From Thermococcus thermotolerans (GTDB lineage: Archaea > Methanobacteriota_B > Thermococci > Thermococcales > Thermococcaceae), in contig NZ_CP102602.1 in assembly GCF_024707485.1 (NCBI RefSeq), positions 1,054,001-1,118,000 on the forward strand: a stretch of DNA of 64,000 bases, read 5' to 3'. Both the position numbers and the translations under genes were made by a program. How positions within the stretch are numbered: the first letter of the stretch is position 1; each line of letters starts with the position of its first letter. The notes under the pieces were generated by a model. The model ran no database searches and was not told where the DNA came from. It worked only from the letters and a program-made list of their open reading frames with translations. Positions 1 through 64,000 of the stretch are shown here, piece after piece.

Positions 1-499
1 GGAAAGTTTTCCAGCGAAGAGAAAGCGTGGAATAAGCCATTCCAACAACCGCCAGAACCGCCGCTAGAACCAAAGGACCCACGAGTTCATACCTGAGGGA
101 ATTCTCAAGAAGTGGAACACCCACGACGGCGTATAGAGCAGAGGGTATCAAAAGTGCCACTAGGAGGGCGCTTTGGGGGAATAGCCTGAAAGGGTCGACT
201 CCCAGCCGGTACACTATAAGAACCAAAACAGCCAGGAGGAAAAAAACGGGAAAATTCTGGAAAGAGAGTAGCAGAAATAGAACAGCCAGCATTGAGGGCG
301 GGAGTCTCAGGTTGAGGACATAGCCCAAAGAGAAAACCGCAAAGAACGCGAGAGCATAGACCGTTCCCAGAAGGAGCACTGAAGGCTCCAGTCCTCGTGA
401 ATATATTGTGCTGCGTAAGCCCTCGTCAAAATAGTTGGCGTACAGTGAAAGGGCTAGGTAAGAAAAGAAGCCGAGGCTAAAGATTTTTAACCCCCTCAC
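1..499 (-). CDS. Multi-spanning membrane protein, N-terminal part only
   Basis: About 166 codons lie in the window and the frame leaves the left edge without a stop. The GTG at 499 is chosen because GGTGGT (503-508) sits just upstream. The translation begins VRGLKIFSLGFFSYLA and consists of long hydrophobic stretches separated by short polar loops, so it is an integral membrane protein with several helices. It is transcribed away from an STT3-like glycosyltransferase gene, so a role in surface glycan or envelope assembly is possible but only inferred. No catalytic motif is visible in the part present and no family could be assigned. Confidence 0.6.
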   Translation of the reverse strand, partial: MRGLKIFSLGFFSYLALSLYANYFDEGLRSTIYSRGLEPSVLLLGTVYALAFFAVFSLGYVLNLRLPPSMLAVLFLLLSFQNFPVFFLLAVLVLIVYRLGVDPFRLFPQSALLVALLIPSALYAVVGVPLLENSLRYELVGPLVLAAVLAVVGMAYSTLSLRWKTF

Positions 500-557
500 T
501 TTACCACCAATTAATGTTAAAAAAAAAGGAGCTTAAAAATTTGAGGGGTGTCGTGCA

Positions 558-3017
558 ATGAAGAGAGAAAGCCTCTACCTTCCCCTGCTTCTTATCTCCG
601 CTTTCATCATAAGGCTCATTCCCCACAGAACGCTTCTCTTAGCGACATACGACGAGTATCTCCACCGAGACATAACCCTAAGGATAGTCAGCCAAGGCAT
701 AGGCTCGATCCCAAAGGATATACCTTCCCTGATCGGACTGAGAGCCTACAGCTATCCGCCGCTGTTCCATATAATCGGCGCGGCGTTTTACAAGATATTC
801 CCGTCCGATCACTTCTTCTTCGTCCTCCCGGCGGTCTACGGCACCCTCGCAGTGTTTGGCTTCTACCTGGCGTTTAAAGAGCTCACGGGGGACAAAAACC
901 GCGCCCTTCTTGCGACGGCATTTCTTGCCTTTGCCCCCAACTTCATATACAGAACGAGTCTCTACATCCCTGAAAACCTCGGTCTGTTCCTGTTCTCGGT
1001 AAGCCTGCTGTTCCTGATAAGATTCATGAAATCTAGGAAGCTCTCCAATCTGGTCCTTCTGGCTATCGTGATGACGGTCTACATGCTGACCCACAGGGGG
1101 TGGATATTCTTTGCCATGGCCGCGGTTCTGCTGTTCGCCTCCTACCTGTGGCCTTTCATAAGAAAGAACCTCCACTATTTCGTCGCCCTGGTCGTTTTAG
1201 CTCTCATAGCCTACACGCAGGTGTCTTTCATCCAGTCAACCGTTGGGGAGCTGTTCCTCAGGCTTCAGCGGAGTGAAGTGAGCTTCCTGGGATACTTCAA
1301 GTGGATAGGCGTTATCCAGCTCGTCTTTGGAGCCATAGCCAGCCCATACTATTTCAAAAGGGACAGCATACGACGTGGCTTCGTCCTCTGGGCCTGGGCG
1401 TTTATGCTGGCCGGCGGAATTTCCTTCCGCTTCCGCGACCCCTACGCGACAATACCCCTCTCCGTCATGGCCGCGGAATACCTTATTGACGCTGTCTTTC
1501 CTGCCATCGGACCGTTTATCCAGAGAGCCTTCGAAGACGTGAAAGGTCTGGGCGCCGAGTGGATAAAGAGTATTTCACGAAAGCACTGGGTAACCTCACT
1601 GGTGATCCTGCTGTTGTTGGTCACTCCTCTTGCCCAGGGAGCCTACGGGGCTTACAAGTACGTCGAGGCGCCAACTGTGAGCGATAAGGAGGCCTACGAG
1701 TGGATAGTCCAGAACACTCCTGAAAACGCCACAATACTCGTTTGGTGGGATATGGGATATCTCCTCATAGGAAACACACACAGAAAGGACGTTGTCATAT
1801 GGAAAAAAGTCTATCAGGGCTTCTTTGGAGAGGCTCCCACTGTGAGGGAGGCGGGCCAGGCGTATACTGACCACGTCGTCATGTTCAGCTCAAACCAGCG
1901 CGAGTGGGCGTATTATCTTATGAGGAAATACAACGTAAGCTACATCTTCGTTGACAGGAAAAGGTACTCCTACGGTCTCATTCGATACGGCCTTATGGAA
2001 TATGCCCCCTACGATACCCATTTCAAGGTCGAATTCTGCAACGGCGGTTCGGTCATATACCGCTTTATTCCGGAGCCAACCCTAAAGATGGAACAGCCGT
2101 TTCCTCTAAACTATACCGGAAATTACTCACCGCTCGTCAATTTCCTGGAGAAGTTCTGGACTGGCTATAATTATGCCGACTTCGACACCAGGTACAAGGC
2201 CTACTTCAACCTCAACGCATGGGTGGTTGACCTCTACTCACGTCTCTACCAAAAGACCGGAGTTGATGCCTTCAACGCCCGCACAGACTGGCTCCTCCGC
2301 TGGCTCTCGTACAAACAGATGGACAACGGAGCGTTCCCGTGGGGCGTCCCCCCCAATGATTTCACCCTGTACACCGCGTACACCCTCGAACCTCTGAAGG
2401 AGGTCAACTTCGACGGAAAGGATAGGGCTCTCAATCTGCTTGAGAGCAGGGAACGCGAGGACTACTTTATGACAACACCGAAGGACAATAAAGGTGGCCT
2501 CGTGACAAACGCTCTCATGCTCCCCGTTTACAAGGAGCTTGGAATCCTGAACTCCACAACCGAGAAGAACATCGTCACCCAGCTGCTGAGGGAGCAGAAG
2601 GGAGACGGAAGCTGGAACAACAACCTCGGAACCACCATAGCCCTCGCCTCAAGCCTCGCAAGGTACTATCAGCTTACGGGCAATGAGAGTGTCCTCAAAG
2701 CAGTCAGAAAAGCGGCCGAATGGATGACAGGAGAGCAGGAGGACAGCGGAAAGCTGAAGGCAGAAAAGTATGAGTACGCGTATTCCAGAGCCACTTACGC
2801 CCAGATGGCATACATCTATCACGTCGCCGGACTTAAGGACGCGGAGGAGAAAACCCTCAGCTTCATCGAGAATACGTTCGACCCCAACAGGGAGGTACAC
2901 CCCCTCGATGCGGTGCTCACCATGTACCGCTACTTCGGCTACGCCTACGGCAGCGATAGAGCAATCGACATGATCAACGGACTTCTAAAGGTACATCCAC
3001 TGCTCAGCTTCTCCTGA
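558..3017 (+). CDS. STT3/AglB-like oligosaccharyltransferase with C-terminal toroid-like domain
   Basis: An 819-residue GT-C fold membrane protein. The N-terminal helix is followed by an acidic motif (D32-E33-Y34-L35-H36) at the place of the first catalytic loop of STT3/AglB, and the soluble part carries WWDMGY at about 396-401, equivalent to the WWDYG signature that contacts the acceptor sequon. About ten membrane helices lie between residues 6 and 365. After residue 560 comes a part unlike standard AglB: repeats such as QMDNGAFPW and QKGDGSW (about 680-686) resemble QW-type repeats of alpha/alpha-toroid proteins (terpene cyclase/prenyltransferase-like). The enzyme probably transfers lipid-linked glycan to protein outside the cell. 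Whether it is a true oligosaccharyltransferase or a specialised paralogue is open. Confidence 0.75.
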   Translation: MKRESLYLPLLLISAFIIRLIPHRTLLLATYDEYLHRDITLRIVSQGIGSIPKDIPSLIGLRAYSYPPLFHIIGAAFYKIFPSDHFFFVLPAVYGTLAVFGFYLAFKELTGDKNRALLATAFLAFAPNFIYRTSLYIPENLGLFLFSVSLLFLIRFMKSRKLSNLVLLAIVMTVYMLTHRGWIFFAMAAVLLFASYLWPFIRKNLHYFVALVVLALIAYTQVSFIQSTVGELFLRLQRSEVSFLGYFKWIGVIQLVFGAIASPYYFKRDSIRRGFVLWAWAFMLAGGISFRFRDPYATIPLSVMAAEYLIDAVFPAIGPFIQRAFEDVKGLGAEWIKSISRKHWVTSLVILLLLVTPLAQGAYGAYKYVEAPTVSDKEAYEWIVQNTPENATILVWWDMGYLLIGNTHRKDVVIWKKVYQGFFGEAPTVREAGQAYTDHVVMFSSNQREWAYYLMRKYNVSYIFVDRKRYSYGLIRYGLMEYAPYDTHFKVEFCNGGSVIYRFIPEPTLKMEQPFPLNYTGNYSPLVNFLEKFWTGYNYADFDTRYKAYFNLNAWVVDLYSRLYQKTGVDAFNARTDWLLRWLSYKQMDNGAFPWGVPPNDFTLYTAYTLEPLKEVNFDGKDRALNLLESREREDYFMTTPKDNKGGLVTNALMLPVYKELGILNSTTEKNIVTQLLREQKGDGSWNNNLGTTIALASSLARYYQLTGNESVLKAVRKAAEWMTGEQEDSGKLKAEKYEYAYSRATYAQMAYIYHVAGLKDAEEKTLSFIENTFDPNREVHPLDAVLTMYRYFGYAYGSDRAIDMINGLLKVHPLLSFS

Positions 3018-3034
3018 TTTTTAATTTCGGAAGG

Positions 3035-3042
3035 TTTAAATA
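3035..3042 (+). promoter_or_regulatory. TATA box for the PMT-like gene
   Basis: TTTAAATA lies 34 bases before the GTG start at 3076, predicting transcription from about 3065 and a leader of roughly ten bases that contains the GGAGGG ribosome-binding site. The gene therefore has its own promoter and need not be read from the preceding STT3-like gene. Confidence 0.6.
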
Positions 3043-3075
3043 GTAACACACCCTGGAGTAAATGGAGGGTGTGAC

Positions 3076-4497
3076 GTGACGCCAGCACTCCCAAAAAGGG
3101 ATGTATACATAAGTGGGGCAATAGCCCTTTTTTCCCTGACTCTAGCCATAGCCTTCCTACCCAATAGAACCATCACCTACGATGGGGCCCTGTACATAAA
3201 TATCGCAAGGAATCTCCTCAAGGGCATAACGAACTACACCTACCAAGGGGTCTACATGATGTACCGTCCACCAGTCTATGTCTACACGCTCTCGCTTCTC
3301 TTTAGGTTCGTTCCACCCCACTCCCACCTAGAGACAGCCCGGCTCGTCTCAGCGTTCTTTTACGCCCTGACGGCTGGCCTCGTATATATCTTTGCTATGG
3401 AGCTCTGGAAAGACCGGCTGAAGGCGTTTACGGCGGCTATGTTCTACGTCTTCAATCCCCTGGCTTTTGCGATGGGCACCCGCGAGCTCGTCCACAGCGA
3501 GTTCACGTTTTTCTACACCCTCGCCATATACCTACTGTATACCGGGAGAAAGAGGGGCGAAGCCATGAAGCTGTACCTCTCGTTCATAATAGCGGGAATA
3601 GCGGTGCTGACCAGATACACAGGACTCTCGATACTGGGGGTTATAATAGCATACCTGTATCTGACCGAACACTGGGACTGGGCAAAGAAAAAGGAGTATC
3701 CCCTCGGGTTCCTCCTCTTCATCCTTGTCCTCCTGCCCTGGATGTACATGGGGCATCTCTATTATGGCGGTGCGTTTAAGCCCTTCAGCGTGGCCACCCA
3801 GTACGTAACCAACGCACCACCTGTTTCAGCATTCGACTACGTGGGAATGATAGCCAACACCCTGGGTATCCTCCTGTTCTTAGCAATAACCGGCTTTGTA
3901 TTTCTCAAAAAGAACGACGAGGGGTGGCTTCTCATAAGCTGGCTCTTTCTGGGACTGCTGGGAATAATGACCGTAACCCATAAGGAAGAGCGCTTCATAA
4001 CGTTCCTCTCTCCGGCGATTGCCCTCCTAGCCGCTCACGGCCTGTGGAGCCTGGCGGAGATTCTCCACGGACTTATAACGAGTGCCGAGCGCAGAAAGTA
4101 TGCGTCTATCCTGCTCCTGATACTGTTCCTGATTCCAATTGGAAGAGACGCCCTACACCTCAAAGGGCAGTGGGACGAACAGGGGGCTGTCTATGTTAAG
4201 GTGATGGAATACGCCTCAGCCAACTACCCTTCCGTGGAATGGCTCCTTGTCTCGCCCAAGATGTACACGATGGCGGGACTGTACTACCCGGATGCAATAA
4301 TCCAGGTCATAATGGACAGACAACAGGTTCGTAACAGAATCGCCAGCGGAAAGTACGACCTTATAATCAAAATGGAGAGCGACCCTCCATTAAACATCGA
4401 AGAAAGCGGTATGTACACCATCGCCAGGGAGTTCCCTGAAGAGGGCTTTAAGGTTTTCATTCGCTCCACCTCAATCCCCAAAAGCAAGGATAGCTAA
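3076..4497 (+). CDS. PMT/ArnT-like GT-C family glycosyltransferase
   Basis: A 473-residue protein with about ten to twelve predicted membrane helices. The first external loop holds the acidic signature of the dolichyl-phosphate-mannose-type (PMT_2/GT39, GT83) families: TYDGALYINIARN near residues 34-46, followed by a YRPPVY loop. Such enzymes move a sugar from a polyprenyl phosphate to a protein or lipid on the outer face of the membrane. The GTG start follows GGAGGG with good spacing. Its position after an STT3-like transferase suggests joint work in surface glycosylation, which is inference. The acceptor cannot be told from sequence. Confidence 0.75.
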   Translation: MTPALPKRDVYISGAIALFSLTLAIAFLPNRTITYDGALYINIARNLLKGITNYTYQGVYMMYRPPVYVYTLSLLFRFVPPHSHLETARLVSAFFYALTAGLVYIFAMELWKDRLKAFTAAMFYVFNPLAFAMGTRELVHSEFTFFYTLAIYLLYTGRKRGEAMKLYLSFIIAGIAVLTRYTGLSILGVIIAYLYLTEHWDWAKKKEYPLGFLLFILVLLPWMYMGHLYYGGAFKPFSVATQYVTNAPPVSAFDYVGMIANTLGILLFLAITGFVFLKKNDEGWLLISWLFLGLLGIMTVTHKEERFITFLSPAIALLAAHGLWSLAEILHGLITSAERRKYASILLLILFLIPIGRDALHLKGQWDEQGAVYVKVMEYASANYPSVEWLLVSPKMYTMAGLYYPDAIIQVIMDRQQVRNRIASGKYDLIIKMESDPPLNIEESGMYTIAREFPEEGFKVFIRSTSIPKSKDS

Positions 4498-4573
4498 GCC
4501 CCCGTCAACCCAAATGAACACATTCGCCTTCTTTTTCATTCATGTACGCCAGAGAACAGCCTTGGATAGTTAA

Positions 4574-4583
4574 TTTTAAATAT
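4574..4583 (+). promoter_or_regulatory. TATA box for ppsA
   Basis: TTTTAAATAT gives a predicted start of transcription near 4605 and a leader of about 26 bases with the ribosome-binding site GGAGGG at 4619-4624 before the ATG at 4631. The strong box and site fit a highly expressed gene. Confidence 0.6.
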
Positions 4584-4630
4584 GCACCCTCGATATATCA
4601 CCCGCAGTAAACGATTGTGGAGGGATTCGC

Positions 4631-6985
4631 ATGAGCGAATACAAATTTATAAAGTGGTTTGAGGAACTCGGAAAGGGCGACGTCGCTCTTGTTGGCGGAA
4701 AGGGTGCCAACCTTGGAGAAATGACCAACGCCGGCATTCCGGTTCCGCCCGGCTTCTGTGTTACCGCCGAGGCCTACAAGTACTTCGTCGAGAACGTCAA
4801 GCTTGAGGACGGTAAGACCCTCCAGGAGTGGATTATGGGCGTCATCGCCGAGACCAACGTCGATGACTCCAAGCAGCTCCAGGAGAACACTGCCAAGATC
4901 AGGCAGAAGATAATCGAGCTCCCGATGCCGGCAGAGATAGCCGGAGAGATTGAGAGGGCATACAAGGAGCTCTCCCAGAGATTCAACAAGGACGCGGTTT
5001 ACGTCGCCGTCAGAAGCTCGGCCACCGCTGAGGACCTCCCGGAGGCCAGCTTCGCCGGCCAGCAGGAGACCTACCTCGACGTCTACGGCGTTGACGACGT
5101 CATAGACAAGGTCAAGAAGTGCTGGGCCAGCCTCTGGACCGCCAGGGCCACCTTCTACAGGGCCAAGCAGGGCTTCGACCACAGCAAGGTCTACCTCTCA
5201 GCGGTCGTCCAGAAGATGGTCAACAGCAAGACCAGCGGTGTCATGTTCACCGCCAACCCGGTCACCAACAACAGGAACGAGATTATGATCAACGCCAGCT
5301 GGGGCCTTGGTGAGGCCGTCGTCAGCGGCAGTGTTTCTCCGGACGAGTACATCGTCGAGAAGGGCACCTGGAAGATAAAGGAGAAGTACATCGCCAAGAA
5401 GGAAGTCATGGTCGTCCGCAACCCGGAGACCGGCAAGGGAACCATCTACGTCAAGGTCGCCGACTACCTCGGTCCGGAGTGGGTTGAGAAGCAGGTTCTC
5501 ACCGAGGAGCAGATCATCGAGGTCGCCAAGATAGGCGCCAAGATCGAGGAGCACTACGGCTGGCCGCAGGACATAGAGTGGGCCTACGACGCCGACGACG
5601 GCAAGCTTTACATCGTCCAGAGCAGGCCGATCACCACCCTCAAGGAGACCGAGACCGCCCAGGAGGCCGCCGAGGTTGAGGAGGCCGAGGTCATTCTCAA
5701 GGGACTCGGTGCCTCACCGGGCATTGGTGCCGGAAGGGTCGTCGTCATCTTCGAGGCCGACGAGATCGACAAGGTCAAGGAGGGCGACGTTCTCGTCACC
5801 ACCATGACTAACCCGGACATGGTTCCGGCCATGAAGAGGGCTTCCGCTATCGTCACCGACGAGGGCGGAAGAACCAGCCACGCGGCAATCGTCAGCAGGG
5901 AGCTCGGCATCCCGGCAGTCGTCGGTACCAAGGAGGCTACCAAGAAGCTCAAGACCGGCGACTACGTCACCGTTGACGGTACCCGCGGTGTCGTCTACAA
6001 GGGCATAGTCAAGAGCCTCGTCGAGAAGAAGGAGGAAGAGAAGGCCGCTGGCGGACAGGTCGTCGTTGCCGGTGCCCCGCTCGTCACCGCCACCAAGGTC
6101 AAGGTCAACGTCTCCATGCCGGAGGTCGCCGAGAGGGCAGCCGCCACCGGCGCCGACGGTGTCGGTCTCCTCCGCGCCGAGCACATGATCCTCACCATAG
6201 GCAAGCACCCGGTCAAGTTCATCAAGGAGGGCAAGTTCGACGAGCTCGTCGAGAAGCTCGCCGACGGCATCAGGACCGTTGCCGCTGCCTTCTACCCGAG
6301 GCCGGTCTGGTACAGGACGCTTGATGCGCCGACCAACGAGTTCAAGGAGATGCCCGGCGGAGAGGACGAGCCGGACGAGAGGAACCCGATGCTCGGATGG
6401 CGCGGAATCAGGAGGAGCCTTGACCAGGTTGAGCTCCTCAAGGCCGAGTTCACCGCCATCAAGAAGGTCGTCGAGGAGGGCTACGACAACATTGGCGTCA
6501 TGCTCCCGCTCGTCGCCAACCCCGAGCAGATCAGGAAGGCCAAGGAGATCGCCAGGAGTGTCGGCCTTGAGCCGCACAAGGACGTCGAGTGGGGAATAAT
6601 GGTCGAGGTTCCGGCAGCGGCTCTCATCATCGAGGACCTCATCAAGGAGGGCCTTGACTTCGTCAGCTTCGGCACCAACGACCTCACCCAGTACACCCTC
6701 GCCATCGACAGGGACAACGACAGGATAGCCTACCTCTACGACGAGAAGCACCCGGCGGTGCTCAAGCTCATCGAGAACGTCATCAAGGTCGCCAAGAAGT
6801 ACGGCGTCGAGACCAGCATCTGCGGACAGGCAGGAAGCGACCCGAAGATGGCCAAGATCCTCGTCAGGCTCGGCATCGACAGCATCAGCGCCAACCCCGA
6901 CGCGGTCGAGCTCATCAGGAAGACCGTCGCCCAGGAGGAGCAGAAGCTCATCCTTGAGGCGGCTCGCAAGAGGCTCTTCGAGTGA
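4631..6985 (+). CDS. ppsA: Phosphoenolpyruvate synthase
   Basis: A 784-residue protein with the three domains of PEP synthase (pyruvate, water dikinase): an N-terminal ATP-grasp domain (GGKGANLGEM near residue 20, then VRSSATAEDLP), the mobile phosphohistidine domain with GGRTSHAAIV (catalytic His at about 417) and a C-terminal TIM barrel ending with the CGQAGSDP motif that supplies the acid/base Cys. The reaction interconverts pyruvate plus ATP and PEP plus AMP; in Thermococcales it serves gluconeogenesis and is also proposed to work glycolytically. Codon choice is strongly biased to GAG, AAG, CTC and ATC, more than in neighbouring genes, as expected for an abundant protein. It appears monocistronic. 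Confidence 0.97.
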   Translation: MSEYKFIKWFEELGKGDVALVGGKGANLGEMTNAGIPVPPGFCVTAEAYKYFVENVKLEDGKTLQEWIMGVIAETNVDDSKQLQENTAKIRQKIIELPMPAEIAGEIERAYKELSQRFNKDAVYVAVRSSATAEDLPEASFAGQQETYLDVYGVDDVIDKVKKCWASLWTARATFYRAKQGFDHSKVYLSAVVQKMVNSKTSGVMFTANPVTNNRNEIMINASWGLGEAVVSGSVSPDEYIVEKGTWKIKEKYIAKKEVMVVRNPETGKGTIYVKVADYLGPEWVEKQVLTEEQIIEVAKIGAKIEEHYGWPQDIEWAYDADDGKLYIVQSRPITTLKETETAQEAAEVEEAEVILKGLGASPGIGAGRVVVIFEADEIDKVKEGDVLVTTMTNPDMVPAMKRASAIVTDEGGRTSHAAIVSRELGIPAVVGTKEATKKLKTGDYVTVDGTRGVVYKGIVKSLVEKKEEEKAAGGQVVVAGAPLVTATKVKVNVSMPEVAERAAATGADGVGLLRAEHMILTIGKHPVKFIKEGKFDELVEKLADGIRTVAAAFYPRPVWYRTLDAPTNEFKEMPGGEDEPDERNPMLGWRGIRRSLDQVELLKAEFTAIKKVVEEGYDNIGVMLPLVANPEQIRKAKEIARSVGLEPHKDVEWGIMVEVPAAALIIEDLIKEGLDFVSFGTNDLTQYTLAIDRDNDRIAYLYDEKHPAVLKLIENVIKVAKKYGVETSICGQAGSDPKMAKILVRLGIDSISANPDAVELIRKTVAQEEQKLILEAARKRLFE

Positions 6986-6986
6986 G

Positions 6987-7013
6987 CTTTCTTCCCTTTT
7001 CTATTCGTTTTCT
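6987..7013 (+). terminator. T-rich terminator after ppsA
   Basis: Several T clusters (CTTTC, CCCTTTTC, CGTTTTC) follow the ppsA stop codon directly, without a hairpin. This is the usual form of intrinsic termination in Thermococcales, so the stretch is a plausible end for the ppsA transcript. Confidence 0.4.
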
Positions 7014-7076
7014 AAGTTGAACCGCAGTACCAAAAGCCTTATTTTGTTCCAGCACAAATAGATTAATGGTGATGCT

Positions 7077-7298
7077 ATGGCAACTGTGGAAATAAAAAGG
7101 ATTGACCCCCAAGGAAGGCTTGTTCTGCCAAAGAGCTGGCGTGAAAGGTGGGGGAATGAGGTTATTCTCATTGAGTTCGATGATCGGATTGAGATAATAC
7201 CGCGAAAGAAGCCGAGACTCTCTAAGTTCTTCGACATAATTGACGCCGAAATCAAAGGGACTGACGTTGAAAGAGAGCTCCTGAAAAGTCTCTACTGA
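7077..7298 (+). CDS. vapB: VapB-type antitoxin, AbrB/MazE fold
   Basis: A 73-residue protein whose first half has the swapped-hairpin AbrB pattern (IDPQGRLVLPKSWRERWG followed by VILIEFDDRIEIIPRK). This fold binds DNA as a dimer and in VapBC pairs represses its own operon. The C-terminal third, including KFFDIIDAEIKG, is the likely toxin-binding segment. The stop codon lies ten bases before the start of the PIN-domain gene, so the two form one operon. It would act as antitoxin and autoregulator; this follows from family and context and is not shown directly. Confidence 0.85.
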   Translation: MATVEIKRIDPQGRLVLPKSWRERWGNEVILIEFDDRIEIIPRKKPRLSKFFDIIDAEIKGTDVERELLKSLY

Positions 7299-7307
7299 GG
7301 TGTTATA

Positions 7308-7721
7308 ATGAGGTTCATAGACGCTAACGTTTTCCTGTACGCCCTGCTAAAGCCCAGACCGAACCTTCCGAAGGAAATCCTCGAAAGGAAGAGGCTGGCA
7401 ATGGAAATCCTGAAGAGAATTGAAGAGGGAGAGACGGTGGCTACAACCACTGTGCACCTAAGCGAGGTCGCTAATATAATTGAAGCCAAAGTAAATCTCT
7501 CAACGGCGATAGCTTTCATTGAGGAGTTGCTCACTGCAGACAATGTGCGGGTTCTTTCCGTTACCTCGGAGGACTACCTAAAGGCCGCCCTCGTAGCATC
7601 CGAGAGAAGCGTCAGCATAAACGATGCCCTCGCCTATCTGAAGATGAAGGAACTGGGCACTAATGAAATCTACACATTCGATAGACATTTCTTGAATCTT
7701 GACGTTCGTGTTCTCCCCTGA
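7308..7721 (+). CDS. vapC: VapC-type PIN-domain ribonuclease toxin
   Basis: A 137-residue PIN-domain protein. The four acidic residues that hold the catalytic metal are all present: D5 (FIDANV), E53 (HLSEVAN), D106 (SINDALAY) and D125 (TFDRHF). Such proteins are magnesium-dependent RNases that cut tRNA or rRNA when not bound by their VapB partner. The gene directly follows the AbrB-type antitoxin gene, with GAGGTG as ribosome-binding site. The pair looks complete and probably active. Confidence 0.88.
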   Translation: MRFIDANVFLYALLKPRPNLPKEILERKRLAMEILKRIEEGETVATTTVHLSEVANIIEAKVNLSTAIAFIEELLTADNVRVLSVTSEDYLKAALVASERSVSINDALAYLKMKELGTNEIYTFDRHFLNLDVRVLP

Positions 7722-7747
7722 ACTGGCTCTTTTATCCACCATAAGGC

Positions 7748-7756
7748 TTTTATACA
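7748..7756 (+). promoter_or_regulatory. TATA box for the first MATE gene
   Basis: TTTTATACA is centred about 26 bases before the ATG at 7778, which predicts an essentially leaderless mRNA. This supports 7778 over the downstream ATG at 7799 as the start. Confidence 0.55.
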
Positions 7757-7777
7757 CACGTTTCGACAGCCATCTCA

Positions 7778-9178
7778 ATGAGGCGTGAAGTAGAGGCAAT
7801 GCGCGACCAGATCGTGGGTGGACCTATAGTGAAGACGCTCATAGTGCTAGCCTATCCTTTAATCATAAACCAGCTCGTGCAGGTTCTCTACAACCTCACC
7901 GACACGTACTGGCTCGGTAAACTCGGAAGGGAGGAGTTGGCGGCACCGGGGACGGCGTGGCCGCTGGTGTGGTTCTTCATGGCCATAGGGATGGGCTTTG
8001 CAACGGCAGGTTTCGCCTTCGTGAGCCAGTACGTCGGGGCGAAGGCATATGAAAAAGCAAACAGGGCCGCAGGAGCGCTCTACTCCCTCATGATGCTGTT
8101 CGCTATTGGAGTTGGCGTATTTGGTGTCCTCTCGGCCCCATACCTCCTCAAGTTCATGAACGTTAGTGACACCGTCTATCCCTACGCACTCAACTACACC
8201 CGTGTCATCTTCGCCGGGATACCCTTCGCCTTCACGCTCTTCGCCTTCAACTTCCTCCTGAGGGCCATAGGCGACACCAAAACACCGGTTAAGATAAACA
8301 TAGCCACCGTGCTCCTCAATCTGGCCCTGGATCCCTTCCTGATATTCGGCTGGGGACCGTTTCCGGAGCTTGGAGTCATAGGTGCAGCAGTAGCAACGAT
8401 GTTCTCCAACAGCCTCGGCTCGCTCGTCGGTGGATACCTCCTCTTCAAGGGGAAGGTCGGGATACACCTCACGATGGAAGGCCTGAAGCCAGACTGGGAA
8501 TTCTACAAGCGCATCTTCCGCGTCGGCATACCCTCAAGTGTTGGTTCGTCAACCACAGCCCTTGGCTTCGTCATACTCACGAGGATAATCTTCACCCTTG
8601 GCGGTCAGTTCGGTGAGGCTGATGTGGCCTTCGCGACCTATTCGATAACCAATAGACTGACCAATTTCATGTTCGCCTTCTCTGACGGCATAAGCATGGC
8701 GATGGGAACGATGGTCGGTCAGACGGTCGGTGCGAAGCTCTACGAGAGGGCCAAGACCATAGCCGAGAAGACGATGGCAATAAACTTTGCCATCCTTAGC
8801 GTCGGAACGCTCCTCTTCGCCTTCTTCCGGGTGGAGATATTCGCCTTCTTTATCAACGACCCGGCGATAATAGCCGAGAGCGCTAAGGTCGTTAAGTATT
8901 TCTCCGCATCACTGCCGTTTTTCGGCATATTCTCGGCGGTAAACAACGTCTTCCAGAGTTCAGGACACACCAAGAAGAGCATGCTCCTCAGCATGCTCCG
9001 CCTCTGGGGGCTAAGGTTGCCCCTCAGCTACGGCCTCGGAATCCTCGTGAAGGACACCGCTGGAATGTGGCTCGGGATGGGTCTGAGCAACGTTCTCGGC
9101 GCGGTTGTTGCTCTCGCCTGGTTCCTGACAGGGAGCTGGATGGAAAGGATAATCGAGGAATCCGCGAGCGCATCATAA
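7778..9178 (+). CDS. MATE family multidrug/cation antiporter
   Basis: A 466-residue protein with twelve predicted membrane helices in two homologous halves. The opening (IVGGPIVKTLIVLAYPLI) and the motif NQLVQVLYNLTDTYWLG are typical of MATE exporters, which expel cationic drugs or metabolites in exchange for sodium or protons. The matching region of the second half (about residue 240 on) contains the paired SSVGSSTTALGFVIL segment. A close paralogue follows 40 bases downstream, pointing to tandem duplication. An alternative start at 7799 would remove seven residues. Substrate and coupling ion cannot be told from sequence. Confidence 0.92.
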   Translation: MRREVEAMRDQIVGGPIVKTLIVLAYPLIINQLVQVLYNLTDTYWLGKLGREELAAPGTAWPLVWFFMAIGMGFATAGFAFVSQYVGAKAYEKANRAAGALYSLMMLFAIGVGVFGVLSAPYLLKFMNVSDTVYPYALNYTRVIFAGIPFAFTLFAFNFLLRAIGDTKTPVKINIATVLLNLALDPFLIFGWGPFPELGVIGAAVATMFSNSLGSLVGGYLLFKGKVGIHLTMEGLKPDWEFYKRIFRVGIPSSVGSSTTALGFVILTRIIFTLGGQFGEADVAFATYSITNRLTNFMFAFSDGISMAMGTMVGQTVGAKLYERAKTIAEKTMAINFAILSVGTLLFAFFRVEIFAFFINDPAIIAESAKVVKYFSASLPFFGIFSAVNNVFQSSGHTKKSMLLSMLRLWGLRLPLSYGLGILVKDTAGMWLGMGLSNVLGAVVALAWFLTGSWMERIIEESASAS

Positions 9179-9181
9179 ACC

Positions 9182-9190
9182 TTTTATATC
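9182..9190 (+). promoter_or_regulatory. TATA box for the second MATE gene
   Basis: TTTTATATC gives a predicted start of transcription near 9212, leaving only about six bases before the ATG at 9218. Each MATE paralogue thus seems to have its own promoter and a nearly leaderless transcript. Confidence 0.5.
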
Positions 9191-9217
9191 ACCGTTTCGA
9201 TTGCGGTCTGATTGCAC

Positions 9218-10672
9218 ATGAAGAGCGAGAAAATCCAGAGAATGCGCGAAGAGATAATAACCGGGCCCATAGAAAAGACACTTCTCGTTCTGGCGGGCCC
9301 GCTCATTGTTAACAATCTAGTCCAAGTTGTCTACAACATAACCGATACCTTCTGGCTCGGCAAACTCGGGAGGGAGGCGCTCTCGGCCCCGGGAGTCACA
9401 TGGCCAATAATCGGCACATTAATGGCCCTTGGACTCGGGTTTACCACCGCGGGCTTTGCCTTCGTAGGCCAGTATATAGGCGCTGAGAAGTACGACAGGG
9501 CAAACCGCTCGGCAGGGGCACTCTACTCGCTCATGCTGTTCTTCGCGACGGCAACGGCCATAATCGGAACGCTTCTCCTACCGTACGCCCTGCACTTCAT
9601 GAAGGTCAGCGAGAACGTCTACCCATATTCGCTCACCTACGCGACGATAATATTCCTCGGCATCCCATTTTCCTTCACCTTCATGGCCTTTGGAGCGCTC
9701 GTGAGAGCAACGGGGGACACGAAGACACCCGTCAAGATAACCCTCCTCACTGTGGCGATAAACATAATCCTTGACCCGATACTGATATTCGGGTGGCTGG
9801 GCTTTCCAAAGCTGGGCGTTGCCGGGGCCGCAATAGCGACGGTCTTTGCAAACTCGATAGGGGCATTCATAGGGCTCTACCTCCTCTTCACGGATAGGGT
9901 TGGGCTGAGCCTGAGCCTTGAGAGCCTCAAACCAGACTTCGAGTTCTACAGGAAGATATTCAAGGTTGGCCTGCCGTCGAGCATCGGTCAGTCGGCGAAC
10001 AGCTTCGGCTTCGTTATCCTCACGAGGATAATCTTCGGCTTCGGCGATGTCACCTACGCGGCCTACGTTATAACCACCAGACTGGTGAACTTCCTCACGA
10101 GCATCTCGCGCGGCATAAGCATGGCGATGGGAACGATGATAGCCCAGAACGTCGGAGCGGAGAACTACGAGAGGGCAAAAAGAATAGCCGAGAGGACGAT
10201 GCTCATAAACTTCGCAATAGCCAGCCTCGCGATACTAGTAATCGGCATCTTCCGCGTCGAGATATTCCGCGTGTTCTTAAATGACCCTGCCGTCATCAAG
10301 GAGAGCGAGGTCGTTATGAGATACTTCCTAATCTCGGTGCCGTTCTTCAATGGAATCTTCATAGTCGTCAACAGAACCTTCAGTTCGGCAGGCCACACCA
10401 AGAAGAGCATGGCCCTTGGCATATTCCGCCTCTGGGGCCTGAGGATTCCGCTCAGCTATGCCTTTGGCTACATCGGTGCCATAACAATCCTTGGAATCAC
10501 CGTACCCCTCGCGGAGCTCTTCGACTTCACGAGCAGGGGAGTGTTCTTCGGCATGGGAATGAGCAACTTTATAGCCGCGATAGTCGCCCTTGCATGGTTC
10601 CTGCGCGGCACATGGATGAGACGGATAATCGAGGAAAAATCAAAAACCGAGCCTGAGAAGGCCACGGCTTAA
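9218..10672 (+). CDS. MATE family multidrug/cation antiporter, second copy
   Basis: A 484-residue MATE protein, clearly paralogous to its upstream neighbour: both have IxxGPIxKTLxVLA at the start, then the [21 protein letters not shown]-like segment and the GDTKTPVKI loop. The ATG at 9218 is preferred to the TTG at 9212 because only the former fits common start usage next to the predicted transcription start. It is longer than its neighbour in the final third (about residues 425-450), where an extra hydrophobic and charged insert precedes the last helices. Function is presumably sodium- or proton-coupled efflux; divergence suggests a different substrate. Confidence 0.92.
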
Positions 10673-10722
10673 CAGCCGGAAGGCTAATAAACCCTTCCCC
10701 CGACCCACCACCGGTGAGAGCG

Positions 10723-11391
10723 ATGATAGAGGATAAGCGGTGGAAGGGTGTTTACTCCTTTGAAGACTCCCCGTTCATCATGGAGATTCTGATGGAGCTT
10801 CGCGATGAGAGAACGGGACCGATACCGTTCAGAAAGGGACTCGTTAAGCTCGGCCGCTATATGGCCTACGAGCTGACCAAGACGATGGAGGTCGAGAGGG
10901 TTCCGATAAAGACGCCGCTTGAGGAGACGGAAGGAACAATAATCAAGGACAGGCGAAACGTCGTCATAATCACCGTTCTCCGCGCGGCGATACCGCTGAT
11001 GGAGGGACTCATCAAGGTTCTTGACCATGCCCGCGTGGGTATCGTTTCGGCATCACGAGGAAAGGCGCCGAAGTTCGAGATAGAGATGAAATACGTGAAA
11101 GTACCTCAGGTAAAGCCGGAGGATACAGTTATCATAGCGGATCCGATGATAGCGACCGGTTCAACGCTCATCAAGGTTCTCGAAGAGGTTAAGAAGTACG
11201 GAAAGGCCAAGCGCTACGTCATAGTTGGGGTTCTCGCGGCGCCGGAGGGCATAAGCAGGATAAAGGAAGCCCACCCAGAGGTCGAGATGTTCGTGGCGGC
11301 GATAGACAGGGAGCTCAACGACCACGGCTACATACTCCCCGGCCTCGGCGATGCAGGCGACAGGGCCTTCGGTGCGCCGATTAAGGTTTGA
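10723..11391 (+). CDS. upp: Uracil phosphoribosyltransferase
   Basis: A 222-residue type I phosphoribosyltransferase that makes UMP from uracil and PRPP in pyrimidine salvage. The PRPP-binding loop reads [11 protein letters not shown] with the acidic pair position at D140, and the [10 protein letters not shown] segment and the C-terminal uracil-binding [12 protein letters not shown] are those of Upp. The ATG at 10723 is chosen over the GTG at 10714 because GGTGAG (10712-10717) is then a correctly spaced ribosome-binding site. With the uridine phosphorylase at 52.5 kb it provides a route from uridine to UMP. Confidence 0.96.
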
Positions 11392-11430
11392 GATTCCTTC
11401 TTTCCGTTTTCTCTGCTCGCGGACGTTAAA

Positions 11431-11438
11431 TTTATAAG
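11431..11438 (+). promoter_or_regulatory. TATA box for tRNA-Leu
   Basis: TTTATAAG lies 44 bases before the 5' end of the tRNA and predicts a short trailer-free leader of about fifteen bases. Confidence 0.5.
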
Positions 11439-11474
11439 CCGGCCTTTTGTTATTCTCTTTGAAACCCGCAGTGC

Positions 11475-11562
11475 GCGGGGGTTGCCGAGCCTGGTCAAAG
11501 GCGGTGGACTCAAGATCCACTCCCGCAGGGGTTCCGGGGTTCAAATCCCCGCCCCCGCACCA
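11475..11562 (+). tRNA. tRNA-Leu, anticodon CAA
   Basis: The 88-base gene folds as a type II tRNA: acceptor arms GCGGGGG/CCCCCGC, anticodon stem GTGGA/TCCAC with loop CTCAAGA (anticodon CAA, codon UUG), a long variable arm and the T arm CGGGG-TTCAAAT-CCCCG. The CCA end is encoded. The long variable arm agrees with leucine identity. No intron is present. Confidence 0.97.
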
Positions 11563-11679
11563 CAACAGCCCTTTCTGACGAAAGCGCTGGCGGAATTTGA
11601 GGTGCATTCTTGAAATTGCTTGTTTCTGGTGGGGTTTATTGCCCAAATTGTATTTGTGTGAGTGTTTCACTCCCCAGAA

Positions 11680-11698
11680 GGGCGTCCAAAGGACGCCC
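11680..11698. repeat. Perfect hairpin, 8-bp stem
   Basis: GGGCGTCC and GGACGCCC are separated by AAA. It is preceded by a smaller hairpin, GAGTG-TTT-CACTC, at 11660-11672. Confidence 0.8.
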
Positions 11699-11814
11699 AA
11701 AACAAACTTGAAACTGCTTGAAGGGCTTTATTTAGTGTCAAACCCTTCTAAAGTTGCTTTTGGATAATGCAGCGTTGATCTTCTGCAAGTTTGATTAGAA
11801 TGGCTTTCTTTCGC

Positions 11815-11833
11815 CAGCCTTTCTTAAAGGCTG
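11815..11833. repeat. Perfect hairpin, 8-bp stem
   Basis: CAGCCTTT and AAAGGCTG are separated by CTT. Same arm and loop length as the hairpin at 11680 but unrelated sequence. Confidence 0.8.
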
Positions 11834-11838
11834 AGCGC

Positions 11839-12102
11839 GAAGTTTGATCAAGGTTCGTGATTCTCTTTCAAAGTTCGATTTTGGAAAGTTTGCGCTTTTG
11901 AGGGGTTTTTACAAAAGGGAATTCTCTTCAAAGAGGCTGTTGGAAATAGGGTTTTCTAAAGAGCGCTCCTTTGGAGCGCGGGGAAAGTAAACCCCGATAA
12001 ATGTTCCCAAATCTGAGAATTCCGGAGCGTAACGGGTCTTTGAAATTGCAAACACGTGCAAAAAAGCGTTTATGAGGGAATCACGAACTTTGATGAAACT
12101 TT
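11839..12102. repeat. Imperfect 28-bp inverted repeat enclosing 208 bases
   Basis: Arm one is 11839-11866; arm two, on the opposite strand, is 12075-12102. The arms agree at 24 of 28 positions and share the exact ten-base core TTCGTGATTC. This resembles terminal inverted repeats of a small non-autonomous element, although target-site duplications were not recognised. Confidence 0.65.
11963..11996. repeat. Two adjoining hairpins
   Basis: GCGCTCC-TTT-GGAGCGC (11963-11979) is followed directly by CGGGG/CCCCG (11979-11996, eight-base loop). They share one base at 11979. Confidence 0.75.
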
Positions 12103-12119
12103 GCAGGGTAAAGTTTCAT
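12093..12119. repeat. Perfect hairpin, 10-bp stem
   Basis: ATGAAACTTT and AAAGTTTCAT surround a seven-base loop. It is the longest perfect stem of the region and overlaps one arm of the 28-bp inverted repeat. Confidence 0.8.
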
Positions 12120-12124
12120 TGGTA

Positions 12125-12143
12125 AAGCTTTTTCTAAAAGCTT
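12125..12143. repeat. Perfect hairpin, 8-bp stem
   Basis: AAGCTTTT and AAAAGCTT surround TCT; it starts five bases after the previous hairpin. Confidence 0.8.
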
Positions 12144-12176
12144 CCTGCATCACGAATGGATAGAACCTTATCGGGC

Positions 12177-12195
12177 AACTTTGCTGGACAAAGTT
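12177..12195. repeat. Perfect hairpin, 7-bp stem
   Basis: AACTTTG and CAAAGTT surround CTGGA. The arms resemble those of the 10-bp hairpin at 12093 and of the palindrome after tRNA-Arg at 62982. Confidence 0.75.
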
Positions 12196-12261
12196 TCAAC
12201 GCTGACGATGATGTGTGTGCCCGAACAAGAATCAAAACAAAGCCCGCAGAAAAGAAAAACC

Positions 12262-12945
12262 TCAGCGCTCCAGCCTCTTGACGCCGTCCTTGGTTCCGAC
12301 GAGGACTATGTCGGCTATGTCTGCAAAGATGCCGTTCTCGACAACACCGGGGATGTTGTTGAGCTCTATCTCAAGGTCGAGCGGGTCATCTATGCGGTGG
12401 AACCTCGCATCAAGGATGAAGTTGCCGTTGTCGGTAACGACCGGCCCGTCCTTCCTGCTCGCCATCCTCAGCTCTGCCGTTGCGTTGAAGACCTCTATCT
12501 CCTCAGCTATGGCGCGCCATGCCGCCGGAATGACCTCGATCGGAACGGGCATCTTCTGACCGAGCCTCTCGACCAGCTTGCTCTCGTCAACGAGAACGAG
12601 GAACGTTCCAGCGCGGTATTCAATTATCTTCTCCATCGTTAAAGCCGCACCGCGACCCTTTATGAGGTTCAGGTGTGGGTCAACTTCGTCGGCGCCGTCA
12701 ACGGCTATGTCTATCGCATCGACTTCGTCCAGACCCACTACCGGGACACCGTTCTCAAGGGCGAGAAGCCTGGCCTGATAGGACGTTGGAATCCCGTAAA
12801 CGTCCTCAAGCTCCCCCTCCATGATGAGCTTGCCCAGATACTCGATAAAGTATGCAGTGGTGGAGCCAGTGCCGAGGCCAACTACCATATCATCCTCAAT
12901 GAACTTCAGGGCCTCCTTGGCAACCGCCCTCTTGAGCTCCTCCAT
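12262..12945 (-). CDS. rpiA: Ribose-5-phosphate isomerase A
   Basis: A 227-residue RpiA that interconverts ribose 5-phosphate and ribulose 5-phosphate. Family motifs are intact: GLGTGSTTAYFIEYL near residue 23 for phosphate binding, the acidic AVDGADEVDP segment near 82 and KGRGAALTMEKI near 95, whose Glu is the general base of the family. In Thermococcales it links the ribulose monophosphate route to nucleotide synthesis. The ATG follows GGGTGAG and lies four bases after the stop of the upstream membrane-protein gene, so the two are one transcript. Confidence 0.96.
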   Translation of the reverse strand: MEELKRAVAKEALKFIEDDMVVGLGTGSTTAYFIEYLGKLIMEGELEDVYGIPTSYQARLLALENGVPVVGLDEVDAIDIAVDGADEVDPHLNLIKGRGAALTMEKIIEYRAGTFLVLVDESKLVERLGQKMPVPIEVIPAAWRAIAEEIEVFNATAELRMASRKDGPVVTDNGNFILDARFHRIDDPLDLEIELNNIPGVVENGIFADIADIVLVGTKDGVKRLER

Positions 12946-12949
12946 AGAC

Positions 12950-13303
12950 TCACCCCATCACCGTTCCGTTCTGTGTGAGTTGATAAAGCAGGCTCTGGTT
13001 TGAGTAGAACTGGGGCTGGAAGTTGACCATCAGAGTGTAGCTGAGCATGGTGAAGTAGAGCCAGAACAGGAACCAGCCAAAGAAGGCCTTCCTGAGTATC
13101 AGGCGCTCCTCCTCGATGTCGGGCGGCAGCTCCTTTATGAGGGCCATGACTACCTTGTCGATGATCAGGAACATGGCGATGCCTATCATCCAGCCGTACT
13201 GGAACTTTGCGGCGGCAACCCCACTGACCAGGCCACAGATGAGTCCCCATATGTAAACTGAGAGTGAAAACTTGTGTTCAATTGCCAGCTCCACGTTCTT
13301 CAC
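12950..13303 (-). CDS. Small membrane protein, possibly EMC6-like
   Basis: A 117-residue protein with three hydrophobic segments (about 14-32, 38-56 and 72-92) and a charged cytoplasmic loop containing KELPPDIEEERLILRKAF. The layout recalls the archaeal EMC6/Rab5IP-like family, proposed partners in membrane-protein insertion, but this is a resemblance by eye only. The GTG start at 13303 has a weak ribosome-binding site. It is joined to rpiA with a four-base gap. Confidence 0.65.
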   Translation of the reverse strand: MKNVELAIEHKFSLSVYIWGLICGLVSGVAAAKFQYGWMIGIAMFLIIDKVVMALIKELPPDIEEERLILRKAFFGWFLFWLYFTMLSYTLMVNFQPQFYSNQSLLYQLTQNGTVMG

Positions 13304-13342
13304 CTACGCTTAGCTTTAAAAAGACCTTTTAAAACCTTTCCG

Positions 13343-14677
13343 TTACTCGGATAGTGTCTCCAGGAACTTGCGGCCCTTATCGGTCAGCCTGTAGTATACA
13401 CGCCTGCCCCTTCTATGAGATTCGCCTATCAGGCCCAGGCTTTCAAGCTCACGGAGGTGCTGGTAAACCGCCTGATACTTGAGCGGCTTCTCAAGGGCTT
13501 CCCATATCTCGTAGCCGTACATGACCCTCTCGCTGAGGAGCCTCAGTATATCAAGCTTCGTCCCTCCGATGCTGAACTTCTCCCGGGTTTCAGCGTAGTG
13601 CCCCTTGAGGCCAGAGCTGGTCACGATGAGCGCTATCCTGTCGTTCCTCTCGAAGTAGCCTTCCTCCGCCAGCTTGAGCAGGGCCGGAACTATCACCGCC
13701 GAAGCGTACTCCGCGAATATGCCCTCCCCGGCAAGCAACCTCTGCCCAAGGTCGAGCTCATCCTCGCCGACCATCACAGCGGTTCCATCGGTCTCGCCTA
13801 TGGCCTTCAAAGCCAGCTCCTTCATCACAGGGTTCTTCACGTAGAGCGCCAGCGCCTTGGTCGGCTCCGCCCTCGGCTCGACGCCCAGAACCTCACTCGC
13901 TATGGGGGAACATTTCTCCGCCTGAACCGCTATGAGCCGGGGCATCTCCTCGATGGTCCCTATCTCCATGAGCTCGACGAACCCCTTGTAGATACTGTAT
14001 AGGTTGCTCCCACTTCCCGTCGGGACCACCACGTGGGTCGGGTTCAGCTCCTCCCACAGCTCAAAGGCGAGCGTCTTCTGTCCCTCCAAACCTATGAGGT
14101 TGCTCTCGGGGGTGACGTTGTAGAGCCCCTTGCCCTCAGCCAATCCTTCCGCGTAGCTTATGCCCTCATCGACGCTCTCACCGTAGCGTATAACCTTGGC
14201 ACCGAAAGCCACTATCTGGTTCAGCTTCCCCTGCTCAACCAGTTTTGGAACGACTGTGTAGGCAGGCTTTCCTGCCCGGGCGGCATAGGCCGAAAGGGAA
14301 GCGGCGGCGTTTCCGTTGCTCGCAACCACAAAGCCGTTCTCGGCGTGGGGCATGCCATAGGAGACCGCCACGGTGATGAGCCTGTCCCTGAATGAACCCG
14401 TCGGATTCCTCGTCTCGTCCTTGATGAAGACGTTCAGCCCAAGTTCTTCACCGAGTTTTGCCTTCAGAAGAGGTGTTCCGCCCTCGTTCAGGCTGATTAC
14501 ACGGTCCACAGCGGGGAGAAGTTCCCGATACTTCCAAACACCGGGCTTTCTCCCTTTCCATGAAGAAACGTCCACGGATTCGTAGTCGTACGCTATCCTG
14601 AGCGGCTCACCGCAGGAGCACGTTGGGGGAATAAGGGAGGAGTAGAGCCTCCCGCAGCTTGGACATCGAACCTGCAT
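13343..14677 (-). CDS. Threonine-synthase-like PLP-fold protein fused to PadR-like winged helix
   Basis: 444 residues in three parts: an N-terminal zinc ribbon (CPSC near 5-8 and CSC near 20-22), a fold-type II PLP-enzyme domain to about residue 365, and a C-terminal winged helix whose GYEIWEAL, YQHLRELESLGLI and YRLTDKGR match PadR-type regulators. The segment that carries the PLP Schiff-base lysine in threonine synthase (PTGSFKDR) here reads PTGSFRDR, with Arg at 97 (codon AGG, 14387-14389). The phosphate-binding region PTGSGSNLY is kept. This may be a PLP- or amino-acid-sensing regulator rather than an enzyme, or may use another lysine. The gene follows aCPSF1 by 18 bases. Confidence 0.85.
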   Translation of the reverse strand: MQVRCPSCGRLYSSLIPPTCSCGEPLRIAYDYESVDVSSWKGRKPGVWKYRELLPAVDRVISLNEGGTPLLKAKLGEELGLNVFIKDETRNPTGSFRDRLITVAVSYGMPHAENGFVVASNGNAAASLSAYAARAGKPAYTVVPKLVEQGKLNQIVAFGAKVIRYGESVDEGISYAEGLAEGKGLYNVTPESNLIGLEGQKTLAFELWEELNPTHVVVPTGSGSNLYSIYKGFVELMEIGTIEEMPRLIAVQAEKCSPIASEVLGVEPRAEPTKALALYVKNPVMKELALKAIGETDGTAVMVGEDELDLGQRLLAGEGIFAEYASAVIVPALLKLAEEGYFERNDRIALIVTSSGLKGHYAETREKFSIGGTKLDILRLLSERVMYGYEIWEALEKPLKYQAVYQHLRELESLGLIGESHRRGRRVYYRLTDKGRKFLETLSE

Positions 14678-14695
14678 CGGGCATCACTCGGACGG

Positions 14696-16642
14696 TCACT
14701 TAAGCCTTATTGCATCCAGGTTGTTCGGGGCGCGCGTTGAGATGCCGAACTTCTTGTGGATGCTGGTGCTCAGGTCAAGGCACTTGTGTGGTTCTCCGTG
14801 GACGGTTATGACCCTCTCAGGCCTCGGTCTCAGCCTGGCTATGTAGCTGATAAGCTCCCTCCTGTCGGCGTGGCCGGAGAAGCCGTCGATGGTGTGAACC
14901 TCCATGTTGACCTTGACAACCTCGGTCTTTCCGCCCTCTCCGACCAGAGGTATTTCCCTGAGTCCCCTCTGAACCTGTCTTCCAAGCGTTCCCTCGGCCT
15001 GGTAGCTGACGAAGATCATGCTGTTCTTCGGGTCAGGAGCGAGCTGTTTGAAGTACTCCACGCTCGGCCCACCGACGAGCATGCCCGAAGTGGCTATGAT
15101 TATTGCCGGCTCTCCGCTGTCTATGATGTCCTGCCTCTCACGAGAGTTGGCAACGCTCTTGAAAACCGGATTGAGGAACGGGTTGTAGCCCTCGTGGAAT
15201 ATCTGCTCGCGCAGGTGCTTGCTGAGGTACTCCGGATAAGCCGTGTGGATTGCAGTGGCCTCCCATATCATTCCATCGAGGTATATGGGCACCTCTATAC
15301 CGCCGACCCGGGCGTACTCTTCGAGAACCATCATTATCTCCTGTGCCCTGCCGACCGCCATGGCAGGTATGAGAACCTTACCTCCCCTCCTAATCGTCTG
15401 ATGGATGACCTCTATAAGGCGCTTCTCGGCTTCTTCACGCGGCATCTGGTAGTCGTTGCTTCCTCCGTAGGTGGATTCCATAATGAGGGTCTCCAGACGC
15501 GGGAACCTGCTTACAGCGGGTTCAAAGAGCCTCGTAGGGATGAACTTGAAGTCTCCGGTTATGGCTATGTTGTGAAGCCCATTGCCTATGTGGAGGTGAA
15601 CTATCGATGAACCGAGGATGTGGCCTGCATTGTGGAGGGTGAGTCTCATGTCCGGGGCGATGTCGCGAACCTCGCCGTAGTCGAGGGTTATCGTGTGCTT
15701 GATGACCTCTTTGATGTCCCTCGGCCGGTAGAGAGGCTCGACGCCGTTCATCTGCTGTATCTCGATGAAGTCCTGCTGAAGGAGCACCATCAGATCCCTC
15801 GTCGGCGGTGTCGTGTATATCGGACCGTCGAAGAGCTTGTAGCGGAAGAGGTAAGGGAGCATTCCGCTGTGGTCGAGGTGGGCGTGGGTTATGATGATCG
15901 CATCGAGTAACCCAGCATCAAGAACGTACCTGAACTCGGGCGCGTCAAAATGCGGAAATGCCTTTTTGGGGTCGCGGAGGGCGGCTATGTTAACACCGAA
16001 GTCCACAAGAACATAACTTTCGTTAGTCTGGACTAGAAGGGCACTTCTACCAACCTCGCGGAAGCCCCCAAGGCTGGTTATCCTAATCCACTCGCTTTTC
16101 AGCTCGGGCTTGCGGTAGATGTTCCTGCCAACCTGGCGGAGGAACTTTCTCCTGTCCCTCGCCTCCGCCTGAAGTATCTGCCTTATCGAGTATATGGTCT
16201 GGCTCTGAAGCGGTGGTGTCCTTATGACGCGAGGCGCCCAGTGGACCTTCTGGGTTATCAAGCGAAGCGTTTCGCCGTTCTTTCCTATAACCAGGCCCGG
16301 CTTTTTGGCCTCTATGAGAACCTCACCGACGGACGGGTCAAAGCTTATGTTGGTTATCTCTGCCTCCGCCGGAACAATCTGCTTTATCATCTCCTCCGCC
16401 CTCTCTGGAGGAAGGAGGACTTCAGGGTCTGGACGGACGCTGATGCGCTTCTTTAGAACCTTGGCGAGGTTTTTGATGAGCTCCCCGTCCTGCATTATGG
16501 CTTCGGGATTCTTGACGTAGATTACAAGCTCTGGCCCTTCGAATTCAACTTCAGTTATCCTGGCCTCCCTCGGAACCATCTGGCTTATTACAGCTTTTAT
16601 GTCACGTAGAATGTCATCAACGAAAGTTTCTCTCCTTATCAA
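14696..16642 (-). CDS. aCPSF1/FttA transcription termination ribonuclease
   Basis: About 648 residues: two N-terminal KH-type domains (the second with GLVIGKNGETLRL), then a metallo-beta-lactamase core with the zinc motif HAHLDH starting at about 253 and a beta-CASP insert. This is the archaeal CPSF73-like factor that cleaves nascent RNA and ends transcription on U-rich sites. The end of the protein (VHGEPHKCLDL) keeps the last metal ligand. The TTG at 16642 has GAGGTG (16649-16654) at the proper distance; GTG codons at 16651 and 16648 overlap that site, although homologues could be read to support 16651. The gene follows psmB by about ten bases. Confidence 0.95.
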   Translation of the reverse strand: MIRRETFVDDILRDIKAVISQMVPREARITEVEFEGPELVIYVKNPEAIMQDGELIKNLAKVLKKRISVRPDPEVLLPPERAEEMIKQIVPAEAEITNISFDPSVGEVLIEAKKPGLVIGKNGETLRLITQKVHWAPRVIRTPPLQSQTIYSIRQILQAEARDRRKFLRQVGRNIYRKPELKSEWIRITSLGGFREVGRSALLVQTNESYVLVDFGVNIAALRDPKKAFPHFDAPEFRYVLDAGLLDAIIITHAHLDHSGMLPYLFRYKLFDGPIYTTPPTRDLMVLLQQDFIEIQQMNGVEPLYRPRDIKEVIKHTITLDYGEVRDIAPDMRLTLHNAGHILGSSIVHLHIGNGLHNIAITGDFKFIPTRLFEPAVSRFPRLETLIMESTYGGSNDYQMPREEAEKRLIEVIHQTIRRGGKVLIPAMAVGRAQEIMMVLEEYARVGGIEVPIYLDGMIWEATAIHTAYPEYLSKHLREQIFHEGYNPFLNPVFKSVANSRERQDIIDSGEPAIIIATSGMLVGGPSVEYFKQLAPDPKNSMIFVSYQAEGTLGRQVQRGLREIPLVGEGGKTEVVKVNMEVHTIDGFSGHADRRELISYIARLRPRPERVITVHGEPHKCLDLSTSIHKKFGISTRAPNNLDAIRLK

Positions 16643-16652
16643 AGCCACCACC

Positions 16653-17264
16653 TCACTTTAGAAGAGCCTCTATCTCCTCCTTGCTCAGCTCCCTGTAACC
16701 GTCTTCCGTGACGGTAACGAGAGTTATCCCATCCCCCGTGAAAACATCGCGCCTTGTGGCTACCTTTATCGCCCTGAGGGCAAGTCTGATGCCCCCCTCA
16801 AGCCCCATGTCCTCGCTATACCCATCCTCAAGAACCGCAAAGGCAAACTCCATTCCAGAACCGGCAGCGGTGAATCTGTCTTCGGTAACGCCGCCGGCCA
16901 TGTCTATCGAGTACAGTCCGGGCCTCTCATCGTAGCCCGCTATGAGGAACCACCCAAAGTACGGCATGAACCTCCTGCCGTGGAGGATGTTAGAAGTCAG
17001 CGTAGCAAGGGCCTTCACACTCATCTCGTTCCCGACCTTGGCCCTGTACAGTCTAGCCTCAGCCCTCAGAAGCCTGACGAGCGAGAGGATGTCCCCAACG
17101 CTCCCGGCACCGGCCAAGGCCAAGTGGTCGTCTATCTGGAATACCTTTGTGACGTTCCCCGAAAGCACCATGTTGCCGAGCGATGCCCTCCTGTCCGCCG
17201 CTAGGACGACGCCGTCCTTACACACAATGCCGACCGTAGTCGTTCCCTTTAGCTTTTCAGCCAA
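16653..17264 (-). CDS. psmB: Proteasome beta subunit
   Basis: A 203-residue N-terminal-nucleophile hydrolase. A seven-residue propeptide ends in Gly before TTTVGIVCK, so the mature protein begins with the catalytic Thr; D17 and K33 of the mature numbering are also present (ADRRAS and VTKVF). It forms the inner rings of the 20S proteasome with the alpha subunit, which is not in this window. Thermococcales usually carry two beta subunits; the sequence GNMVLS and location next to aCPSF1 fit the beta-1 type. Translation starts at TTG after GGGGTG. Confidence 0.96.
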
Positions 17265-17382
17265 TTACAACACCCCTGCTGGTATGTTTTTAGAATAGAA
17301 GAACCTCTACAACGCCAGTTTAGGGGAATAGTATTTAAAGGTTTCGTCCGAAGCCTACGCTTAGATGCCGTGGGGTGATAGA

Positions 17383-18546
17383 ATGAAAGAGGTCATACTC
17401 CTAACCGGGCCGCCGCTCAACGGGCGGGACGAGTACATAACCGAGGCACTGAAGTTCGCCGACGAAGAGAGCTACGTTTACTACCACGTTTTCGATTACA
17501 TCCGGGAGGTCGGAAAGGAACTGGGCGTCAAGATAACCCGAAAGAACGTCCTTGACTTCGCCATAAGCCATCAGGATTTGATGAACGAGATAAGGGACGA
17601 GGCTTTCAATAGAATAAGAAAGGAAATAGATAAAAGTGACCGTAAGTTTCACTTGGTCTCAACACCGAGCCTCTTCCGCTGGGGAAGCGGGAGCGTTATA
17701 GGCTTCACAACAAGCAATCTGAAGCTTCTGAGGCCGAACCGAGTAATAATAGTCCTGGACGATGTCCTGTCCGTAAGGAGGCGTATCATCAACGACCCCG
17801 AGTGGTTCGAGCGCTTCGGTGAGAACCCCGAGAACATCAAGCTCACCACCCTGGTCATGTGGCGTGAGGATGCAATAAACCACGTTAAAACCCTGATACA
17901 TGAGCTGAAGAAAGAAGGTATCGAGGTCCGCTACATCCTCCAGTTCGGAATAAGACATCCCTACGAGGTCTTCCTCGACCTGATATTCAGGGAAGAGGAA
18001 AAGCCGCTCGTTTACCTCAGCTACCCGATGACCGGTCACGAGGAGGAGTACTACCAGCGGGTCAGAGGATTCTACAACAAGCTCAGTGAGCACTTCACCG
18101 TTCTCGATCCAGGCGCTCTGGACGACTGGTGGGTCGTTGCTGAATACGATGCCCAGGTTAACGCTGACCCTTCAGTAAAGCGCATCAGGATAAAGCACCT
18201 CCTGGACGGCGAGGAGGTTGAGGAGCTCGACAGGGAGGACATAGAGCAGGCGACGGACATACTGAGGAGACAGCTCGTTGAGAGAGACTTCAACCTTGTC
18301 GACGTCAGCAAGGCCATAGCGGTCTACCACTACGCTGAGGGCGTCTCCGCGGGGGTCATCAGTGAGATGGCCGAGGCATACAGAACACTGGCGGCGATAT
18401 ACCTATACTACCCCTTCGACAGAAGACCGAGCCCGTTCATGGAGTTTTACGGCATGCAGAACCCCTCACGGAGAACCATGTTCAAGGACGAGGACGAGAT
18501 GATAAGGGTCATGGTCGAGGAGAAGGAGTACTGGGCAAAGGTGTGA
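17383..18546 (+). CDS. Kinase-like P-loop domain fused to nucleoside deoxyribosyltransferase-like domain
   Basis: 387 residues in two parts. Residues 1-200 resemble a small nucleotide-kinase fold: the strand EVILLTG leads into GPPLNGRDEY, a P-loop-like turn in which the usual Lys is Arg 15, and IIVLDD follows near 125. Residues 207-387 resemble nucleoside 2-deoxyribosyltransferases (PLVYLSYPMTG, then SAGVISEMAEA with a likely catalytic Glu at 328), the DRHyd group of nucleotide-processing enzymes. The ATG at 17383 is preferred to that at 17365 because GGGGTGAT sits before it. A small ion channel gene follows four bases later. Substrate unknown; nucleotide signalling is an inference. Confidence 0.75.
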   Translation: MKEVILLTGPPLNGRDEYITEALKFADEESYVYYHVFDYIREVGKELGVKITRKNVLDFAISHQDLMNEIRDEAFNRIRKEIDKSDRKFHLVSTPSLFRWGSGSVIGFTTSNLKLLRPNRVIIVLDDVLSVRRRIINDPEWFERFGENPENIKLTTLVMWREDAINHVKTLIHELKKEGIEVRYILQFGIRHPYEVFLDLIFREEEKPLVYLSYPMTGHEEEYYQRVRGFYNKLSEHFTVLDPGALDDWWVVAEYDAQVNADPSVKRIRIKHLLDGEEVEELDREDIEQATDILRRQLVERDFNLVDVSKAIAVYHYAEGVSAGVISEMAEAYRTLAAIYLYYPFDRRPSPFMEFYGMQNPSRRTMFKDEDEMIRVMVEEKEYWAKV

Positions 18547-18550
18547 TGGA

Positions 18551-18913
18551 ATGGAGAAGAAAACAGAGGAAGGGCTCGAAATCGAACTCATAGGCTTTCG
18601 AACCTTCCTCCACGAATTTTTAATGGTCCTCTACTACGTTAAAAGCATTCTTCTGGGCCTTTTTACCCTGATAATGGTTTTCGGGGTGGTGCTCGCCTTC
18701 CAGGAATCTCTGAGCATCGGCAATGGGATTTACTTCGCTTTTATATCAGCCTTCACGGTTGGCTACGGTGACATAACCCCCACAACACCGATATCAAAGC
18801 TCCTCTGTGCCTTTATACTGCCTATACTGGGGATGATAATGACGGGAATAATAGTCGCGGCCGCGATGCAGGCGATATCAAGGCTATATCAGGAACGGGG
18901 CAAAAAGCTCTAG
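18551..18913 (+). CDS. Two-helix ion channel, potassium-channel type
   Basis: A 120-residue protein with two membrane helices (about 32-50 and 82-105) around a pore loop. The loop holds the potassium selectivity filter TVGYGD at 69-74, so four copies should form a minimal potassium channel. There is no regulatory RCK domain; the N-terminal 20 residues are charged and cytoplasmic. The gene begins four bases after the kinase-like/deoxyribosyltransferase-like fusion and is almost surely co-translated with it, which raises the possibility that the channel is gated by, or acts with, a nucleotide made by that protein. Confidence 0.88.
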   Translation: MEKKTEEGLEIELIGFRTFLHEFLMVLYYVKSILLGLFTLIMVFGVVLAFQESLSIGNGIYFAFISAFTVGYGDITPTTPISKLLCAFILPILGMIMTGIIVAAAMQAISRLYQERGKKL

Positions 18914-18969
18914 AACATCGACATTGTATCCCTGCAGAAGAACAGAAACTAATAGAAAAGGGGAAGAAA

Positions 18970-20229
18970 TCACTTCTTCACCCATCCGCGCCACTTCATG
19001 GCGTCGTAGACCCTCTGGACGGCGACGACGTAGGCCGCATCTCTCATCTGGATACCCTTCTCCTTGTGGGTGTTGTAAACATCCCAGAAGGCCTTGGTCA
19101 TCTTCTTGTCGAGCTTGGCCCTGGTGGTCTCGGTGTCCCAGTAGTCGCCGGTTATGTTCTGAACCCACTCGAAGTAGCTGACGGTGACACCGCCGGCGTT
19201 ACAGAGGAAGTCAGGTATGATGAGGACACCCTTCTCGTGGAGTATCTCGTCGGCCTCTGGCGTTGTCGGGCCGTTGGCGAGCTCGGCAATAATCTTGGCC
19301 TTGATCTTGTCAGCGTTGTCCTTGGTGATGACACCCTCAATGGCGCTCGGAGCGAGGACGTCGACTTCGAGCTCAAGGAGCTCCTCGTTGGTGATGTTGG
19401 TGGCTCCCGGGAAGTCCTTGACTGAGCCGTGCTCGCGCTTCCACTTGAGAACCTCGTCGGCGTTTATGCCGTCCTCCATGTAGATACCGCCCTTGCTGTC
19501 GCTGACGGCGACGACCTTCATGCCGTACTCCTCGCTCATGATCTTGGCCATGTAGTAGCCGGCGTTACCGTAACCCTGGATGGCTATGGTCTTGCCCTTG
19601 AGGTCCATTCCGAGGGCCTTGGCAGCCTCGCGGACGGTGAAGCTGGCACCGCGAGCAGTGGCGTCCATCCTGGCGACGATACCACCGACACCGGGCGGCT
19701 TGCCGGTGATGATTCCGAAGCTCGGAACCTTCCTCCTGCTGATGGCCTCGTACTCGTCCATCATCCAGGCCATGATCTGCGGGTTGGTGTAAACGTCAGG
19801 AGCCGGAATGTCGGTGTACGGGCTGATGACGTCGTAGATGGCCCTTATGTAGTTCCTGGCTAGCCTCTCCTTCTCCCTCTCGGAGAGCTTCTTCGGGTCG
19901 ACTATGATGCCACCCTTACCTCCACCGTAGGGGAGGTCAACGACGGCGACCTTCCAGGTCATCCAGGTGGCGAGGGCCTTGACGGTGCTGAGGGTCTCGG
20001 CCGGGTGCCACCTTATACCACCCTTGGTCGGACCGCGGGCCCAGTTGTGCTGAACACGGAAACCGGTGAAAACCTTAACAGAACCGTCGTCCATCTCAAG
20101 CGGAACTGAGACCTCAACAATCCTCATGGGCTTCTTGAGCCACTCAAGGGCCTCTTCGCTTATATCCATGAACTGGGCAGCCCTCTCAAGCTGCTGAACG
20201 GCCATCTCAAACGGGTCAATCTCGACCAT
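18970..20229 (-). CDS. gdhA: Glutamate dehydrogenase
   Basis: A 419-residue hexameric glutamate dehydrogenase, among the most abundant proteins of Thermococcales. The substrate-binding stretch [11 protein letters not shown] near 70-80, the catalytic Lys in [10 protein letters not shown] and the Rossmann motif GYGNAG near 215 are all intact. It converts glutamate plus NAD(P) to 2-oxoglutarate and ammonia, and is central in peptide fermentation. The ATG at 20229 (MVEIDPFE) is chosen because GAGGTG lies seven bases upstream; a longer frame would start inside that site. Codon bias is strong, as in ppsA. Confidence 0.98.
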
Positions 20230-20280
20230 TTTTCCCACCTCGGGTTTCGGTAATTTGCGAGATACCCTTAGGCATTTGCA

Positions 20281-20288
20281 TATATAAA
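20281..20288 (-). promoter_or_regulatory. TATA box for gdhA
   Basis: TTTATATA on the minus strand predicts a transcript start near 20258 and a leader of about 29 bases that includes the GAGGTG site. Confidence 0.6.
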
Positions 20289-20840
20289 CCTTTCGCCAAA
20301 GGAGGCAGGAGAACGGTTAATTTTAAACAAAAAGTTATATACGGAAATTTTCGGCGAAAAGAAAAAATCTGCCGAAATTTTAAGGCAAAAACAGGGCTGT
20401 ACATCCAAGATTTTTTATACATTGGAGCACATAAAAAGGCACCATTGAATAAAAATGAATGAAACTATATTGAAACGAGGGCCCTCAGCGAGAAGTCGGT
20501 CATCACCCATCAGATCACTCTCGTTCCAATCATCGGGCACCGTTACAACTGTGACCATTGCCCGTTAAATATTTGACGGGAAGTGAGGGATATTTCTTCG
20601 TCATTATTTATAAAGCAACAACCCAAAATTGACAGGATGCCAAAACAGTCCTTACGTTTTTTTGACGTATTAGAAAAATGACGAGAGGGTGATAGTCCTG
20701 GTTTAACGGTTGAGTAAATCGTCTTTTGTCGAAAAAAGCTATCAGAAAGCTTTTTATAGAATGCCTTGCCTTATACATAATGCCCCACAGCCATGCATGG
20801 GGTGCTAAAGCCCATACACTTAAGAACGGGGGTGAATTGT
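20289..20840 (+). other. Long divergent control region between gdhA and the NSS transporter
   Basis: Roughly 550 bases. They contain three plus-strand TATA-like boxes (about 20412-20420, 20607-20614 and 20771-20778), the ten-base palindromes GAGGGCCCTC (20477-20486) and CCATGCATGG (20791-20800), a near-perfect 20-bp palindrome at 20564-20583 and a hairpin AAAAAGCT/AGCTTTTT (20733-20755). Two very short frames follow TATA boxes: 20455-20568 (37 codons) and 20637-20681 (14 codons, leaderless). Neither is supported well enough to be called a gene. Confidence 0.55.
20771..20800 (+). promoter_or_regulatory. TATA box and overlapping palindrome for the NSS operon
   Basis: TTATACAT at 20771-20778 predicts transcription from about 20800, exactly where the palindrome CCATGCATGG (20791-20800) lies. 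A palindrome over the start site is a common repressor position in archaea, so this is a candidate operator. Confidence 0.4.
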
Positions 20841-22424
20841 GTGGAACAAAGAGATCAATGGGCAACCAAACTCGGTTTGATTTTAGCTATGGCAGGCAAC
20901 GCCATCGGTCTTGGTAACTTCTGGAGGTTCCCGTATCAGCTGGCTAGCAACGGTGGCGGCGCCTTCATGATACCGTACTTTATAGCCCTGCTCTTCCTCG
21001 GAATACCAGTGATGTGGATTGAGTGGACAACGGGAAGATACGGTGGCAAGTACGGCCACGGTACAATCGGTCCGATGTTCTACCTCATGGCCAGGGAAAG
21101 CCTGAAGCCAAAGACCGCCCTTATCTTTGGTATCATCGGTGGTATGCTGGCTTTCTCGGTCGCTTCGCTGCTGAGCTCATACTACTACCAGGTCATCGGC
21201 TGGTCAGCGGCATACACCTACTACAGCCTCACCGGAGCATACTTCGGAAAGGACACGGTGCAGTTCTTCCTGGACTACGTGGCCAACACCAAGGCGGTCA
21301 TATTCTTCTGGGGACTGACAATGGTCCTCCTCGGAATAGCGGTCGGACAGGGTGTTAGCAAGGGTATCGAGCGCTGGGTCAAAGTTATGATGCCGCTCCT
21401 CTACGTGTTTGCTATACTCCTCGTTATCAGGGCACTGACCCTCGGTTCACCGGTCAAGCCCGAGTGGAGCGCTATCAAGGGTCTTGAGTACATCTGGAAG
21501 CCAGACTTCCAGACGCTGAGCCAGAACTTCTTCAAGATCAGCCTTGCAGCCGCGGGTCAGATATTCTTCACACTGTCCCTCGGTATGGGTATCATCCACA
21601 ACTACGCCAGCTACCTCGGCCCGGAGGACGACGTTGCCCTCAGCGGTCTCGCCACCGTTTCACTCAACGAGTTCGCAGAGGTCATCCTCGGTGGTTCGCT
21701 CGCTATCCCGATAGCATTCGCCTACCTCGGCCCGGAGCAGGCTATCAAGGGTGGCGTTGGCCTTGCCTACATGGCACTGCCGAACGTCTTCGCCAACATG
21801 CCAGCCGGCCAGATATTCGGTGCGATGTGGTTCCTGCTCCTCTGGTTCGCGGGATTCACCTCCGCCATAGCAACCTACAACTACCTCGTGGCCATGCTTG
21901 AGGAGGACATACACCTGGAGAGGAAGATAGGCACCTGGGCCGTCTGGGTATTCCTGTTCATCCTCGGACTCCCGGTTGCACTCGACAGCAGCCTTGCTTA
22001 CCTCAGCGAGCTGGACATGTGGGTCGGCAGCTACTTCCTCGTCCTGCTCGGTCTCTTCGACGTCATCGTTGCAGTCTGGCTCTTCAAGCCCGACAACTTC
22101 TGGGAGGAGCTCCACAAGGGGGCCTACATCAACGTGCCCGGCTGGTTCAAGCCCATCATGGTCTTCATAGCGCCACTGTTCATGATAATCCTCCTCGCAG
22201 GAAACACCTGGGACTACATCCAGATGGGAGCCTTCAGCGTCTCAGAGTCCTACGTTACCAACGTCCTTGGCTACGACTACACGCCTGAGGTCATCAGCCT
22301 CATCACCAGGGCTAGGATAGTGATATTCATAATCCTCATCATCGGTGCCATCGAGGCATACATGGCCATCAAGAAGAAGTACGGCGAAGAGCTCGCGAAG
22401 AACGAGGTGCTGATAAAGCTCTGA
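20841..22424 (+). CDS. Neurotransmitter:sodium symporter family amino-acid transporter
   Basis: A 527-residue protein with twelve predicted helices of the LeuT fold. The first helix carries the signature GNAIGLGNFWRFPY, including the unwound sodium- and substrate-binding segment. It imports an amino acid with sodium. The GTG at 20841 has GGGGGTGA just upstream; a further in-frame ATG at 20793 lies within the palindrome near the predicted transcription start and is unlikely. The downstream 36-codon gene is a small partner like those of bacterial methionine/alanine NSS importers. Codon bias suggests fair expression. The substrate cannot be told from sequence. Confidence 0.93.
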   Translation: MEQRDQWATKLGLILAMAGNAIGLGNFWRFPYQLASNGGGAFMIPYFIALLFLGIPVMWIEWTTGRYGGKYGHGTIGPMFYLMARESLKPKTALIFGIIGGMLAFSVASLLSSYYYQVIGWSAAYTYYSLTGAYFGKDTVQFFLDYVANTKAVIFFWGLTMVLLGIAVGQGVSKGIERWVKVMMPLLYVFAILLVIRALTLGSPVKPEWSAIKGLEYIWKPDFQTLSQNFFKISLAAAGQIFFTLSLGMGIIHNYASYLGPEDDVALSGLATVSLNEFAEVILGGSLAIPIAFAYLGPEQAIKGGVGLAYMALPNVFANMPAGQIFGAMWFLLLWFAGFTSAIATYNYLVAMLEEDIHLERKIGTWAVWVFLFILGLPVALDSSLAYLSELDMWVGSYFLVLLGLFDVIVAVWLFKPDNFWEELHKGAYINVPGWFKPIMVFIAPLFMIILLAGNTWDYIQMGAFSVSESYVTNVLGYDYTPEVISLITRARIVIFIILIIGAIEAYMAIKKKYGEELAKNEVLIKL

Positions 22425-22434
22425 GGTGGTGAAG

Positions 22435-22545
22435 ATGGACACGGGAGCCCTTGCTTTCCTTATATTTGCCTGGGGTTCAATATTCATCATGATGTACTGG
22501 AGCATTACAAAGCTCCTGCACCATGAGAAACAGCAAAAGGCTTAA
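22435..22545 (+). CDS. NSS transporter small subunit (MetS-like)
   Basis: A 36-residue protein, easily missed because of its size. It starts MDTGALAFLIFAWGSIF, is one hydrophobic helix (about 5-25) and ends in a charged tail rich in His, Lys and Gln. The start lies eleven bases after the transporter stop, behind GAGGTGGTGA. Position, length and the FAWGS segment match the small subunits (MetS/MaAIMP type) that bacterial NSS importers need for activity. Its presence in an archaeon suggests the same two-part arrangement; the pairing is inferred from context. Confidence 0.75.
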   Translation: MDTGALAFLIFAWGSIFIMMYWSITKLLHHEKQQKA

Positions 22546-22549
22546 AGCC

Positions 22550-22569
22550 CCCTTTTCTTTTACCTTTTG
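22550..22569 (+). terminator. T-rich terminator after the NSS operon
   Basis: CCCCCTTTTCTTTTACCTTT follows the small-subunit gene and precedes the ribosome-binding site of the next gene; it is a likely intrinsic terminator. Confidence 0.35.
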
Positions 22570-22580
22570 GAGGTGTAGTC

Positions 22581-23309
22581 ATGAAAAGCGCAGAGATTCT
22601 GCGAGACGTCGCGCAGACGTTAGAGGATGTTGAAAAGAAAATCAACTCACTAAAAAACCTCTCAGATAAAAACAAGCAGAAAGCCCTCAGGCTCATCCAT
22701 GAAGCCCGTGAGAACTTCCTCCAGCTGTCGGAAAACCTCGCAACCGATAACGAGGAACTGGCCAACTTCTTCCTCAAGAGGGCCGTCAGGCTGAAGAACA
22801 ACACAAACGACAGGTACATCGAGAAAATGGGAGAAAAAGAGTACATGAAGGACGTTCAAGCCATGAACAAGTATTCCAAAGTCGCCCCCTACGATTTCGC
22901 CGGGGAGGTCAAGGTTCTCCGCAGGGCGTACAGGGCGTTCCTGTTCGGAATGGTCCCGTTCTATATCGTATCCGGCATATTCGGACCAGTCTACGCGGTT
23001 ACTGCGCTCATATTGATAATCCCAACGCTCCTGGCCATGCTGAGCCTGAGGAAAAGGGGCAACCTCGGTCTGATGCTGTCCTTCGCTGTTATGCCAATCC
23101 CAATGGTCATGGGGGCATTCTCAATAAGGTACGCGGTATATGCGTTCAACGACCCAGCCGAGCTGGCAAGAATAGCTGAAGCCTTTGGCAGAAGCATCAC
23201 CTTCGCCCAGGGTGTTGTGGCCGTAATCGGAGCTCTCGGAGCGGCAACGCTAATCCTGCTCGGCTACGCCAGCTACATGCTCTACAAGCACAGGCACGCG
23301 TTCCTGTGA
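22581..23309 (+). CDS. Coiled-coil membrane protein of unknown function
   Basis: A 242-residue protein. Residues 1-85 are charged and helical with heptad-like spacing (DVEKKINSLKNL, KNKQKALRLIHEAR), so a coiled coil or helical bundle is likely. Residues 120-235 contain four hydrophobic helices in two hairpins, ending in a short basic tail. GGAGGTG precedes the ATG. It lies after the NSS transporter pair on the same strand but behind a T-rich stretch, so linkage is unsure. No family could be recognised. Confidence 0.8.
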   Translation: MKSAEILRDVAQTLEDVEKKINSLKNLSDKNKQKALRLIHEARENFLQLSENLATDNEELANFFLKRAVRLKNNTNDRYIEKMGEKEYMKDVQAMNKYSKVAPYDFAGEVKVLRRAYRAFLFGMVPFYIVSGIFGPVYAVTALILIIPTLLAMLSLRKRGNLGLMLSFAVMPIPMVMGAFSIRYAVYAFNDPAELARIAEAFGRSITFAQGVVAVIGALGAATLILLGYASYMLYKHRHAFL

Positions 23310-23321
23310 AAAAGAAAGCCC

Positions 23322-23639
23322 TCAGTAGAGGGCTTCGTTCCCCCTTTCCCCTGTTCTTACCCGAATAGCCTCTTCCACAGGGATTATGAAAATCTTTCCG
23401 TCACCCGGCGTCCCGCTCCTCGCGTTTCTGATGATGACGTCCACAACTTTCTCAAGATCCTTGTCCTTCACAACGATCTCAATTTTCATCTTCGGAAGAA
23501 GGTCGTACGGCGGAACACCACCCTGAACGCCCCTCCCCTGCACGGGGTATGCCGTCAGGGGCACTATCCCGATCTGCTTGAGGGCATTCTTCACGCGGTC
23601 GAAGTCGTTTCCCCTAATAATCGCCTCAACTTTTTTCAT
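23322..23639 (-). CDS. PII-like nitrogen regulatory protein with shortened T-loop
   Basis: A 105-residue GlnB-type trimer subunit. The opening MKKVEAIIRGNDFDRVKNAL, the IEIVVKDKDLEKVVDVI helix region and the GTPGDGKIFIIPVEEAIRVRTGERG segment are characteristic of PII. The T-loop, normally about twenty residues with a modifiable Tyr, is reduced to VQGRGVQGGVPPYDLLPKM and lacks the usual YRG site. PII proteins sense ATP/ADP and 2-oxoglutarate and control ammonium transport; the short loop implies a different partner. There is no amtB next to it; NSS genes lie on the opposite strand. The ATG at 23639 is used rather than an upstream GTG. Confidence 0.88.
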   Translation of the reverse strand: MKKVEAIIRGNDFDRVKNALKQIGIVPLTAYPVQGRGVQGGVPPYDLLPKMKIEIVVKDKDLEKVVDVIIRNARSGTPGDGKIFIIPVEEAIRVRTGERGNEALY

Positions 23640-23704
23640 GGCAACCACATATATAGTCTGTCAAAACTCCAGAAAAGGCTTTCGAAACGAAACAAAAGGA
23701 AAAT

Positions 23705-25714
23705 TCAGGAAATCTGGGCCAGAAACTTCCTCAGCCTTTTAAGCGAGATGCGCGTTTTCCTGGCCAGATCCTCTATGTTGGCGCGTTTAAGGTCTTCCAC
23801 CGTGTGAACCCCGGCACGCTGAAGCTTTGCCAGTGTTTTCGGCCCAATGCCCTTTATCTTCAGGAGGTCACTCCTCTCTGCCTTATGTTTTCCTGCTTTC
23901 TTTGAGGTTCTACCCGGCTTCATCCCGGTTCTTCTAACCCTTTTTGGTCTGGACGGCTTTTCAGCTTTGCGAGGGGGCTTTATGGCCGTTACCTTAACGA
24001 CCTCCGTGGCGTAGGCCCTCTCAACAACTTCCCGCGACCGTTCAGCGGGCCTTTCGCTCTCCTCCCGCGGAACCTCCGGTGGCTCAACGTACTCCTCAAG
24101 CTCGGGCGGGTTTTTGCTCACGTAGCTCGCAACCACAACTGGCCGGAAGGCGTTGTCCCTCTCCTCAAGTTTCTCCAATAGCCGAATATCGAACTCCCCG
24201 GTTTTAACGTACCGCTCCAGCTCGTTTGCCAGCCTGTGGAAATCCCTGCTGTGGATGAGAACGCGCCTCTTCCCGTATTCCCTGGCCTGACCCGTTGTTA
24301 TGAGGAACTGCCAGTCACTTGCCTCAAGGATCAGGAGCTCCCTCGCAAGCTGTTCGAGGATTCTGTCGGCGGTTCTGTCCTTTCCGTAGTACCTGCTCGC
24401 CAGCGCTACCATTCTCTCCTCGGCGCTGTAGACGTGCTCCCACGTCCACTCCGTCTCCTCGTTCCACCAGGTCGAGTGGTCAGCGTTGGCTCCCCACGAA
24501 CCCTCCGGGAGTTCAATCTCGTACCGCTCTCCACTATAGTTATCAAGAAAAGCCGATAGGGTCGTGATGACTATTCCCCTCTCAGCCATCAGTTCAAGAA
24601 CCCTGCCGAGCCATTTAACGCCCTCAAACCACCAGTGGCCGAAGAGCTCCGTGTCGTAGGGTGAAACGACTATCCCCTTCTCGCCGAACTTCTCCTCATG
24701 CCCTTCCAGCAGAGTAGCCACCAGACTCACGAAGTGCCTCGCATGCTCATCAACGCGCTCCATCGCTTTATCCGGGTCGTAGAATTCCTTCTCGCCGAGG
24801 TCAACGTTTTTTCCCGTTACGCGCCAGTACTGGCCGCCGCTCTCAGGGGCCTTCCTGTGGAACTCCCTGTACCAGAAGTCGCCGGGATAGCCGTAGTGCG
24901 CGCTCCAGACCTGGTGGCCCGTCTCCCTGTTGCGGGCGAAGACCGCCACGCTGGAACCCTTGACCCAGTAGGGCCTCAGCGTGCTCTTTTCTCCGCTGTA
25001 CAGGGGGATTTCACCGTAGCCCCTAGTCACGGGGCCCTCATCGATCAGGTTGCTCTCAACGAAGAAGTACTCGATGCCAAACTCTTCCAGAAACTTCTCT
25101 ATGCCGGGTCTTTCCACCTTCCTCCCATCGGGAAGTTCCCACTCCCCGGCCGGTCGGTAGGCGCACTCCGGGAGCCATATTCCCCTTGGCCTCCTGCCGA
25201 AGTGCTTCTCGTAGGTGGCTATGCCGTTGGCGAGCTGGGCCCTTATCGCCTCGTCCCTGCCGAGGAGTGGCAGGTAGCCGTGCGTTGCCGCGGAGGTTAT
25301 CACCTCGATGTATCCCGCATCCTGGAACTCGCGGAACTTACCGATGATGTCGCCGTTTATCGCCCTCCAGTAGTCGTAAACCTTTCTGAAGTGGTCGAGG
25401 GAGGCTTTAACCGCCTTTTCATCGTACCTGCCTGATTTCAGGTCCTCCTCGGTGGTCTCAATCTTCCGGAGGAGGTACCTCTCGAACTCGGCCTTGATGT
25501 AGTCGTCGGCCAGCTGTTCGGCCAGAACTGGAGTTATGTTTACCACGAGCTGGAACCTGACGCCCGAAGAACGGAGGCGCTCAAACTCCATGAGGAGGGG
25601 GAGGTAGGTCTCGCTCATCGCCTCGTAGAGCCACTCCTCGCCGAAGGGCCATCTGCCGTGCTTCCGGACGTAGGGGAGGTGGGTGTGGAGGACGAACGTG
25701 AAGTAGCCTTTCAT
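23705..25714 (-). CDS. GH57 1,4-alpha-glucan branching enzyme with helix-hairpin-helix tail
   Basis: A 669-residue glycoside hydrolase family 57 protein. The family start FVLHTHLPYVRKHGRWPFGEE, the nucleophile E183 (WLPECAYRP) and acid/base D354 (PYDTELFGHWW) are at the positions known for the Thermococcus branching enzyme. It makes alpha-1,6 branches in glycogen. After about residue 560 comes a low-complexity basic linker (KPSRPKRVRR) and then, from 615, tandem helix-hairpin-helix motifs (IKGIGPKTLAKLQRAG), normally a DNA-binding module. The catalytic part is expected to be active without the tail. Reads alone, from its own promoter. Confidence 0.95.
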   Translation of the reverse strand: MKGYFTFVLHTHLPYVRKHGRWPFGEEWLYEAMSETYLPLLMEFERLRSSGVRFQLVVNITPVLAEQLADDYIKAEFERYLLRKIETTEEDLKSGRYDEKAVKASLDHFRKVYDYWRAINGDIIGKFREFQDAGYIEVITSAATHGYLPLLGRDEAIRAQLANGIATYEKHFGRRPRGIWLPECAYRPAGEWELPDGRKVERPGIEKFLEEFGIEYFFVESNLIDEGPVTRGYGEIPLYSGEKSTLRPYWVKGSSVAVFARNRETGHQVWSAHYGYPGDFWYREFHRKAPESGGQYWRVTGKNVDLGEKEFYDPDKAMERVDEHARHFVSLVATLLEGHEEKFGEKGIVVSPYDTELFGHWWFEGVKWLGRVLELMAERGIVITTLSAFLDNYSGERYEIELPEGSWGANADHSTWWNEETEWTWEHVYSAEERMVALASRYYGKDRTADRILEQLARELLILEASDWQFLITTGQAREYGKRRVLIHSRDFHRLANELERYVKTGEFDIRLLEKLEERDNAFRPVVVASYVSKNPPELEEYVEPPEVPREESERPAERSREVVERAYATEVVKVTAIKPPRKAEKPSRPKRVRRTGMKPGRTSKKAGKHKAERSDLLKIKGIGPKTLAKLQRAGVHTVEDLKRANIEDLARKTRISLKRLRKFLAQIS

Positions 25715-25839
25715 TCTGTATCACCGGGAGTGTTATTGCACTTGGAGTATTTAACGTTATCCGGAACAGAGTTGAGCCCGTGCACATCTCGGGACAGCGA
25801 AGGAGTTTAAAGGGGAAGAAACAACCCTGAACGGGTGAG

Positions 25840-27795
25840 ATGATGAAGGAAGAGATGAGCAGCGTCGATATCCGCTACATAGTGAGGGAACTTCAGTGGC
25901 TGGTCGGTTCTCGCGTTGACAAGATTTATCACGAAGGCGACGAGATAAGAATAAAGCTCCGCACAAAGGAAGGGCGGGCCGACCTAATCCTCCAAGCAGG
26001 CAGGAGGTTTCACCTGACCAGCTACATCAAGGAGGCCCCGAAACAGCCGTCAAGCTTCACGATGCTCCTCAGGAAGCACCTCTCAGGGGGCTTCATAGAC
26101 GCAATAGAGCAGCACGGCTTCGACAGGATAGTAAAGGTCAGGGTGGGGAACTACACGCTCATCGGCGAGCTCTTCCGGAGGGGCAACGTCATACTCGTTG
26201 ATGGGGAGAACAAGATTGTTGCGGCATTACGCTACGAGGAATACAAGGACAGGGCGATAAAGCCGAAGGCCGAATACAGGTTTCCACCGGCGAGGGAGAA
26301 CCCGCTTGAGGTTTCGAAGGAGCGCTTCCTTGAGCTCATGAGAGAAGATGGGGAGTTAGAGCTCGTCCGTGCTTTAGCAAGGAAGCTCAACATGGGTGGC
26401 ATGTACGCGGAGGAGATTTCCATCAGGGCAGGCTTCGACAAGACGACCCCCGTTAAAGAGCTGAGCGATGATGACCTGCTGAGGATATACGAGGCGATGC
26501 TCAAGACCTTCAACGACGAGCCAAAGCCCAGCATAGTCTTCAAGGACGGAAAAATGCACGACGTCGTTCCTATCGACCTGAAAATCTACGACGGGCTTGA
26601 GAAGCGCTATTTTAAAACCTTCAGCGAGGCCCTCGACGAGTACTTTGGAAAGATAACCCTTGAGAAAGCGAGGGCCGAGCAGACGAAGAGACTCGAAGCC
26701 AAGAAGAGGCAGCTCCTCATGACGCTCAGGAAGCAGGAGGAGATGCTGAAGGGTTTTGAGGAAGGGGCGAAGGTAAACCAGGAGATAGGCGACCTGATCT
26801 ACGCAAACTACGCCCTCATAGAGAGGCTTTTGGAGGAGTTCAGAAAAGCCACAGAGAGGCTCGGCTGGGACGAGTTCAAGAAGCGCATAGATGAGGGCAA
26901 GAAGGCGGGCAACAAAATCGCTCTCATGGTAAAGGGCATTGATCCGAAGGAGAAAGCTGTAACGGTAGAGCTAGATGGAAAGAAGGTCAGACTGTATCTC
27001 AACAGGAGCATCGGCGAGAACGCCGAGGTTTACTATGAGAAGGCCAAGAAGTTCCGCCACAAGTACGAGGGTGCTCTGAAGGCCTACGAGGACACCAAGC
27101 GGAAGCTCAAAGAGGTGGAGAGACTCATCGAGGAGGAGATGAAGAAAGAGCTGAGCGTTAAGAGGATAGAGCGGAGAAAGAAAAAGTGGTTCGAAAAGTT
27201 CCGCTGGTTCGTTTCGAGCGAGGGCTTTCTCGTATTGGCTGGAAAAGATGCAAGCACCAACGAGATCCTCATAAAGAGACACATGACCGAGAACGACCTC
27301 TACTGCCACGCCGACGTTTACGGCGCTCCGCACGTCGTCATCAAGGACGGCCAGAAGGCAGGGGAGAAGACCATCTTCGAGGCCTGTCAGTTCGCGGTTT
27401 CGATGAGCAAGGCCTGGAGCAGGGGGGTTTACAGCGAAGATGCTTACTGGGCGTATCCGAACCAGGTCACCAAACAGACCCCAAGCGGCGAGTACCTCGG
27501 CAAGGGGGCCTTCATGGTCTACGGCAAGAGGAACTGGCTCCACGGGCTACCTCTCAAGCTCGCCGTCGGTGTAATCAACTATGAGGGCGAAGACTTCGTT
27601 GTCTGCGCGCCGGTTGAGGCCATAAAAGCCCACACGGACAGGTACATCGTGATCCGGCCGGGTTCGCTGAAGAAGAGCGAACTTGTAAAGAAAATCAGGC
27701 ACATCCTTGAAAAGTGGGGGTACAAGGTAAGGGAAGAGGACATCATGTCCGTCCTGCCGCCGGGGAACGGCGATGTGGTCGAGGTTGTGGGCTAA
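25840..27795 (+). CDS. rqcH: RqcH/Rqc2 homologue, ribosome-associated quality control
   Basis: A 651-residue NEMF/FbpA-type protein. An NFACT-N domain (VDIRYIVRELQWLVGSRVDKIYHEG) is followed by HhH-like and middle parts, two coiled coils (about 270-345 and 390-450, rich in Lys and Glu) and the NFACT-R domain with DVYGAPHVVIKDG and the C-terminal GSLKKSELVKKI. Such proteins bind the 60S/50S subunit with stalled peptidyl-tRNA and add tails to the nascent chain. The ATG follows GGGTGAG. Its end overlaps the stop of the convergent membrane gene by two bases. Confidence 0.93.
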   Translation: MMKEEMSSVDIRYIVRELQWLVGSRVDKIYHEGDEIRIKLRTKEGRADLILQAGRRFHLTSYIKEAPKQPSSFTMLLRKHLSGGFIDAIEQHGFDRIVKVRVGNYTLIGELFRRGNVILVDGENKIVAALRYEEYKDRAIKPKAEYRFPPARENPLEVSKERFLELMREDGELELVRALARKLNMGGMYAEEISIRAGFDKTTPVKELSDDDLLRIYEAMLKTFNDEPKPSIVFKDGKMHDVVPIDLKIYDGLEKRYFKTFSEALDEYFGKITLEKARAEQTKRLEAKKRQLLMTLRKQEEMLKGFEEGAKVNQEIGDLIYANYALIERLLEEFRKATERLGWDEFKKRIDEGKKAGNKIALMVKGIDPKEKAVTVELDGKKVRLYLNRSIGENAEVYYEKAKKFRHKYEGALKAYEDTKRKLKEVERLIEEEMKKELSVKRIERRKKKWFEKFRWFVSSEGFLVLAGKDASTNEILIKRHMTENDLYCHADVYGAPHVVIKDGQKAGEKTIFEACQFAVSMSKAWSRGVYSEDAYWAYPNQVTKQTPSGEYLGKGAFMVYGKRNWLHGLPLKLAVGVINYEGEDFVVCAPVEAIKAHTDRYIVIRPGSLKKSELVKKIRHILEKWGYKVREEDIMSVLPPGNGDVVEVVG

Positions 27796-28202
27796 AGCTT
27801 TTCGCCGCCGGCTACCACAAAACCCACAACAAAGCTCAGCAGGGCTATGATGTATCCCTCTGCCAAGACCTCAAAATAGCCCGAACCGTAGACGTACCAT
27901 GATGTGAGGGTAAACACCAGCACCCCCACCGTACCCACTCCCGGGCCGACCCTTCCCCCCAGAACGCCGAAGAGCACGCCGACGAGTATCATAAATATTC
28001 CCGCAAAGAACGCTATGAAGGTAAACATGCCCGCGGTGCTGTTTGGATTGAGCCACCAGAAGGCCCCGTTAAAGCCCCCGGGCATCGTCAGGACTTCACG
28101 AAGGATACCAAGGAAGGTTATCTCACCACCATTGAAGCGGAACCATGGAAGTGCGAAGGAGAGAACCACCAGAAGGGAGGATAGGAAGGAGAAGAGCCTC
28201 AT
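27792..28202 (-). CDS. Four-helix membrane protein of unknown function
   Basis: A 136-residue protein with four hydrophobic segments (about 4-18, 55-75, 80-100 and 112-130). A polar stretch with aromatic residues (PWFRFNGGEITF and AFWWLNPNSTAG) sits between the first two and probably faces outside. The ATG at 28202 is preferred over the GTG at 28211 because GGTGGTGA is then correctly placed. It ends convergently in the stop of rqcH and begins close after nikR's 3' end. No family recognised. Confidence 0.7.
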   Translation of the reverse strand: MRLFSFLSSLLVVLSFALPWFRFNGGEITFLGILREVLTMPGGFNGAFWWLNPNSTAGMFTFIAFFAGIFMILVGVLFGVLGGRVGPGVGTVGVLVFTLTSWYVYGSGYFEVLAEGYIIALLSFVVGFVVAGGEKL

Positions 28203-28224
28203 ATTCACCACCCCCTAAATTTTA

Positions 28225-28641
28225 TTAGACCAGCTCCCTCCCGGTGGTCGTCATCACGAGCTTTCCGTGCTTTACCCCCTTGAGGCTTATCAGCCTCTCG
28301 GCTATCTCCTTTATCCGAGTGGCCTTGCCCTTTACCACGACCACCTCAAGGCAGTTGTGTTCGTCCATATGGACATGGAGGCTTGAAATTATCTCGTCAA
28401 CGTAGTCGTGCTGTAAATCCAGAAGTTCCTTCACGACATCGGCCTCGTCGTGGTTGTAAACTATGGTTATTGTACCGGCAACGTCCCTGTCTCCCTCCTC
28501 CCATTCGTGTCGGACTATGAAATCCCTCATCATGTCCCGTATGGCCTCGCTCCTGTTAACGTATCCCTTCTCATTGATTATACGGTCGAACTTTTCAAGC
28601 AGTTCACTCGGAACCGAGACTCCAAACCGTGTAATCTTCAT
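28225..28641 (-). CDS. nikR: Nickel-responsive regulator NikR
   Basis: A 138-residue ribbon-helix-helix regulator. The DNA-binding part ([19 protein letters not shown], then [13 protein letters not shown]) is joined to an ACT-like metal domain holding the high-affinity nickel set: H78, H89, H91 and C97 ([18 protein letters not shown]). NikR tetramers bind a dyad operator when loaded with nickel and shut down nickel uptake; in Thermococcales the demand comes from hydrogenases. No nickel transporter is in this window. The downstream membrane gene on the same strand could be a target or simply a neighbour. Confidence 0.95.
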
Positions 28642-28722
28642 GACACCACCGTAATCTCTTTGAACGTCATCGTTAAAAACGTGACGCGAAATTCTTTTAT
28701 TTCTTGGAGAGAAGTTAGCCCT

Positions 28723-29169
28723 ATGCCAATGGAGGAACTCTACGCAATAACCACCAGAGAGCTGGCTAAAGACCTCGTGTTTGAGATAGACGATGAACCG
28801 GTAACCCTTTCAATAAGGGGCGTCCTTCTTGCCAGAACAGACTCCAAGGGCTATAACTTCTCGTTCTTTGAGCTTAGTGAGGAGGAATTCGTACTTGTGG
28901 TTCAGATGAAAGGCTTCGTCGTCTATCTCGGTATTGAATCGGATGAAGAGCTGGAAGAGGATGTCTATCCCGAGCTCGTTAGGGCACTCCTCGAACATCT
29001 GGCCCCCCAGATAGCCCTCCTGATAACCAAAGCAGAGAAAGATTACCCCGGTAGGGCGGATCTGCTCCTCGACGACGACATGAGCTCCGACTTAAAGGAG
29101 TTCTTCTACGGCCTTCTGGTCAAGCACCGGCAGGGAAAACCTGTCTACGAACAGACTGAGGTGGCCTAA
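28723..29169 (+). CDS. Hypothetical acidic protein
   Basis: A 148-residue soluble, acidic protein ([18 protein letters not shown] at the start; long runs of Glu and Asp near 80-90 and 125-135). It appears to have a beta-rich N-terminal half and a helical C-terminal half. The ATG at 28723 lies about 26 bases after the TATA-like TTCTTTTATTT (28692-28702), so it is likely leaderless; a longer upstream frame overlaps nikR and is rejected. The 3' end overlaps the convergent DUF389 gene by four bases. No family recognised. Confidence 0.75.
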
Positions 29170-30167
29170 CTCAGGAGCTCCACAAGTACAAGCGCCGCGA
29201 GCATCAGGGCGAGGACAAGCATGGTTCTCTTCGTGTAGAGCTTTGCCGCCCTTTTTTCATAGTAGCTCCGTGGAGAGACGTTGAGGATGTAGAGGCCGAG
29301 GAGAGAACCGCTGAGAAGGCCGAGGACGTTTTCCACGGTGAGCACAAGCGAGCCGGCAAAAACGTCCCACCAGCCCATGGCGAGGGAAATTCCTATGACC
29401 GTTGTCGGGGGAACGAGGGCGGCGGCGATTGAAACACCGGCTAGAATCTCCGGGACTCTACTGACTATGGCGACTATTCCCGCGTAACCGAGGATTATGG
29501 CGAGGAGAATGTAGACGAGGCCGGAATCGCCGCGGACGAGTATCTCGTGGGTTGGTTGAGCGGGCATCGAGCCAGCAAACCTGAGGGCTAGGGAGGCAAG
29601 GAGAGCCGACAGGAATATGACGCCGAGGAGCTTTAGAATTGAGGAAACGGCATCGAGGGCATCTCGCCCCTTGCCCATGACGATGTTGAGGGAGAAGCCG
29701 TAGAGCGGGCCGAGGATCGGCGAGAGGAGCATCGCGGAGATTATCATCACTATGCTGTCGTTTATCAAGCCGAAGAGGGCTATTATCGAGGCAACCGCGC
29801 CGAGGGTGAGCTGAATCGGATCGACCTGGGCTTGGTTGTTGGCGTTCTCGATGAGTCCCTCTATGGCGGCAAGACTCCAGCGGCGCTTGAACTTTTTAAG
29901 GGACTTTACCGAGTTCGCATACTTCACCGACTTTCCGCTGACCGGGGTCCATGTTATCGAGGAGTGTCCCTTTCTAAGATCCACCGCCTTCATCAGCTCG
30001 TCAACGACGTCGTTAATCACGAAATCCGGCACGAGAACCGTGAATTTAAGCGCCCGGTGCTCGTTGCTCTGCACCTCCTCTGCATAGAACTGGAGGCCCC
30101 ACTTAACCAGAACCTCCCTAACCTTCTCACCCTCGCCCTCGCCGCAGTAGACTTCCAGCCGGAGCAT
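29166..30167 (-). CDS. DUF389 membrane protein
   Basis: A 333-residue protein of the DUF389 (TIGR00341) family. An N-terminal soluble part of about 105 residues resembles an ACT-like ferredoxin fold, and six or seven helices follow (about 120-330). Family motifs include LTLGAVASIIALFGLINDS, then AMLLSPILGPLYGFS and AAALVPPTTVIGISLA. The function of this widespread family is not established; a transporter has been suggested. It overlaps the convergent hypothetical gene by four bases. Confidence 0.9.
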   Translation of the reverse strand: MLRLEVYCGEGEGEKVREVLVKWGLQFYAEEVQSNEHRALKFTVLVPDFVINDVVDELMKAVDLRKGHSSITWTPVSGKSVKYANSVKSLKKFKRRWSLAAIEGLIENANNQAQVDPIQLTLGAVASIIALFGLINDSIVMIISAMLLSPILGPLYGFSLNIVMGKGRDALDAVSSILKLLGVIFLSALLASLALRFAGSMPAQPTHEILVRGDSGLVYILLAIILGYAGIVAIVSRVPEILAGVSIAAALVPPTTVIGISLAMGWWDVFAGSLVLTVENVLGLLSGSLLGLYILNVSPRSYYEKRAAKLYTKRTMLVLALMLAALVLVELLS

Positions 30168-30285
30168 AGACCATCAAAACAACTGGGGTTAATCGCTAAT
30201 AACCATTGCGGAAACCACTTCAAAATACTTTGAAACGATGGTAGTGCTTATAACCCACGAAAACGTAACAATTGCAGGGATGGCC

Positions 30286-31644
30286 GTGGTCAGGAAGTTG
30301 ACCATTTCCATCGCTCTTTCGGTCATTATATCCTTTCTCGCCTGGATAGCCGTTCAGATCCATTTCACCCTGGGTGCTGTTCTATTCATCTCCGCCGTTC
30401 TCCTTCCCCAGGCAATTTTTTGGAAATATTACGGGAAAAAGCCCCACATGCTGGCGCCGTTTTTGGTCATCTCACTCGTCTCAATGGCCCTCCTAACACC
30501 TCCCCTCGTGACCGGGCCAAACGTCGAATTCGGCCTCCACCAGATAACCGGCTGCTGGGAGGGGAACGGCGATGCCTGGCCAATTGAGGGAGCGGCCGAC
30601 GTCATGTATTCATGCAACCAGGTACTCGGCAACTCCACGGTACGGGTCATTGGGGCCGCATGGAAATCGATGAGGGTTGAGCTCCCACTCCTTGGCGATT
30701 TCGTGACCATCTACGAGCCTCGTGGAAAGGTGGACAAGGCCTACAACAATGCCACAAAACGCATCGAATCGAAGGGATACATCAAGCTCGTGGAGGATTA
30801 CGGGACATACTCCGGCATTCTGGAGGATGATCTCTTCATCAGGGGAGAGGAGTGCATTTACCTTGCAAAGACGAGGGTTCTGGGCGGAGGTCTCGCGGTG
30901 GTCTCGACGCGAGGTTCCTGCTCGGGAGTTAAGGAATTTGCGCTTCGCTGGCACGATGATTACCTTTGGAACGTGAGCGAGCCGCCAATATTCGAGAGAT
31001 ACCGCTTCAACTGGAGTTCAAGCAGTGAGGTGAAAACTGGAAGGCTCGTTCTATCGGAGTGGCCCGACGAGTGGATAAAAAACACCTACCACAATATAGG
31101 GGTTGAGCTAAGGGGCACAGGATACGTGAAGAAAGCGGAAGGGAAAAGGGGGGACTGCAGGTGGTCGCTCTGGACAAGAAACAGAAATTCATACTACGTG
31201 GCCTTGAAGGGAAAGAAAATCCTCGTGCTGAGCGGGGAAACGGGGGCAGTCAAAAAGGCAGCGGAGGAACTTTCGCCCTGCGGACTGGAGAACGGCCGCG
31301 AAGTGGATGGGGTAACGCCGGAGGAAGTCCTGAGTGCCGTAATAGAAGAGCTCAACGATACCTTTTCCCTAAAACCCACCGAGTGGAAGGCCGCTCCCTG
31401 GGCCCTCTCGGGAGGGGAGTTTTCGATAGCCTCGACGGGAGGAAAAAGTCTCAAGGTAGCGGTTCTCGTGTACGGGATCCCGGAGCAGTGCGGGTACGCC
31501 CGCTACCTGCTCGAAACTTCAGACTGGAGGGCCACCTCTATCTGCTTTAAGCGCGGAAGATATTTCGTCGTCGTGGCTGTTAAAGGGGACGTTGAGAGCG
31601 TGAATGCTGTCTTATCGTCAATATTCCAACCGAAAAGGATTTAA
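30286..31644 (+). CDS. Membrane-anchored protein of unknown function
   Basis: About 452 residues from the GTG at 30286 (starts at ATG 30238 or 30280 are also possible and add up to 16). Two or three N-terminal hydrophobic helices (roughly to residue 80) are followed by a large, probably extracellular region with scattered Cys (CWEG, SCNQV, GECIYL, GSCSG, GDCRW, SPCGL, QCGYA, SICFK), suggesting disulfides, and several NxS/T sites. The part after residue 200 seems to contain two related alpha/beta repeats (VALKGKKILVLSGETGAVKKA and FVVVAVKGDVESVNAV). Not recognised. No neighbour gives a hint. Confidence 0.7.
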   Translation: MVRKLTISIALSVIISFLAWIAVQIHFTLGAVLFISAVLLPQAIFWKYYGKKPHMLAPFLVISLVSMALLTPPLVTGPNVEFGLHQITGCWEGNGDAWPIEGAADVMYSCNQVLGNSTVRVIGAAWKSMRVELPLLGDFVTIYEPRGKVDKAYNNATKRIESKGYIKLVEDYGTYSGILEDDLFIRGEECIYLAKTRVLGGGLAVVSTRGSCSGVKEFALRWHDDYLWNVSEPPIFERYRFNWSSSSEVKTGRLVLSEWPDEWIKNTYHNIGVELRGTGYVKKAEGKRGDCRWSLWTRNRNSYYVALKGKKILVLSGETGAVKKAAEELSPCGLENGREVDGVTPEEVLSAVIEELNDTFSLKPTEWKAAPWALSGGEFSIASTGGKSLKVAVLVYGIPEQCGYARYLLETSDWRATSICFKRGRYFVVVAVKGDVESVNAVLSSIFQPKRI

Positions 31645-31898
31645 TGCAGTTTGACCCCTCCCACCTGATGCACCATGACTGGCAGGAGTGATTGTTTTTG
31701 GCTTTGAAGGTTCCATTCTGAGCTTCCCAGTTAGTTCACCCCATCAAGGGAGGGGTTGTTTTTGGCGCTAACTTGAGGAGGGGTTGCTTTTGGCGCGCCT
31801 AGCGCATTGAAGAGTAAGTTAGTCAAGCTCTTATTCCCTCATCCTTTGGGACTTCTTTGGTTCTTCAACCAGAAGAGCCTTGAAAAGGAGGTGTTAGA
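31645..31898 (+). other. Leader region of trpB2 with three direct repeats
   Basis: GGAGGGGTTGTTTTTGGCGC (31749-31768) and a copy with one change (31777-31796) lie 28 bases apart; a weaker copy (AGGAGTGATTGTTTTTGGC) is at 31684-31702. The inverse word GACCCCTCCC is at 31653-31662. The stretch holds no gene. It may be regulatory for trpB2 or the remnant of a dispersed repeat. Confidence 0.6.
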
Positions 31899-33224
31899 AT
31901 GAAAGCCGTTCTGCAGGATTCGGAGATACCCAAGAAGTGGTACAACATACTGCCAGACCTGCCAGAGGAGCTGGCCCCGCCCCTCGACCCGGAGACAGAA
32001 GAGCCGATGGGGCCGGAGAAACTGCTGAGAATTTTCGCGGCCAAGCTGGTGAAGCAGGAGATGAGCTCCAATAGGTACATCGAGATACCAAAGAAGGTGC
32101 GCGAGCTCTACGCGAAAATAGGCAGGCCAACGCCGCTCTTCCGTGCGACCAACCTGGAAAAGGCCCTTGGAACGCCCGCTAAGATATACTTCAAGTATGA
32201 AGGAGCAACGGTAACGGGGAGCCACAAGATAAACACCGCGCTGGCCCAGGTATACTACGCGAAGGAACAGGGAATAGAGAGGCTCGTTACCGAGACGGGG
32301 GCGGGTCAGTGGGGAACAGCTTTGAGCCTGGCCGGGGCGCTTATGGGACTGAAAATAAGGGTTTACATGGCCCGCGCCAGCTATTACCAGAAGCCCTACA
32401 GGAAGACGATAATGCGCCTTTACGGCGCCGAGGTTTATCCAAGCCCGAGCGACAGGACAGAGGTGGGGAGGCGGTTCCTGGCGGAAGACCCAGACCATCC
32501 AGGAGGGCTCGGAATAGCGATAAGCGAGGCCATCGAGGACGTTCTCCGCGATGAAAAGGCACGCTACGCCCTTGGAAGTGTCTTAAACCACGTCCTCATG
32601 CACCAGACGGTCATCGGTTTGGAAGCCAAGGAGCAAATGAAGGAGTTCGAGGAGCCGGACGTTATAATCGGTTGCGTCGGCGGCGGGAGCAACTTTGCCG
32701 GCTTGGCTTATCCCTTCGTCAGAGATGTTCTGAGCGGAAAGGCCGACTACGAGTTCATAGCCGTTGAGCCCAAAGCTGCACCGAGCATGACGCGCGGTGT
32801 CTACAAGTACGACTTCGGCGATTCCGGTGGATACACTCCAAAGATGAAGATGCACACTCTCGGGCACACCTACTACGTCCCGCCGATTCACGCCGGAGGA
32901 CTGAGATACCACGGCCTGGCCCCGACGCTCAGCGTGCTCATAAACCACGGTATCGTCAAGCCGGTAGCGTATCACCAAAACGAGGTCTTTCAGGCGGCCC
33001 ACCTGTTTGCCAGGACGGAGGGAATAATCCCTGCACCGGAGAGCGCCCACGCCGTAAAGGGAGCAATAGACAGGGCGCTGAAGGCAAAAGCTGAAGGGAA
33101 AGAAGAGGTCATACTCTTCAACCTGAGCGGACACGGACTGCTCGACATCAGGGGCTACGAGGACTACCTCGACAGAAAGCTTGAGGACTACGAGCCCGAA
33201 CTGTTCCCGGCTCTGGAAGAATGA
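31899..33224 (+). CDS. trpB2: Tryptophan synthase beta chain 2
   Basis: A 441-residue TrpB2-type protein, longer at both ends than TrpB1. The PLP lysine is K110 in GSHKINTA; the ETGAGQWG loop and the phosphate-binding [11 protein letters not shown] follow. TrpB2 enzymes condense indole with serine (or phosphoserine) and act without a tightly bound alpha subunit, so indole salvage is the usual suggestion. GGAGGTG precedes the ATG. It stands alone here, outside a trp operon, behind the direct repeats at 31684-31796. Confidence 0.95.
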
Positions 33225-33243
33225 GCCCTCTCCACTTTAACTT

Positions 33244-33939
33244 TCACTTTAACTTTGACAGAATCCTTCTCGGATAAAAGTTCAGGCTCGCCCTCGCCTG
33301 AGGGATCTCCATTCCCAGGTTTATCCCGAGGCTCATTAAATCCCTCGGGGAGCGGACCTCCCATCTGCTTTCAGCGGAACTCGTGATGAACCTCGGAACC
33401 GAGTACTTGTCAACGAGCTGCCAGGTTTTGGTCATGAAGCGGAGGAGCTGAACCCTCTCGTAGGGATTGGCCGTAAGGAGCGGTGCCAGAGAGAATCCTA
33501 TCGCGACATTCCTCCTGGCCGCTATCCTCGCCAGGATGTGGTCGAAACCCGGATCCTTCCTCCCCAGCCAGGGGCTTATGAGGGCATCAACACCCGCCTC
33601 AAGGGCGAAGCGATTCACCCTCATGTCTCCTCCATGGACATAGATTAACGCCTTCGGATTGCGGTTCTTTACCTCTCGGATGAGGCTCGGCTTTTTGGTG
33701 ACTACCAGAAGGGCGACCTTACCGTAGGTCTCGCGAAGAGATTTAATCTCCTCCTTAAGACTCCCCCAGTCTGGGGAGCCCTCAAGGACGAGCTTTTTGG
33801 TGAAGACCACCTCGTCGAACCACTCTTTGGCCAATTCGTAGGCTTCCCTGTCTCTAACGTCCATCTCGATAAAGTAGTCTCGCGAGAAGGAAACTTCCTC
33901 CATTTCGGCCTTGAATTTTCCCCCACTCTCCGGCATCAT
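33244..33939 (-). CDS. rnp3: RNase P protein component 3 (Rpp30)
   Basis: A 231-residue TIM-barrel-like protein of the Rpp30 family, a protein part of archaeal RNase P that matures tRNA 5' ends. Recognisable segments are IYVHGGDMRVNRFALEAGVDALISP and FITSSAESRWEVRSPRDL near the C terminus. The ATG at 33939 overlaps the stop of the upstream RNA-binding gene as ATGA, with TTAGGGGA as ribosome-binding site, so the two are translationally coupled. An upstream frame from 33951 would lie inside that gene's end. Confidence 0.92.
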   Translation of the reverse strand: MMPESGGKFKAEMEEVSFSRDYFIEMDVRDREAYELAKEWFDEVVFTKKLVLEGSPDWGSLKEEIKSLRETYGKVALLVVTKKPSLIREVKNRNPKALIYVHGGDMRVNRFALEAGVDALISPWLGRKDPGFDHILARIAARRNVAIGFSLAPLLTANPYERVQLLRFMTKTWQLVDKYSVPRFITSSAESRWEVRSPRDLMSLGINLGMEIPQARASLNFYPRRILSKLK

Positions 33940-34391
33940 TCCCCTAACCACTCCCTGACGGCTTTGACGACCGCTTCCTTCCTCATCGGGAAGGCCTTGA
34001 CCTTTATCTTGACCTGGATGGTGTCGCCGCCCTCGTCTATCTCCGGCTCGCCGAGGTAAGCTTTCTGCTTGTTGAACCTCACGTAGAGTGTTCCCTCCTC
34101 GTCCACCTTCTCATCGAGGTTCTCGATGATGTAGCGCCTGTCCCCCTCGCTCAGCAGCTCCTTGAAGTGGTCAATGAACTTCCTGACGGCCCTGCTCCGC
34201 TTTATCTCCACGTTGACGACCCTGATGGGGTTGCCGAAGAATCCAGTGGTCTCGTCTATGTCAAAGATGACGTCCTCGTCGTCTATCTCCTCGGGGATGA
34301 ACGTCCCTATCGCCTCAAGAACCTTGTCCTCGTCCTCGGTGGCGTGTATGAAGGTGGTAATCCTGACGTGATGCGCCCGTATCTTCCCCAT
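33936..34391 (-). CDS. COG1325 RNA-binding protein, exosome-associated family
   Basis: A 151-residue protein of the family often annotated as exosome subunit or RNA-binding protein (COG1325). It opens MGKIRAHHVRITTFIHATED and contains RRYIIENLDEKVDEEG and VKIKVKAFPMRKEAVVKAV. In archaea the gene usually sits with L15e and Rpp30, as here. The ATG at 34391 follows GGTGAG; the GTG at 34400 is part of that site. It is coupled to rnp3 by an ATGA overlap. Confidence 0.88.
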   Translation of the reverse strand: MGKIRAHHVRITTFIHATEDEDKVLEAIGTFIPEEIDDEDVIFDIDETTGFFGNPIRVVNVEIKRSRAVRKFIDHFKELLSEGDRRYIIENLDEKVDEEGTLYVRFNKQKAYLGEPEIDEGGDTIQVKIKVKAFPMRKEAVVKAVREWLGE

Positions 34392-34441
34392 TGCTCTCAC
34401 CGGAGAGAATTGGAGCCGGTGCTTTAAAAGGTAACCGTCTC

Positions 34442-34596
34442 AGGTGTGTCGGCGATAGCTATGAAGAACCCCCGAAAGTTCTTGAAGAACTTGGAAAGAA
34501 ACCCCCAACAAATCATTAGAAGAACTCAAGAAAGAGATACTTCAAGAAGTCCCCAGTGAATTGGAAGAGAGACCGAAACGAAGAGAAAAGGGCTGA
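34442..34596 (+). pseudogene. Possible C-terminal remnant of a small charged protein, frameshifted
   Basis: Between the L15e and COG1325 genes the plus strand encodes a Glu/Lys-rich helical peptide split over two frames. The first part contains YEEPPKVLEELGKKPP and stops at TAG; the second, one base shifted, reads NKSLEELKKEILQEV and ends at TGA (34594-34596). One more C in the run of five at 34502-34506 would join them. No start codon is visible, so only a C-terminal end remains. It could come from an antitoxin-like gene, but that is a guess. Confidence 0.3.
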
Positions 34597-34600
34597 AAAA

Positions 34601-35185
34601 TCACTTGCCCTTGCCCTTGTTGGCCCTTATGCTGGGCCTGACCTTTTCAGCTCCTTTGCCCTTGTTCCTCAGGCCGCGGCTCTTCCTGCCGGCGCTGGTG
34701 AGTCCTCTGAAGACCCTTCCCTTGTGAGCCTTTCCGGCTATCCAGTTGATCTTGGGGTCAGCCTTGATGACCGGGTGGTGCGGGTCGACCATTATGACCT
34801 CGAACCACCTGTACATCCCGTCCTCGCCGACCCAGTAGCTGTTGAGGACCTCAAGGTTCGGGAACTTTCTTGCTGCCTTTTCCTCGGCTATCCACTGAAG
34901 GCTCTTCTTCGGGCTGTATTTGACCTGACCCATCTTGCTCGGCTTCCTTCCGCCCTTCCACCTGGGCCTCTTCCTTCCGCCTTTCCTGACTCTGACCCTA
35001 ACCATGACGTAGCCCTGCTTGGCCTGGTAGCCGAGGCTCCTAGCCCTGTCCAGCCTGGTCGGCCTCTCGATCCTAACAACTACAGGTTCTCTCCTCCACT
35101 TTATCATCCTAACCTTGAGAAGCTCCCCGACGTAGCTCTTCTTGGGGCTCTTCCAGGCTTCCCTAATGTACTTGTACATTCCCAT
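34601..35185 (-). CDS. rpl15e: 50S ribosomal protein L15e
   Basis: A 194-residue, very basic ribosomal protein of the eukaryote/archaea-specific L15e family. It opens [17 protein letters not shown] and has the long conserved [23 protein letters not shown] segment, then [15 protein letters not shown] and a C-terminal tail of repeated RxxKGKG. It binds 23S rRNA near the exit of the large subunit. The gene leads the block with the RNA-binding protein and Rpp30, from which it is separated by about 200 bases. Confidence 0.97.
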
Positions 35186-35312
35186 CTTTCTCCCTCCTTC
35201 CGTGTTTGTGGTTCTCCCTTACGGGAACATCCCGCGGGCCCAGCCCGCCCAGTCGGTCGAGGTTCGAGGTTGAGTTTTTAAGCCTTGCGGAGTAGTTAAC
35301 GTGGTGAAACCG

Positions 35313-36383
35313 ATGCGCCTTCAAAAACTCGTATCCCTCATGAATGAAAAGAACTTTGACGGTGCTCTAATAAGCCCCGGGACGAACCTGTACTACCTCA
35401 CGGGACTGAGGATACACGAGGCGGGTGAGAGGCTCACGGTTTTGGTCGTAAGCGCCGACGGCGATTACAGGCTCCTAGCTCCAAGCCTCTACGAGAACGT
35501 GGTCAGAAACTTCCCGGTTGCCTTCTGGCGCGACGGAGAGAACCCCTACGACAAGCTCGCCTGGATCCTGGCGGAGCTCCACCTTTCCAACGGCAGACTT
35601 CTGATAGAGGACACGATGCGCGCTGACTGGCTGATGAACGTCATGCGCCTCGGCCCCTTCGAGTTCTATCCCCTGAGCTCGCTCGTGAGGGAGCTCCGCA
35701 TGATGAAGGATAAGGGCGAGATAGAGATGATGGGACATGCCGCCAAGGCCGCCGACAGGGTTTTCGAGGAGATTCTGAGCTGGGATTTGGTGGGAATGCG
35801 CGAGCGGGAGCTTGCCCTTAAGATAGAGCTGGCATTGAGAGAGCTCAGCGACGGGATCTCCTTCCCGCCGATAGTGGCGAGTGGAGAGAACGCGGCCAAT
35901 CCCCACCACGAGCCCGGTGAGAGAAGGCTCAGAAAGGGGGACATGGTAATACTCGACTACGGAGCGAGGTGGAAAGGCTACTGCTCGGACATCACAAGGA
36001 CAATAGTCCTCGGCAGGCCGAACGAGAAGCTCGTGGAGATTTACGAGGTCGTCAAGGAGGCGCAGGAGAGAGCCTACAGGGCCGTCCGTGAGGGAGTTGA
36101 GGCTAAAGAGGTGGACAGAGCGGCAAGAGAGGTCATAGAGAAGGCCGGCTACGGCGAGTACTTCACCCACCGGACGGGACACGGCCTCGGTTTGGACGTC
36201 CACGAGGAGCCCTACATCGGTCCCGATGGAGGAACTATCCTCGAAAACGGTATGACCTTCACCATAGAGCCAGGAATCTACGTCCCCGGCCTCGGAGGGG
36301 TTCGCATAGAGGACGACGTTGTTGTTCACGATGGAAGAGGAAAGAGGCTGACGAGGGCGGAGAGGGGGCTTATCCAGCTCTGA
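35313..36383 (+). CDS. pepQ: M24 family Xaa-Pro peptidase
   Basis: A 356-residue pita-bread metallopeptidase. An N-terminal creatinase-like domain (LISPGTNLYYLTGLR) is followed by the catalytic part with the two-metal ligands D215 and D226 (ILDYGARWKGYCSDITRT), H290 (HRTGHGLGLDVHE) and E319 (FTIEPGIY), plus a final Glu in GGVRIEDD. It removes residues next to proline, needed in peptide fermentation. The ATG at 35313 has GGTGA before it; a GTG at 35301 is less likely. Whether it is a dipeptidase or aminopeptidase P type is not certain. Confidence 0.9.
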   Translation: MRLQKLVSLMNEKNFDGALISPGTNLYYLTGLRIHEAGERLTVLVVSADGDYRLLAPSLYENVVRNFPVAFWRDGENPYDKLAWILAELHLSNGRLLIEDTMRADWLMNVMRLGPFEFYPLSSLVRELRMMKDKGEIEMMGHAAKAADRVFEEILSWDLVGMRERELALKIELALRELSDGISFPPIVASGENAANPHHEPGERRLRKGDMVILDYGARWKGYCSDITRTIVLGRPNEKLVEIYEVVKEAQERAYRAVREGVEAKEVDRAAREVIEKAGYGEYFTHRTGHGLGLDVHEEPYIGPDGGTILENGMTFTIEPGIYVPGLGGVRIEDDVVVHDGRGKRLTRAERGLIQL

Positions 36384-36439
36384 GGACACGCTACGCAAGC
36401 CCAAACACATCCACCTTTCTTTTCAGAGATTCCAAAAGA

Positions 36440-36448
36440 TTTAAATAT
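36440..36448 (+). promoter_or_regulatory. TATA box upstream of leuS
   Basis: TTTAAATAT predicts transcription from about 36470, which leaves a leader of roughly 120 bases before leuS at 36591. Such a long leader is unusual here and begins almost exactly at a short open frame. Confidence 0.6.
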
Positions 36449-36468
36449 CCGTAATCCTACTCGCTCCG

Positions 36469-36522
36469 ATGCCAATGAGGGGGGAGTGTCTTCTCCATCG
36501 CTGGAATCGCAACCGCGCCTGA
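36469..36522 (+). CDS. Possible leaderless leader peptide before leuS
   Basis: A 17-codon frame, MPMRGECLLHRWNRNRA, begins at the predicted transcription start and ends 68 bases before leuS. It contains two adjacent Leu codons (CTT CTC). Leaderless initiation is common in archaea, so it may be translated. A hairpin GGAG/CTCC (about 36481-36496) and a later CTCCCC at about 36535 could pair alternatively. A role in leucine-dependent control is a speculation only. Confidence 0.3.
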   Translation: MPMRGECLLHRWNRNRA

Positions 36523-36590
36523 TTTCCCGTACGGCTCCCCTATTCTGGACTCCCAATCCTCTTTTGAAAAAATTCTGAGGAGGTATAGCC

Positions 36591-39494
36591 ATGGCTGAGC
36601 TTAACTTCAAGGCCATTGAGGAGAAGTGGCAGAAGCGCTGGCTGGAGGAGAAGGCCTTTGAGCCGAAGGCAAATGAGAAGCCCAAGGAGAAGAAGTTCTA
36701 CATCACGGTCGCCTTCCCGTACCTCTCGGGACACCTCCACGTCGGCCACGCGAGAACCTATACTATCCCAGATGTCATAGCGCGATTCAAGCGCATGCAG
36801 GGCTACAACGTGCTGTTCCCCATGGCATGGCACATCACCGGAGCGCCGATAGTCGGAATCGCCGAGAGGATAAAGCAGCGCGACCCCAAGACGATACACA
36901 TCTACCGCGACGTCTACAAGGTGCCGGAGGAGGTACTCTGGAAGTTTGAAGACCCAAAGGAAATCGTTAGGTACTTCATGAAGGCCGCGAAGGAGACCTT
37001 CATCAGGGCAGGCTTCTCCGTTGACTGGACGCGCGAGTTCCACACGACGAGTCTGTTCCCGCCCTTCAGCAAGTTCATAGAGTGGCAGTTCTGGACGCTC
37101 AAGGAGGAGGGACTGGTCGTCAAGGGCGCCCACAGGGTCAGATGGGACCCCGTTGTGGGCACTCCACTCGGCGACCACGACATAATGGAGGGGGAAGACG
37201 TTCAAATACTCGATTACATCATCATCAAGTTCATCCTGGAGGAGAACGGTGAGGAAATCTACATGCCCGCCGCGACGCTGAGGCCGGAAACGGTCTACGG
37301 CGTCACCAACATGTGGCTGAACCCCGAGGCAACCTACGTGAAGGCCAAAGTCAAGCGCGGCGAGAAGGTCGAGACGTGGATAATCAGCAAAGAGGCAGCT
37401 TACAAGCTCTCCTTCCAGGACAGGGAGATTGAGGTCATCGAGGAGTTCAAGGGTGAGAGGCTGATCGGAAAATACGTGAAGAACCCAGTCACCGGCGACG
37501 AGGTCATAATCCTGCCGGCAGAGTTCGTTGACCCGGACAACGCGACAGGAGTCGTCATGAGCGTTCCGGCCCATGCCCCCTTTGACCACGTGGCCTTGGA
37601 AGACCTCAAGAAGGAGACCGAGATTCTGCTGAAGTACGACATCGATCCGCGCGTTGTTGAGGAGATAAGCTACATCTCGCTGATCAAGCTGGAAGGCTAC
37701 GGCGACTTCCCAGCCGTGGAAGAGGCGGAGAGGCTCGGCGTGAAGAGCCAGAAGGACGTTGAGAAGCTCGAAGAGGCAACTAAGAACATCTACAAGGCCG
37801 AGTACCACAAGGGAGTCTTCAAGATAGAGCCCTACGCCGGTAAGTCCGTCCAGGAGGCGAAGGACCTGATAGCGAAGGAGCTCCAGGAGAAGGGCATCGC
37901 CGAGATAATGTACGAGTTCGCGGAAAAGCCGGTCATCTCGCGCTTCGGCAACCAGGCGGTCATCAAGATAATCCACGACCAGTGGTTCATAGACTATGGA
38001 AACCCCGAGTGGAAGGAGAAGGCGAGGGAAGCTCTGGCGGAGATGACGATTTACCCCGAGAGCAGAAGGGCGCAGTTCGAGGCGGTAATAGAGTGGCTCG
38101 ACAAGAAGGCCTGTGCGAGGAAAGTTGGCCTCGGAACGCCGCTCCCGTGGGACCCGGACTGGGTCATCGAGAGCCTGAGCGACTCGACTATCTACATGGC
38201 CTACTACACCATAAGCAGGCACATGAACAGGCTGAGGGAAGAAGGTAAACTCGACCCGGAGAAGCTCGGCAGGGAGTTCTTCGACTATCTGTTCCTGGAG
38301 GAGTTCAGCGAAGAGCGCGAGAAGGAACTTGAGGAGAAGACAGGAATCCCGGCAGAGGTTATCCACGAGATGAAGGAGGAGTTCGAGTACTGGTACCCGC
38401 TCGACTGGCGCTGCTCAGCGAAAGACCTGATACCGAACCACCTGACGTTCTTCATCTTCAACCACACGGCCATATTCAGGAAGAAGCACTGGCCGAGAGG
38501 CATCGCCGTCAACGGCTTCGGAACGCTGGAAGGCACCAAGATGAGCAAGAGCAAGGGCAACGTGCTGAACTTCATAGATGCAATCGAGGAGAACGGTGCC
38601 GATGTGGTGAGGCTCTACATCATGGGACTGGCCGAGCACGACAGCGACTTCGACTGGCGCAGGAAGGAGGTCGGAAAGCTCCGCAGGCAGGTCGAGCGCT
38701 TCTACGAGTTGGTAAGCGAGTTCTCGAACTATGAGGCTAAAGAGGGCGTAGAGCTGAAGGACATCGACAGGTGGATGCTGCACCGCCTGAACAAGGCCAT
38801 CAAGGGAGCCACCAAGGCCCTGGAGGAGTTCAGGACGAGGACTGCCGTGCAGTGGGCATTCTACAGCATCCTCAACGACCTGCGCTGGTACATGAGGAGA
38901 ACCGAGGACAGGGACGACGAGGCGAAGCGCTTCGTCCTGAGGAAGCTCGCCGAGGTCTGGGTCAGGCTGATGGCGCCGTTCACACCGCACATCAGCGAGG
39001 AGCTGTGGGAGAAGCTCGGTGGGGAGGGTTTCGTCAGCCTGGCGAAGTGGCCGGAGCCGGCTCCGGAGTGGTGGAACGAGACGGTCGAGGCCGAGGAGGA
39101 GTTCGTCAAGAACCTCATCGAGGACATCAAGGAGATTATCAGGGTTGCCAAGATAGAGGACGCCAAGAGGGCCTACGTCTACACGGCCCCGGAGTGGAAG
39201 TGGCGCGTTGTGGAAGTGGTCGCGGAGAAAAGGGACTTCAAGGGTGCCATGGCCGAGCTAATGAAGGATCCAGAGATGAGGAAGCACGGCAAGGAGATCA
39301 GCAAGCTGATCCAGCGCCTGATAAAGGACAGGGCCTTTGAGATCAAGCGCATCAACGAGGAGAAAGCTTTGAGAGAAGCCAAGGACTTCATGGAGAAGGA
39401 GCTCGGGATCGAGATAATCATAAACCCCGAGGAAGACAAGGGAGGAAAGAAAAAGGCCGCGATGCCACTGAAGCCGGCGGTGTTTGTGGAGTGA
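36591..39494 (+). CDS. leuS: Leucyl-tRNA synthetase
   Basis: A 967-residue class Ia synthetase that charges tRNA-Leu. The HIGH-type motif is HVGH at 50-53 and KMSKS begins at K650. Between them lies the editing domain (CP1) with [12 protein letters not shown] near 226 and the aspartate-bearing [19 protein letters not shown]. The C-terminal anticodon and extension domains follow after 770. GGAGGT precedes the ATG. The archaeal type, unlike bacterial LeuRS, has the editing insert before the zinc-containing region, as seen here. Confidence 0.98.
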
Positions 39495-39505
39495 GGGCTG
39501 TCTCC

Positions 39506-40066
39506 TTATTCTCTCCCTTTTATCTCAGGAAGTAGCAACCTACATTGCTCCTGAAGCTCTCTGTTGGCCTGGAGAAACTCATGACTGGGATAAGTACCGT
39601 TGTTGAGCCATTCAACTGCAAAATTCTGAATCAGAGTAATGCCCCCCTCAACGACAGAGATGTTGGCTTCCCCTTTAATAACAGCCTTTCGAGAAGTTTC
39701 TATGAACTCCATGCAGGACGATGTATCCGTGAGGTTTGTTATCGCTTCGTCAGTCGGTCTTCTACCAGGATAGATGTATATGGCCGCTTCCGAAAGCTGG
39801 GTGGACAGCCGGCTAAGGTCCCGCTCCAGTTCCATCATGGAAATATTAAACACTCCAGGAGAGTTAGTTTTAATGGCCTTCAGGGAATTTCCCGAATGGG
39901 ATTCCATGTCACGAAGTTCTATGAACATTTTTTCCCGCACACACGAGATTTCAGCGTGATTCCGCTCGTTTATGATTCGCTGTGTAGAGTAATGACTCTC
40001 AAGAACCAGCCCTGACAGGAATCCAGCCGCGTAGAGCACAATCATTAGTATCCACAACTTTTTCAT
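39506..40066 (-). CDS. Membrane-anchored envelope protein of unknown function
   Basis: A 186-residue protein with a single N-terminal anchor (MKKLWILMIVLYAAGFLSGL) and a mostly helical exterior part with heptad-like spacing (MMELERDLSRLSTQLSEAAIYI) and two Cys that might pair (SCVREK and SCMEF, with a third in QCRLL). The ATG at 40066 follows GAGGGTGAT; a longer frame reaching back into the upstream gene is rejected. It is the second of two AT-rich, probably co-transcribed envelope genes. No family recognised. Confidence 0.65.
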   Translation of the reverse strand: MKKLWILMIVLYAAGFLSGLVLESHYSTQRIINERNHAEISCVREKMFIELRDMESHSGNSLKAIKTNSPGVFNISMMELERDLSRLSTQLSEAAIYIYPGRRPTDEAITNLTDTSSCMEFIETSRKAVIKGEANISVVEGGITLIQNFAVEWLNNGTYPSHEFLQANRELQEQCRLLLPEIKGRE

Positions 40067-40110
40067 GGTATCACCCTCGAAGTACCATAAAGAGTAAATA
40101 ATTAAAGGAG

Positions 40111-41394
40111 TTATGGATTGAAAACAGAAAGGGAAACACTGTCCTGCAAAAGACCCACCTGTTTGAATCCTCCGCTTTGGGTGACCGATATTCTGTAATA
40201 TACCGGGGCTTTGAAGTATATCTTTATTGCCCCCCATCCACTGCCCTTGGCACGTTGTACGTAAACATTCCCGCCCATCCACTGGGACTTTGAAGATATT
40301 CTGATATTCTCATATGACGCGTGAAGCACATTTGGAGGATGGGCCGGTGGAAACTTATCATACAGCACCTTCGGCTCTGTACTTGTGAAGAGAGACACGG
40401 CATTTATTGGATTTATTCCGGAGCCGTCAAAGGGAACGGTTAGAATGTCCCATCCTAATCCTATTTTATCGAGGGACGGCGTTGTAGTGCCAATGTAATC
40501 AAAGAAAACCTTCGGAATTTCAAGGGACAGGGAACTGGAATGGGGCACAACTATTCCCACCTCCACGGGGCTGGTTAAAGACGTTCCATCATCCCCAACA
40601 AAGAGGGGAGTAGATTTTGAGTGTTTTTGCCCATTGGAAATCTCCCCTTCATCCAAAATCATGATATCAAAGCCGTACATTCCGTTATCTTCCAAAATAG
40701 TGGGGCCATGGAGTTCCAATGCGACATCGATGTAAAGGGTACTCTTAAAAATCCACCATCCCACGGTGTATGTGTATTCAAAAGTCTTCTGCGAGGTTGA
40801 TGTTTCTGGAGCTGACATGGTTCTCACGCGATCCGGATGCAGTGATATCAGTGGTACTGGTATCTCCCTCTTTTCAACATGTGGTGTGAATATCATCCAA
40901 AGCCACTCCTTGTCCGAGACTGAAGAAGTAGGTACTTGCACACGATTAAGCGCATTAACAAGCTCTCTGGAAATACCCTTCAGGGCCACCAAGCCACCAT
41001 TTGAATCCCTAGCAAAAAGCCAGACGGTACCATTGGCGTAAACAACCGATTCCAAAACGTCTAATCCCCGTGATCTACTGCTTGCCGGGAACATGGCATA
41101 TCCATCGAAATCCATTGATTTAATCACAGTGTACCTCCAGGAAACAGGAACTCTTCTGCCATCGTAGGATATCCATCCGTATAACCTATGGTTGTTTAAA
41201 TCAAATTCAAGTTTTCCTGATGCCTCATAAGTAACATTGCTTCCGTTTTTAGGTGTGGGGTCATAGACTCCATTTAAAGCTACAGGCCCCACTTTCCAGG
41301 AGGGGAAGTTTGAGAGGCCTGCACTTGCACTCCCTGCCGTCACTCCAACCATCAGCAGTCCTAACAGGACTGCAAACAACGGTTTCCATCGCAC
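40111..41394 (-). CDS. Secreted protein with signal peptide, unknown function
   Basis: A 427-residue protein. The GTG at 41394 has AAGGAGGTGA before it and gives a clear signal peptide (VRWKPLFAVLLGLLMVGVTAGSASA). The rest is beta-rich, with many Ser, Thr and Gly, several NxS/T sites (NVTYEA, ANGTVW) and no lipobox, so it is exported to the cell surface or medium. Base composition is clearly lower in GC than that of flanking leuS and idsA, suggesting recent acquisition. An anchored protein gene follows 44 bases later. Confidence 0.7.
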   Translation of the reverse strand: MRWKPLFAVLLGLLMVGVTAGSASAGLSNFPSWKVGPVALNGVYDPTPKNGSNVTYEASGKLEFDLNNHRLYGWISYDGRRVPVSWRYTVIKSMDFDGYAMFPASSRSRGLDVLESVVYANGTVWLFARDSNGGLVALKGISRELVNALNRVQVPTSSVSDKEWLWMIFTPHVEKREIPVPLISLHPDRVRTMSAPETSTSQKTFEYTYTVGWWIFKSTLYIDVALELHGPTILEDNGMYGFDIMILDEGEISNGQKHSKSTPLFVGDDGTSLTSPVEVGIVVPHSSSLSLEIPKVFFDYIGTTTPSLDKIGLGWDILTVPFDGSGINPINAVSLFTSTEPKVLYDKFPPAHPPNVLHASYENIRISSKSQWMGGNVYVQRAKGSGWGAIKIYFKAPVYYRISVTQSGGFKQVGLLQDSVSLSVFNP

Positions 41395-41727
41395 ATAGTT
41401 CACCTCCTTAAGCCGTCTGCAACCCATATTATACAACTTTGGCTTATAAGTTTTTCCTTTTACTTATTGTAGTTATTCTTCCTTTTTTTTTCAAGTATGA
41501 ATTTATTCTAATACATGTTTTTCCCTTAGAACTGTCCAAAAGAAAGCTGAGTAAAAGAGTTGCATGACGATGCAATCGTGCAATATGTAACTAAGATGAT
41601 GACTCACTAGTGTCAGAGACCACACTAAGAAGAATTTCAACCTTCCATCAATTCAACCCCACCTTATAAAACCTTTTCTCCGAAAACGCCTTAAAGAGAA
41701 CGTTTTTAGCCGTCTTCGGTGTTGTTC
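41395..41727. other. AT-rich intergenic region with divergent promoters
   Basis: The minus-strand TATA box (CTTATAAG at about 41443-41450) serves the secreted protein; CTTATAAAA at 41663-41671 serves the methyltransferase. Between them TTGCAT-GACG-ATGCAA (41560-41575), nested in a larger palindrome-rich patch to 41583, might be an operator. No gene seen. Confidence 0.55.
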
Positions 41728-42654
41728 ATGCCTGTTGACGAGAGAACGTTTGAAAGAGAAGTTCTTTCAAAAATCCCGCCCCGGAACGAGCCGCCACTAC
41801 CTCCCAACTGGCTCCATATAGAAATGCTCGAACGCTTTCGCGTCCTTCAATTCGCGCCCATCAAAGAGGGCATGAACGTCCTTGAGGTTGGGTGTGGAGC
41901 GCACGCGCTGACCACTGTCCCCCTCGCCTACCTCGTCGGCGAAACCGGCCGCGTCGTTGCAGTTGACCGCTCCCGCTGGCGCTTCTTCGATGAGATAACA
42001 ACCGCAACGGGCCTGAAGCACAGAATAATTCCCCTCAAGGTGGACGCGAGAAAGTTACCTTTTCCGTTCAAAGCCTTCGACCTGGCCGTCCTCGTTCATG
42101 GAATCAGGAGCTTGAAGAGCGAGGAAACGATGGTTAATGTCATCTCTGAGATGTTCCGCGTTGCCGAAAAGGTCTTCATCGCGGAGAGTCTACCGGTGGC
42201 GAACAACGAGAGGCAGAGGGCGCACCTTGAGCTCTACAACCTGAGGGAAGAGATATTTGAGACCCTCTTCGGCGAGAAGGACGACCTGCACTATCCCCCA
42301 CTGGAAAAGCTGGTTGAGCTCGTCGAAAAGGCAGGAGGAAAGGTAATCGAGAGCGGAACCTTCGAGCCGGGCCTGCCGCACTACTTAGCCTACATCCCAC
42401 GGGAATACGTGGAGCGGATAAAAGACGAGAAAAAGCGCGCCGAACTCCTGGAGCGGTGGGATAGATCCTACGAGAAATGGAAAACTGGTGCGGAGCATCC
42501 ACCTGTGGGATGGATTCTGGCAAAAAAGAGGGGTAAAGCTCAGAACTCCCTCTCCACGAGGAACTTGGCGAGCAACTCCAGATCTTTCCTCGCCTCGCTC
42601 TCCGGGAGAACCTTCAGGGCCTCGTTGGCCTCTTTCACAAGGTTCTTGGCGTAG
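41728..42654 (+). CDS. SAM-dependent methyltransferase with antisense-encoded tail
   Basis: A 308-residue class I methyltransferase. The SAM-binding motif is VLEVGCGAHALTTVPLA near 51-67, followed by VVAVDRSRWRF and LPFPFKAFDLAVLVHGI. The substrate is unknown. The ATG at 41728 is used; an upstream ATG at 41719 adds three residues. The last 38 residues lie opposite the end of idsA and have low-complexity Ser/Leu/Arg composition. An A7 instead of A6 run at 42522-42527 would end the protein at the TAA at 42534-42536, before idsA, so the tail probably comes from a one-base loss or a sequence error. Confidence 0.8.
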   Translation: MPVDERTFEREVLSKIPPRNEPPLPPNWLHIEMLERFRVLQFAPIKEGMNVLEVGCGAHALTTVPLAYLVGETGRVVAVDRSRWRFFDEITTATGLKHRIIPLKVDARKLPFPFKAFDLAVLVHGIRSLKSEETMVNVISEMFRVAEKVFIAESLPVANNERQRAHLELYNLREEIFETLFGEKDDLHYPPLEKLVELVEKAGGKVIESGTFEPGLPHYLAYIPREYVERIKDEKKRAELLERWDRSYEKWKTGAEHPPVGWILAKKRGKAQNSLSTRNLASNSRSFLASLSGRTFRASLASFTRFLA

Positions 42655-43571
42655 TTTGCCGCGTAGTCTATACTGCCGTACTTCCTGAGGAGCTCAATGG
42701 CCCTGGCAACTTCCTCCTTGACCTTCTCGTCGTGGATGAGCGCGTCACCTTTTGCATCGCCCGCGTACTTGCCGAAGACCTTCAGGAACTCGGCTTTATC
42801 CTCCTCGGTTGCATTGTCAAAGAAGTGGCCCACTATCAGCGTCTTCTTGCCCTTCCTGATGTCGCTACCGACGGGTTTTCCGAGCTTCTCCTCGTCGGCT
42901 ATCAAATCGAGCACGTCGTCCCATATCTGGAAGGCTATGCCCACGTTCATTCCCCACTTCGAGAGGGCTTGGATGTATTCTTCATTGTCAGTTCCAACGA
43001 TTGCCCCTATGGTAGCAGAGCCGTCGAAGAGCGCACCCGTCTTGCCGCTTATCATCCTGAGGTATTCATCAACTGTGACCTCCTCCCTCGTCTCGAACTC
43101 AATGTCGAGGGCCTGGCCCTCGCAGAGCTCGTTGGAAGTCCGGACGAGGACTTCTAAAATCCTCGCTTTCTTCTCGGGACTGACCTCCGCTTTAGCTACC
43201 GCCTCAAAGGCCTTGGAGAACAGCAGGTCGCCTGCAAGAATAGCCATGTTGACGCCCCAGAGCTTGTGAACCGTGGGCCTTCCGCGCCTGAGCTCGTCCA
43301 TGTCCATGATGTCGTCGTGAACCAGTGAGTAGTTGTGGATGAACTCGACGGCAGCCGCAGGATACAGTGCTTTCTCAGGATCGCCGCCGACAGCCTCAGC
43401 AGCACGGAGAACCACGAAGGGACGAACCCTCTTTCCCCCGGCAAGCGGATAGTGTCTAGCCGCATCGTAGAGCTTGTCCGGCTCTTTTTCAGGAATGAGC
43501 TCGAATATTGCCCTATCAACGTCCTTTGCGGTCTCTTTAACCCTTGCGAACAGCTCATCGTACTTCCCCAT
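42540..43571 (-). CDS. idsA: Geranylgeranyl diphosphate synthase
   Basis: A 343-residue trans-prenyltransferase. It has the first aspartate-rich motif (HDDIMDMD near 92) and the second (QIWDDVLD near 222), with GKRVRP binding diphosphate near 47. It condenses IPP with allylic diphosphates to make the C15-C20 chains of archaeal lipids. It ends the isoprenoid cluster with mvk, ipk, idi2 and RNase J on the same strand and follows RNase J by 75 bases. Confidence 0.95.
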   Translation of the reverse strand: MGKYDELFARVKETAKDVDRAIFELIPEKEPDKLYDAARHYPLAGGKRVRPFVVLRAAEAVGGDPEKALYPAAAVEFIHNYSLVHDDIMDMDELRRGRPTVHKLWGVNMAILAGDLLFSKAFEAVAKAEVSPEKKARILEVLVRTSNELCEGQALDIEFETREEVTVDEYLRMISGKTGALFDGSATIGAIVGTDNEEYIQALSKWGMNVGIAFQIWDDVLDLIADEEKLGKPVGSDIRKGKKTLIVGHFFDNATEEDKAEFLKVFGKYAGDAKGDALIHDEKVKEEVARAIELLRKYGSIDYAANYAKNLVKEANEALKVLPESEARKDLELLAKFLVEREF

Positions 43572-43646
43572 TCTACCACCCCGTGAGTGATGAAAGCAAC
43601 CTAAAGGAAAAATAGGGCAACGGTTTATCAGTTTTGCCCTCGACGT

Positions 43647-44969
43647 TCAGCGTATTTCGACCATGTAGCCGTTCCTCGACACGAAGACGTCCCTGCCGAT
43701 GAGGTAACCTTCCTCCTCAGCCAATTCCGCGTAGTGGGTGAGCATCCTGAACTCACCGTGCGCCGGAACTATGTTCTCGGGATTGAGCATCCTGATGAGG
43801 TAGCGGTGGTCCTCCCTGCTGGCATGACCGCTGACGTGTAAGTCCTTTATCATTCTGACACCCTTCATCTTGAGCTTGGTTTCGAGGACGTAGCGCTGGG
43901 CCCTGTTGAGTGGATTGGGTATCGTTCCAGCGGAGAAAACCACGATGTCTCTCTTGCCGATGTCGTAGAGCTCACCGTTGGCCATTCTGGTAAGAACGGC
44001 CCCGGGCTCTCCCTGGTGCCCGGTGACTATCAGCAGATAGTTCTCCCTTGCTTGAGAAACCTCCTTGAGAACCTTCCTGACGGCGTTGGGGCTCCTCACA
44101 GCTTTTGCACCCTTCATCTTGATGAGGCCGAGCTGCTTGGCTATTCCTGTGTACTTGGCGAGCGAGCGGCCGACCAGAACGGCCTGCCTGCCCATCTTGT
44201 TGGCTATCCATATGAGCTCCTGAAGGCGAGAAATGTGGCTGGCGAAGGTCGTCGCTATAAGCCCGTCCGCCTCCATGCCCTCGTAGAGGAAGAAGTCCTC
44301 AAGGAGCATCTGGGCAACGGCCTCGCTCGGCGTCTTGGTTGGTTCAGCGACGCGGGTTGACTCGGCTATAAGAACCTTGACGCCCTCCTTCCCGAGCTCC
44401 TTCAGGCGTTTGTAGTCGGGCCTCTCGCCGAGAGGGTTGTTGTTGTCGAACTTGAAGTCGCCGGTGTGGATCACGGCCCCCTCGGGAGTGTGGACAACGA
44501 CCATGGCAGACTGCGGAATGGAGTGGGTTATCCTGACGAACTCTACCGCCAGGTTCTCACTCACCTGGACTATCTCGCCGTACTCGGTCTCGTACATCGG
44601 GTTCTTGACCTCGAAGTACTGCTCGCTCTTGATTTCACCCTTCGCGAGCCTTATCGTGTAGGGCGTGCCGTATATCGGAACGTCCGGGTAGTGGGGGGCG
44701 AGCTTGGCCACCGCGCCGATATGGTCGAGGTGACCGTGGGTGAAGGTTATGGCGACAACCTTCTTGTTTCTGATTGAAGAATCGTCAGGAATTGCGCCGA
44801 GCTTCTGGAGTTCCTTCGTGGGGAACTGCTGGATGTTGACGTCCTCATGGATGAGAACGCGGTCAAGCCTTATCCCCATGTCAATTATAACGACTTCCCC
44901 GTTGTATTCGACGGCGGTCATGTTCTTGCCTACTTCCTCGTAACCGCTAACTGTGTGGATTTTTATCAT
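43647..44969 (-). CDS. Archaeal RNase J
   Basis: A 440-residue metallo-beta-lactamase/beta-CASP exonuclease. The zinc motif FTHGHLDHIGA lies near 76-86; the beta-CASP end ADGLIATTFASHISR and the C-terminal HVSGHASREDHR and PAHGEFR supply the rest of the site. It degrades RNA 5' to 3'. In Thermococcales it lies inside the isoprenoid cluster between idi2 and idsA, as seen here. Confidence 0.94.
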   Translation of the reverse strand: MIKIHTVSGYEEVGKNMTAVEYNGEVVIIDMGIRLDRVLIHEDVNIQQFPTKELQKLGAIPDDSSIRNKKVVAITFTHGHLDHIGAVAKLAPHYPDVPIYGTPYTIRLAKGEIKSEQYFEVKNPMYETEYGEIVQVSENLAVEFVRITHSIPQSAMVVVHTPEGAVIHTGDFKFDNNNPLGERPDYKRLKELGKEGVKVLIAESTRVAEPTKTPSEAVAQMLLEDFFLYEGMEADGLIATTFASHISRLQELIWIANKMGRQAVLVGRSLAKYTGIAKQLGLIKMKGAKAVRSPNAVRKVLKEVSQARENYLLIVTGHQGEPGAVLTRMANGELYDIGKRDIVVFSAGTIPNPLNRAQRYVLETKLKMKGVRMIKDLHVSGHASREDHRYLIRMLNPENIVPAHGEFRMLTHYAELAEEEGYLIGRDVFVSRNGYMVEIR

Positions 44970-45087
44970 GTCTATTCCTCCTTACGCCCCCAGGCCTCTC
45001 CTGAGGCGTGGGGCTGCGTTGGTCTTAGTTGTTGACAGGGGTTTAAAAAGGTGTGCATTTTCTAGAGTTGAGGAAGAAGAATAAAAA

Positions 45088-46206
45088 TCACCGCCTCCTG
45101 AGGTAGGCCGGCAGGTCGATCCTCTGCTCCAGCCACTCCCTAGTGAAGCCCGTAACCACGAGCGGAACCTTCCTCAGCTCCTCGACGTTCCTTGCCCCAA
45201 CGAGGAACATCGTGTTTCTGATTTCTTCGATGTAGCGCTGGAGGACTTTGATAACGCCCTCAACGTCACCTTTCACGGCCGGCCTGAGGAGGGGCAGTGC
45301 AACGCCCGCGAAGGTTGCACCCATGGCTAAGGCCTTAGCCATCGTTATCCCATCGCGCATTCCGCCGGTGGCTATAATTGGCATGTTAGTGGCGTAGCGA
45401 ACCTCAGCGACGCTTATGGCCGTCTTAATCCCCCAGTCCCAGAAGCGAAGGGCGAGGTTTCTGCCCATCTCGTCCTTGGCGCGGTAGTACTCAACGGCGC
45501 TCCAGCTCGTCCCCCCAAGGCCGCCGACATCGATGGCATCTATCCCGATGCTCTCAAGCCTTATAGCTACCTCCATGGAAACACCGGCCCCGGTTTCCTT
45601 CGCTATTATCGGATAGGGAAACGCGGCCTTGAGCTCGGCAAGGGCTTTCAGGACACCCCTGTACTGTGTATCCCCTTCGGGCTGGACGCTCTCCTGGAGC
45701 GGGTTCATGTGTATCGCTAAAGCGTCCGCCTGAATCGTCTCAACTGCCTTTAAGGCCTCATCAATCCCGTACCTTCCGGGCATCGTCTCGGCGAATTGGG
45801 GAGCACCAAGGTTGCCGACGAGGAAGACATCGGGGGCGACGTCCCTAACGTAGTAGCTCTCCCAGGTTTCAGGCTTCCTTATCATTGCCCTCTGGCTGCC
45901 GACTCCCATCGGTATGTTGAGCTCCTGGGCGGCCTTCGCTAAAGTCTTGTTTATCTTGCCCGCGAGCTGAGAGCCCCTCGTTCCACCGGTCATTCCGGCT
46001 ATGAAGATGGGGTAGTCGAACTTCCTCCCGAGAAACTCGACGCTTAGGTCTATTTCCTCCTTGTCTATCTCCGGCAGGCTCATGTGGACGAAGTGGATAT
46101 CTTCAAAACCGTTGGAAACATGCGCCTGAACGTTCCTCTTGAGGCAGTGCTCGATGTGCTCGAACTTCCTGATGATCGTGAGTTCCTCCTTATCAAAAGC
46201 CTCCAT
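45088..46206 (-). CDS. fni: Type 2 isopentenyl-diphosphate isomerase
   Basis: A 372-residue FMN-dependent IPP isomerase, converting IPP to dimethylallyl diphosphate. Typical segments are [37 protein letters not shown] and the glycine-rich [11 protein letters not shown] and ATGGMRDGI that hold FMN. The ATG at 46206 (MEAFDKEEL) follows GGTGGTTGAA; the frame extends upstream without support. It lies between a short membrane-protein gene and RNase J. Confidence 0.95.
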
Positions 46207-46263
46207 TTCAACCACCAAAGAGAGAATGGAGCCGGAGGTTAAGAGGTTTTTGGGCACTAAAGA

Positions 46264-46707
46264 TTAGCCTGCACTTTCTCTGAAGAGTTTTGTAGAAAAG
46301 TGAATCCATACCAATACCAAGGCAACTAAACTCACTAAAAAGAGGAATGTCCCCAGGTATACAACAAGCTCTGGCCATTTATAACTTCCACACGATGGAA
46401 GGCCTTTCTTCACACCGCTAACAGCCAAACTATGCCCGGTATATACAGCCAGTGCTAAGAACACGGTAGCAACTAAGTTTACTACAAGGTTTACATTCTC
46501 GCGATAAAATATACCAAAAAGTAGCAATATTCCTCCAATTATGAAGAAGTACGTAGCGACACCATAAGTAAGCTCAACCGCATCCGGATCTTCAAAATAT
46601 GGATCGTCCTTGTTGAGCTGATAATCAATAACAAATGTTAGTCCCAAGAGAATCAAAAGAACCGCTACAGCCAGTAAAGATCCACGAGCTATGGAGACCG
46701 TTCGCAT
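46264..46707 (-). CDS. Four-helix membrane protein inserted in the isoprenoid cluster
   Basis: A 147-residue protein with four hydrophobic segments (about 10-28, 52-68, 76-95 and 113-135), an acidic loop after the first (NKDDPYFEDPDAVEL) and one Cys in the third loop. The ATG at 46707 follows AAGGTGATAATT. Its codon use and AT content differ from those of ipk and idi2 on either side, and it lies 89 bases downstream of a broken secreted peptide with which it may form a pair. No family recognised. Confidence 0.7.
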   Translation of the reverse strand: MRTVSIARGSLLAVAVLLILLGLTFVIDYQLNKDDPYFEDPDAVELTYGVATYFFIIGGILLLFGIFYRENVNLVVNLVATVFLALAVYTGHSLAVSGVKKGLPSCGSYKWPELVVYLGTFLFLVSLVALVLVWIHFSTKLFRESAG

Positions 46708-46795
46708 AATTATCACCTTACTCACACTTCCTATGACCAAACAAAACTTTGTTGCGTTTCTGCATAATCTGGGGAGTCTGGATAAATGAATACAC

Positions 46796-46914
46796 TTACA
46801 GAAGTCCATGAGCTTGTGCCCAGTTGCAATTTGTACAACTGCCACTGGCTACTACATCTTGCATGCCCACAGCCACTATTAACACCCAACAAGTGCCGCA
46901 AGCAGTCTTTTCAT
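46796..46914 (-). pseudogene. Small secreted peptide gene, broken by a one-base deletion
   Basis: A good promoter (CCTATAAG at about 46960), GGGAGGTG and an ATG at 46914 begin a frame that reads MKRLLAALVGC and stops. If the GGG run after GTT is read as GGGG, translation continues through a hydrophobic core (VLIVAVGMQDVVASG) to a short Cys-containing tail (SCTNCNWAQAHGLL) and ends at TAA (46796-46798), giving 39 residues with a signal peptide. It may be a real frameshift, a sequence error or a recently lost gene. Confidence 0.5.
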
Positions 46915-47089
46915 GCCTGCACCTCCCACTAACTATTGCAATAATACCTCTGACTTCTGGACTTATAGGTTTTTTCTTTTGTGAGTTATAATCTGTTACG
47001 CTTTTTTTCGTGAGTTCTTACTTCCCAACCATACCTTCAGGAGCTTTATTAGTCAAAGAAACCAGAGTGAAAACCTGAACAAAGGGACA
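46915..47089. other. AT-rich gap between ipk and the peptide gene
   Basis: Holds the minus-strand promoter of the broken peptide gene (TATA CCTATAAG, centre about 46960) preceded by an A-rich element. Apart from T-rich stretches that could terminate the ipk transcript nothing else is visible. Confidence 0.45.
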
Positions 47090-47887
47090 TTAAATCTGAG
47101 TCTTGATTCTCGTTCCAAAGCCGTCGCCCCTTATCGCCCCGCTCAGCCTTCCGGGAACCTTCCCGTTCACGAACCAGACCTCCGAGTGCTCGGCTATCTT
47201 CTTCGCCTCCCTCAGCTTGTTGCAGATTCCGCCGGTGACGTCGGTTCCAGCAGAGATGCAGTGGAGCCTCTCAAGGAGGGAATCTATCTCCCCCTTTCTG
47301 AGCTCCTGAATCAGCCTGCCTTCCCCGGGTTTGCCGTCGTAGATTCCGTCAACGTCCATCAGGAATATCACCTTCTCCGGCTCAAGCATCTTGGCGAGGT
47401 ATGTGATAATCTGGTCGCCGGAGAGTATGTCTATGCCCTTCGCAAGGTCTATAGAGACGTCTCCGAAGAGAACGGGAATGAATCTGAGTTCCAGCAGTCT
47501 CTCCACGACCTCAAGGTCCCCGTAGGCGACCTCACCGTTCTCGGTTATGAAGACGGAGGAAGTCGAGACGGAGAAGGCCGGCAGGCCCTCACGGACGAAG
47601 GCTTTGATGAAGTTCGCGTTCGCCCTGAGCATGGCCTGATGGGTCTCGGTGAAGCCTACCCTCCTGAAGTTGGCGGTATCCCAGTCCTCCGGAAGACCTT
47701 CTCTGATTCTGTATTTCTTGGCGTAATGGTGGCCAAAGCTCCCGCCGCCGTGGACGATGATGAAGTCCTCTCGGGGATAGAATTTGGCTATTTCCTTCGC
47801 TATGTTTCTCACTGTCTCATGGTCAAAGTTCTCGGGCTCACCTTTCTTGTCGCTGAAGACGCTTCCACCGATTTTGACGATTATCAT
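47090..47887 (-). CDS. ipk: Isopentenyl phosphate kinase
   Basis: A 265-residue amino-acid-kinase-fold protein. It opens [14 protein letters not shown] and has the [16 protein letters not shown] loop with the His that binds the phosphate, marking it as IPK rather than a general kinase. It makes isopentenyl diphosphate in the archaeal mevalonate route, in which isopentenyl phosphate comes from mevalonate phosphate decarboxylation. The start overlaps the stop of mvk as ATGA, so the two are coupled. Confidence 0.95.
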
Positions 47888-48888
47888 GGCAGAACCTCCT
47901 CTATCCTCAGTCCCTCACGGCTTATCCTCGTTATCATCGGTGTCCCACCGGCTATGGTTATGGCAGTGGCAACTTCGCTCTGGTTCTCCGGGGCCAAGGC
48001 GTACATACAGCCGCCACCGCCGGCGCCGGTTATCTTCGCCCCTATCGCTCCCGCAACCCTTGCGGCATAAACTAACTCGCTCAGCTTTTTCGTTGAAACT
48101 CCAATGGCATCCAAAAGCCCGTGGTTGATGTTCATGAGCCTGCCGAGCTGGGCGAAGCGAACCTCCTCGTCGAGGTCGGAGATTATTACCTCCCTGGCCT
48201 TCTCGACTATCTTGCCCATCGCAACGAGTACAGGCTCTATGACCTCGGGCATCTCTTCATAGGTTCTCCTCACCATGGCCACGAGCTCCTTGGTTGAGCC
48301 GCTCGAACCTGTGTAGCCGACCACTATGGGCAGTTCCATGAAGGGCAGGTGTTCGAAGTTCCCCTTCTCGTAGTGGATGAAGCCTCCTATGGCAGATACG
48401 GTGGGGTCTATGCCGCTCGATGCTCCCTGGACGAGGAGCTCAACCCTGTGGCCTAGCTTTCCTATCTCCTCGTTGGTCAGCTCAAGGCCGAGGAGTTTGG
48501 ATACAGCCCCGATTGTGGCAACTGCAACTGCAGCGGATGATCCGAGGCCGGCCCCGACGGGAATCTGTGACGTTATAGAGACAGTAATTCCTTTCCCGTT
48601 AGCATCGGCCTCCTCCCTCACAAGCTCTATCGCCTGCCGGACGTAGCTGAGAACCTCCGCGGCCTTTCCGTAGTCGCTCTCGAAGTAAATCTCGTCCTCT
48701 GAGAAGGAAACGGTTAAGCCAGGAACGCGGATGTCCTTGGCCTCTATCTTTATCGCTCCCCTATCGTTGAACTCCGCCCAGACATAGGTTCTGAGGTCGA
48801 TGGCGGCAGCAATGGCAGGCTTACCGTAGACGACGCTGTGCTCGCCGAAGAGGATAATTTTAGCCGGGGCAGATGCCAGAACCCTCAT
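47884..48888 (-). CDS. mvk: Mevalonate kinase
   Basis: A 334-residue GHMP kinase. The N-terminal [17 protein letters not shown], the phosphate-binding loop [15 protein letters not shown] near 104 and the C-terminal [16 protein letters not shown] are all intact. It phosphorylates mevalonate with ATP in the first committed step of lipid precursor synthesis. The start codon overlaps the stop of the upstream HEPN toxin gene (ATGA) and its stop overlaps the ipk start, making a chain of coupled genes. Confidence 0.96.
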
Positions 48889-49223
48889 CCTTGACCCTCC
48901 AGAAGCTTTCTCATGACATTTTCCAAATCGTCAAGCTCGTTTTGAACCGTGTACCAAACGAGCGAGAGGTCAACGCCAAAGTAAGCGTGGATTAACCTGT
49001 CCCTCATCCCTGCAATTTCTTTCCAGGGGACCTCCGGATGAAGAGTCTTAAACTCATCTGGAATGTGCTTCGCTGCTTCCCCTATTATTTCAAGGTTTCG
49101 GATTACTGCATCGACCGTTTTCTCATCTTCCACGAAGTCCTCAAAGCCCATGCCCTCTGTATACCGTCTAATTTTCTCAATAGCCTCAAGAATATCCTCA
49201 ACGTAGAGAAAAGGGTCCCTCAT
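48885..49223 (-). CDS. hepT: HEPN toxin, HepT type, module 1
   Basis: A 112-residue all-helical HEPN protein (DUF86). The toxin motif RX4HXY is present as R74, H79 and Y81 in [10 protein letters not shown]. In HepT-MntA systems HEPN proteins are RNases held silent by polyadenylylation of this Tyr by the MNT partner. The start overlaps the MNT stop (ATGA) and the stop overlaps the mvk start (ATGA). Confidence 0.9.
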
Positions 49224-49528
49224 ACGTACTTCACCTCTTTGAGAATCCGTTCCCTAATGCGTCTCTTCAAAGCCCCTTTGGTTACGAGGTCAACCCTAAC
49301 CCCAAGGAGTTCTTCGAGGTATTTCTGAAGGCGTATGAACTCTATTAACCCCACGGGCTGCTTGAACTCCACGAGAATGTCAACATCACTGTCCGGCCTC
49401 TGCTCATTTCGTGAATATGAGCCAAAGACACCAATACGCTTAACACCATATTTCTCACTCAGTTCCTTCCTGTGAGCGTGTAGGATTTTTTGGACATCCT
49501 CAAGTGTTCTAACGCGTGCGGTCTGCAT
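49220..49528 (-). CDS. mntA: MNT nucleotidyltransferase antitoxin, MntA type, module 1
   Basis: A 102-residue minimal nucleotidyltransferase. The active site GSYSR (G36-S37) and the metal-binding pair D48 and D50 ([10 protein letters not shown]) are intact. It should transfer AMP to the partner HEPN protein and neutralise it. The gene begins after the 36-bp element at 49533-49568, which is also found before the second module. It starts an ATGA-linked chain through hepT, mvk and ipk. Confidence 0.9.
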
Positions 49529-49532
49529 GATA

Positions 49533-49568
49533 GAAAATAAGAAAAGCCCCTTATGGCCTTTTCGTTCA
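49533..49568. repeat. 36-bp element upstream of HEPN/MNT module 1
   Basis: Matches 50412-50447 at 34 of 36 positions. Read on the minus strand it includes CCATAAGGGG, a TATA-like box, followed by A-rich sequence; it probably holds the promoter of the module. Confidence 0.75.
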
Positions 49569-49607
49569 GCGTTTGAAGAATATACTTGCGTAACAGACTA
49601 CTACCCC

Positions 49608-50036
49608 TCAGCCCCACTCTTGATCCCGTAAAAAGTGTTCTATCAGCTCAACGAACTCATAGATGTCCCCAAGCTGCCCGCGGAGAACCTCAAATGCCAG
49701 TCTATCGTTAATCCTCCCGTATCTGTGGACAAGGATGTTGCGAAAGCCCTTCATGAGCCTGAGTTTGTGGGCCATCTCCTCAGGAATTATCCCGGCGCGC
49801 ACGAGTCCCTCAAAAACGTCCTCCTCCCTTTCCGGCATCGTGAGCCTCAGGTCGGAGTTTATCACAGCGCATATATCAATCACGTTCTGGATTGCAAATT
49901 CGGCCCGCTTGTAGATTCCGTCCTTGACTATACCAAGCGATTCGAAGTCCTCAAAATCATCTGGGAGGTTCTCCTCAATAAGTTTGAGGCTCTCAAGTAT
50001 CTCCTCAATCTTGGAGCGTATGATCTCGACCCTCAT
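49608..50036 (-). CDS. HEPN toxin, module 2
   Basis: A 142-residue HEPN protein (DUF86 type), somewhat longer than that of module 1. The motif RX4HXY is R99, H104 and Y106 in RNILVHRYG. The N-terminal helix is long and charged. The ATG at 50036 overlaps the stop of the MNT gene as ATGA. Sequence similarity to the module 1 toxin is low, so the two modules are not a recent duplicate pair. Confidence 0.88.
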   Translation of the reverse strand: MRVEIIRSKIEEILESLKLIEENLPDDFEDFESLGIVKDGIYKRAEFAIQNVIDICAVINSDLRLTMPEREEDVFEGLVRAGIIPEEMAHKLRLMKGFRNILVHRYGRINDRLAFEVLRGQLGDIYEFVELIEHFLRDQEWG

Positions 50037-50407
50037 TCTATCGCCTCCAACCCGAGGTAGTCGTAGTAGTATCTCCTGAAGTCCTCCCACTCCTTGAGCG
50101 TTTCGTAGGCGAGGTCGTAGAGGAACGTCTCGTCCATGCAGAAGAGAACTTTACCCTTGAGGCACTCCTTTTTTATGTAAACCGGAAGGAGCTGAAAAAT
50201 CTGAACATCATAATTCTCGGGAAGGCTTCCAAGGACGAGCATCCTGAAGAGAAACGCCTCTTTTGGGCTTCCCTCGTAGTAAACGCACAGGTCTACATCA
50301 CTGTCCTTTCTGGCCTCACCTCTGGATTGAGAGCCAAAGAGAATTACGAACTTCACCCGCTCTCCACCGAGCTCAAGGATTTTTTTGACGGCATCCTCAA
50401 TGTTCAT
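50033..50407 (-). CDS. MNT nucleotidyltransferase antitoxin, module 2
   Basis: A 124-residue minimal nucleotidyltransferase with GSQSRG (G25-S26) and the acidic pair D37 and D39 (DSDVDLCVYYEG). The C-terminal half, with Cys and aromatic residues, differs from that of module 1. It is translationally coupled to the downstream HEPN gene. The expected role is AMPylation of the HEPN toxin. It starts directly after the 36-bp element that ends in the stop codon of the MEMO gene. Confidence 0.88.
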   Translation of the reverse strand: MNIEDAVKKILELGGERVKFVILFGSQSRGEARKDSDVDLCVYYEGSPKEAFLFRMLVLGSLPENYDVQIFQLLPVYIKKECLKGKVLFCMDETFLYDLAYETLKEWEDFRRYYYDYLGLEAIE

Positions 50408-50411
50408 GGAG

Positions 50412-50447
50412 GAAAATAGGAAAACCCCCTTATGGCCTTTTCGTTCA
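50412..50447. repeat. 36-bp element upstream of HEPN/MNT module 2
   Basis: Second copy of the element at 49533-49568, with two substitutions. Its right end coincides with the TGA stop of the MEMO gene (50445-50447). Confidence 0.75.
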
Positions 50448-51323
50448 CCTTCTCATCACGATGCTCGCGTAGCCGACGATGGCATCGGTGCTCCTGCTGA
50501 CCTCGAAGCTCGTCGTGTAGTGGAGTAGCTCCGCCTCAAGCGCTCCAGCCAAGCGGGAGTAAACTATCGCAGTCCCAACTCCACCCGGCCCGCACATGGT
50601 GTGGTTCATCTCGCGGAGCTCTCTGAACATGCCTCCAACGTCGAAATCGAGGATTCTCCTTATTACGCGGAAGTCCCACTCCTTTATCCTGTGGGGAAGC
50701 TCGCTCGCCCTCGCCCTGAAGGGCACGTAGCCGTACATGGCTCCGTAGTGCATGAAGTCGGTGCTCGCTACCACAACCACGTCCCTGCCGAGCTCCTTTG
50801 ATGCCTCAAAGATGGCCCTTCCAAGGTCTTCGGAGACCTCCTCGTCCTGAATGCCGAGGGCTATTGGAACTATTCTAACTTCCTTCCCAGCTTTTTCAGC
50901 CAGGTACTGGATGAAGGGAAGCTGTACCTCTATTGAGTGCTCGTATTTGTGGGCCAGCTCATCAAGGTCGGCTATGCCAGAGAGCTTCGCTATGGCCTTG
51001 GCCATCTCGGAATCAACCTCGACGTCACCGAGCGGTGTGCGCCACTTTCCGGAGGGGTAGACCGCTATCGGCGAGCCGAGGCCGGTGTGGTTCGGCCCGA
51101 GGATTACGAAGGTCTCCGGCAGGCCGTCCTCAAAGATAGCCTTGTATGTTCTCGAAGCCGTGTAGCCCGAGAAGACGTAGCCCGCGTGGGGCGCAACGCC
51201 AGCTGTTATCCTCCTCTCGCTTCCCTCCTCGCCGAGGTCGTTGAAGAACTCCTCCAGCATCTCGATGAGCGCTTTGTCCGAGGGATAGAAGCTACCAGCG
51301 ACTGCCGGATACCTTACCTCCAT
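50445..51323 (-). CDS. MEMO family protein
   Basis: A 292-residue protein of the MEMO1 family. The metal-site residues lie in [12 protein letters not shown] (His), GPNHTGLG (His) and STDFMHYG, and the C terminus carries GYASIV. Family members are related to extradiol dioxygenases; in archaea they are often next to mevalonate-pathway genes, as here, but their activity is not settled. It is the first gene of the minus-strand run toward mvk, separated from it by the two HEPN/MNT modules. Confidence 0.9.
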
Positions 51324-51357
51324 GATCCCACCTCCAAAGGTTCATCGTCCTCAAGGT

Positions 51358-52422
51358 CTAAATACCTTCGGTCAGTTTGAGGCCCGAACCAGTGAGAGGG
51401 AGAAGGACCCTCGAACCATCCGGAATTTCGCCGCTCTCGACCAGCTTCCACAGAGCCGCGAGGACAACGGCAGAGGTGGGCTCAACCAGAAAACCCGCCC
51501 GCTTGAGCCAGTCCAATGCTTCCACCGTTTCGGGCCCTTCAATGCTCACACAGAGACCGTTTGTTTCCTTGATCGCCCTCTTCATTTCATCAATCCTCGG
51601 AGGTTCCGGAATCGCTATCCCATCAGCCAGACCGTTGGTGAGGGGCGAACGCTCGCAGAGACTTTCGTAGCCGCTGGCCTGAACCGCAACGAGCCGGGGG
51701 AGCTCCGCGATCTCGCCCATATCCCTTAATTCCGTGAAGCCCTTCCAGAGGCCGAGGAAGAGCGTTCCGCTCCCCGCTGGGGCCAAGACGTAGTCGGGAA
51801 CACCGACCTGCTCGTAAGTTTCAAAGGCCACCGTTTTTGTGCCCTCGATGAAGTACGGATTGAGCCAGTGGGAGACGTAGGTTATCCCCTCGCGCTCTGC
51901 AAACTCTACTGCCATTTCGTGAACCTTCATCCTGTCCCCATCAACGAAGTGGAGTACCGCCCCAAGCCTCTCCAGAAGCGAGAGCTTCTCCGGCATCGTA
52001 TTGTATGAGACGAATAGGTGGGCAGTTATCCCGGCCGGAAGGGAGTACAAGGCCATGCTCAGGGCCGCGTTGCCGGAGCTGTCGAGGACGACCTCCCGGA
52101 TCCCTTCCTCCATGAGCTTTGCCACGGTGACGTAGGTCCCACGATCCTTGAAGGAGCCACTCGGATGGAGGTATTCGAGCTTGAACAGCCCGACGACCGG
52201 ACCTATCTGGAGTGCAGCGGTCGGGGTGATAGCGGGCACTGCCGGGGGGAGGTAGTTCCCGCCCACGGGGAGGAAGTTGAGGTAGCGGCGCATGTCTAGG
52301 TACGAGAGGAGGCTACCGAAGAAGCTGAAGTGGTTCCGCCTGACTAGCAGGGTTCCGCCGCAGTCGCAGTTCAGACGAAACGTCTCCGGGTACTTCCTAC
52401 CGCAACGTGAGCAGACGAGCAT
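51358..52422 (-). CDS. Threonine-synthase-like PLP enzyme
   Basis: A 354-residue fold-type II PLP enzyme with an N-terminal zinc ribbon (CSRCG near 4-8 and CDCGG near 19-23). Unlike the longer paralogue at 13.3 kb it keeps the PLP lysine, K92 in HPSGSFKDRG, and the phosphate-binding APAGSGTLFLG, and it has no C-terminal DNA-binding domain. It could be the true threonine synthase or a related enzyme such as a cysteate-synthase-like one. The ATG at 52422 follows GGGTGGT. Confidence 0.85.
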   Translation of the reverse strand: MLVCSRCGRKYPETFRLNCDCGGTLLVRRNHFSFFGSLLSYLDMRRYLNFLPVGGNYLPPAVPAITPTAALQIGPVVGLFKLEYLHPSGSFKDRGTYVTVAKLMEEGIREVVLDSSGNAALSMALYSLPAGITAHLFVSYNTMPEKLSLLERLGAVLHFVDGDRMKVHEMAVEFAEREGITYVSHWLNPYFIEGTKTVAFETYEQVGVPDYVLAPAGSGTLFLGLWKGFTELRDMGEIAELPRLVAVQASGYESLCERSPLTNGLADGIAIPEPPRIDEMKRAIKETNGLCVSIEGPETVEALDWLKRAGFLVEPTSAVVLAALWKLVESGEIPDGSRVLLPLTGSGLKLTEGI

Positions 52423-52461
52423 CGTACCACCCAAGGTTTTTTATTTTCACGAACGATATCT

Positions 52462-53328
52462 ATGGCACAAGTGGATAAAAAGGTGGTTGCCATGGTTGAG
52501 AAATTCGTTTCCGCCGAGAGGCCCCAGACCGAGGAGGGCTACCAGTACCACATAGCCTGCAAGCCAGGAGATGTCGCACGCTACGTCCTCCTGCCCGGCG
52601 ACCCTGAGAGGGTGCCGAAAATAAGCTCTCTCTGGGACGAGGCGAGGGAGATAGCCTTCCACAGGGAATACCGGACACACACAGGCAGGTATAAGGGCGT
52701 CCCCATAAGCGTCACCTCAACCGGAATCGGAGGGCCGTCCACCGCCATAGCCATCGAAGAACTCGCGGCGATAGGTGCCGATACCTTCATCCGCGTCGGC
52801 TCCACCGGCGCGATACAACCGGGAATGGAGATAGGCGACCTGATCATAGCGAAGGCAGCGGTGAGGCTTGAGGGGACTTCAAAGCAGTACGTCCGCGTTG
52901 AATATCCAGCAGTTGCAGACCTCGAGGTCACTCTAGCCCTAATCGAGGCCGCTGAAACTTTGGGCGTCCGCTACCATATCGGCATTACCGCCTCGACGGA
53001 CAGCTTCTATCTCGGCCAGGGAAGGCCCGGACTCAGGGGTTACTTCCCAAGCTTTGCAAAGAACATACTCGATGACCTGAGGCAGGCCAACGTCACAAAC
53101 TTCGAGATGGAGGCTGCAACTCTCTACACCCTCGCCAACATCTATGGACTGAGGGCTGGGTGTGTCTGTGCGGTCTTCGCCAACAGGATAACCAACGAAT
53201 TCGGGAAGGCCGGGGAGAAGGAAGCGGCATTAGTCGCCAGTGAGGCTGTGAAGATACTCGCCGAGTGGGACGAGGAGAAGGAGAAGGCTGGAAAGAAAGT
53301 CTGGTTCCCGGGGCTTAGAAGGGTTTGA
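52462..53328 (+). CDS. udp: Uridine phosphorylase
   Basis: A 288-residue nucleoside phosphorylase of the NP-I family. The phosphate-binding LPGDPERVPK, the ribose-binding VTSTGIGGPST and RVGSTGAIQPG, and the base-specific FEMEAATLYTLA are those of uridine phosphorylases. It cleaves uridine to uracil and ribose 1-phosphate, which feeds the pentose route of Thermococcales. Uracil is then used by upp. A TATA-like TTTTTTATTT (about 52436-52446) predicts a short leader. Confidence 0.93.
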   Translation: MAQVDKKVVAMVEKFVSAERPQTEEGYQYHIACKPGDVARYVLLPGDPERVPKISSLWDEAREIAFHREYRTHTGRYKGVPISVTSTGIGGPSTAIAIEELAAIGADTFIRVGSTGAIQPGMEIGDLIIAKAAVRLEGTSKQYVRVEYPAVADLEVTLALIEAAETLGVRYHIGITASTDSFYLGQGRPGLRGYFPSFAKNILDDLRQANVTNFEMEAATLYTLANIYGLRAGCVCAVFANRITNEFGKAGEKEAALVASEAVKILAEWDEEKEKAGKKVWFPGLRRV

Positions 53329-53336
53329 CACCCAAG

Positions 53337-53362
53337 TTTTTGTGTTTTTGTTTTGTTGTTTT
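53337..53362 (+). terminator. T-rich terminator after udp
   Basis: TTTTTGTGTTTTTG is followed by TTTTGTTGTTTT just after the udp stop; a long U-rich transcript end of this kind is typical of intrinsic termination in Thermococcus. Confidence 0.5.
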
Positions 53363-53567
53363 CCTGAAACCGCTCGCAAAGATATCTTTTCCCTTATTGG
53401 CCCCTTTCGGGTGTTGATTTGAAGTTAAACCCACGCCAAAGGAGCAGTTGAATTCTCACTTCAAAATGGCCACTCAACAGGAAAATCGTCCAGAATTTTT
53501 TGGATATTTGGCTTTTCAGAAGGAGCTACCAACTCTGATGAAATTTTTGCCAAGCAAGAGTTTCTAT

Positions 53568-53644
53568 GGCGCCCCGGCGGGGATTCGAACCCCGGACCTC
53601 GAGGTCCGCAGCCTCGCGCCCTATCCAGACTAGGCCACCGGGGC
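53568..53644 (-). tRNA. tRNA-Arg, anticodon GCG
   Basis: Acceptor GCCCCGG/CCGGGGC, anticodon stem CGAGG/CCTCG with loop CTGCGGA (anticodon GCG, codons CGC/CGU), T arm CGGGG-TTCGAAT-CCCCG. CCA is encoded. The TATA box on the minus strand lies in 53673-53684. It diverges from tRNA-Gly, 104 bases away. Confidence 0.97.
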
Positions 53645-53706
53645 ACTGCCCGCTAACCCTTCTAAGGGAGTCTTTATAAATTTAACCGTCTCAGCTCACC
53701 GAAAGA

Positions 53707-53714
53707 TTTATAAA
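53707..53714 (+). promoter_or_regulatory. TATA box for tRNA-Gly
   Basis: TTTATAAA is 42 bases before the tRNA 5' end; the corresponding box of the divergent tRNA-Arg lies at 53673-53684. Confidence 0.5.
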
Positions 53715-53748
53715 GCGCCCGAAGGTGAGTATTCTACGGGCCTGAACT

Positions 53749-53826
53749 GCGGTGGTAGTCTAGCCTGGTCTAGGACAGCGGCCTGCCACGCCGCTGGCCC
53801 GGGTTCAAATCCCGGCCACCGCACCA
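53749..53826 (+). tRNA. tRNA-Gly, anticodon GCC
   Basis: Acceptor GCGGTGG/CCACCGC, anticodon stem GCGGC/GCCGC with loop CTGCCAC (anticodon GCC, codons GGC/GGU), T arm with CGGG-TTCAAAT-CCCG core. CCA is encoded. Confidence 0.97.
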
Positions 53827-53958
53827 CCATTCGTTTCTTGGCGGTTTTTGAGAACTCAGAGCTGCTCGATGTGAAATTAACCCCGTTCAGAACAGTGATT
53901 TTGAAAAGTTAAAAATTGGGTTGAAGAACGGGAGCGCTTCCATAAGGGAAGAAAGAAA

Positions 53959-55299
53959 TCACGTCCGCAGCTTCGCCAGGGCATTCTCGGCCGCCTGAAG
54001 TATTGGGTAGGCCACAGGAGACGCCGTAAGGAGCGGATGGGTTGCTATTTGGAGAGTGTAGAGCTCACTCGCGGTGAGACGCTTCTGTATCGCCAGCGCG
54101 AGGACGTTTATCATCTCTCCCACGCTCTCCCCGCCGGCCATCTGGGCGCCTAGTATTGCCCCCCTGTCGCGGGAGAATATCAGCTTCGCAGTTATCATGG
54201 ATGTTCCCGGGAAAACCGCGGGATGCTTGTCCGGAGCCTTTCCATAGCCCACTATGACCTCAAAGCCCTCCTTCCTAGCGGCCTCTTCAGTAAGGCCAGC
54301 GGCCGCAAGGGTCAGACCGGCAACATGGGTGGCGTAGACGCCTATCGTTCTCCTGTTCTCCCTCACTATCTGAAGCCTGAAGAGATTCGCTCCGGCTATT
54401 CTGGCCTCAAAGGTTGCCGTTGAAGCCAGCATAAGGGTGTACGGCTTCCCCGTGAAGAAGTCCCTGTGCTCCACACAGTCACCAACCGCAAAGATGTCCG
54501 GGTGGGATGTTCTCATATACTCGTCGGTCCAGATGCCGTAGCGCGTAACCTTGAGACCCGCCTTAACGGCAAGCTCAACGTTCGGCCTGTAGCCGATTGA
54601 GAATATCACAAGATCAGCCGGAAGCTCGGTACCATCAACCAGCCTGACCCCCTCGACCCTTCGCTCACCGGTGAGCCTTTCGATGTGGCCGTAAACAATA
54701 TCAACACCTACCTCACGGAGCCTATTCTCCACCATCTCACTGAACTCTGGGTCAAATGAGTTCCTTAAGAGCCTACTTCTGACGACCAGGGTGACGTTCT
54801 TTCCGAGTTTTCGTATCTCATCCCCCACCTCAAGGGCTATGAACCCGCCGCCGATTATAACGACGTTTTCTGCCTCCTTCACCCGCTCCTTAAGCTCCTT
54901 CAGGTATTCGTAGTCCTTGGGTATGGTGTACACACCGTCGAGATCAAATCCCGGAACCTCCGGAAGAACGGGTCTGGAGCCGGTAGCTATGACGAGCTTC
55001 TCCCATCGAACCTCCTCTCCCCCTCTAGTCCTTACGAGCTTGGCCTTGGGATCGATGTGGGTCACCTCATCCACAAGAACATCTATTCCTGCTGGCTTGA
55101 AGAACATGTCGAGGGGGATGAGGTCTTCATCGATGCTCTTGAGCGTTCCAAAGACGTACGGAATGCCGCATGAGATTATCCCAACGTCCTCCTTTTTGAT
55201 TACCAAGACGCTCTTGTCGGGATAGAACCGCCTCGCGGCGAGGGCCGTGGTTATGCCGCCGGCACTCGCGCCGACAACTACAACATCGTACTTCATCAT
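53959..55299 (-). CDS. NAD(P)H/CoA-disulfide reductase family flavoprotein
   Basis: A 446-residue FAD protein. The N-terminal dinucleotide motif VVVGASAGG, the active-site Cys C44 in GIISCGIPY, and the NAD-binding GGGFIALEVG near 155 place it in the CoA-disulfide reductase/NADH oxidase group; in Thermococcales such enzymes include the NAD(P)H:sulfur oxidoreductase. FAD contact GDCVEH follows near 280. The ATG at 55299 has GGTGAT before it; 55296 is also possible. It would move electrons from NAD(P)H to sulfur, CoA disulfide or oxygen. Confidence 0.92.
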   Translation of the reverse strand: MMKYDVVVVGASAGGITTALAARRFYPDKSVLVIKKEDVGIISCGIPYVFGTLKSIDEDLIPLDMFFKPAGIDVLVDEVTHIDPKAKLVRTRGGEEVRWEKLVIATGSRPVLPEVPGFDLDGVYTIPKDYEYLKELKERVKEAENVVIIGGGFIALEVGDEIRKLGKNVTLVVRSRLLRNSFDPEFSEMVENRLREVGVDIVYGHIERLTGERRVEGVRLVDGTELPADLVIFSIGYRPNVELAVKAGLKVTRYGIWTDEYMRTSHPDIFAVGDCVEHRDFFTGKPYTLMLASTATFEARIAGANLFRLQIVRENRRTIGVYATHVAGLTLAAAGLTEEAARKEGFEVIVGYGKAPDKHPAVFPGTSMITAKLIFSRDRGAILGAQMAGGESVGEMINVLALAIQKRLTASELYTLQIATHPLLTASPVAYPILQAAENALAKLRT

Positions 55300-55403
55300 T
55301 TCGAAATCACCACTAATATCTCCACCCAAAGGTTTTAAACAGTTTCTTTATCAAATCCACCTGGATGTAAACAGTATCCACAAACAAAAGGAGAGAAGAA
55401 GGA

Positions 55404-56207
55404 TCACTCCCCGGTCGCGCCCTTCAGGGCATCCTTGCAGGCGCAGTGGCGCTCCTTTGGAATGTACTTAATGGACTTCATCAGGAGGTACTTGATCTCC
55501 TCGCTCTTTTTGGCCATCAGCTCAACGACCTCGGTGTGGGTGAGCTTCTCCCTGCTTATCCCCGCGGCGAAGTTGGTAACTATGGCCACGCTGGCGTAGC
55601 ACATCTCAAGCTCCCTAGCCAGAGCTGCCTCCGGGCACTGGGTCATTCCGACGACATCGGCACCCAGTATCCTGAGAGCCCTTATCTCTGCCCTTGTCTC
55701 GAACCTCGGGCCCTCCATGCAGGCGTAGGTTCCCGTTGGGTGGTATTCAAACCCAAGCTCCCTCGCGGCCGTTATCAGTGCCTTTCTCAGCTCCGGGCAG
55801 TAGGGGTCGGTGAAGTCAACGTGAGCCACAAACTTTCTGTCGTGAGGACTCTCATCACCATCGTAGAAGGTGTAGTGCCTCGTCTTGGTGAAGTCAATAA
55901 GCTGGTCGAGGATAACGAAGTCGCCCGGCTTCATTGCCTCGTTGAGCGAGCCTACTGCCGAAGTTGAGAGAATCCTCTCGACACCGAGTTCATACAGCGC
56001 CCATATGTTGGCGCGATAGTTTATCTTGTGGGGGGGAACGCTGTGCCCCTCGCCGTGTCTGGCCAGGAACGCTATTTCCTCGCCACCGTATTCGCCTATC
56101 TTCACCCTGACCTTTCCGTAAGGGGTGCTTACGAACTCCTCCCTGACGTTCTGCAACAGCTTCGGGTCGTAGACTCCGGAACCTCCAATAATTGCTATCC
56201 TCGGCAT
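55404..56207 (-). CDS. mtnP: 5'-methylthioadenosine phosphorylase
   Basis: A 267-residue nucleoside phosphorylase of the MTAP/PNP family. Markers are the start MPRIAIIGGSGVYDP, RHGEGHSVPPHKINYRAN, STSAVGSLNE and the base site ACMEGPRFETRAEIR. It cleaves methylthioadenosine from polyamine synthesis. The C-terminal CAC motif (HCACKD) resembles the CXC disulfide of the Pyrococcus and Sulfolobus enzymes, thought to add heat stability. Own promoter likely; no partner gene adjacent. Confidence 0.95.
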   Translation of the reverse strand: MPRIAIIGGSGVYDPKLLQNVREEFVSTPYGKVRVKIGEYGGEEIAFLARHGEGHSVPPHKINYRANIWALYELGVERILSTSAVGSLNEAMKPGDFVILDQLIDFTKTRHYTFYDGDESPHDRKFVAHVDFTDPYCPELRKALITAARELGFEYHPTGTYACMEGPRFETRAEIRALRILGADVVGMTQCPEAALARELEMCYASVAIVTNFAAGISREKLTHTEVVELMAKKSEEIKYLLMKSIKYIPKERHCACKDALKGATGE

Positions 56208-56248
56208 GGTATCACCTGAAAATGAGAAAAGGGGGAGGGCTTAAAACG

Positions 56249-57550
56249 TTAGTGCTTTTCCCATAGAACCTTCTGGTGTTTTGCCTTCTCTTCGATGTCC
56301 TCGCTGACCTCTCCCTCAGCCTGCAGTTCCAGTATCTTCGTGAGGATCTCGCTGAGCAACCACGAACCCCACTTGGGGTCTTTAACCTCAAGGGCGGCAT
56401 CTATGGCTCCATCGATGTCCCCTGATTTCAGTCTGGAGACGGCTATGCTACCAAAGGCGAGAGAGCGGAGGTAGTTGCCACGGACAAGCCCGGCAAACCT
56501 GAGAGCCTCATCGAACTCACCGAGCTTCGAGAGGTACGTGACCACCTTAACCCTGATTGTATCCTCCCGGGTGTGCTCCCCTATGGTTCTGACCAGGGGC
56601 AGGTATTTGGCATTGACCCCTTTCGAGAGCAGCTGATCCATTATAACCCCGGCTATCCTTTCGAACTCTTCACCTTCCAGATACCCCAGGAGAGTCAGTA
56701 AAACTTCCTCCTTATCGACTGAAGTTTTAACGATGCCTTCCAGGATGGAGAGCCTCTCGTCAGGATACATCCGTTCAAGGATCTTCATGACAAAATCCAG
56801 CTCTCCCTGACTGCCGAGGCCAATTAGGAGGGACTTCAACACATCAAATCCAGTGTCTGATGACATTCCCAGCGCGATGTCCACGAACTTTTCGTACGTG
56901 GCCGTTGGGACGTCTGAGTTCTTTAGGTGGACAGCAACCTCCTTCATGGCCTCTCCGAGCCAGTACTCGCTCTTAAGTTCCGAGAGAACCCTGATAGCAC
57001 TTCCGAACTCCTCACGTTTCAGATGCTCTTTTATCGCCTCTATGGCCGCTATGGAATGCCAGGGTTCGTCGTCTATCTGCTCTATGATGAGCCTTGCCCT
57101 GCGCATATTGCCCTTCTTGAGGTAGACCCTGAGTATCTTCAGGAACAGGTCGTTTCGCTTTACGGAGTCCTTGACGTCGGTGGCATAGAAGAGGGCATCG
57201 TCGGGCATGTCCAGTTCCAGAAGGCGAATGACCAGCTCTTCAAGGAGGTCATCCTTCAGGGGTTCGGGAAAGCTCAGGATAGACTCATAAGCCTGATGGA
57301 AAACCTTCTGGGAAGTCCTTGCGTCAACCCTCTTAAGGTACGTCCCTATCTCCACGAGGGCTTTGACCAGAAGAACGGGGTTCTCGATTGATGCGGCGGC
57401 GTTGAAGGCATATTTAAAAGCAGTTTTATACTCCGGCTTTTTGGCGCGGTACATGTAGTAACCAATTTTAGCGTACGTGACTGCCCGGAGGTACTTGTCC
57501 CGTATATCAGAAGCTAACCGGAGGGCCTCGCGATAAACGTCCAATGGCAT
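56249..57550 (-). CDS. Alpha-helical repeat protein (TPR/HEAT-like)
   Basis: A 433-residue protein made nearly wholly of 30-40-residue helical hairpins, e.g. RDKYLRAVTYAKIGYYMYRA, DPVLLVKALVEIGTYLK-like repeats and NYLRSLAFGSIAVSRLKSGD. The pattern is that of a TPR- or HEAT-like solenoid, so it is probably a scaffold binding another protein. Repeats at both ends (KYLRAVTYAKIG and NYLRSLAFGSIA) resemble one another. The ATG at 57550 follows GGGTGA. No partner is obvious from neighbours. Confidence 0.8.
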   Translation of the reverse strand: MPLDVYREALRLASDIRDKYLRAVTYAKIGYYMYRAKKPEYKTAFKYAFNAAASIENPVLLVKALVEIGTYLKRVDARTSQKVFHQAYESILSFPEPLKDDLLEELVIRLLELDMPDDALFYATDVKDSVKRNDLFLKILRVYLKKGNMRRARLIIEQIDDEPWHSIAAIEAIKEHLKREEFGSAIRVLSELKSEYWLGEAMKEVAVHLKNSDVPTATYEKFVDIALGMSSDTGFDVLKSLLIGLGSQGELDFVMKILERMYPDERLSILEGIVKTSVDKEEVLLTLLGYLEGEEFERIAGVIMDQLLSKGVNAKYLPLVRTIGEHTREDTIRVKVVTYLSKLGEFDEALRFAGLVRGNYLRSLAFGSIAVSRLKSGDIDGAIDAALEVKDPKWGSWLLSEILTKILELQAEGEVSEDIEEKAKHQKVLWEKH

Positions 57551-57641
57551 TATTTTCACCCAGAAAATTTACGATGTGATGGTATTTAATCGTTTCCGGT
57601 AGTCAGAACAGAACATGGAAGATCAGTCAAAAAACGAAAGT

Positions 57642-57851
57642 TCAGCCAAGCTCGTCGTAAACAACTCCAACGACTTCTCCGTCATCGAGAGAGACAAAGC
57701 TTACCTTGGTCTTTTTGCCGCTCTTGGGATCTACAACAACGAAATCCGGCTTGGAAAGGTATCTGCTCGATGGTATCCGCCAGACATCGCCGTAATGGGC
57801 CCTAAGCTCCTTCAAAAATCTTTCCGCATCACGTCTGATAACGGTTGTCAT
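57642..57851 (-). CDS. Small hypothetical protein
   Basis: A 69-residue protein that starts MTTVIRRDAERFLKEL with an amphipathic helix and continues in beta-strand-like segments (PDFVVVDPKSGKKTKVSFVSL). A TATA-like TTTTATATTTT (minus strand, 57880-57890) and GGTGAT precede the ATG at 57851, so it is very probably a real gene. A plus-strand frame over the same bases is rejected. Not recognised. Confidence 0.7.
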   Translation of the reverse strand: MTTVIRRDAERFLKELRAHYGDVWRIPSSRYLSKPDFVVVDPKSGKKTKVSFVSLDDGEVVGVVYDELG

Positions 57852-57879
57852 CGGTATCACCACTTATATCTACTACTTC

Positions 57880-57890
57880 AAAATATAAAA
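57880..57890 (-). promoter_or_regulatory. TATA box of the small hypothetical gene
   Basis: Minus-strand TTTTATATTTT predicts a transcription start near 57859, about eight bases before the ATG at 57851. Confidence 0.5.
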
Positions 57891-57933
57891 AGCTTTCCCA
57901 TAGACATTCGTTAAAGATAATATCGACAATTGA

Positions 57934-58788
57934 CTAAAATTTTGACCGCATGCAAACCATCGCTCCCCGGGGAACGCCCAGCTCCCTGGAAATCGGCGGA
58001 CATTTTGCCCTGAGGAGGAAAAATATCCTACCGTCACCGAGGTCACTTAGGGTCTCAAAATTCGCCTGTCCCTTTGCAATTATTACATCGGCCCTCTCAA
58101 AGAGCCGCAGAAATTCCGGTGATGCATACTCCAGAGGCGTTCCGGGAAGCCTTGAACCCGTAGAAATGACCCTCGCAATCTTATCAAATCCGGCCTCACG
58201 AAGATCTTCAACCGTTGCGTCGTTGATTATCGGCCCTTCCTTGGCGGCCACGTACACCTCAAGAGCCGGAAACTCCCTGCGTATAAGCTCTATGAATATC
58301 CTGTCAAAGTATATCTCACCGCAGTTGTCCACCAGGTAGAGGAGCGTTTTCGCCCGCTCAAGCTCCATCAGGAGCTCATCGCTCTGGTCAATGTAAAGCC
58401 TCCGGGAAACAAGATCGAGGAGGTCGTTTCCAATCTTCTTTGGATCATAACCAACGGCAAAGTCTATGGTGTTCCCCGCGATGGCAAGCTTCAGGGCTCG
58501 TTTTATGTCATCAACCCCACGCACCTCCGCCGCCACGCTCCTTGCAAGCCCTGTGGAGATTCTCTTATACTCCCTGAACGGATCATCGTCTCCCAGAAAA
58601 TCGTAGAGCTCAAGGAACAGCCTGCCCCCGTCCGTGGCCGGAACCGAATCCTCTCTGAAGAACTCTACCAGCCTGTTTGCGAGAAATAACATAGCTCTCT
58701 TGCGCATCTCCACGTCTTCTGTGCTCATCTCGGTTATTTTCTGAGCCTGAGCGACCGTGCACGCGATACATTCGTAGTGAATCTTCAT
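57934..58788 (-). CDS. DUF89 (ARMT1-like) metal-dependent phosphatase
   Basis: A 284-residue DUF89 protein. An N-terminal helical part with CIACTVAQA is followed by a Rossmann-like core whose metal-binding motifs are YLVDNCGEIYFDR near 152, KEGPIINDATVEDL near 188 and IIAKGQANFETLSD near 240. Family members are metal-dependent phosphatases that hydrolyse sugar phosphates and damaged metabolites. Own gene, no clear operon. Confidence 0.9.
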   Translation of the reverse strand: MKIHYECIACTVAQAQKITEMSTEDVEMRKRAMLFLANRLVEFFREDSVPATDGGRLFLELYDFLGDDDPFREYKRISTGLARSVAAEVRGVDDIKRALKLAIAGNTIDFAVGYDPKKIGNDLLDLVSRRLYIDQSDELLMELERAKTLLYLVDNCGEIYFDRIFIELIRREFPALEVYVAAKEGPIINDATVEDLREAGFDKIARVISTGSRLPGTPLEYASPEFLRLFERADVIIAKGQANFETLSDLGDGRIFFLLRAKCPPISRELGVPRGAMVCMRSKF

Positions 58789-58826
58789 CCGGCCACCAAG
58801 GAAAGATGGAAAAGGCCCTTAATAAA

Positions 58827-58934
58827 TCAAGCCCTAAGCTTCTCGACGTATTCGAGCTCCTCGGGGATTGGGTTTCTCTTTCTCAGCATCTCCCTCACGA
58901 CTAGGTAGCCGTAAAGCGCAGTCATCCACTCCAT
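58827..58934 (-). CDS. Small protein of 35 residues
   Basis: An ATG at 58934 behind GGGGTGAGAG opens MEWMTALYGYLVVREMLRK and ends EKLRA. It is a single amphipathic helix with a short acidic and basic tail. A TATA-like element (TTTTAAG, minus strand, about 58985) lies at a good distance. Start signal and codon use support a real gene. Confidence 0.6.
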   Translation of the reverse strand: MEWMTALYGYLVVREMLRKRNPIPEELEYVEKLRA

Positions 58935-59203
58935 TTCTCTCACCCCTTTTAACTTCTTCCAGCGTGTCCAGCCCGATCTTGGGCTTAAAAGCTTTTCTAG
59001 GCCTTAAACCCTCATCTGTGCCCATAAAATATCTACAATCTTCCAAAAAAGCAACAATGAAGATTTTGGATATTGGATGCACAAGAACGAGCAATTTAAA
59101 GACCCAAAAGGGCCCTTCTTTTACCAAAAGAATACATTTGAGCAGGATACGGAAACCCAACCGTTTATAAACTTTGGAGACTCCATCACTACGGTGGGAG
59201 AAA
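58935..59203. other. Intergenic region before srp54
   Basis: Contains promoters for the 35-residue gene (minus strand) and srp54 (TTTATAAACT near 59164, plus strand). The palindrome AAGGGCCCTT is at 59108-59117. No gene seen. Confidence 0.5.
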
Positions 59204-60550
59204 ATGGCCTTAGAGAAGCTAGGGAAGGCACTCAACAATGCCCTCAGGAAGCTCGCCCGTTCCGGCACAGTTGACGAGGCCCTCATAAAGGAGGTCGTGA
59301 GGGACATACAGAGGGCGCTCATCCAGGCGGACGTTAACGTTAGGCTGGTCCTCCAGTTAACGAAGACGATAGAGAAGAGGGCGCTTGAAGAGAAGCCCCC
59401 AGCGGGAGCATCAAAGAAGGAGCACATAATCCAGATAGTCTATGAGGAGCTCACAAAGTTCCTCGGAAAGGAGGCCAAGCCCCTCGAAATAAAGGATAAG
59501 CCAACTGTTCTGCTCACCGTTGGTATCCAGGGATCAGGTAAGACTACGAGCGTGGCGAAGCTGGCGAGACATCTCCAGAAGAGGGGCTACAAAGTAGGCC
59601 TTGTCTGTTCGGACACCTGGCGTCCCGGTGCCTACTACCAGCTCAAACAGCTCGTTGAACCCTTTGGGATAGAGGTCTTTGGCGATCCCGAGGAAAAAGA
59701 CGCCGTGAAGCTTGCCCGCGAGGGCGTTGAGTACTTCAAAGGCAAGGGTGTGGACGTCATAATAGTGGACTCGGCCGGAAGACACAAAGAGGAAACCGGC
59801 CTCATCGAGGAGATGAAGCAGATAAGCGAGGCAATAAAGCCCCATGAGGTGATTCTGGTCATTGATGGAACCATTGGCCAGCAGGCCTACAACCAGGCGC
59901 TTGCGTTCAAAGAGGCAACGCCGATAGGTTCAATAATAGTCACCAAACTCGACGGTTCCGCCAAAGGTGGTGGGGCACTCTCTGCCGTTGCCGCTACCGG
60001 AGCGCCCATAAAGTTCATAGGCGTCGGGGAGAGGATAGACGACCTCGAACCCTTCGACCCCAAACGCTTTGTTTCCAGGCTTCTTGGAATGGGGGACATA
60101 GAAGGGCTACTCCAGAAGCTTGAGGAGCTCCAGAAGGCCCAGGAGTTCAAAGAGGAGGACCTTGAGAAGTTCCTCAAGGGCAAGTTCAACCTCAAGGACA
60201 TGTACGCCCAGCTTGAGGCGATGCAGAAAATGGGGCCGCTAAAGCAGATACTCCAGATGATTCCGGGGCTCGGATACTCCCTGCCCGAGGATGCCGTCAG
60301 GGTCGGGGAGGAAAAGCTGAAGAGGTACAGGATAATAATGGACTCAATGACGGAGGAAGAGCTCGAACACCCGGAGATAATCAACTATTCGAGGATAAAG
60401 AGAATCGCCAGAGGTTCCGGAACCAGCACCCAGGAGGTCAGGGAACTGCTCCATCAGTACAACCAGATGAAAAAGATGTTCAAGAGCATGGACAAGAGAA
60501 AGCTTTCTAAGATGGCAAGGAAATTTAACTTTGGGGGGTTTGGGATATGA
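59204..60550 (+). CDS. srp54: Signal recognition particle protein SRP54
   Basis: A 448-residue SRP GTPase that binds 7S RNA and signal sequences. The N domain ([18 protein letters not shown]) is followed by the G domain with the P-loop QGSGKTT at about 109-115, [14 protein letters not shown] and [10 protein letters not shown], then the Met-rich M domain ([23 protein letters not shown]). The ATG at 59204 follows GGTGGGAG; an upstream in-frame ATG at 59174 is poorly placed. It is the first gene of a three-gene operon. Confidence 0.97.
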
Positions 60551-60786
60551 TCGAGGCCTTTGTGCTGGTTGTTGTTAAGCCCGGAACCGAGGAGAAAGTA
60601 TACAACGCCCTCTCAAAGGAGGAGCGGATAAAGGAGATATACCGCGTCTATGGAGAGTACGACATCATAATCCGGGTGGAGGTTGAGAACATCCATGAGC
60701 TTGACAGGTTCCATGATGAGGTGCTGAGGAAAGTGAAAAACATAGAGATGACGGAAACGCTGATAGCCAGCTCGTACAGGGGGTGA
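60547..60786 (+). CDS. Stand-alone Lrp/AsnC ligand-binding (RAM) domain protein
   Basis: A 79-residue protein that is only the effector half of Lrp regulators ([19 protein letters not shown], then [21 protein letters not shown] and [10 protein letters not shown]); it has no helix-turn-helix. Such proteins form oligomers and bind amino acids. It overlaps the srp54 stop as ATGA, so it is co-translated with SRP54. Its target is unknown. Confidence 0.9.
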
Positions 60787-60790
60787 AGTC

Positions 60791-61291
60791 TTGGAAAAGA
60801 GGTGGGTGGCGACTATCCACCTCGACACCCTCGAAGTCGAGCATGACCCTTCTTTTAAATTTAAGTGCGTCGAAAACTGTGGAAAGTGCTGCTACGAGCT
60901 TGAGATACCGGTTAGAGACGAAGACATAGCGAGGATAGAGGACCTTGGCTACAACGCCTGGGAATTCGTGGACTATGAAAAGATGTTTTACCGGGGCGAT
61001 AAGTTCCTGAGCTATGCACTCAAAAAGCGTCCCTTCGACGGCGGCTGCGTTTTTCTCGACCCCGAAACTATGAGGTGCCAGATATACGGGAAGAGGCCCT
61101 TGGCATGCAGGCTGTATCCCTTCGTCTTCGTGAAGCAGGGAAGAGTTATGGAAGTATACGTCAAAATGGACTCCTTCTGTCCAGGCCTCAATCACCCTGA
61201 AGGAGAACCAATAACCCAGAAGTTCATCCTGAGGGAATACGGCGATGTTGTGGAGGAGTATCGCAGAAAGGTTGTGAAGAGCCAAGAGTGA
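60791..61291 (+). CDS. YkgJ-family cysteine-cluster protein
   Basis: A 166-residue protein with a cluster of Cys: C26, C30, C33 and C34 (FKCVENCGKCCY) and C86, C96, C106 and C130 (DGGCVFLD, RCQIYGKRPLACRLYP, SFCPGL). This is the pattern of the YkgJ (UPF0153) family, thought to bind zinc or an iron-sulfur cluster. It starts at TTG after GGGGTGAAGTC, four bases after the RAM-protein gene, and completes the srp54 operon. Function unknown. Confidence 0.9.
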   Translation: MEKRWVATIHLDTLEVEHDPSFKFKCVENCGKCCYELEIPVRDEDIARIEDLGYNAWEFVDYEKMFYRGDKFLSYALKKRPFDGGCVFLDPETMRCQIYGKRPLACRLYPFVFVKQGRVMEVYVKMDSFCPGLNHPEGEPITQKFILREYGDVVEEYRRKVVKSQE

Positions 61292-61301
61292 CCGAAACAT
61301 A

Positions 61302-61309
61302 TTTATACA
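61302..61309 (+). promoter_or_regulatory. TATA box of the GfcR-like gene
   Basis: TTTATACA predicts a start near 61332 and a 14-base leader with GGAGGTGAG before ATG 61346. Confidence 0.6.
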
Positions 61310-61345
61310 TTTTCTTGTTAATTTTTGGCCACTGGAGGTGAGAGA

Positions 61346-62062
61346 ATGAGTCAGCTAAAGTCGGTCCAGGAAAAGCTCAGACTGGTCAGGGTGCTCCGAC
61401 TGCTCAAGAAGACCTACACCTACGAGGAGCTGTCCAAGATAACCGGCCTTCCCATCACTGTGCTCAACAGGTACGTGAGGGGGAAGGTCCTTCCGAGTGC
61501 CGAGAGAACCAAGGAGCTCCTTGAACTGCTCCTCCCGTACATCAACATAGAGGAGGAAGTTAGAAAAAGGATAAAATTTGACGAGTATGGGTTTTTTGAC
61601 AACATGCCAGTACTCAGCGATACATCCCTTATGAGCCTCATCGCCGAGGAGGTGGCGGGCAGATACATGGACAAGAACGTGGACAAAGTCCTCACCGCCG
61701 CAACCGACGGAATCGCCCTCGGTGTCCACGTGGCCAGGGAACTCAACGTTGACGTTGTATACGCCAAGAAGAAAAAGGAGGTCGGAGTCGAGAAGTTCTA
61801 CGAGGTCAGCTACGTCCCGAGCGCCTCCGGAAGCGTAACAACCCTGTACCTTCCTCAGTGGGCGCTCAGAAAGGGCGAAAACGTCCTCATAGTCGATGAC
61901 GTGATAAGGAGCGGTGAAACCCAGAGGGCTCTCCTTGAGATGTGCAGACAGGCAGGGGCAAAACCCGTGGGCATGTTCTTCCTCATAAGCGTCGGCGATG
62001 TCATCGACCACCTCAAGGAGGAGTACAGCATCCCGGTGGAGAGCCTCATAAGGCTAGAGTGA
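61346..62062 (+). CDS. GfcR-like regulator: helix-turn-helix plus phosphoribosyltransferase domain
   Basis: A 238-residue protein. Residues 1-75 form a helix-turn-helix region (YTYEELSKITGLPITVLNRYVRGKVLP); the rest is a type I phosphoribosyltransferase-like domain with the PRPP loop VLIVDDVIRSGETQRA near 183. Archaeal proteins of this build include GfcR, a sugar-metabolism regulator in haloarchaea, and are often labelled orotate phosphoribosyltransferase-like. It probably senses a nucleotide or PRPP. The ATG follows GGAGGTGAG. The next gene begins six bases after its stop. Confidence 0.88.
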   Translation: MSQLKSVQEKLRLVRVLRLLKKTYTYEELSKITGLPITVLNRYVRGKVLPSAERTKELLELLLPYINIEEEVRKRIKFDEYGFFDNMPVLSDTSLMSLIAEEVAGRYMDKNVDKVLTAATDGIALGVHVARELNVDVVYAKKKKEVGVEKFYEVSYVPSASGSVTTLYLPQWALRKGENVLIVDDVIRSGETQRALLEMCRQAGAKPVGMFFLISVGDVIDHLKEEYSIPVESLIRLE

Positions 62063-62067
62063 TACTG

Positions 62068-62394
62068 ATGAAGGTGCTCATCTACAACGCCGACGGCCTG
62101 ACAATACCGGTGGAGGTTGAACTCGGCCTCCCCTTCAAATTCGTGTGCACCGAAGAGGAGTGCGGCAGGGAGGTAGTCATAGAGGGAGTCGTCAGGCTGG
62201 CCAGCGAGGAAGAGTTTACCGAGACCCTTGAGAGCACCATAGCCGAGAACTCGGACTTCAAAAAGATACGCGAAATAGCCGCCAGAATGCTTGTATTCGA
62301 GGGGAAAGTCAACGGAAAAGAAGTAAAGCTTCCGGTCGAGAGCTTTGATGACTTTGCCAAACGGTTTCTAGAGCAAGTTTTAGTCCTCCGTTAG
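62068..62394 (+). CDS. Small hypothetical protein after the GfcR-like gene
   Basis: A 108-residue protein that opens MKVLIYNADGLTIPVEVELG and has two close Cys (FVCTEEECGREV). The second half is helical with alternating charges (TLESTIAENSDFKKIREIAARM). It is co-transcribed with the GfcR-like regulator (six-base gap) and converges with the Lrp gene with a 15-base overlap. Not recognised. Confidence 0.72.
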   Translation: MKVLIYNADGLTIPVEVELGLPFKFVCTEEECGREVVIEGVVRLASEEEFTETLESTIAENSDFKKIREIAARMLVFEGKVNGKEVKLPVESFDDFAKRFLEQVLVLR

Positions 62395-62832
62395 CTTAAG
62401 CCGCAGGTCTTCCTTAACGACCTGCATTGCCACGCTCGTGTTCGTTTTTTCCACACCCTCCAGCGAGAGAAGCCACTTGACGAAGCGGTTCATATCGGCC
62501 CGGTCCCTGAACTTGGCCACCACAACTATGTCGAACTCCCCGGTGATGTCGTACACCATTACAACCCGGTCGTTGCGGGCTATTTCCCGTTCTATTTCAA
62601 CTATCTTTCTGCCCTGGGCCTTAACCCCTATCACCGTGGTGAGACCAAAGCCAAGCTTCTCATAGTCAAGAATCGGTGCAAATCCCCGGATTACTCCCTC
62701 CTCCTCCAACCTCTTGATGCGGTTGTACACGGTCCCCACGGCGACCTTTAGCTCACGCGCTATCTCGCGATAGGATAGCCTGGCATTCTCCTGAAGCAGA
62801 GAAAGTATCTTAAGATCCAGTTCATCCACCAT
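62380..62832 (-). CDS. Lrp/AsnC family transcriptional regulator
   Basis: A 150-residue regulator with an N-terminal helix-turn-helix (LDLKILSLLQENARLSYREIARELKVAVGTVYNRIKRLEEEGVI, split here for description only into its helices) and a C-terminal RAM effector domain (DITGEFDIVVVAKF). Such proteins bind amino acids and form octamers on DNA. The ATG at 62832 follows GGTGGTGCGG; a longer frame reaches back to 62841. The tRNA-Arg gene lies upstream on the other strand. Confidence 0.92.
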   Translation of the reverse strand: MVDELDLKILSLLQENARLSYREIARELKVAVGTVYNRIKRLEEEGVIRGFAPILDYEKLGFGLTTVIGVKAQGRKIVEIEREIARNDRVVMVYDITGEFDIVVVAKFRDRADMNRFVKWLLSLEGVEKTNTSVAMQVVKEDLRLKLTED

Positions 62833-62861
62833 CCGCACCACCAGTCCTGTTACACCGTAAA

Positions 62862-62870
62862 CTTTAAATA
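62862..62870 (+). promoter_or_regulatory. TATA box for tRNA-Arg(CCU)
   Basis: CTTTAAATA lies 38 bases before the tRNA and predicts a leader of about seven bases. Confidence 0.55.
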
Positions 62871-62899
62871 CCCTTCCCTTGGAGGGAATAGCGGGCAGA

Positions 62900-62977
62900 G
62901 GACCGGTAGCCTAGCTAGGATAGGGCGGCGGCCTCCTAAGCCGCAGGTCCGGGGTTCAAATCCCCGCCGGTCCGCCA
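62900..62977 (+). tRNA. tRNA-Arg, anticodon CCU
   Basis: Acceptor GGACCGG/CCGGTCC, anticodon stem GCGGC/GCCGC with loop CTCCTAA (anticodon CCT in DNA, codon AGG), T arm CGGGG-TTCAAAT-CCCCG. CCA is encoded. A perfect palindrome follows five bases later. Confidence 0.97.
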
Positions 62978-62981
62978 TAGA

Positions 62982-63002
62982 AACTTTTGTCAGACAAAAG
63001 TT
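62982..63002. repeat. Perfect palindrome after tRNA-Arg
   Basis: AACTTTTGTC and GACAAAAGTT surround a single A. A weaker hairpin CCACA/TGTGG follows at 63003-63017. The arms resemble those of the hairpins after tRNA-Leu (12093, 12177). It might be a terminator-like structure, an operator or the trace of a mobile element. Confidence 0.7.
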
Positions 63003-63017
63003 CCACAGACGTTGTGG

Positions 63018-63216
63018 CGTTCTACAACACCACCCATTTTGCAGGCATTAATTGACAGATATTTAAAGTTTCACAAGGACTACTGGATCTTTGCTGGCTG
63101 GCCCTCTCCAGCTAGGCGAGGCTTTCAGGAGAAAGAGTAAAGCGTTTTTCAAAAGAACTATTCAAAAGCTCCGGTTGAAAAACAACAAAAGAGGATATAA
63201 GAATTCACAGGAGGTG
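63018..63216. other. Gap between the tRNA-Arg palindrome and a small gene
   Basis: About 200 bases with a TATA-like ATATTTAAAG (63059-63068) that could serve the small gene at 63217, though this leaves a leader over 100 bases. No other structure recognised. Confidence 0.4.
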
Positions 63217-63309
63217 ATGGATATGGTAGAGGACGCTCTCCTGCTGTACCTAGCGAGCATGCACAGGGAGAAGAAATCCGGAAAAAAGAAGGGCATTCGC
63301 ACCATCTGA
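63217..63309 (+). CDS. Small basic protein of about 30 residues
   Basis: A frame behind GGAGGTG starts at ATG 63217 or 63223 and reads MVEDALLLYLASMHREKKSG, ending in a basic tail (KKKGIRTI). It is one amphipathic helix plus a positive tail. The strong ribosome-binding site supports translation. A longer frame from 63091 is possible but has no such signal. Compare the 35-residue protein at 58.8 kb. Confidence 0.5.
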   Translation: MDMVEDALLLYLASMHREKKSGKKKGIRTI

Positions 63310-63408
63310 TGCCTTTTCCTCCCGACAGGTCAACTGGTATATTCTCCGTCCCAAAGGACGTGGCCTGGAGAAGAGAAAAGTCAGGCCCCCCGTTCTCATT
63401 CCGAAATC

Positions 63409-63417
63409 TTTAAATAT
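63409..63417 (+). promoter_or_regulatory. TATA box for the last gene
   Basis: TTTAAATAT predicts a start near 63439 and a leader of about 28 bases with GGGGGTGGGAGG before ATG 63467. Confidence 0.6.
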
Positions 63418-63466
63418 TCCCGGCACTTTTAGTTAATTTGGGTAAGAAAAAGTAGGGGGTGGGAGG

Positions 63467-64000
63467 ATGGTGTACGTCGCGGTTCTGGCAAACGTTAACG
63501 GCAACCTCCCAGCCCTCGCAAAGGCCCTCGAAAAGATAGAGACCCTCAAAGACGAAGGTTATGATGTCGAGAAGTATTATATCATCGGGAACATCGTGGG
63601 TCTGTTCCCATACCCGAGGGAGATCCTGGATACCCTCGACGACCTCATAAGGAACAATAAGGTTAGCGTAATCCGCGGCGAGTTCGACCAGATTATAGCG
63701 GAGAGCGATCCTCACGCCGAGGGGCCCGACTACATCGACCGGGTGAACTACCCCAAGCACATCAAGCTGGCCCTGAAGTACACGTGGGAAAAGCTCGGCC
63801 ACGAGGGCAGGGAGTTCATACGCGACCTGCCCGTTTATCTGGTCGACAGGATTGGAAAGAACGACATTTTTGGCGTCTACGGAAGTCCCCTAGACCCGTT
63901 CGGAGGAAAAGTCCTCCCAGAGCAACCGACTAGCTACTACGAGACAATAATGCGTCCCATGAAAGACTACGAGATACTCTTCGTGGCATCACCGAAGTAT
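63467..64000 (+). CDS. Metallophosphoesterase-like protein with degenerate metal site, N-terminal part
   Basis: 178 codons are visible; the gene runs off the right edge. Overall build is that of YfcE-type calcineurin-like phosphoesterases: AVLANVNGNLPALAKAL matches the usual SDIHGN start, YYIIGNIVGLFPYP the GDxVG motif, and VIRGEFD the GNHD motif. The metal ligands are replaced at each: Asp to N9, His to N11, Asp to N42, Asn-His to E72-F73. A metal-dependent phosphatase activity is therefore unlikely unless later ligands compensate. It may be a regulatory or structural pseudoenzyme. Only the N-terminal part can be judged. Confidence 0.8.
   Translation, partial: MVYVAVLANVNGNLPALAKALEKIETLKDEGYDVEKYYIIGNIVGLFPYPREILDTLDDLIRNNKVSVIRGEFDQIIAESDPHAEGPDYIDRVNYPKHIKLALKYTWEKLGHEGREFIRDLPVYLVDRIGKNDIFGVYGSPLDPFGGKVLPEQPTSYYETIMRPMKDYEILFVASPKY

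Follow-up and report, generated by a model that had tools for sequence, protein, structure and literature searches.

A threonine synthase-like archaeal protein with a PadR-type tail is a probable PLP-responsive repressor of vitamin B6 genes

The open reading frame at positions 13343–14677 (minus strand) of the window, the whole 64-kb stretch of Thermococcus thermotolerans DNA that was analyzed, encodes a protein of 444 amino acids that probably senses PLP and represses the synthesis and uptake of vitamin B6. The first-pass annotation had suggested that an enzyme had here become a transcription factor that senses an amino acid or PLP, and the PLP branch of this reading is now supported by comparative genomics, namely a predicted operator at pdxS and ecfS (the latter encoding an ECF transporter S component, PF07155) and gene linkage. 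On these grounds it is very likely that pdxS and ecfS constitute the regulon of the PALP-PadR protein, and PLP itself may be put forward as its ligand with reasonable confidence. The features of the locus are as follows.

13343–14677, minus strand: PALP-PadR protein, proposed PLP-responsive repressor of vitamin B6 genes (NCBIfam NF004170/PRK05638, "threonine synthase")
14588–14677, minus strand: N-terminal zinc ribbon, residues 1–30 (C5, C8, C20, C22), from sequence and conservation
13604–14497, minus strand: PALP fold-type-II domain, residues 61–358, proposed PLP sensor (PF00291, AlphaFold2 model, PDB folds)
14387–14389, minus strand: Arg97 codon AGG, at the position of the Schiff-base lysine (Lys61 of Thermus threonine synthase, Tt), from the alignment
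14309–14311, minus strand: Asn123, aligned with Tt Asn87, invariant (alignment)
14090–14092, minus strand: Gly196, aligned with Tt Arg160, a position at which every PALP-PadR member is without Arg (alignment)
14003–14023, minus strand: phosphate loop PTGSGSN, residues 219–225, with G221 and G223 invariant in the PALP-PadR clade (alignment)
13619–13621, minus strand: Thr353, aligned with Tt Thr317, invariant (alignment)
13352–13561, minus strand: C-terminal PadR-type winged helix, residues 373–442 (PF03551; secondary structure of the AlphaFold2 model)
13439–13477, minus strand: recognition helix, residues 401–413 (YQAVYQHLRELES), from conservation and the AlphaFold2 model
14696–16651, minus strand: aCPSF1, upstream co-directional gene after an 18-bp gap, context only (synteny)

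The C-terminal PadR winged helix, zinc ribbon and phosphate loop described at the first reading were all borne out. Pfam matches were obtained for PALP at residues 61–353 (E 1.2e-64) and for PF03551 at residues 377–440 (E 2.2e-10; 40.8 bits against a gathering cut-off of 27 bits). Among 60 distinct full-length Thermococcales orthologues, the zinc-ribbon residue C5 is present in 59 and C8, C20 and C22 in all. Within the recognition helix, Y401, Q402, A403, Q406, H407, E410 and L411 are invariant in Thermococcales; YQAVYQHL is strongly conserved, and QAVYQHL is mostly retained in other families. The AlphaFold2 model has a mean pLDDT of 87 and a pTM of 0.80, with runs of pLDDT below 50 only at residues 91–94 and in the linker at 356–371. 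The solved structures closest to it in fold are threonine synthases (PDB 6NMX, 2D1F and 1V7C), with TM-scores to the target of 0.82–0.84.

Arg97 is encoded by AGG (14389–14387) inside NPTGSFRDR, as originally noted. A sequence error at this codon could be ruled out, given that Arg is present in 59/60 distinct full-length Thermococcales orthologues and that AGG, AGA, CGC, CGT, CGA and CGG are all used there. It is thus the amino acid, not the codon, that is conserved. The combination of Arg97 and tail is also found in four orthologues of the sister order (family f2).

The remainder of the active-site region was assessed by alignment. Here, we take Tt Asn87 to be the contact for the PLP 3′-oxygen in fold-type-II enzymes, Tt Thr317 to be the contact for the pyridine N1 and Tt Arg160 to be the contact for the phosphate of the substrate, O-phosphohomoserine. 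Residues N123, G221, G223 and T353, which align with the ring, 3′-oxygen and phosphate contacts, were observed in 30/30 PALP-PadR rows. The Arg160-equivalent was absent from all 30, including the rows that bear Lys or Leu at site 97, and was replaced by Gly, Ser, Val, Ala, Ile, Thr or Phe; in threonine synthases neighboring thrB, this position is Arg. Retention of the four invariant residues together with loss of the Arg160-equivalent implies that the cofactor pocket has been kept and that the substrate machinery is gone.

The following mechanism is proposed. The PALP domain, with its PLP pocket kept and both the Schiff-base lysine and the substrate-phosphate Arg gone, would bind PLP reversibly and without catalysis. 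PLP would be held non-covalently where site 97 is Arg; the members that bear Lys could carry it as an aldimine, in the manner of MocR proteins. The C-terminal winged helix would bind the palindrome TTCAAGTTnnAACTTGAA at the pdxS and ecfS promoters, and protein seated on this TATA-box element would block assembly of the pre-initiation complex and so repress transcription. PLP would most likely be a co-repressor, such that synthesis and import are switched off when it is plentiful; this is the simplest sign, given that both targets raise PLP. Alternatively, the same repressor of pdxS and ecfS might respond to a ligand other than free PLP, such as a PLP-amino-acid aldimine, pyridoxamine phosphate or a phosphorylated amino acid. 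The pocket seems roomy enough for a PLP adduct, an external aldimine that has already formed could be bound directly where the lysine is missing, and the ring and phosphate sites are both kept. However, the clade-wide loss of the Arg160-equivalent argues against phosphohomoserine, and a regulon made up of B6 genes only would make a B6 vitamer the economical signal. A different ligand is accordingly judged unlikely, and free PLP is preferred.

In Thermococcales, TTCAAGTTnnAACTTGAA, with the core CAAG-N6-CTTG, is adjacent to the TATA box of pdxS and ecfS or overlaps it. At ecfS, it lies directly at the TATA box in genomes that bear the PALP-PadR gene and is absent in those without it; pdxS has this palindrome at its TATA box as well, often as a tandem pair. 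Predicted operators were scored by their match to the 16 specified positions of TTCAAGTTnnAACTTGAA. At pdxS, the best score was ≥13/16 in 42/45 genomes with the gene versus 2/22 without it, the two exceptions being the 73%-complete G053 and the 86%-complete G051. The corresponding values at ecfS were 37/41 and 0/10, where the stretches scanned were 68–81 bp in genomes without the gene and up to 330 bp in some with it. Shuffled 150-bp sequence reached a score of ≥13 in 0.04% of cases. The Fisher p values (6e-12 and 8e-8) overstate the evidence, given that the genomes are related, that the correlation within Thermococcales goes back to few losses and that the tree gives about 2–3 independent contrasts. 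Weak pdxS operators with scores of 11–12 were found in three g3 genomes. That the predicted operator at pdxS and at B6-type ECF-S promoters tracks presence of the gene supports PLP rather than an amino acid as the signal.

Genome-wide searches of 18 genomes are more informative: with ≤1 mismatch, 16 of the 17 sites returned were at the promoters of pdxS or ecfS, and no such site was seen in the three genomes among the 18 that are without the gene. With ≤2 mismatches, the sites in the T. thermotolerans genome were at ecfS (C1:1677413), in tandem at pdxS (1332726 and 1332750) and near the 3′ end of glyA (393575). The glyA site and a site between moeA and serS in G078 are probable chance matches. 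No operator with ≤3 mismatches was found in the 64-kb window, and autoregulation within the window was rejected for this reason.

Relatives were sought in 396 genomes, and full-length ones were found in five further archaeal families. In these, the gene is directly adjoined by ecfS (L151, L152, L153 and L154), lies one gene away from it (L155) or is directly followed by pdxS and pdxT (L156). Across the ten gene-bearing genomes outside Thermococcales, pdxS is absent in all but G224, and ecfS is present in all but G097, which is 69% complete. Related palindromes abut the TATA box of the ecfS promoter in family f14 (TTCAAG-TATAAC-CTTGTATACAAG-TATAAA-CTTGAA) and in family f2 (TATACAAG-N6-CTTGTATA). 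Taken by itself, the f2 site does not reach significance against the 16-position consensus (11/16, shuffle p about 0.2); it is counted because its arms are perfectly inverted copies of each other and share the CAAG-N6-CTTG core. A partial site was seen in G366 (13/16, shuffle p 0.005), the operators in G289 and G328 are weak, as are those of f28 and f57 (shuffle p 0.05–0.09), and none was recognized in G224.

In Thermococcales, the gene is unlinked to pdxS or ecfS and is located in the psmB-aCPSF1 cluster. In most genomes, it stands at short distances behind psmB and aCPSF1 (14677–17264, minus strand, in the window), an arrangement with no evident B6 link; in L068 and L076, it is instead found in a polyamine cluster with speE. 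Operon context was discarded as a clue to the regulon, given that psmB-aCPSF1-gene-rpiA synteny is uninformative and that two g2 genomes have the polyamine cluster. Presence of ecfS is recorded in 66/67 Thermococcales genomes with the gene versus 12/27 without it. Every Thermococcales genome that is ≥90% complete has pdxS, ecfS or both, as B6-vitamer import by ecfS would predict.

It is conceivable that the palindrome is bound by another transcription factor that was lost together with the gene, and that the PALP-PadR protein acts elsewhere. Gene-bearing and gene-less genomes fall in clusters on the tree, so that any co-lost factor would show the same correlation. Nevertheless, such a factor is very unlikely, given that other families have the gene itself beside ecfS or pdxST, that related palindromes recur in the ecfS promoters of f14 and f2 and that the recognition helix is highly conserved. 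Binding of the palindrome by the PALP-PadR protein is the favored interpretation.

The nature of the predicted transporter target was considered by comparing three archaeal S components with the PDB. The only solved relative at E ≤1e-3 was 4HZU chain S (E 2.7e-21 to 1.9e-16). This chain is HmpT (HmpT/PdxU2), from which pyridoxamine was extracted and for which it is the reported substrate (PMC4860826). Two HmpT residues named in that work differ in archaeal ecfS, E41 being D and H84 being K in an alignment read by eye. As judged from this relationship, ecfS probably encodes an HmpT-like ECF S component that imports a B6 vitamer. B6 transporters have been called mysterious in most species (PMC9997740).

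It had been asked at the outset whether Arg97 and the winged helix always occur together. Alignment of orthologues showed that they do in most cases, but that some tailed members have Lys or Leu instead. Site 97 is Lys in L068 and in the distant L155, both with the same tail, and in the fragment L081; it is Leu in L156. L068 and L081 belong to genus g2, the third member of which (L076) has Arg, and Lys in L068 and L081, with unchanged flanking sequence, is probably a reversion. The existence of Lys and Leu members led to rejection of Arg97 as the sole switch, and the alignment indicates a frequent but not obligatory feature of the proposed sensor. In a tree built from PALP columns only, with column 97 removed and the tail columns left out, all tailed proteins formed one clade with support of 99/96 and with Arg in most branches; the long-branch rows L151, L155 and L156 could not be placed with certainty. 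As far as sequence can indicate, the tailed clade as a whole is marked by the tail and by loss of the Arg160-equivalent, not by Arg97.

The database name of the protein was also evaluated. NF004170, a model that takes in the tail, matches residues 3–442 with 751.5 bits against a curated cut-off of 421 bits, and TIGR00260 (thrC) scores 144.3 bits, under its cut-off of 167.1 bits. Lysines K86, K151 and K201 are invariant in the Thermococcales orthologues; K151 and K201 are not a replacement for the Schiff-base lysine, given that ordinary threonine synthases conserve both. Three other PALP paralogues in the 2.07-Mb T. thermotolerans genome retain the lysine. The protein is an NF004170 member by sequence but does not appear to be a threonine synthase, and the functional name looks wrong. 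The paralogue at 51358–52422 (minus strand) was confirmed to have Lys92 and no tail. It is of the PRK08329 type and may also be no true threonine synthase, given Phe at the position equivalent to Arg160.

No thrB-type homoserine kinase was found in the T. thermotolerans genome, and it is likewise absent in 59/94 Thermococcales; its presence in the other 35 does not track the PALP-PadR gene. By comparison, the homoserine dehydrogenase gene hom is near-universal in Thermococcales, including T. thermotolerans, and lies downstream of genes for a CBS-domain protein and a decarboxylase-type protein. Threonine synthesis in T. thermotolerans is either incomplete or proceeds with another kinase. The PALP-PadR gene showed no link to threonine or amino-acid genes. 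A role as regulator of the threonine pathway was rejected on the basis of the missing thrB, its independence of the gene and the context of hom. A PALP enzyme with full or residual activity (threonine synthase or another lyase) that uses Arg or another lysine and carries an autoregulatory DNA-binding tail would suit the NF004170 name and score, the Lys of L068, L081 and L155 and the three invariant lysines, but is highly improbable given the replacement of the Schiff-base lysine in almost all members, the loss of the phosphate-binding Arg even where site 97 is Lys, the sub-threshold thrC score, the genome without thrB, the lysine retained by other paralogues and the conservation of K151 and K201 in ordinary threonine synthases too.

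Compared with threonine synthase (ThrC), the PALP-PadR protein shares the fold, a zinc ribbon as in archaeal relatives and the PLP-contact residues, and differs by Lys61 to Arg97, Arg160 to Gly196, Thr88 to Ala124, the added winged helix and a predicted B6 regulon in place of the threonine pathway. As in PadR-family regulators (PF03551), a winged helix above the Pfam gathering score is combined with a palindromic operator, here a predicted one. Those regulators are small stand-alone proteins with an N-terminal DNA-binding domain and a C-terminal dimerization helix, whereas here the PadR domain is the tail of a PLP-enzyme domain. Fold-type-II PLP relatives also have signaling roles in Bacillus subtilis CysK-CymR and Caenorhabditis elegans CYSL-1, where they act by protein-protein contact; only in the PALP-PadR protein is a DNA-binding domain fused in.

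The known PLP-sensing transcription factors are MocR regulators. The closest functional parallel may be bacterial MocR/PdxR, which regulates pdxST and B6 transport genes and is reported not to be present in Archaea (PMC5320631). MocR-family PdxR likewise joins a winged helix to a PLP-enzyme domain, and the predicted PALP-PadR targets, pdxS and ecfS, are similar. However, PdxR has an N-terminal GntR winged helix and a fold-type-I aminotransferase domain, an architecture not shared by the PALP-PadR protein, in which a fold-type-II PALP domain precedes a C-terminal PadR domain; the latter is also archaeal, and most members are missing the Schiff-base lysine. No description of the PALP-PadR protein as a regulator, or of a B6 regulator in heat-loving archaea, was found in open-licence papers; an earlier prediction elsewhere is possible. 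We consider it rather likely that the protein represents an undescribed family of archaeal B6 repressors, spread over six or more archaeal families. In this reading, loss of the Schiff-base lysine turned a fold-type-II PLP enzyme into a non-covalent sensor of PLP, independently of MocR/PdxR, and the regulon of the family identifies an ECF S component as the archaeal B6-vitamer importer. If so, PLP sensing would have arisen from a PLP enzyme for a second time, loss of a catalytic lysine would have been maintained by strong purifying selection, and "threonine synthase" would be the wrong name for the NF004170 family. The locus offers a candidate regulator, operator and transporter at once, testable in Thermococcus.

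Two further observations concern individual genomes. In the single-contig genome that contains L080 (G077:C1:1993000-2001000), the gene is interrupted near residue 145 and falls into two frames, and both operators are intact (ecfS 16/16, pdxS 14/16); the split is either a recent pseudogene or a sequence error. In genomes without the gene, pdxS promoters often have a different palindrome, TTCAAATCnnnATCTGAA, just past the TATA box (for example, L205, L207, L245, L246, L247, L248, L250, L251 and L252), which may belong to a replacement regulator.
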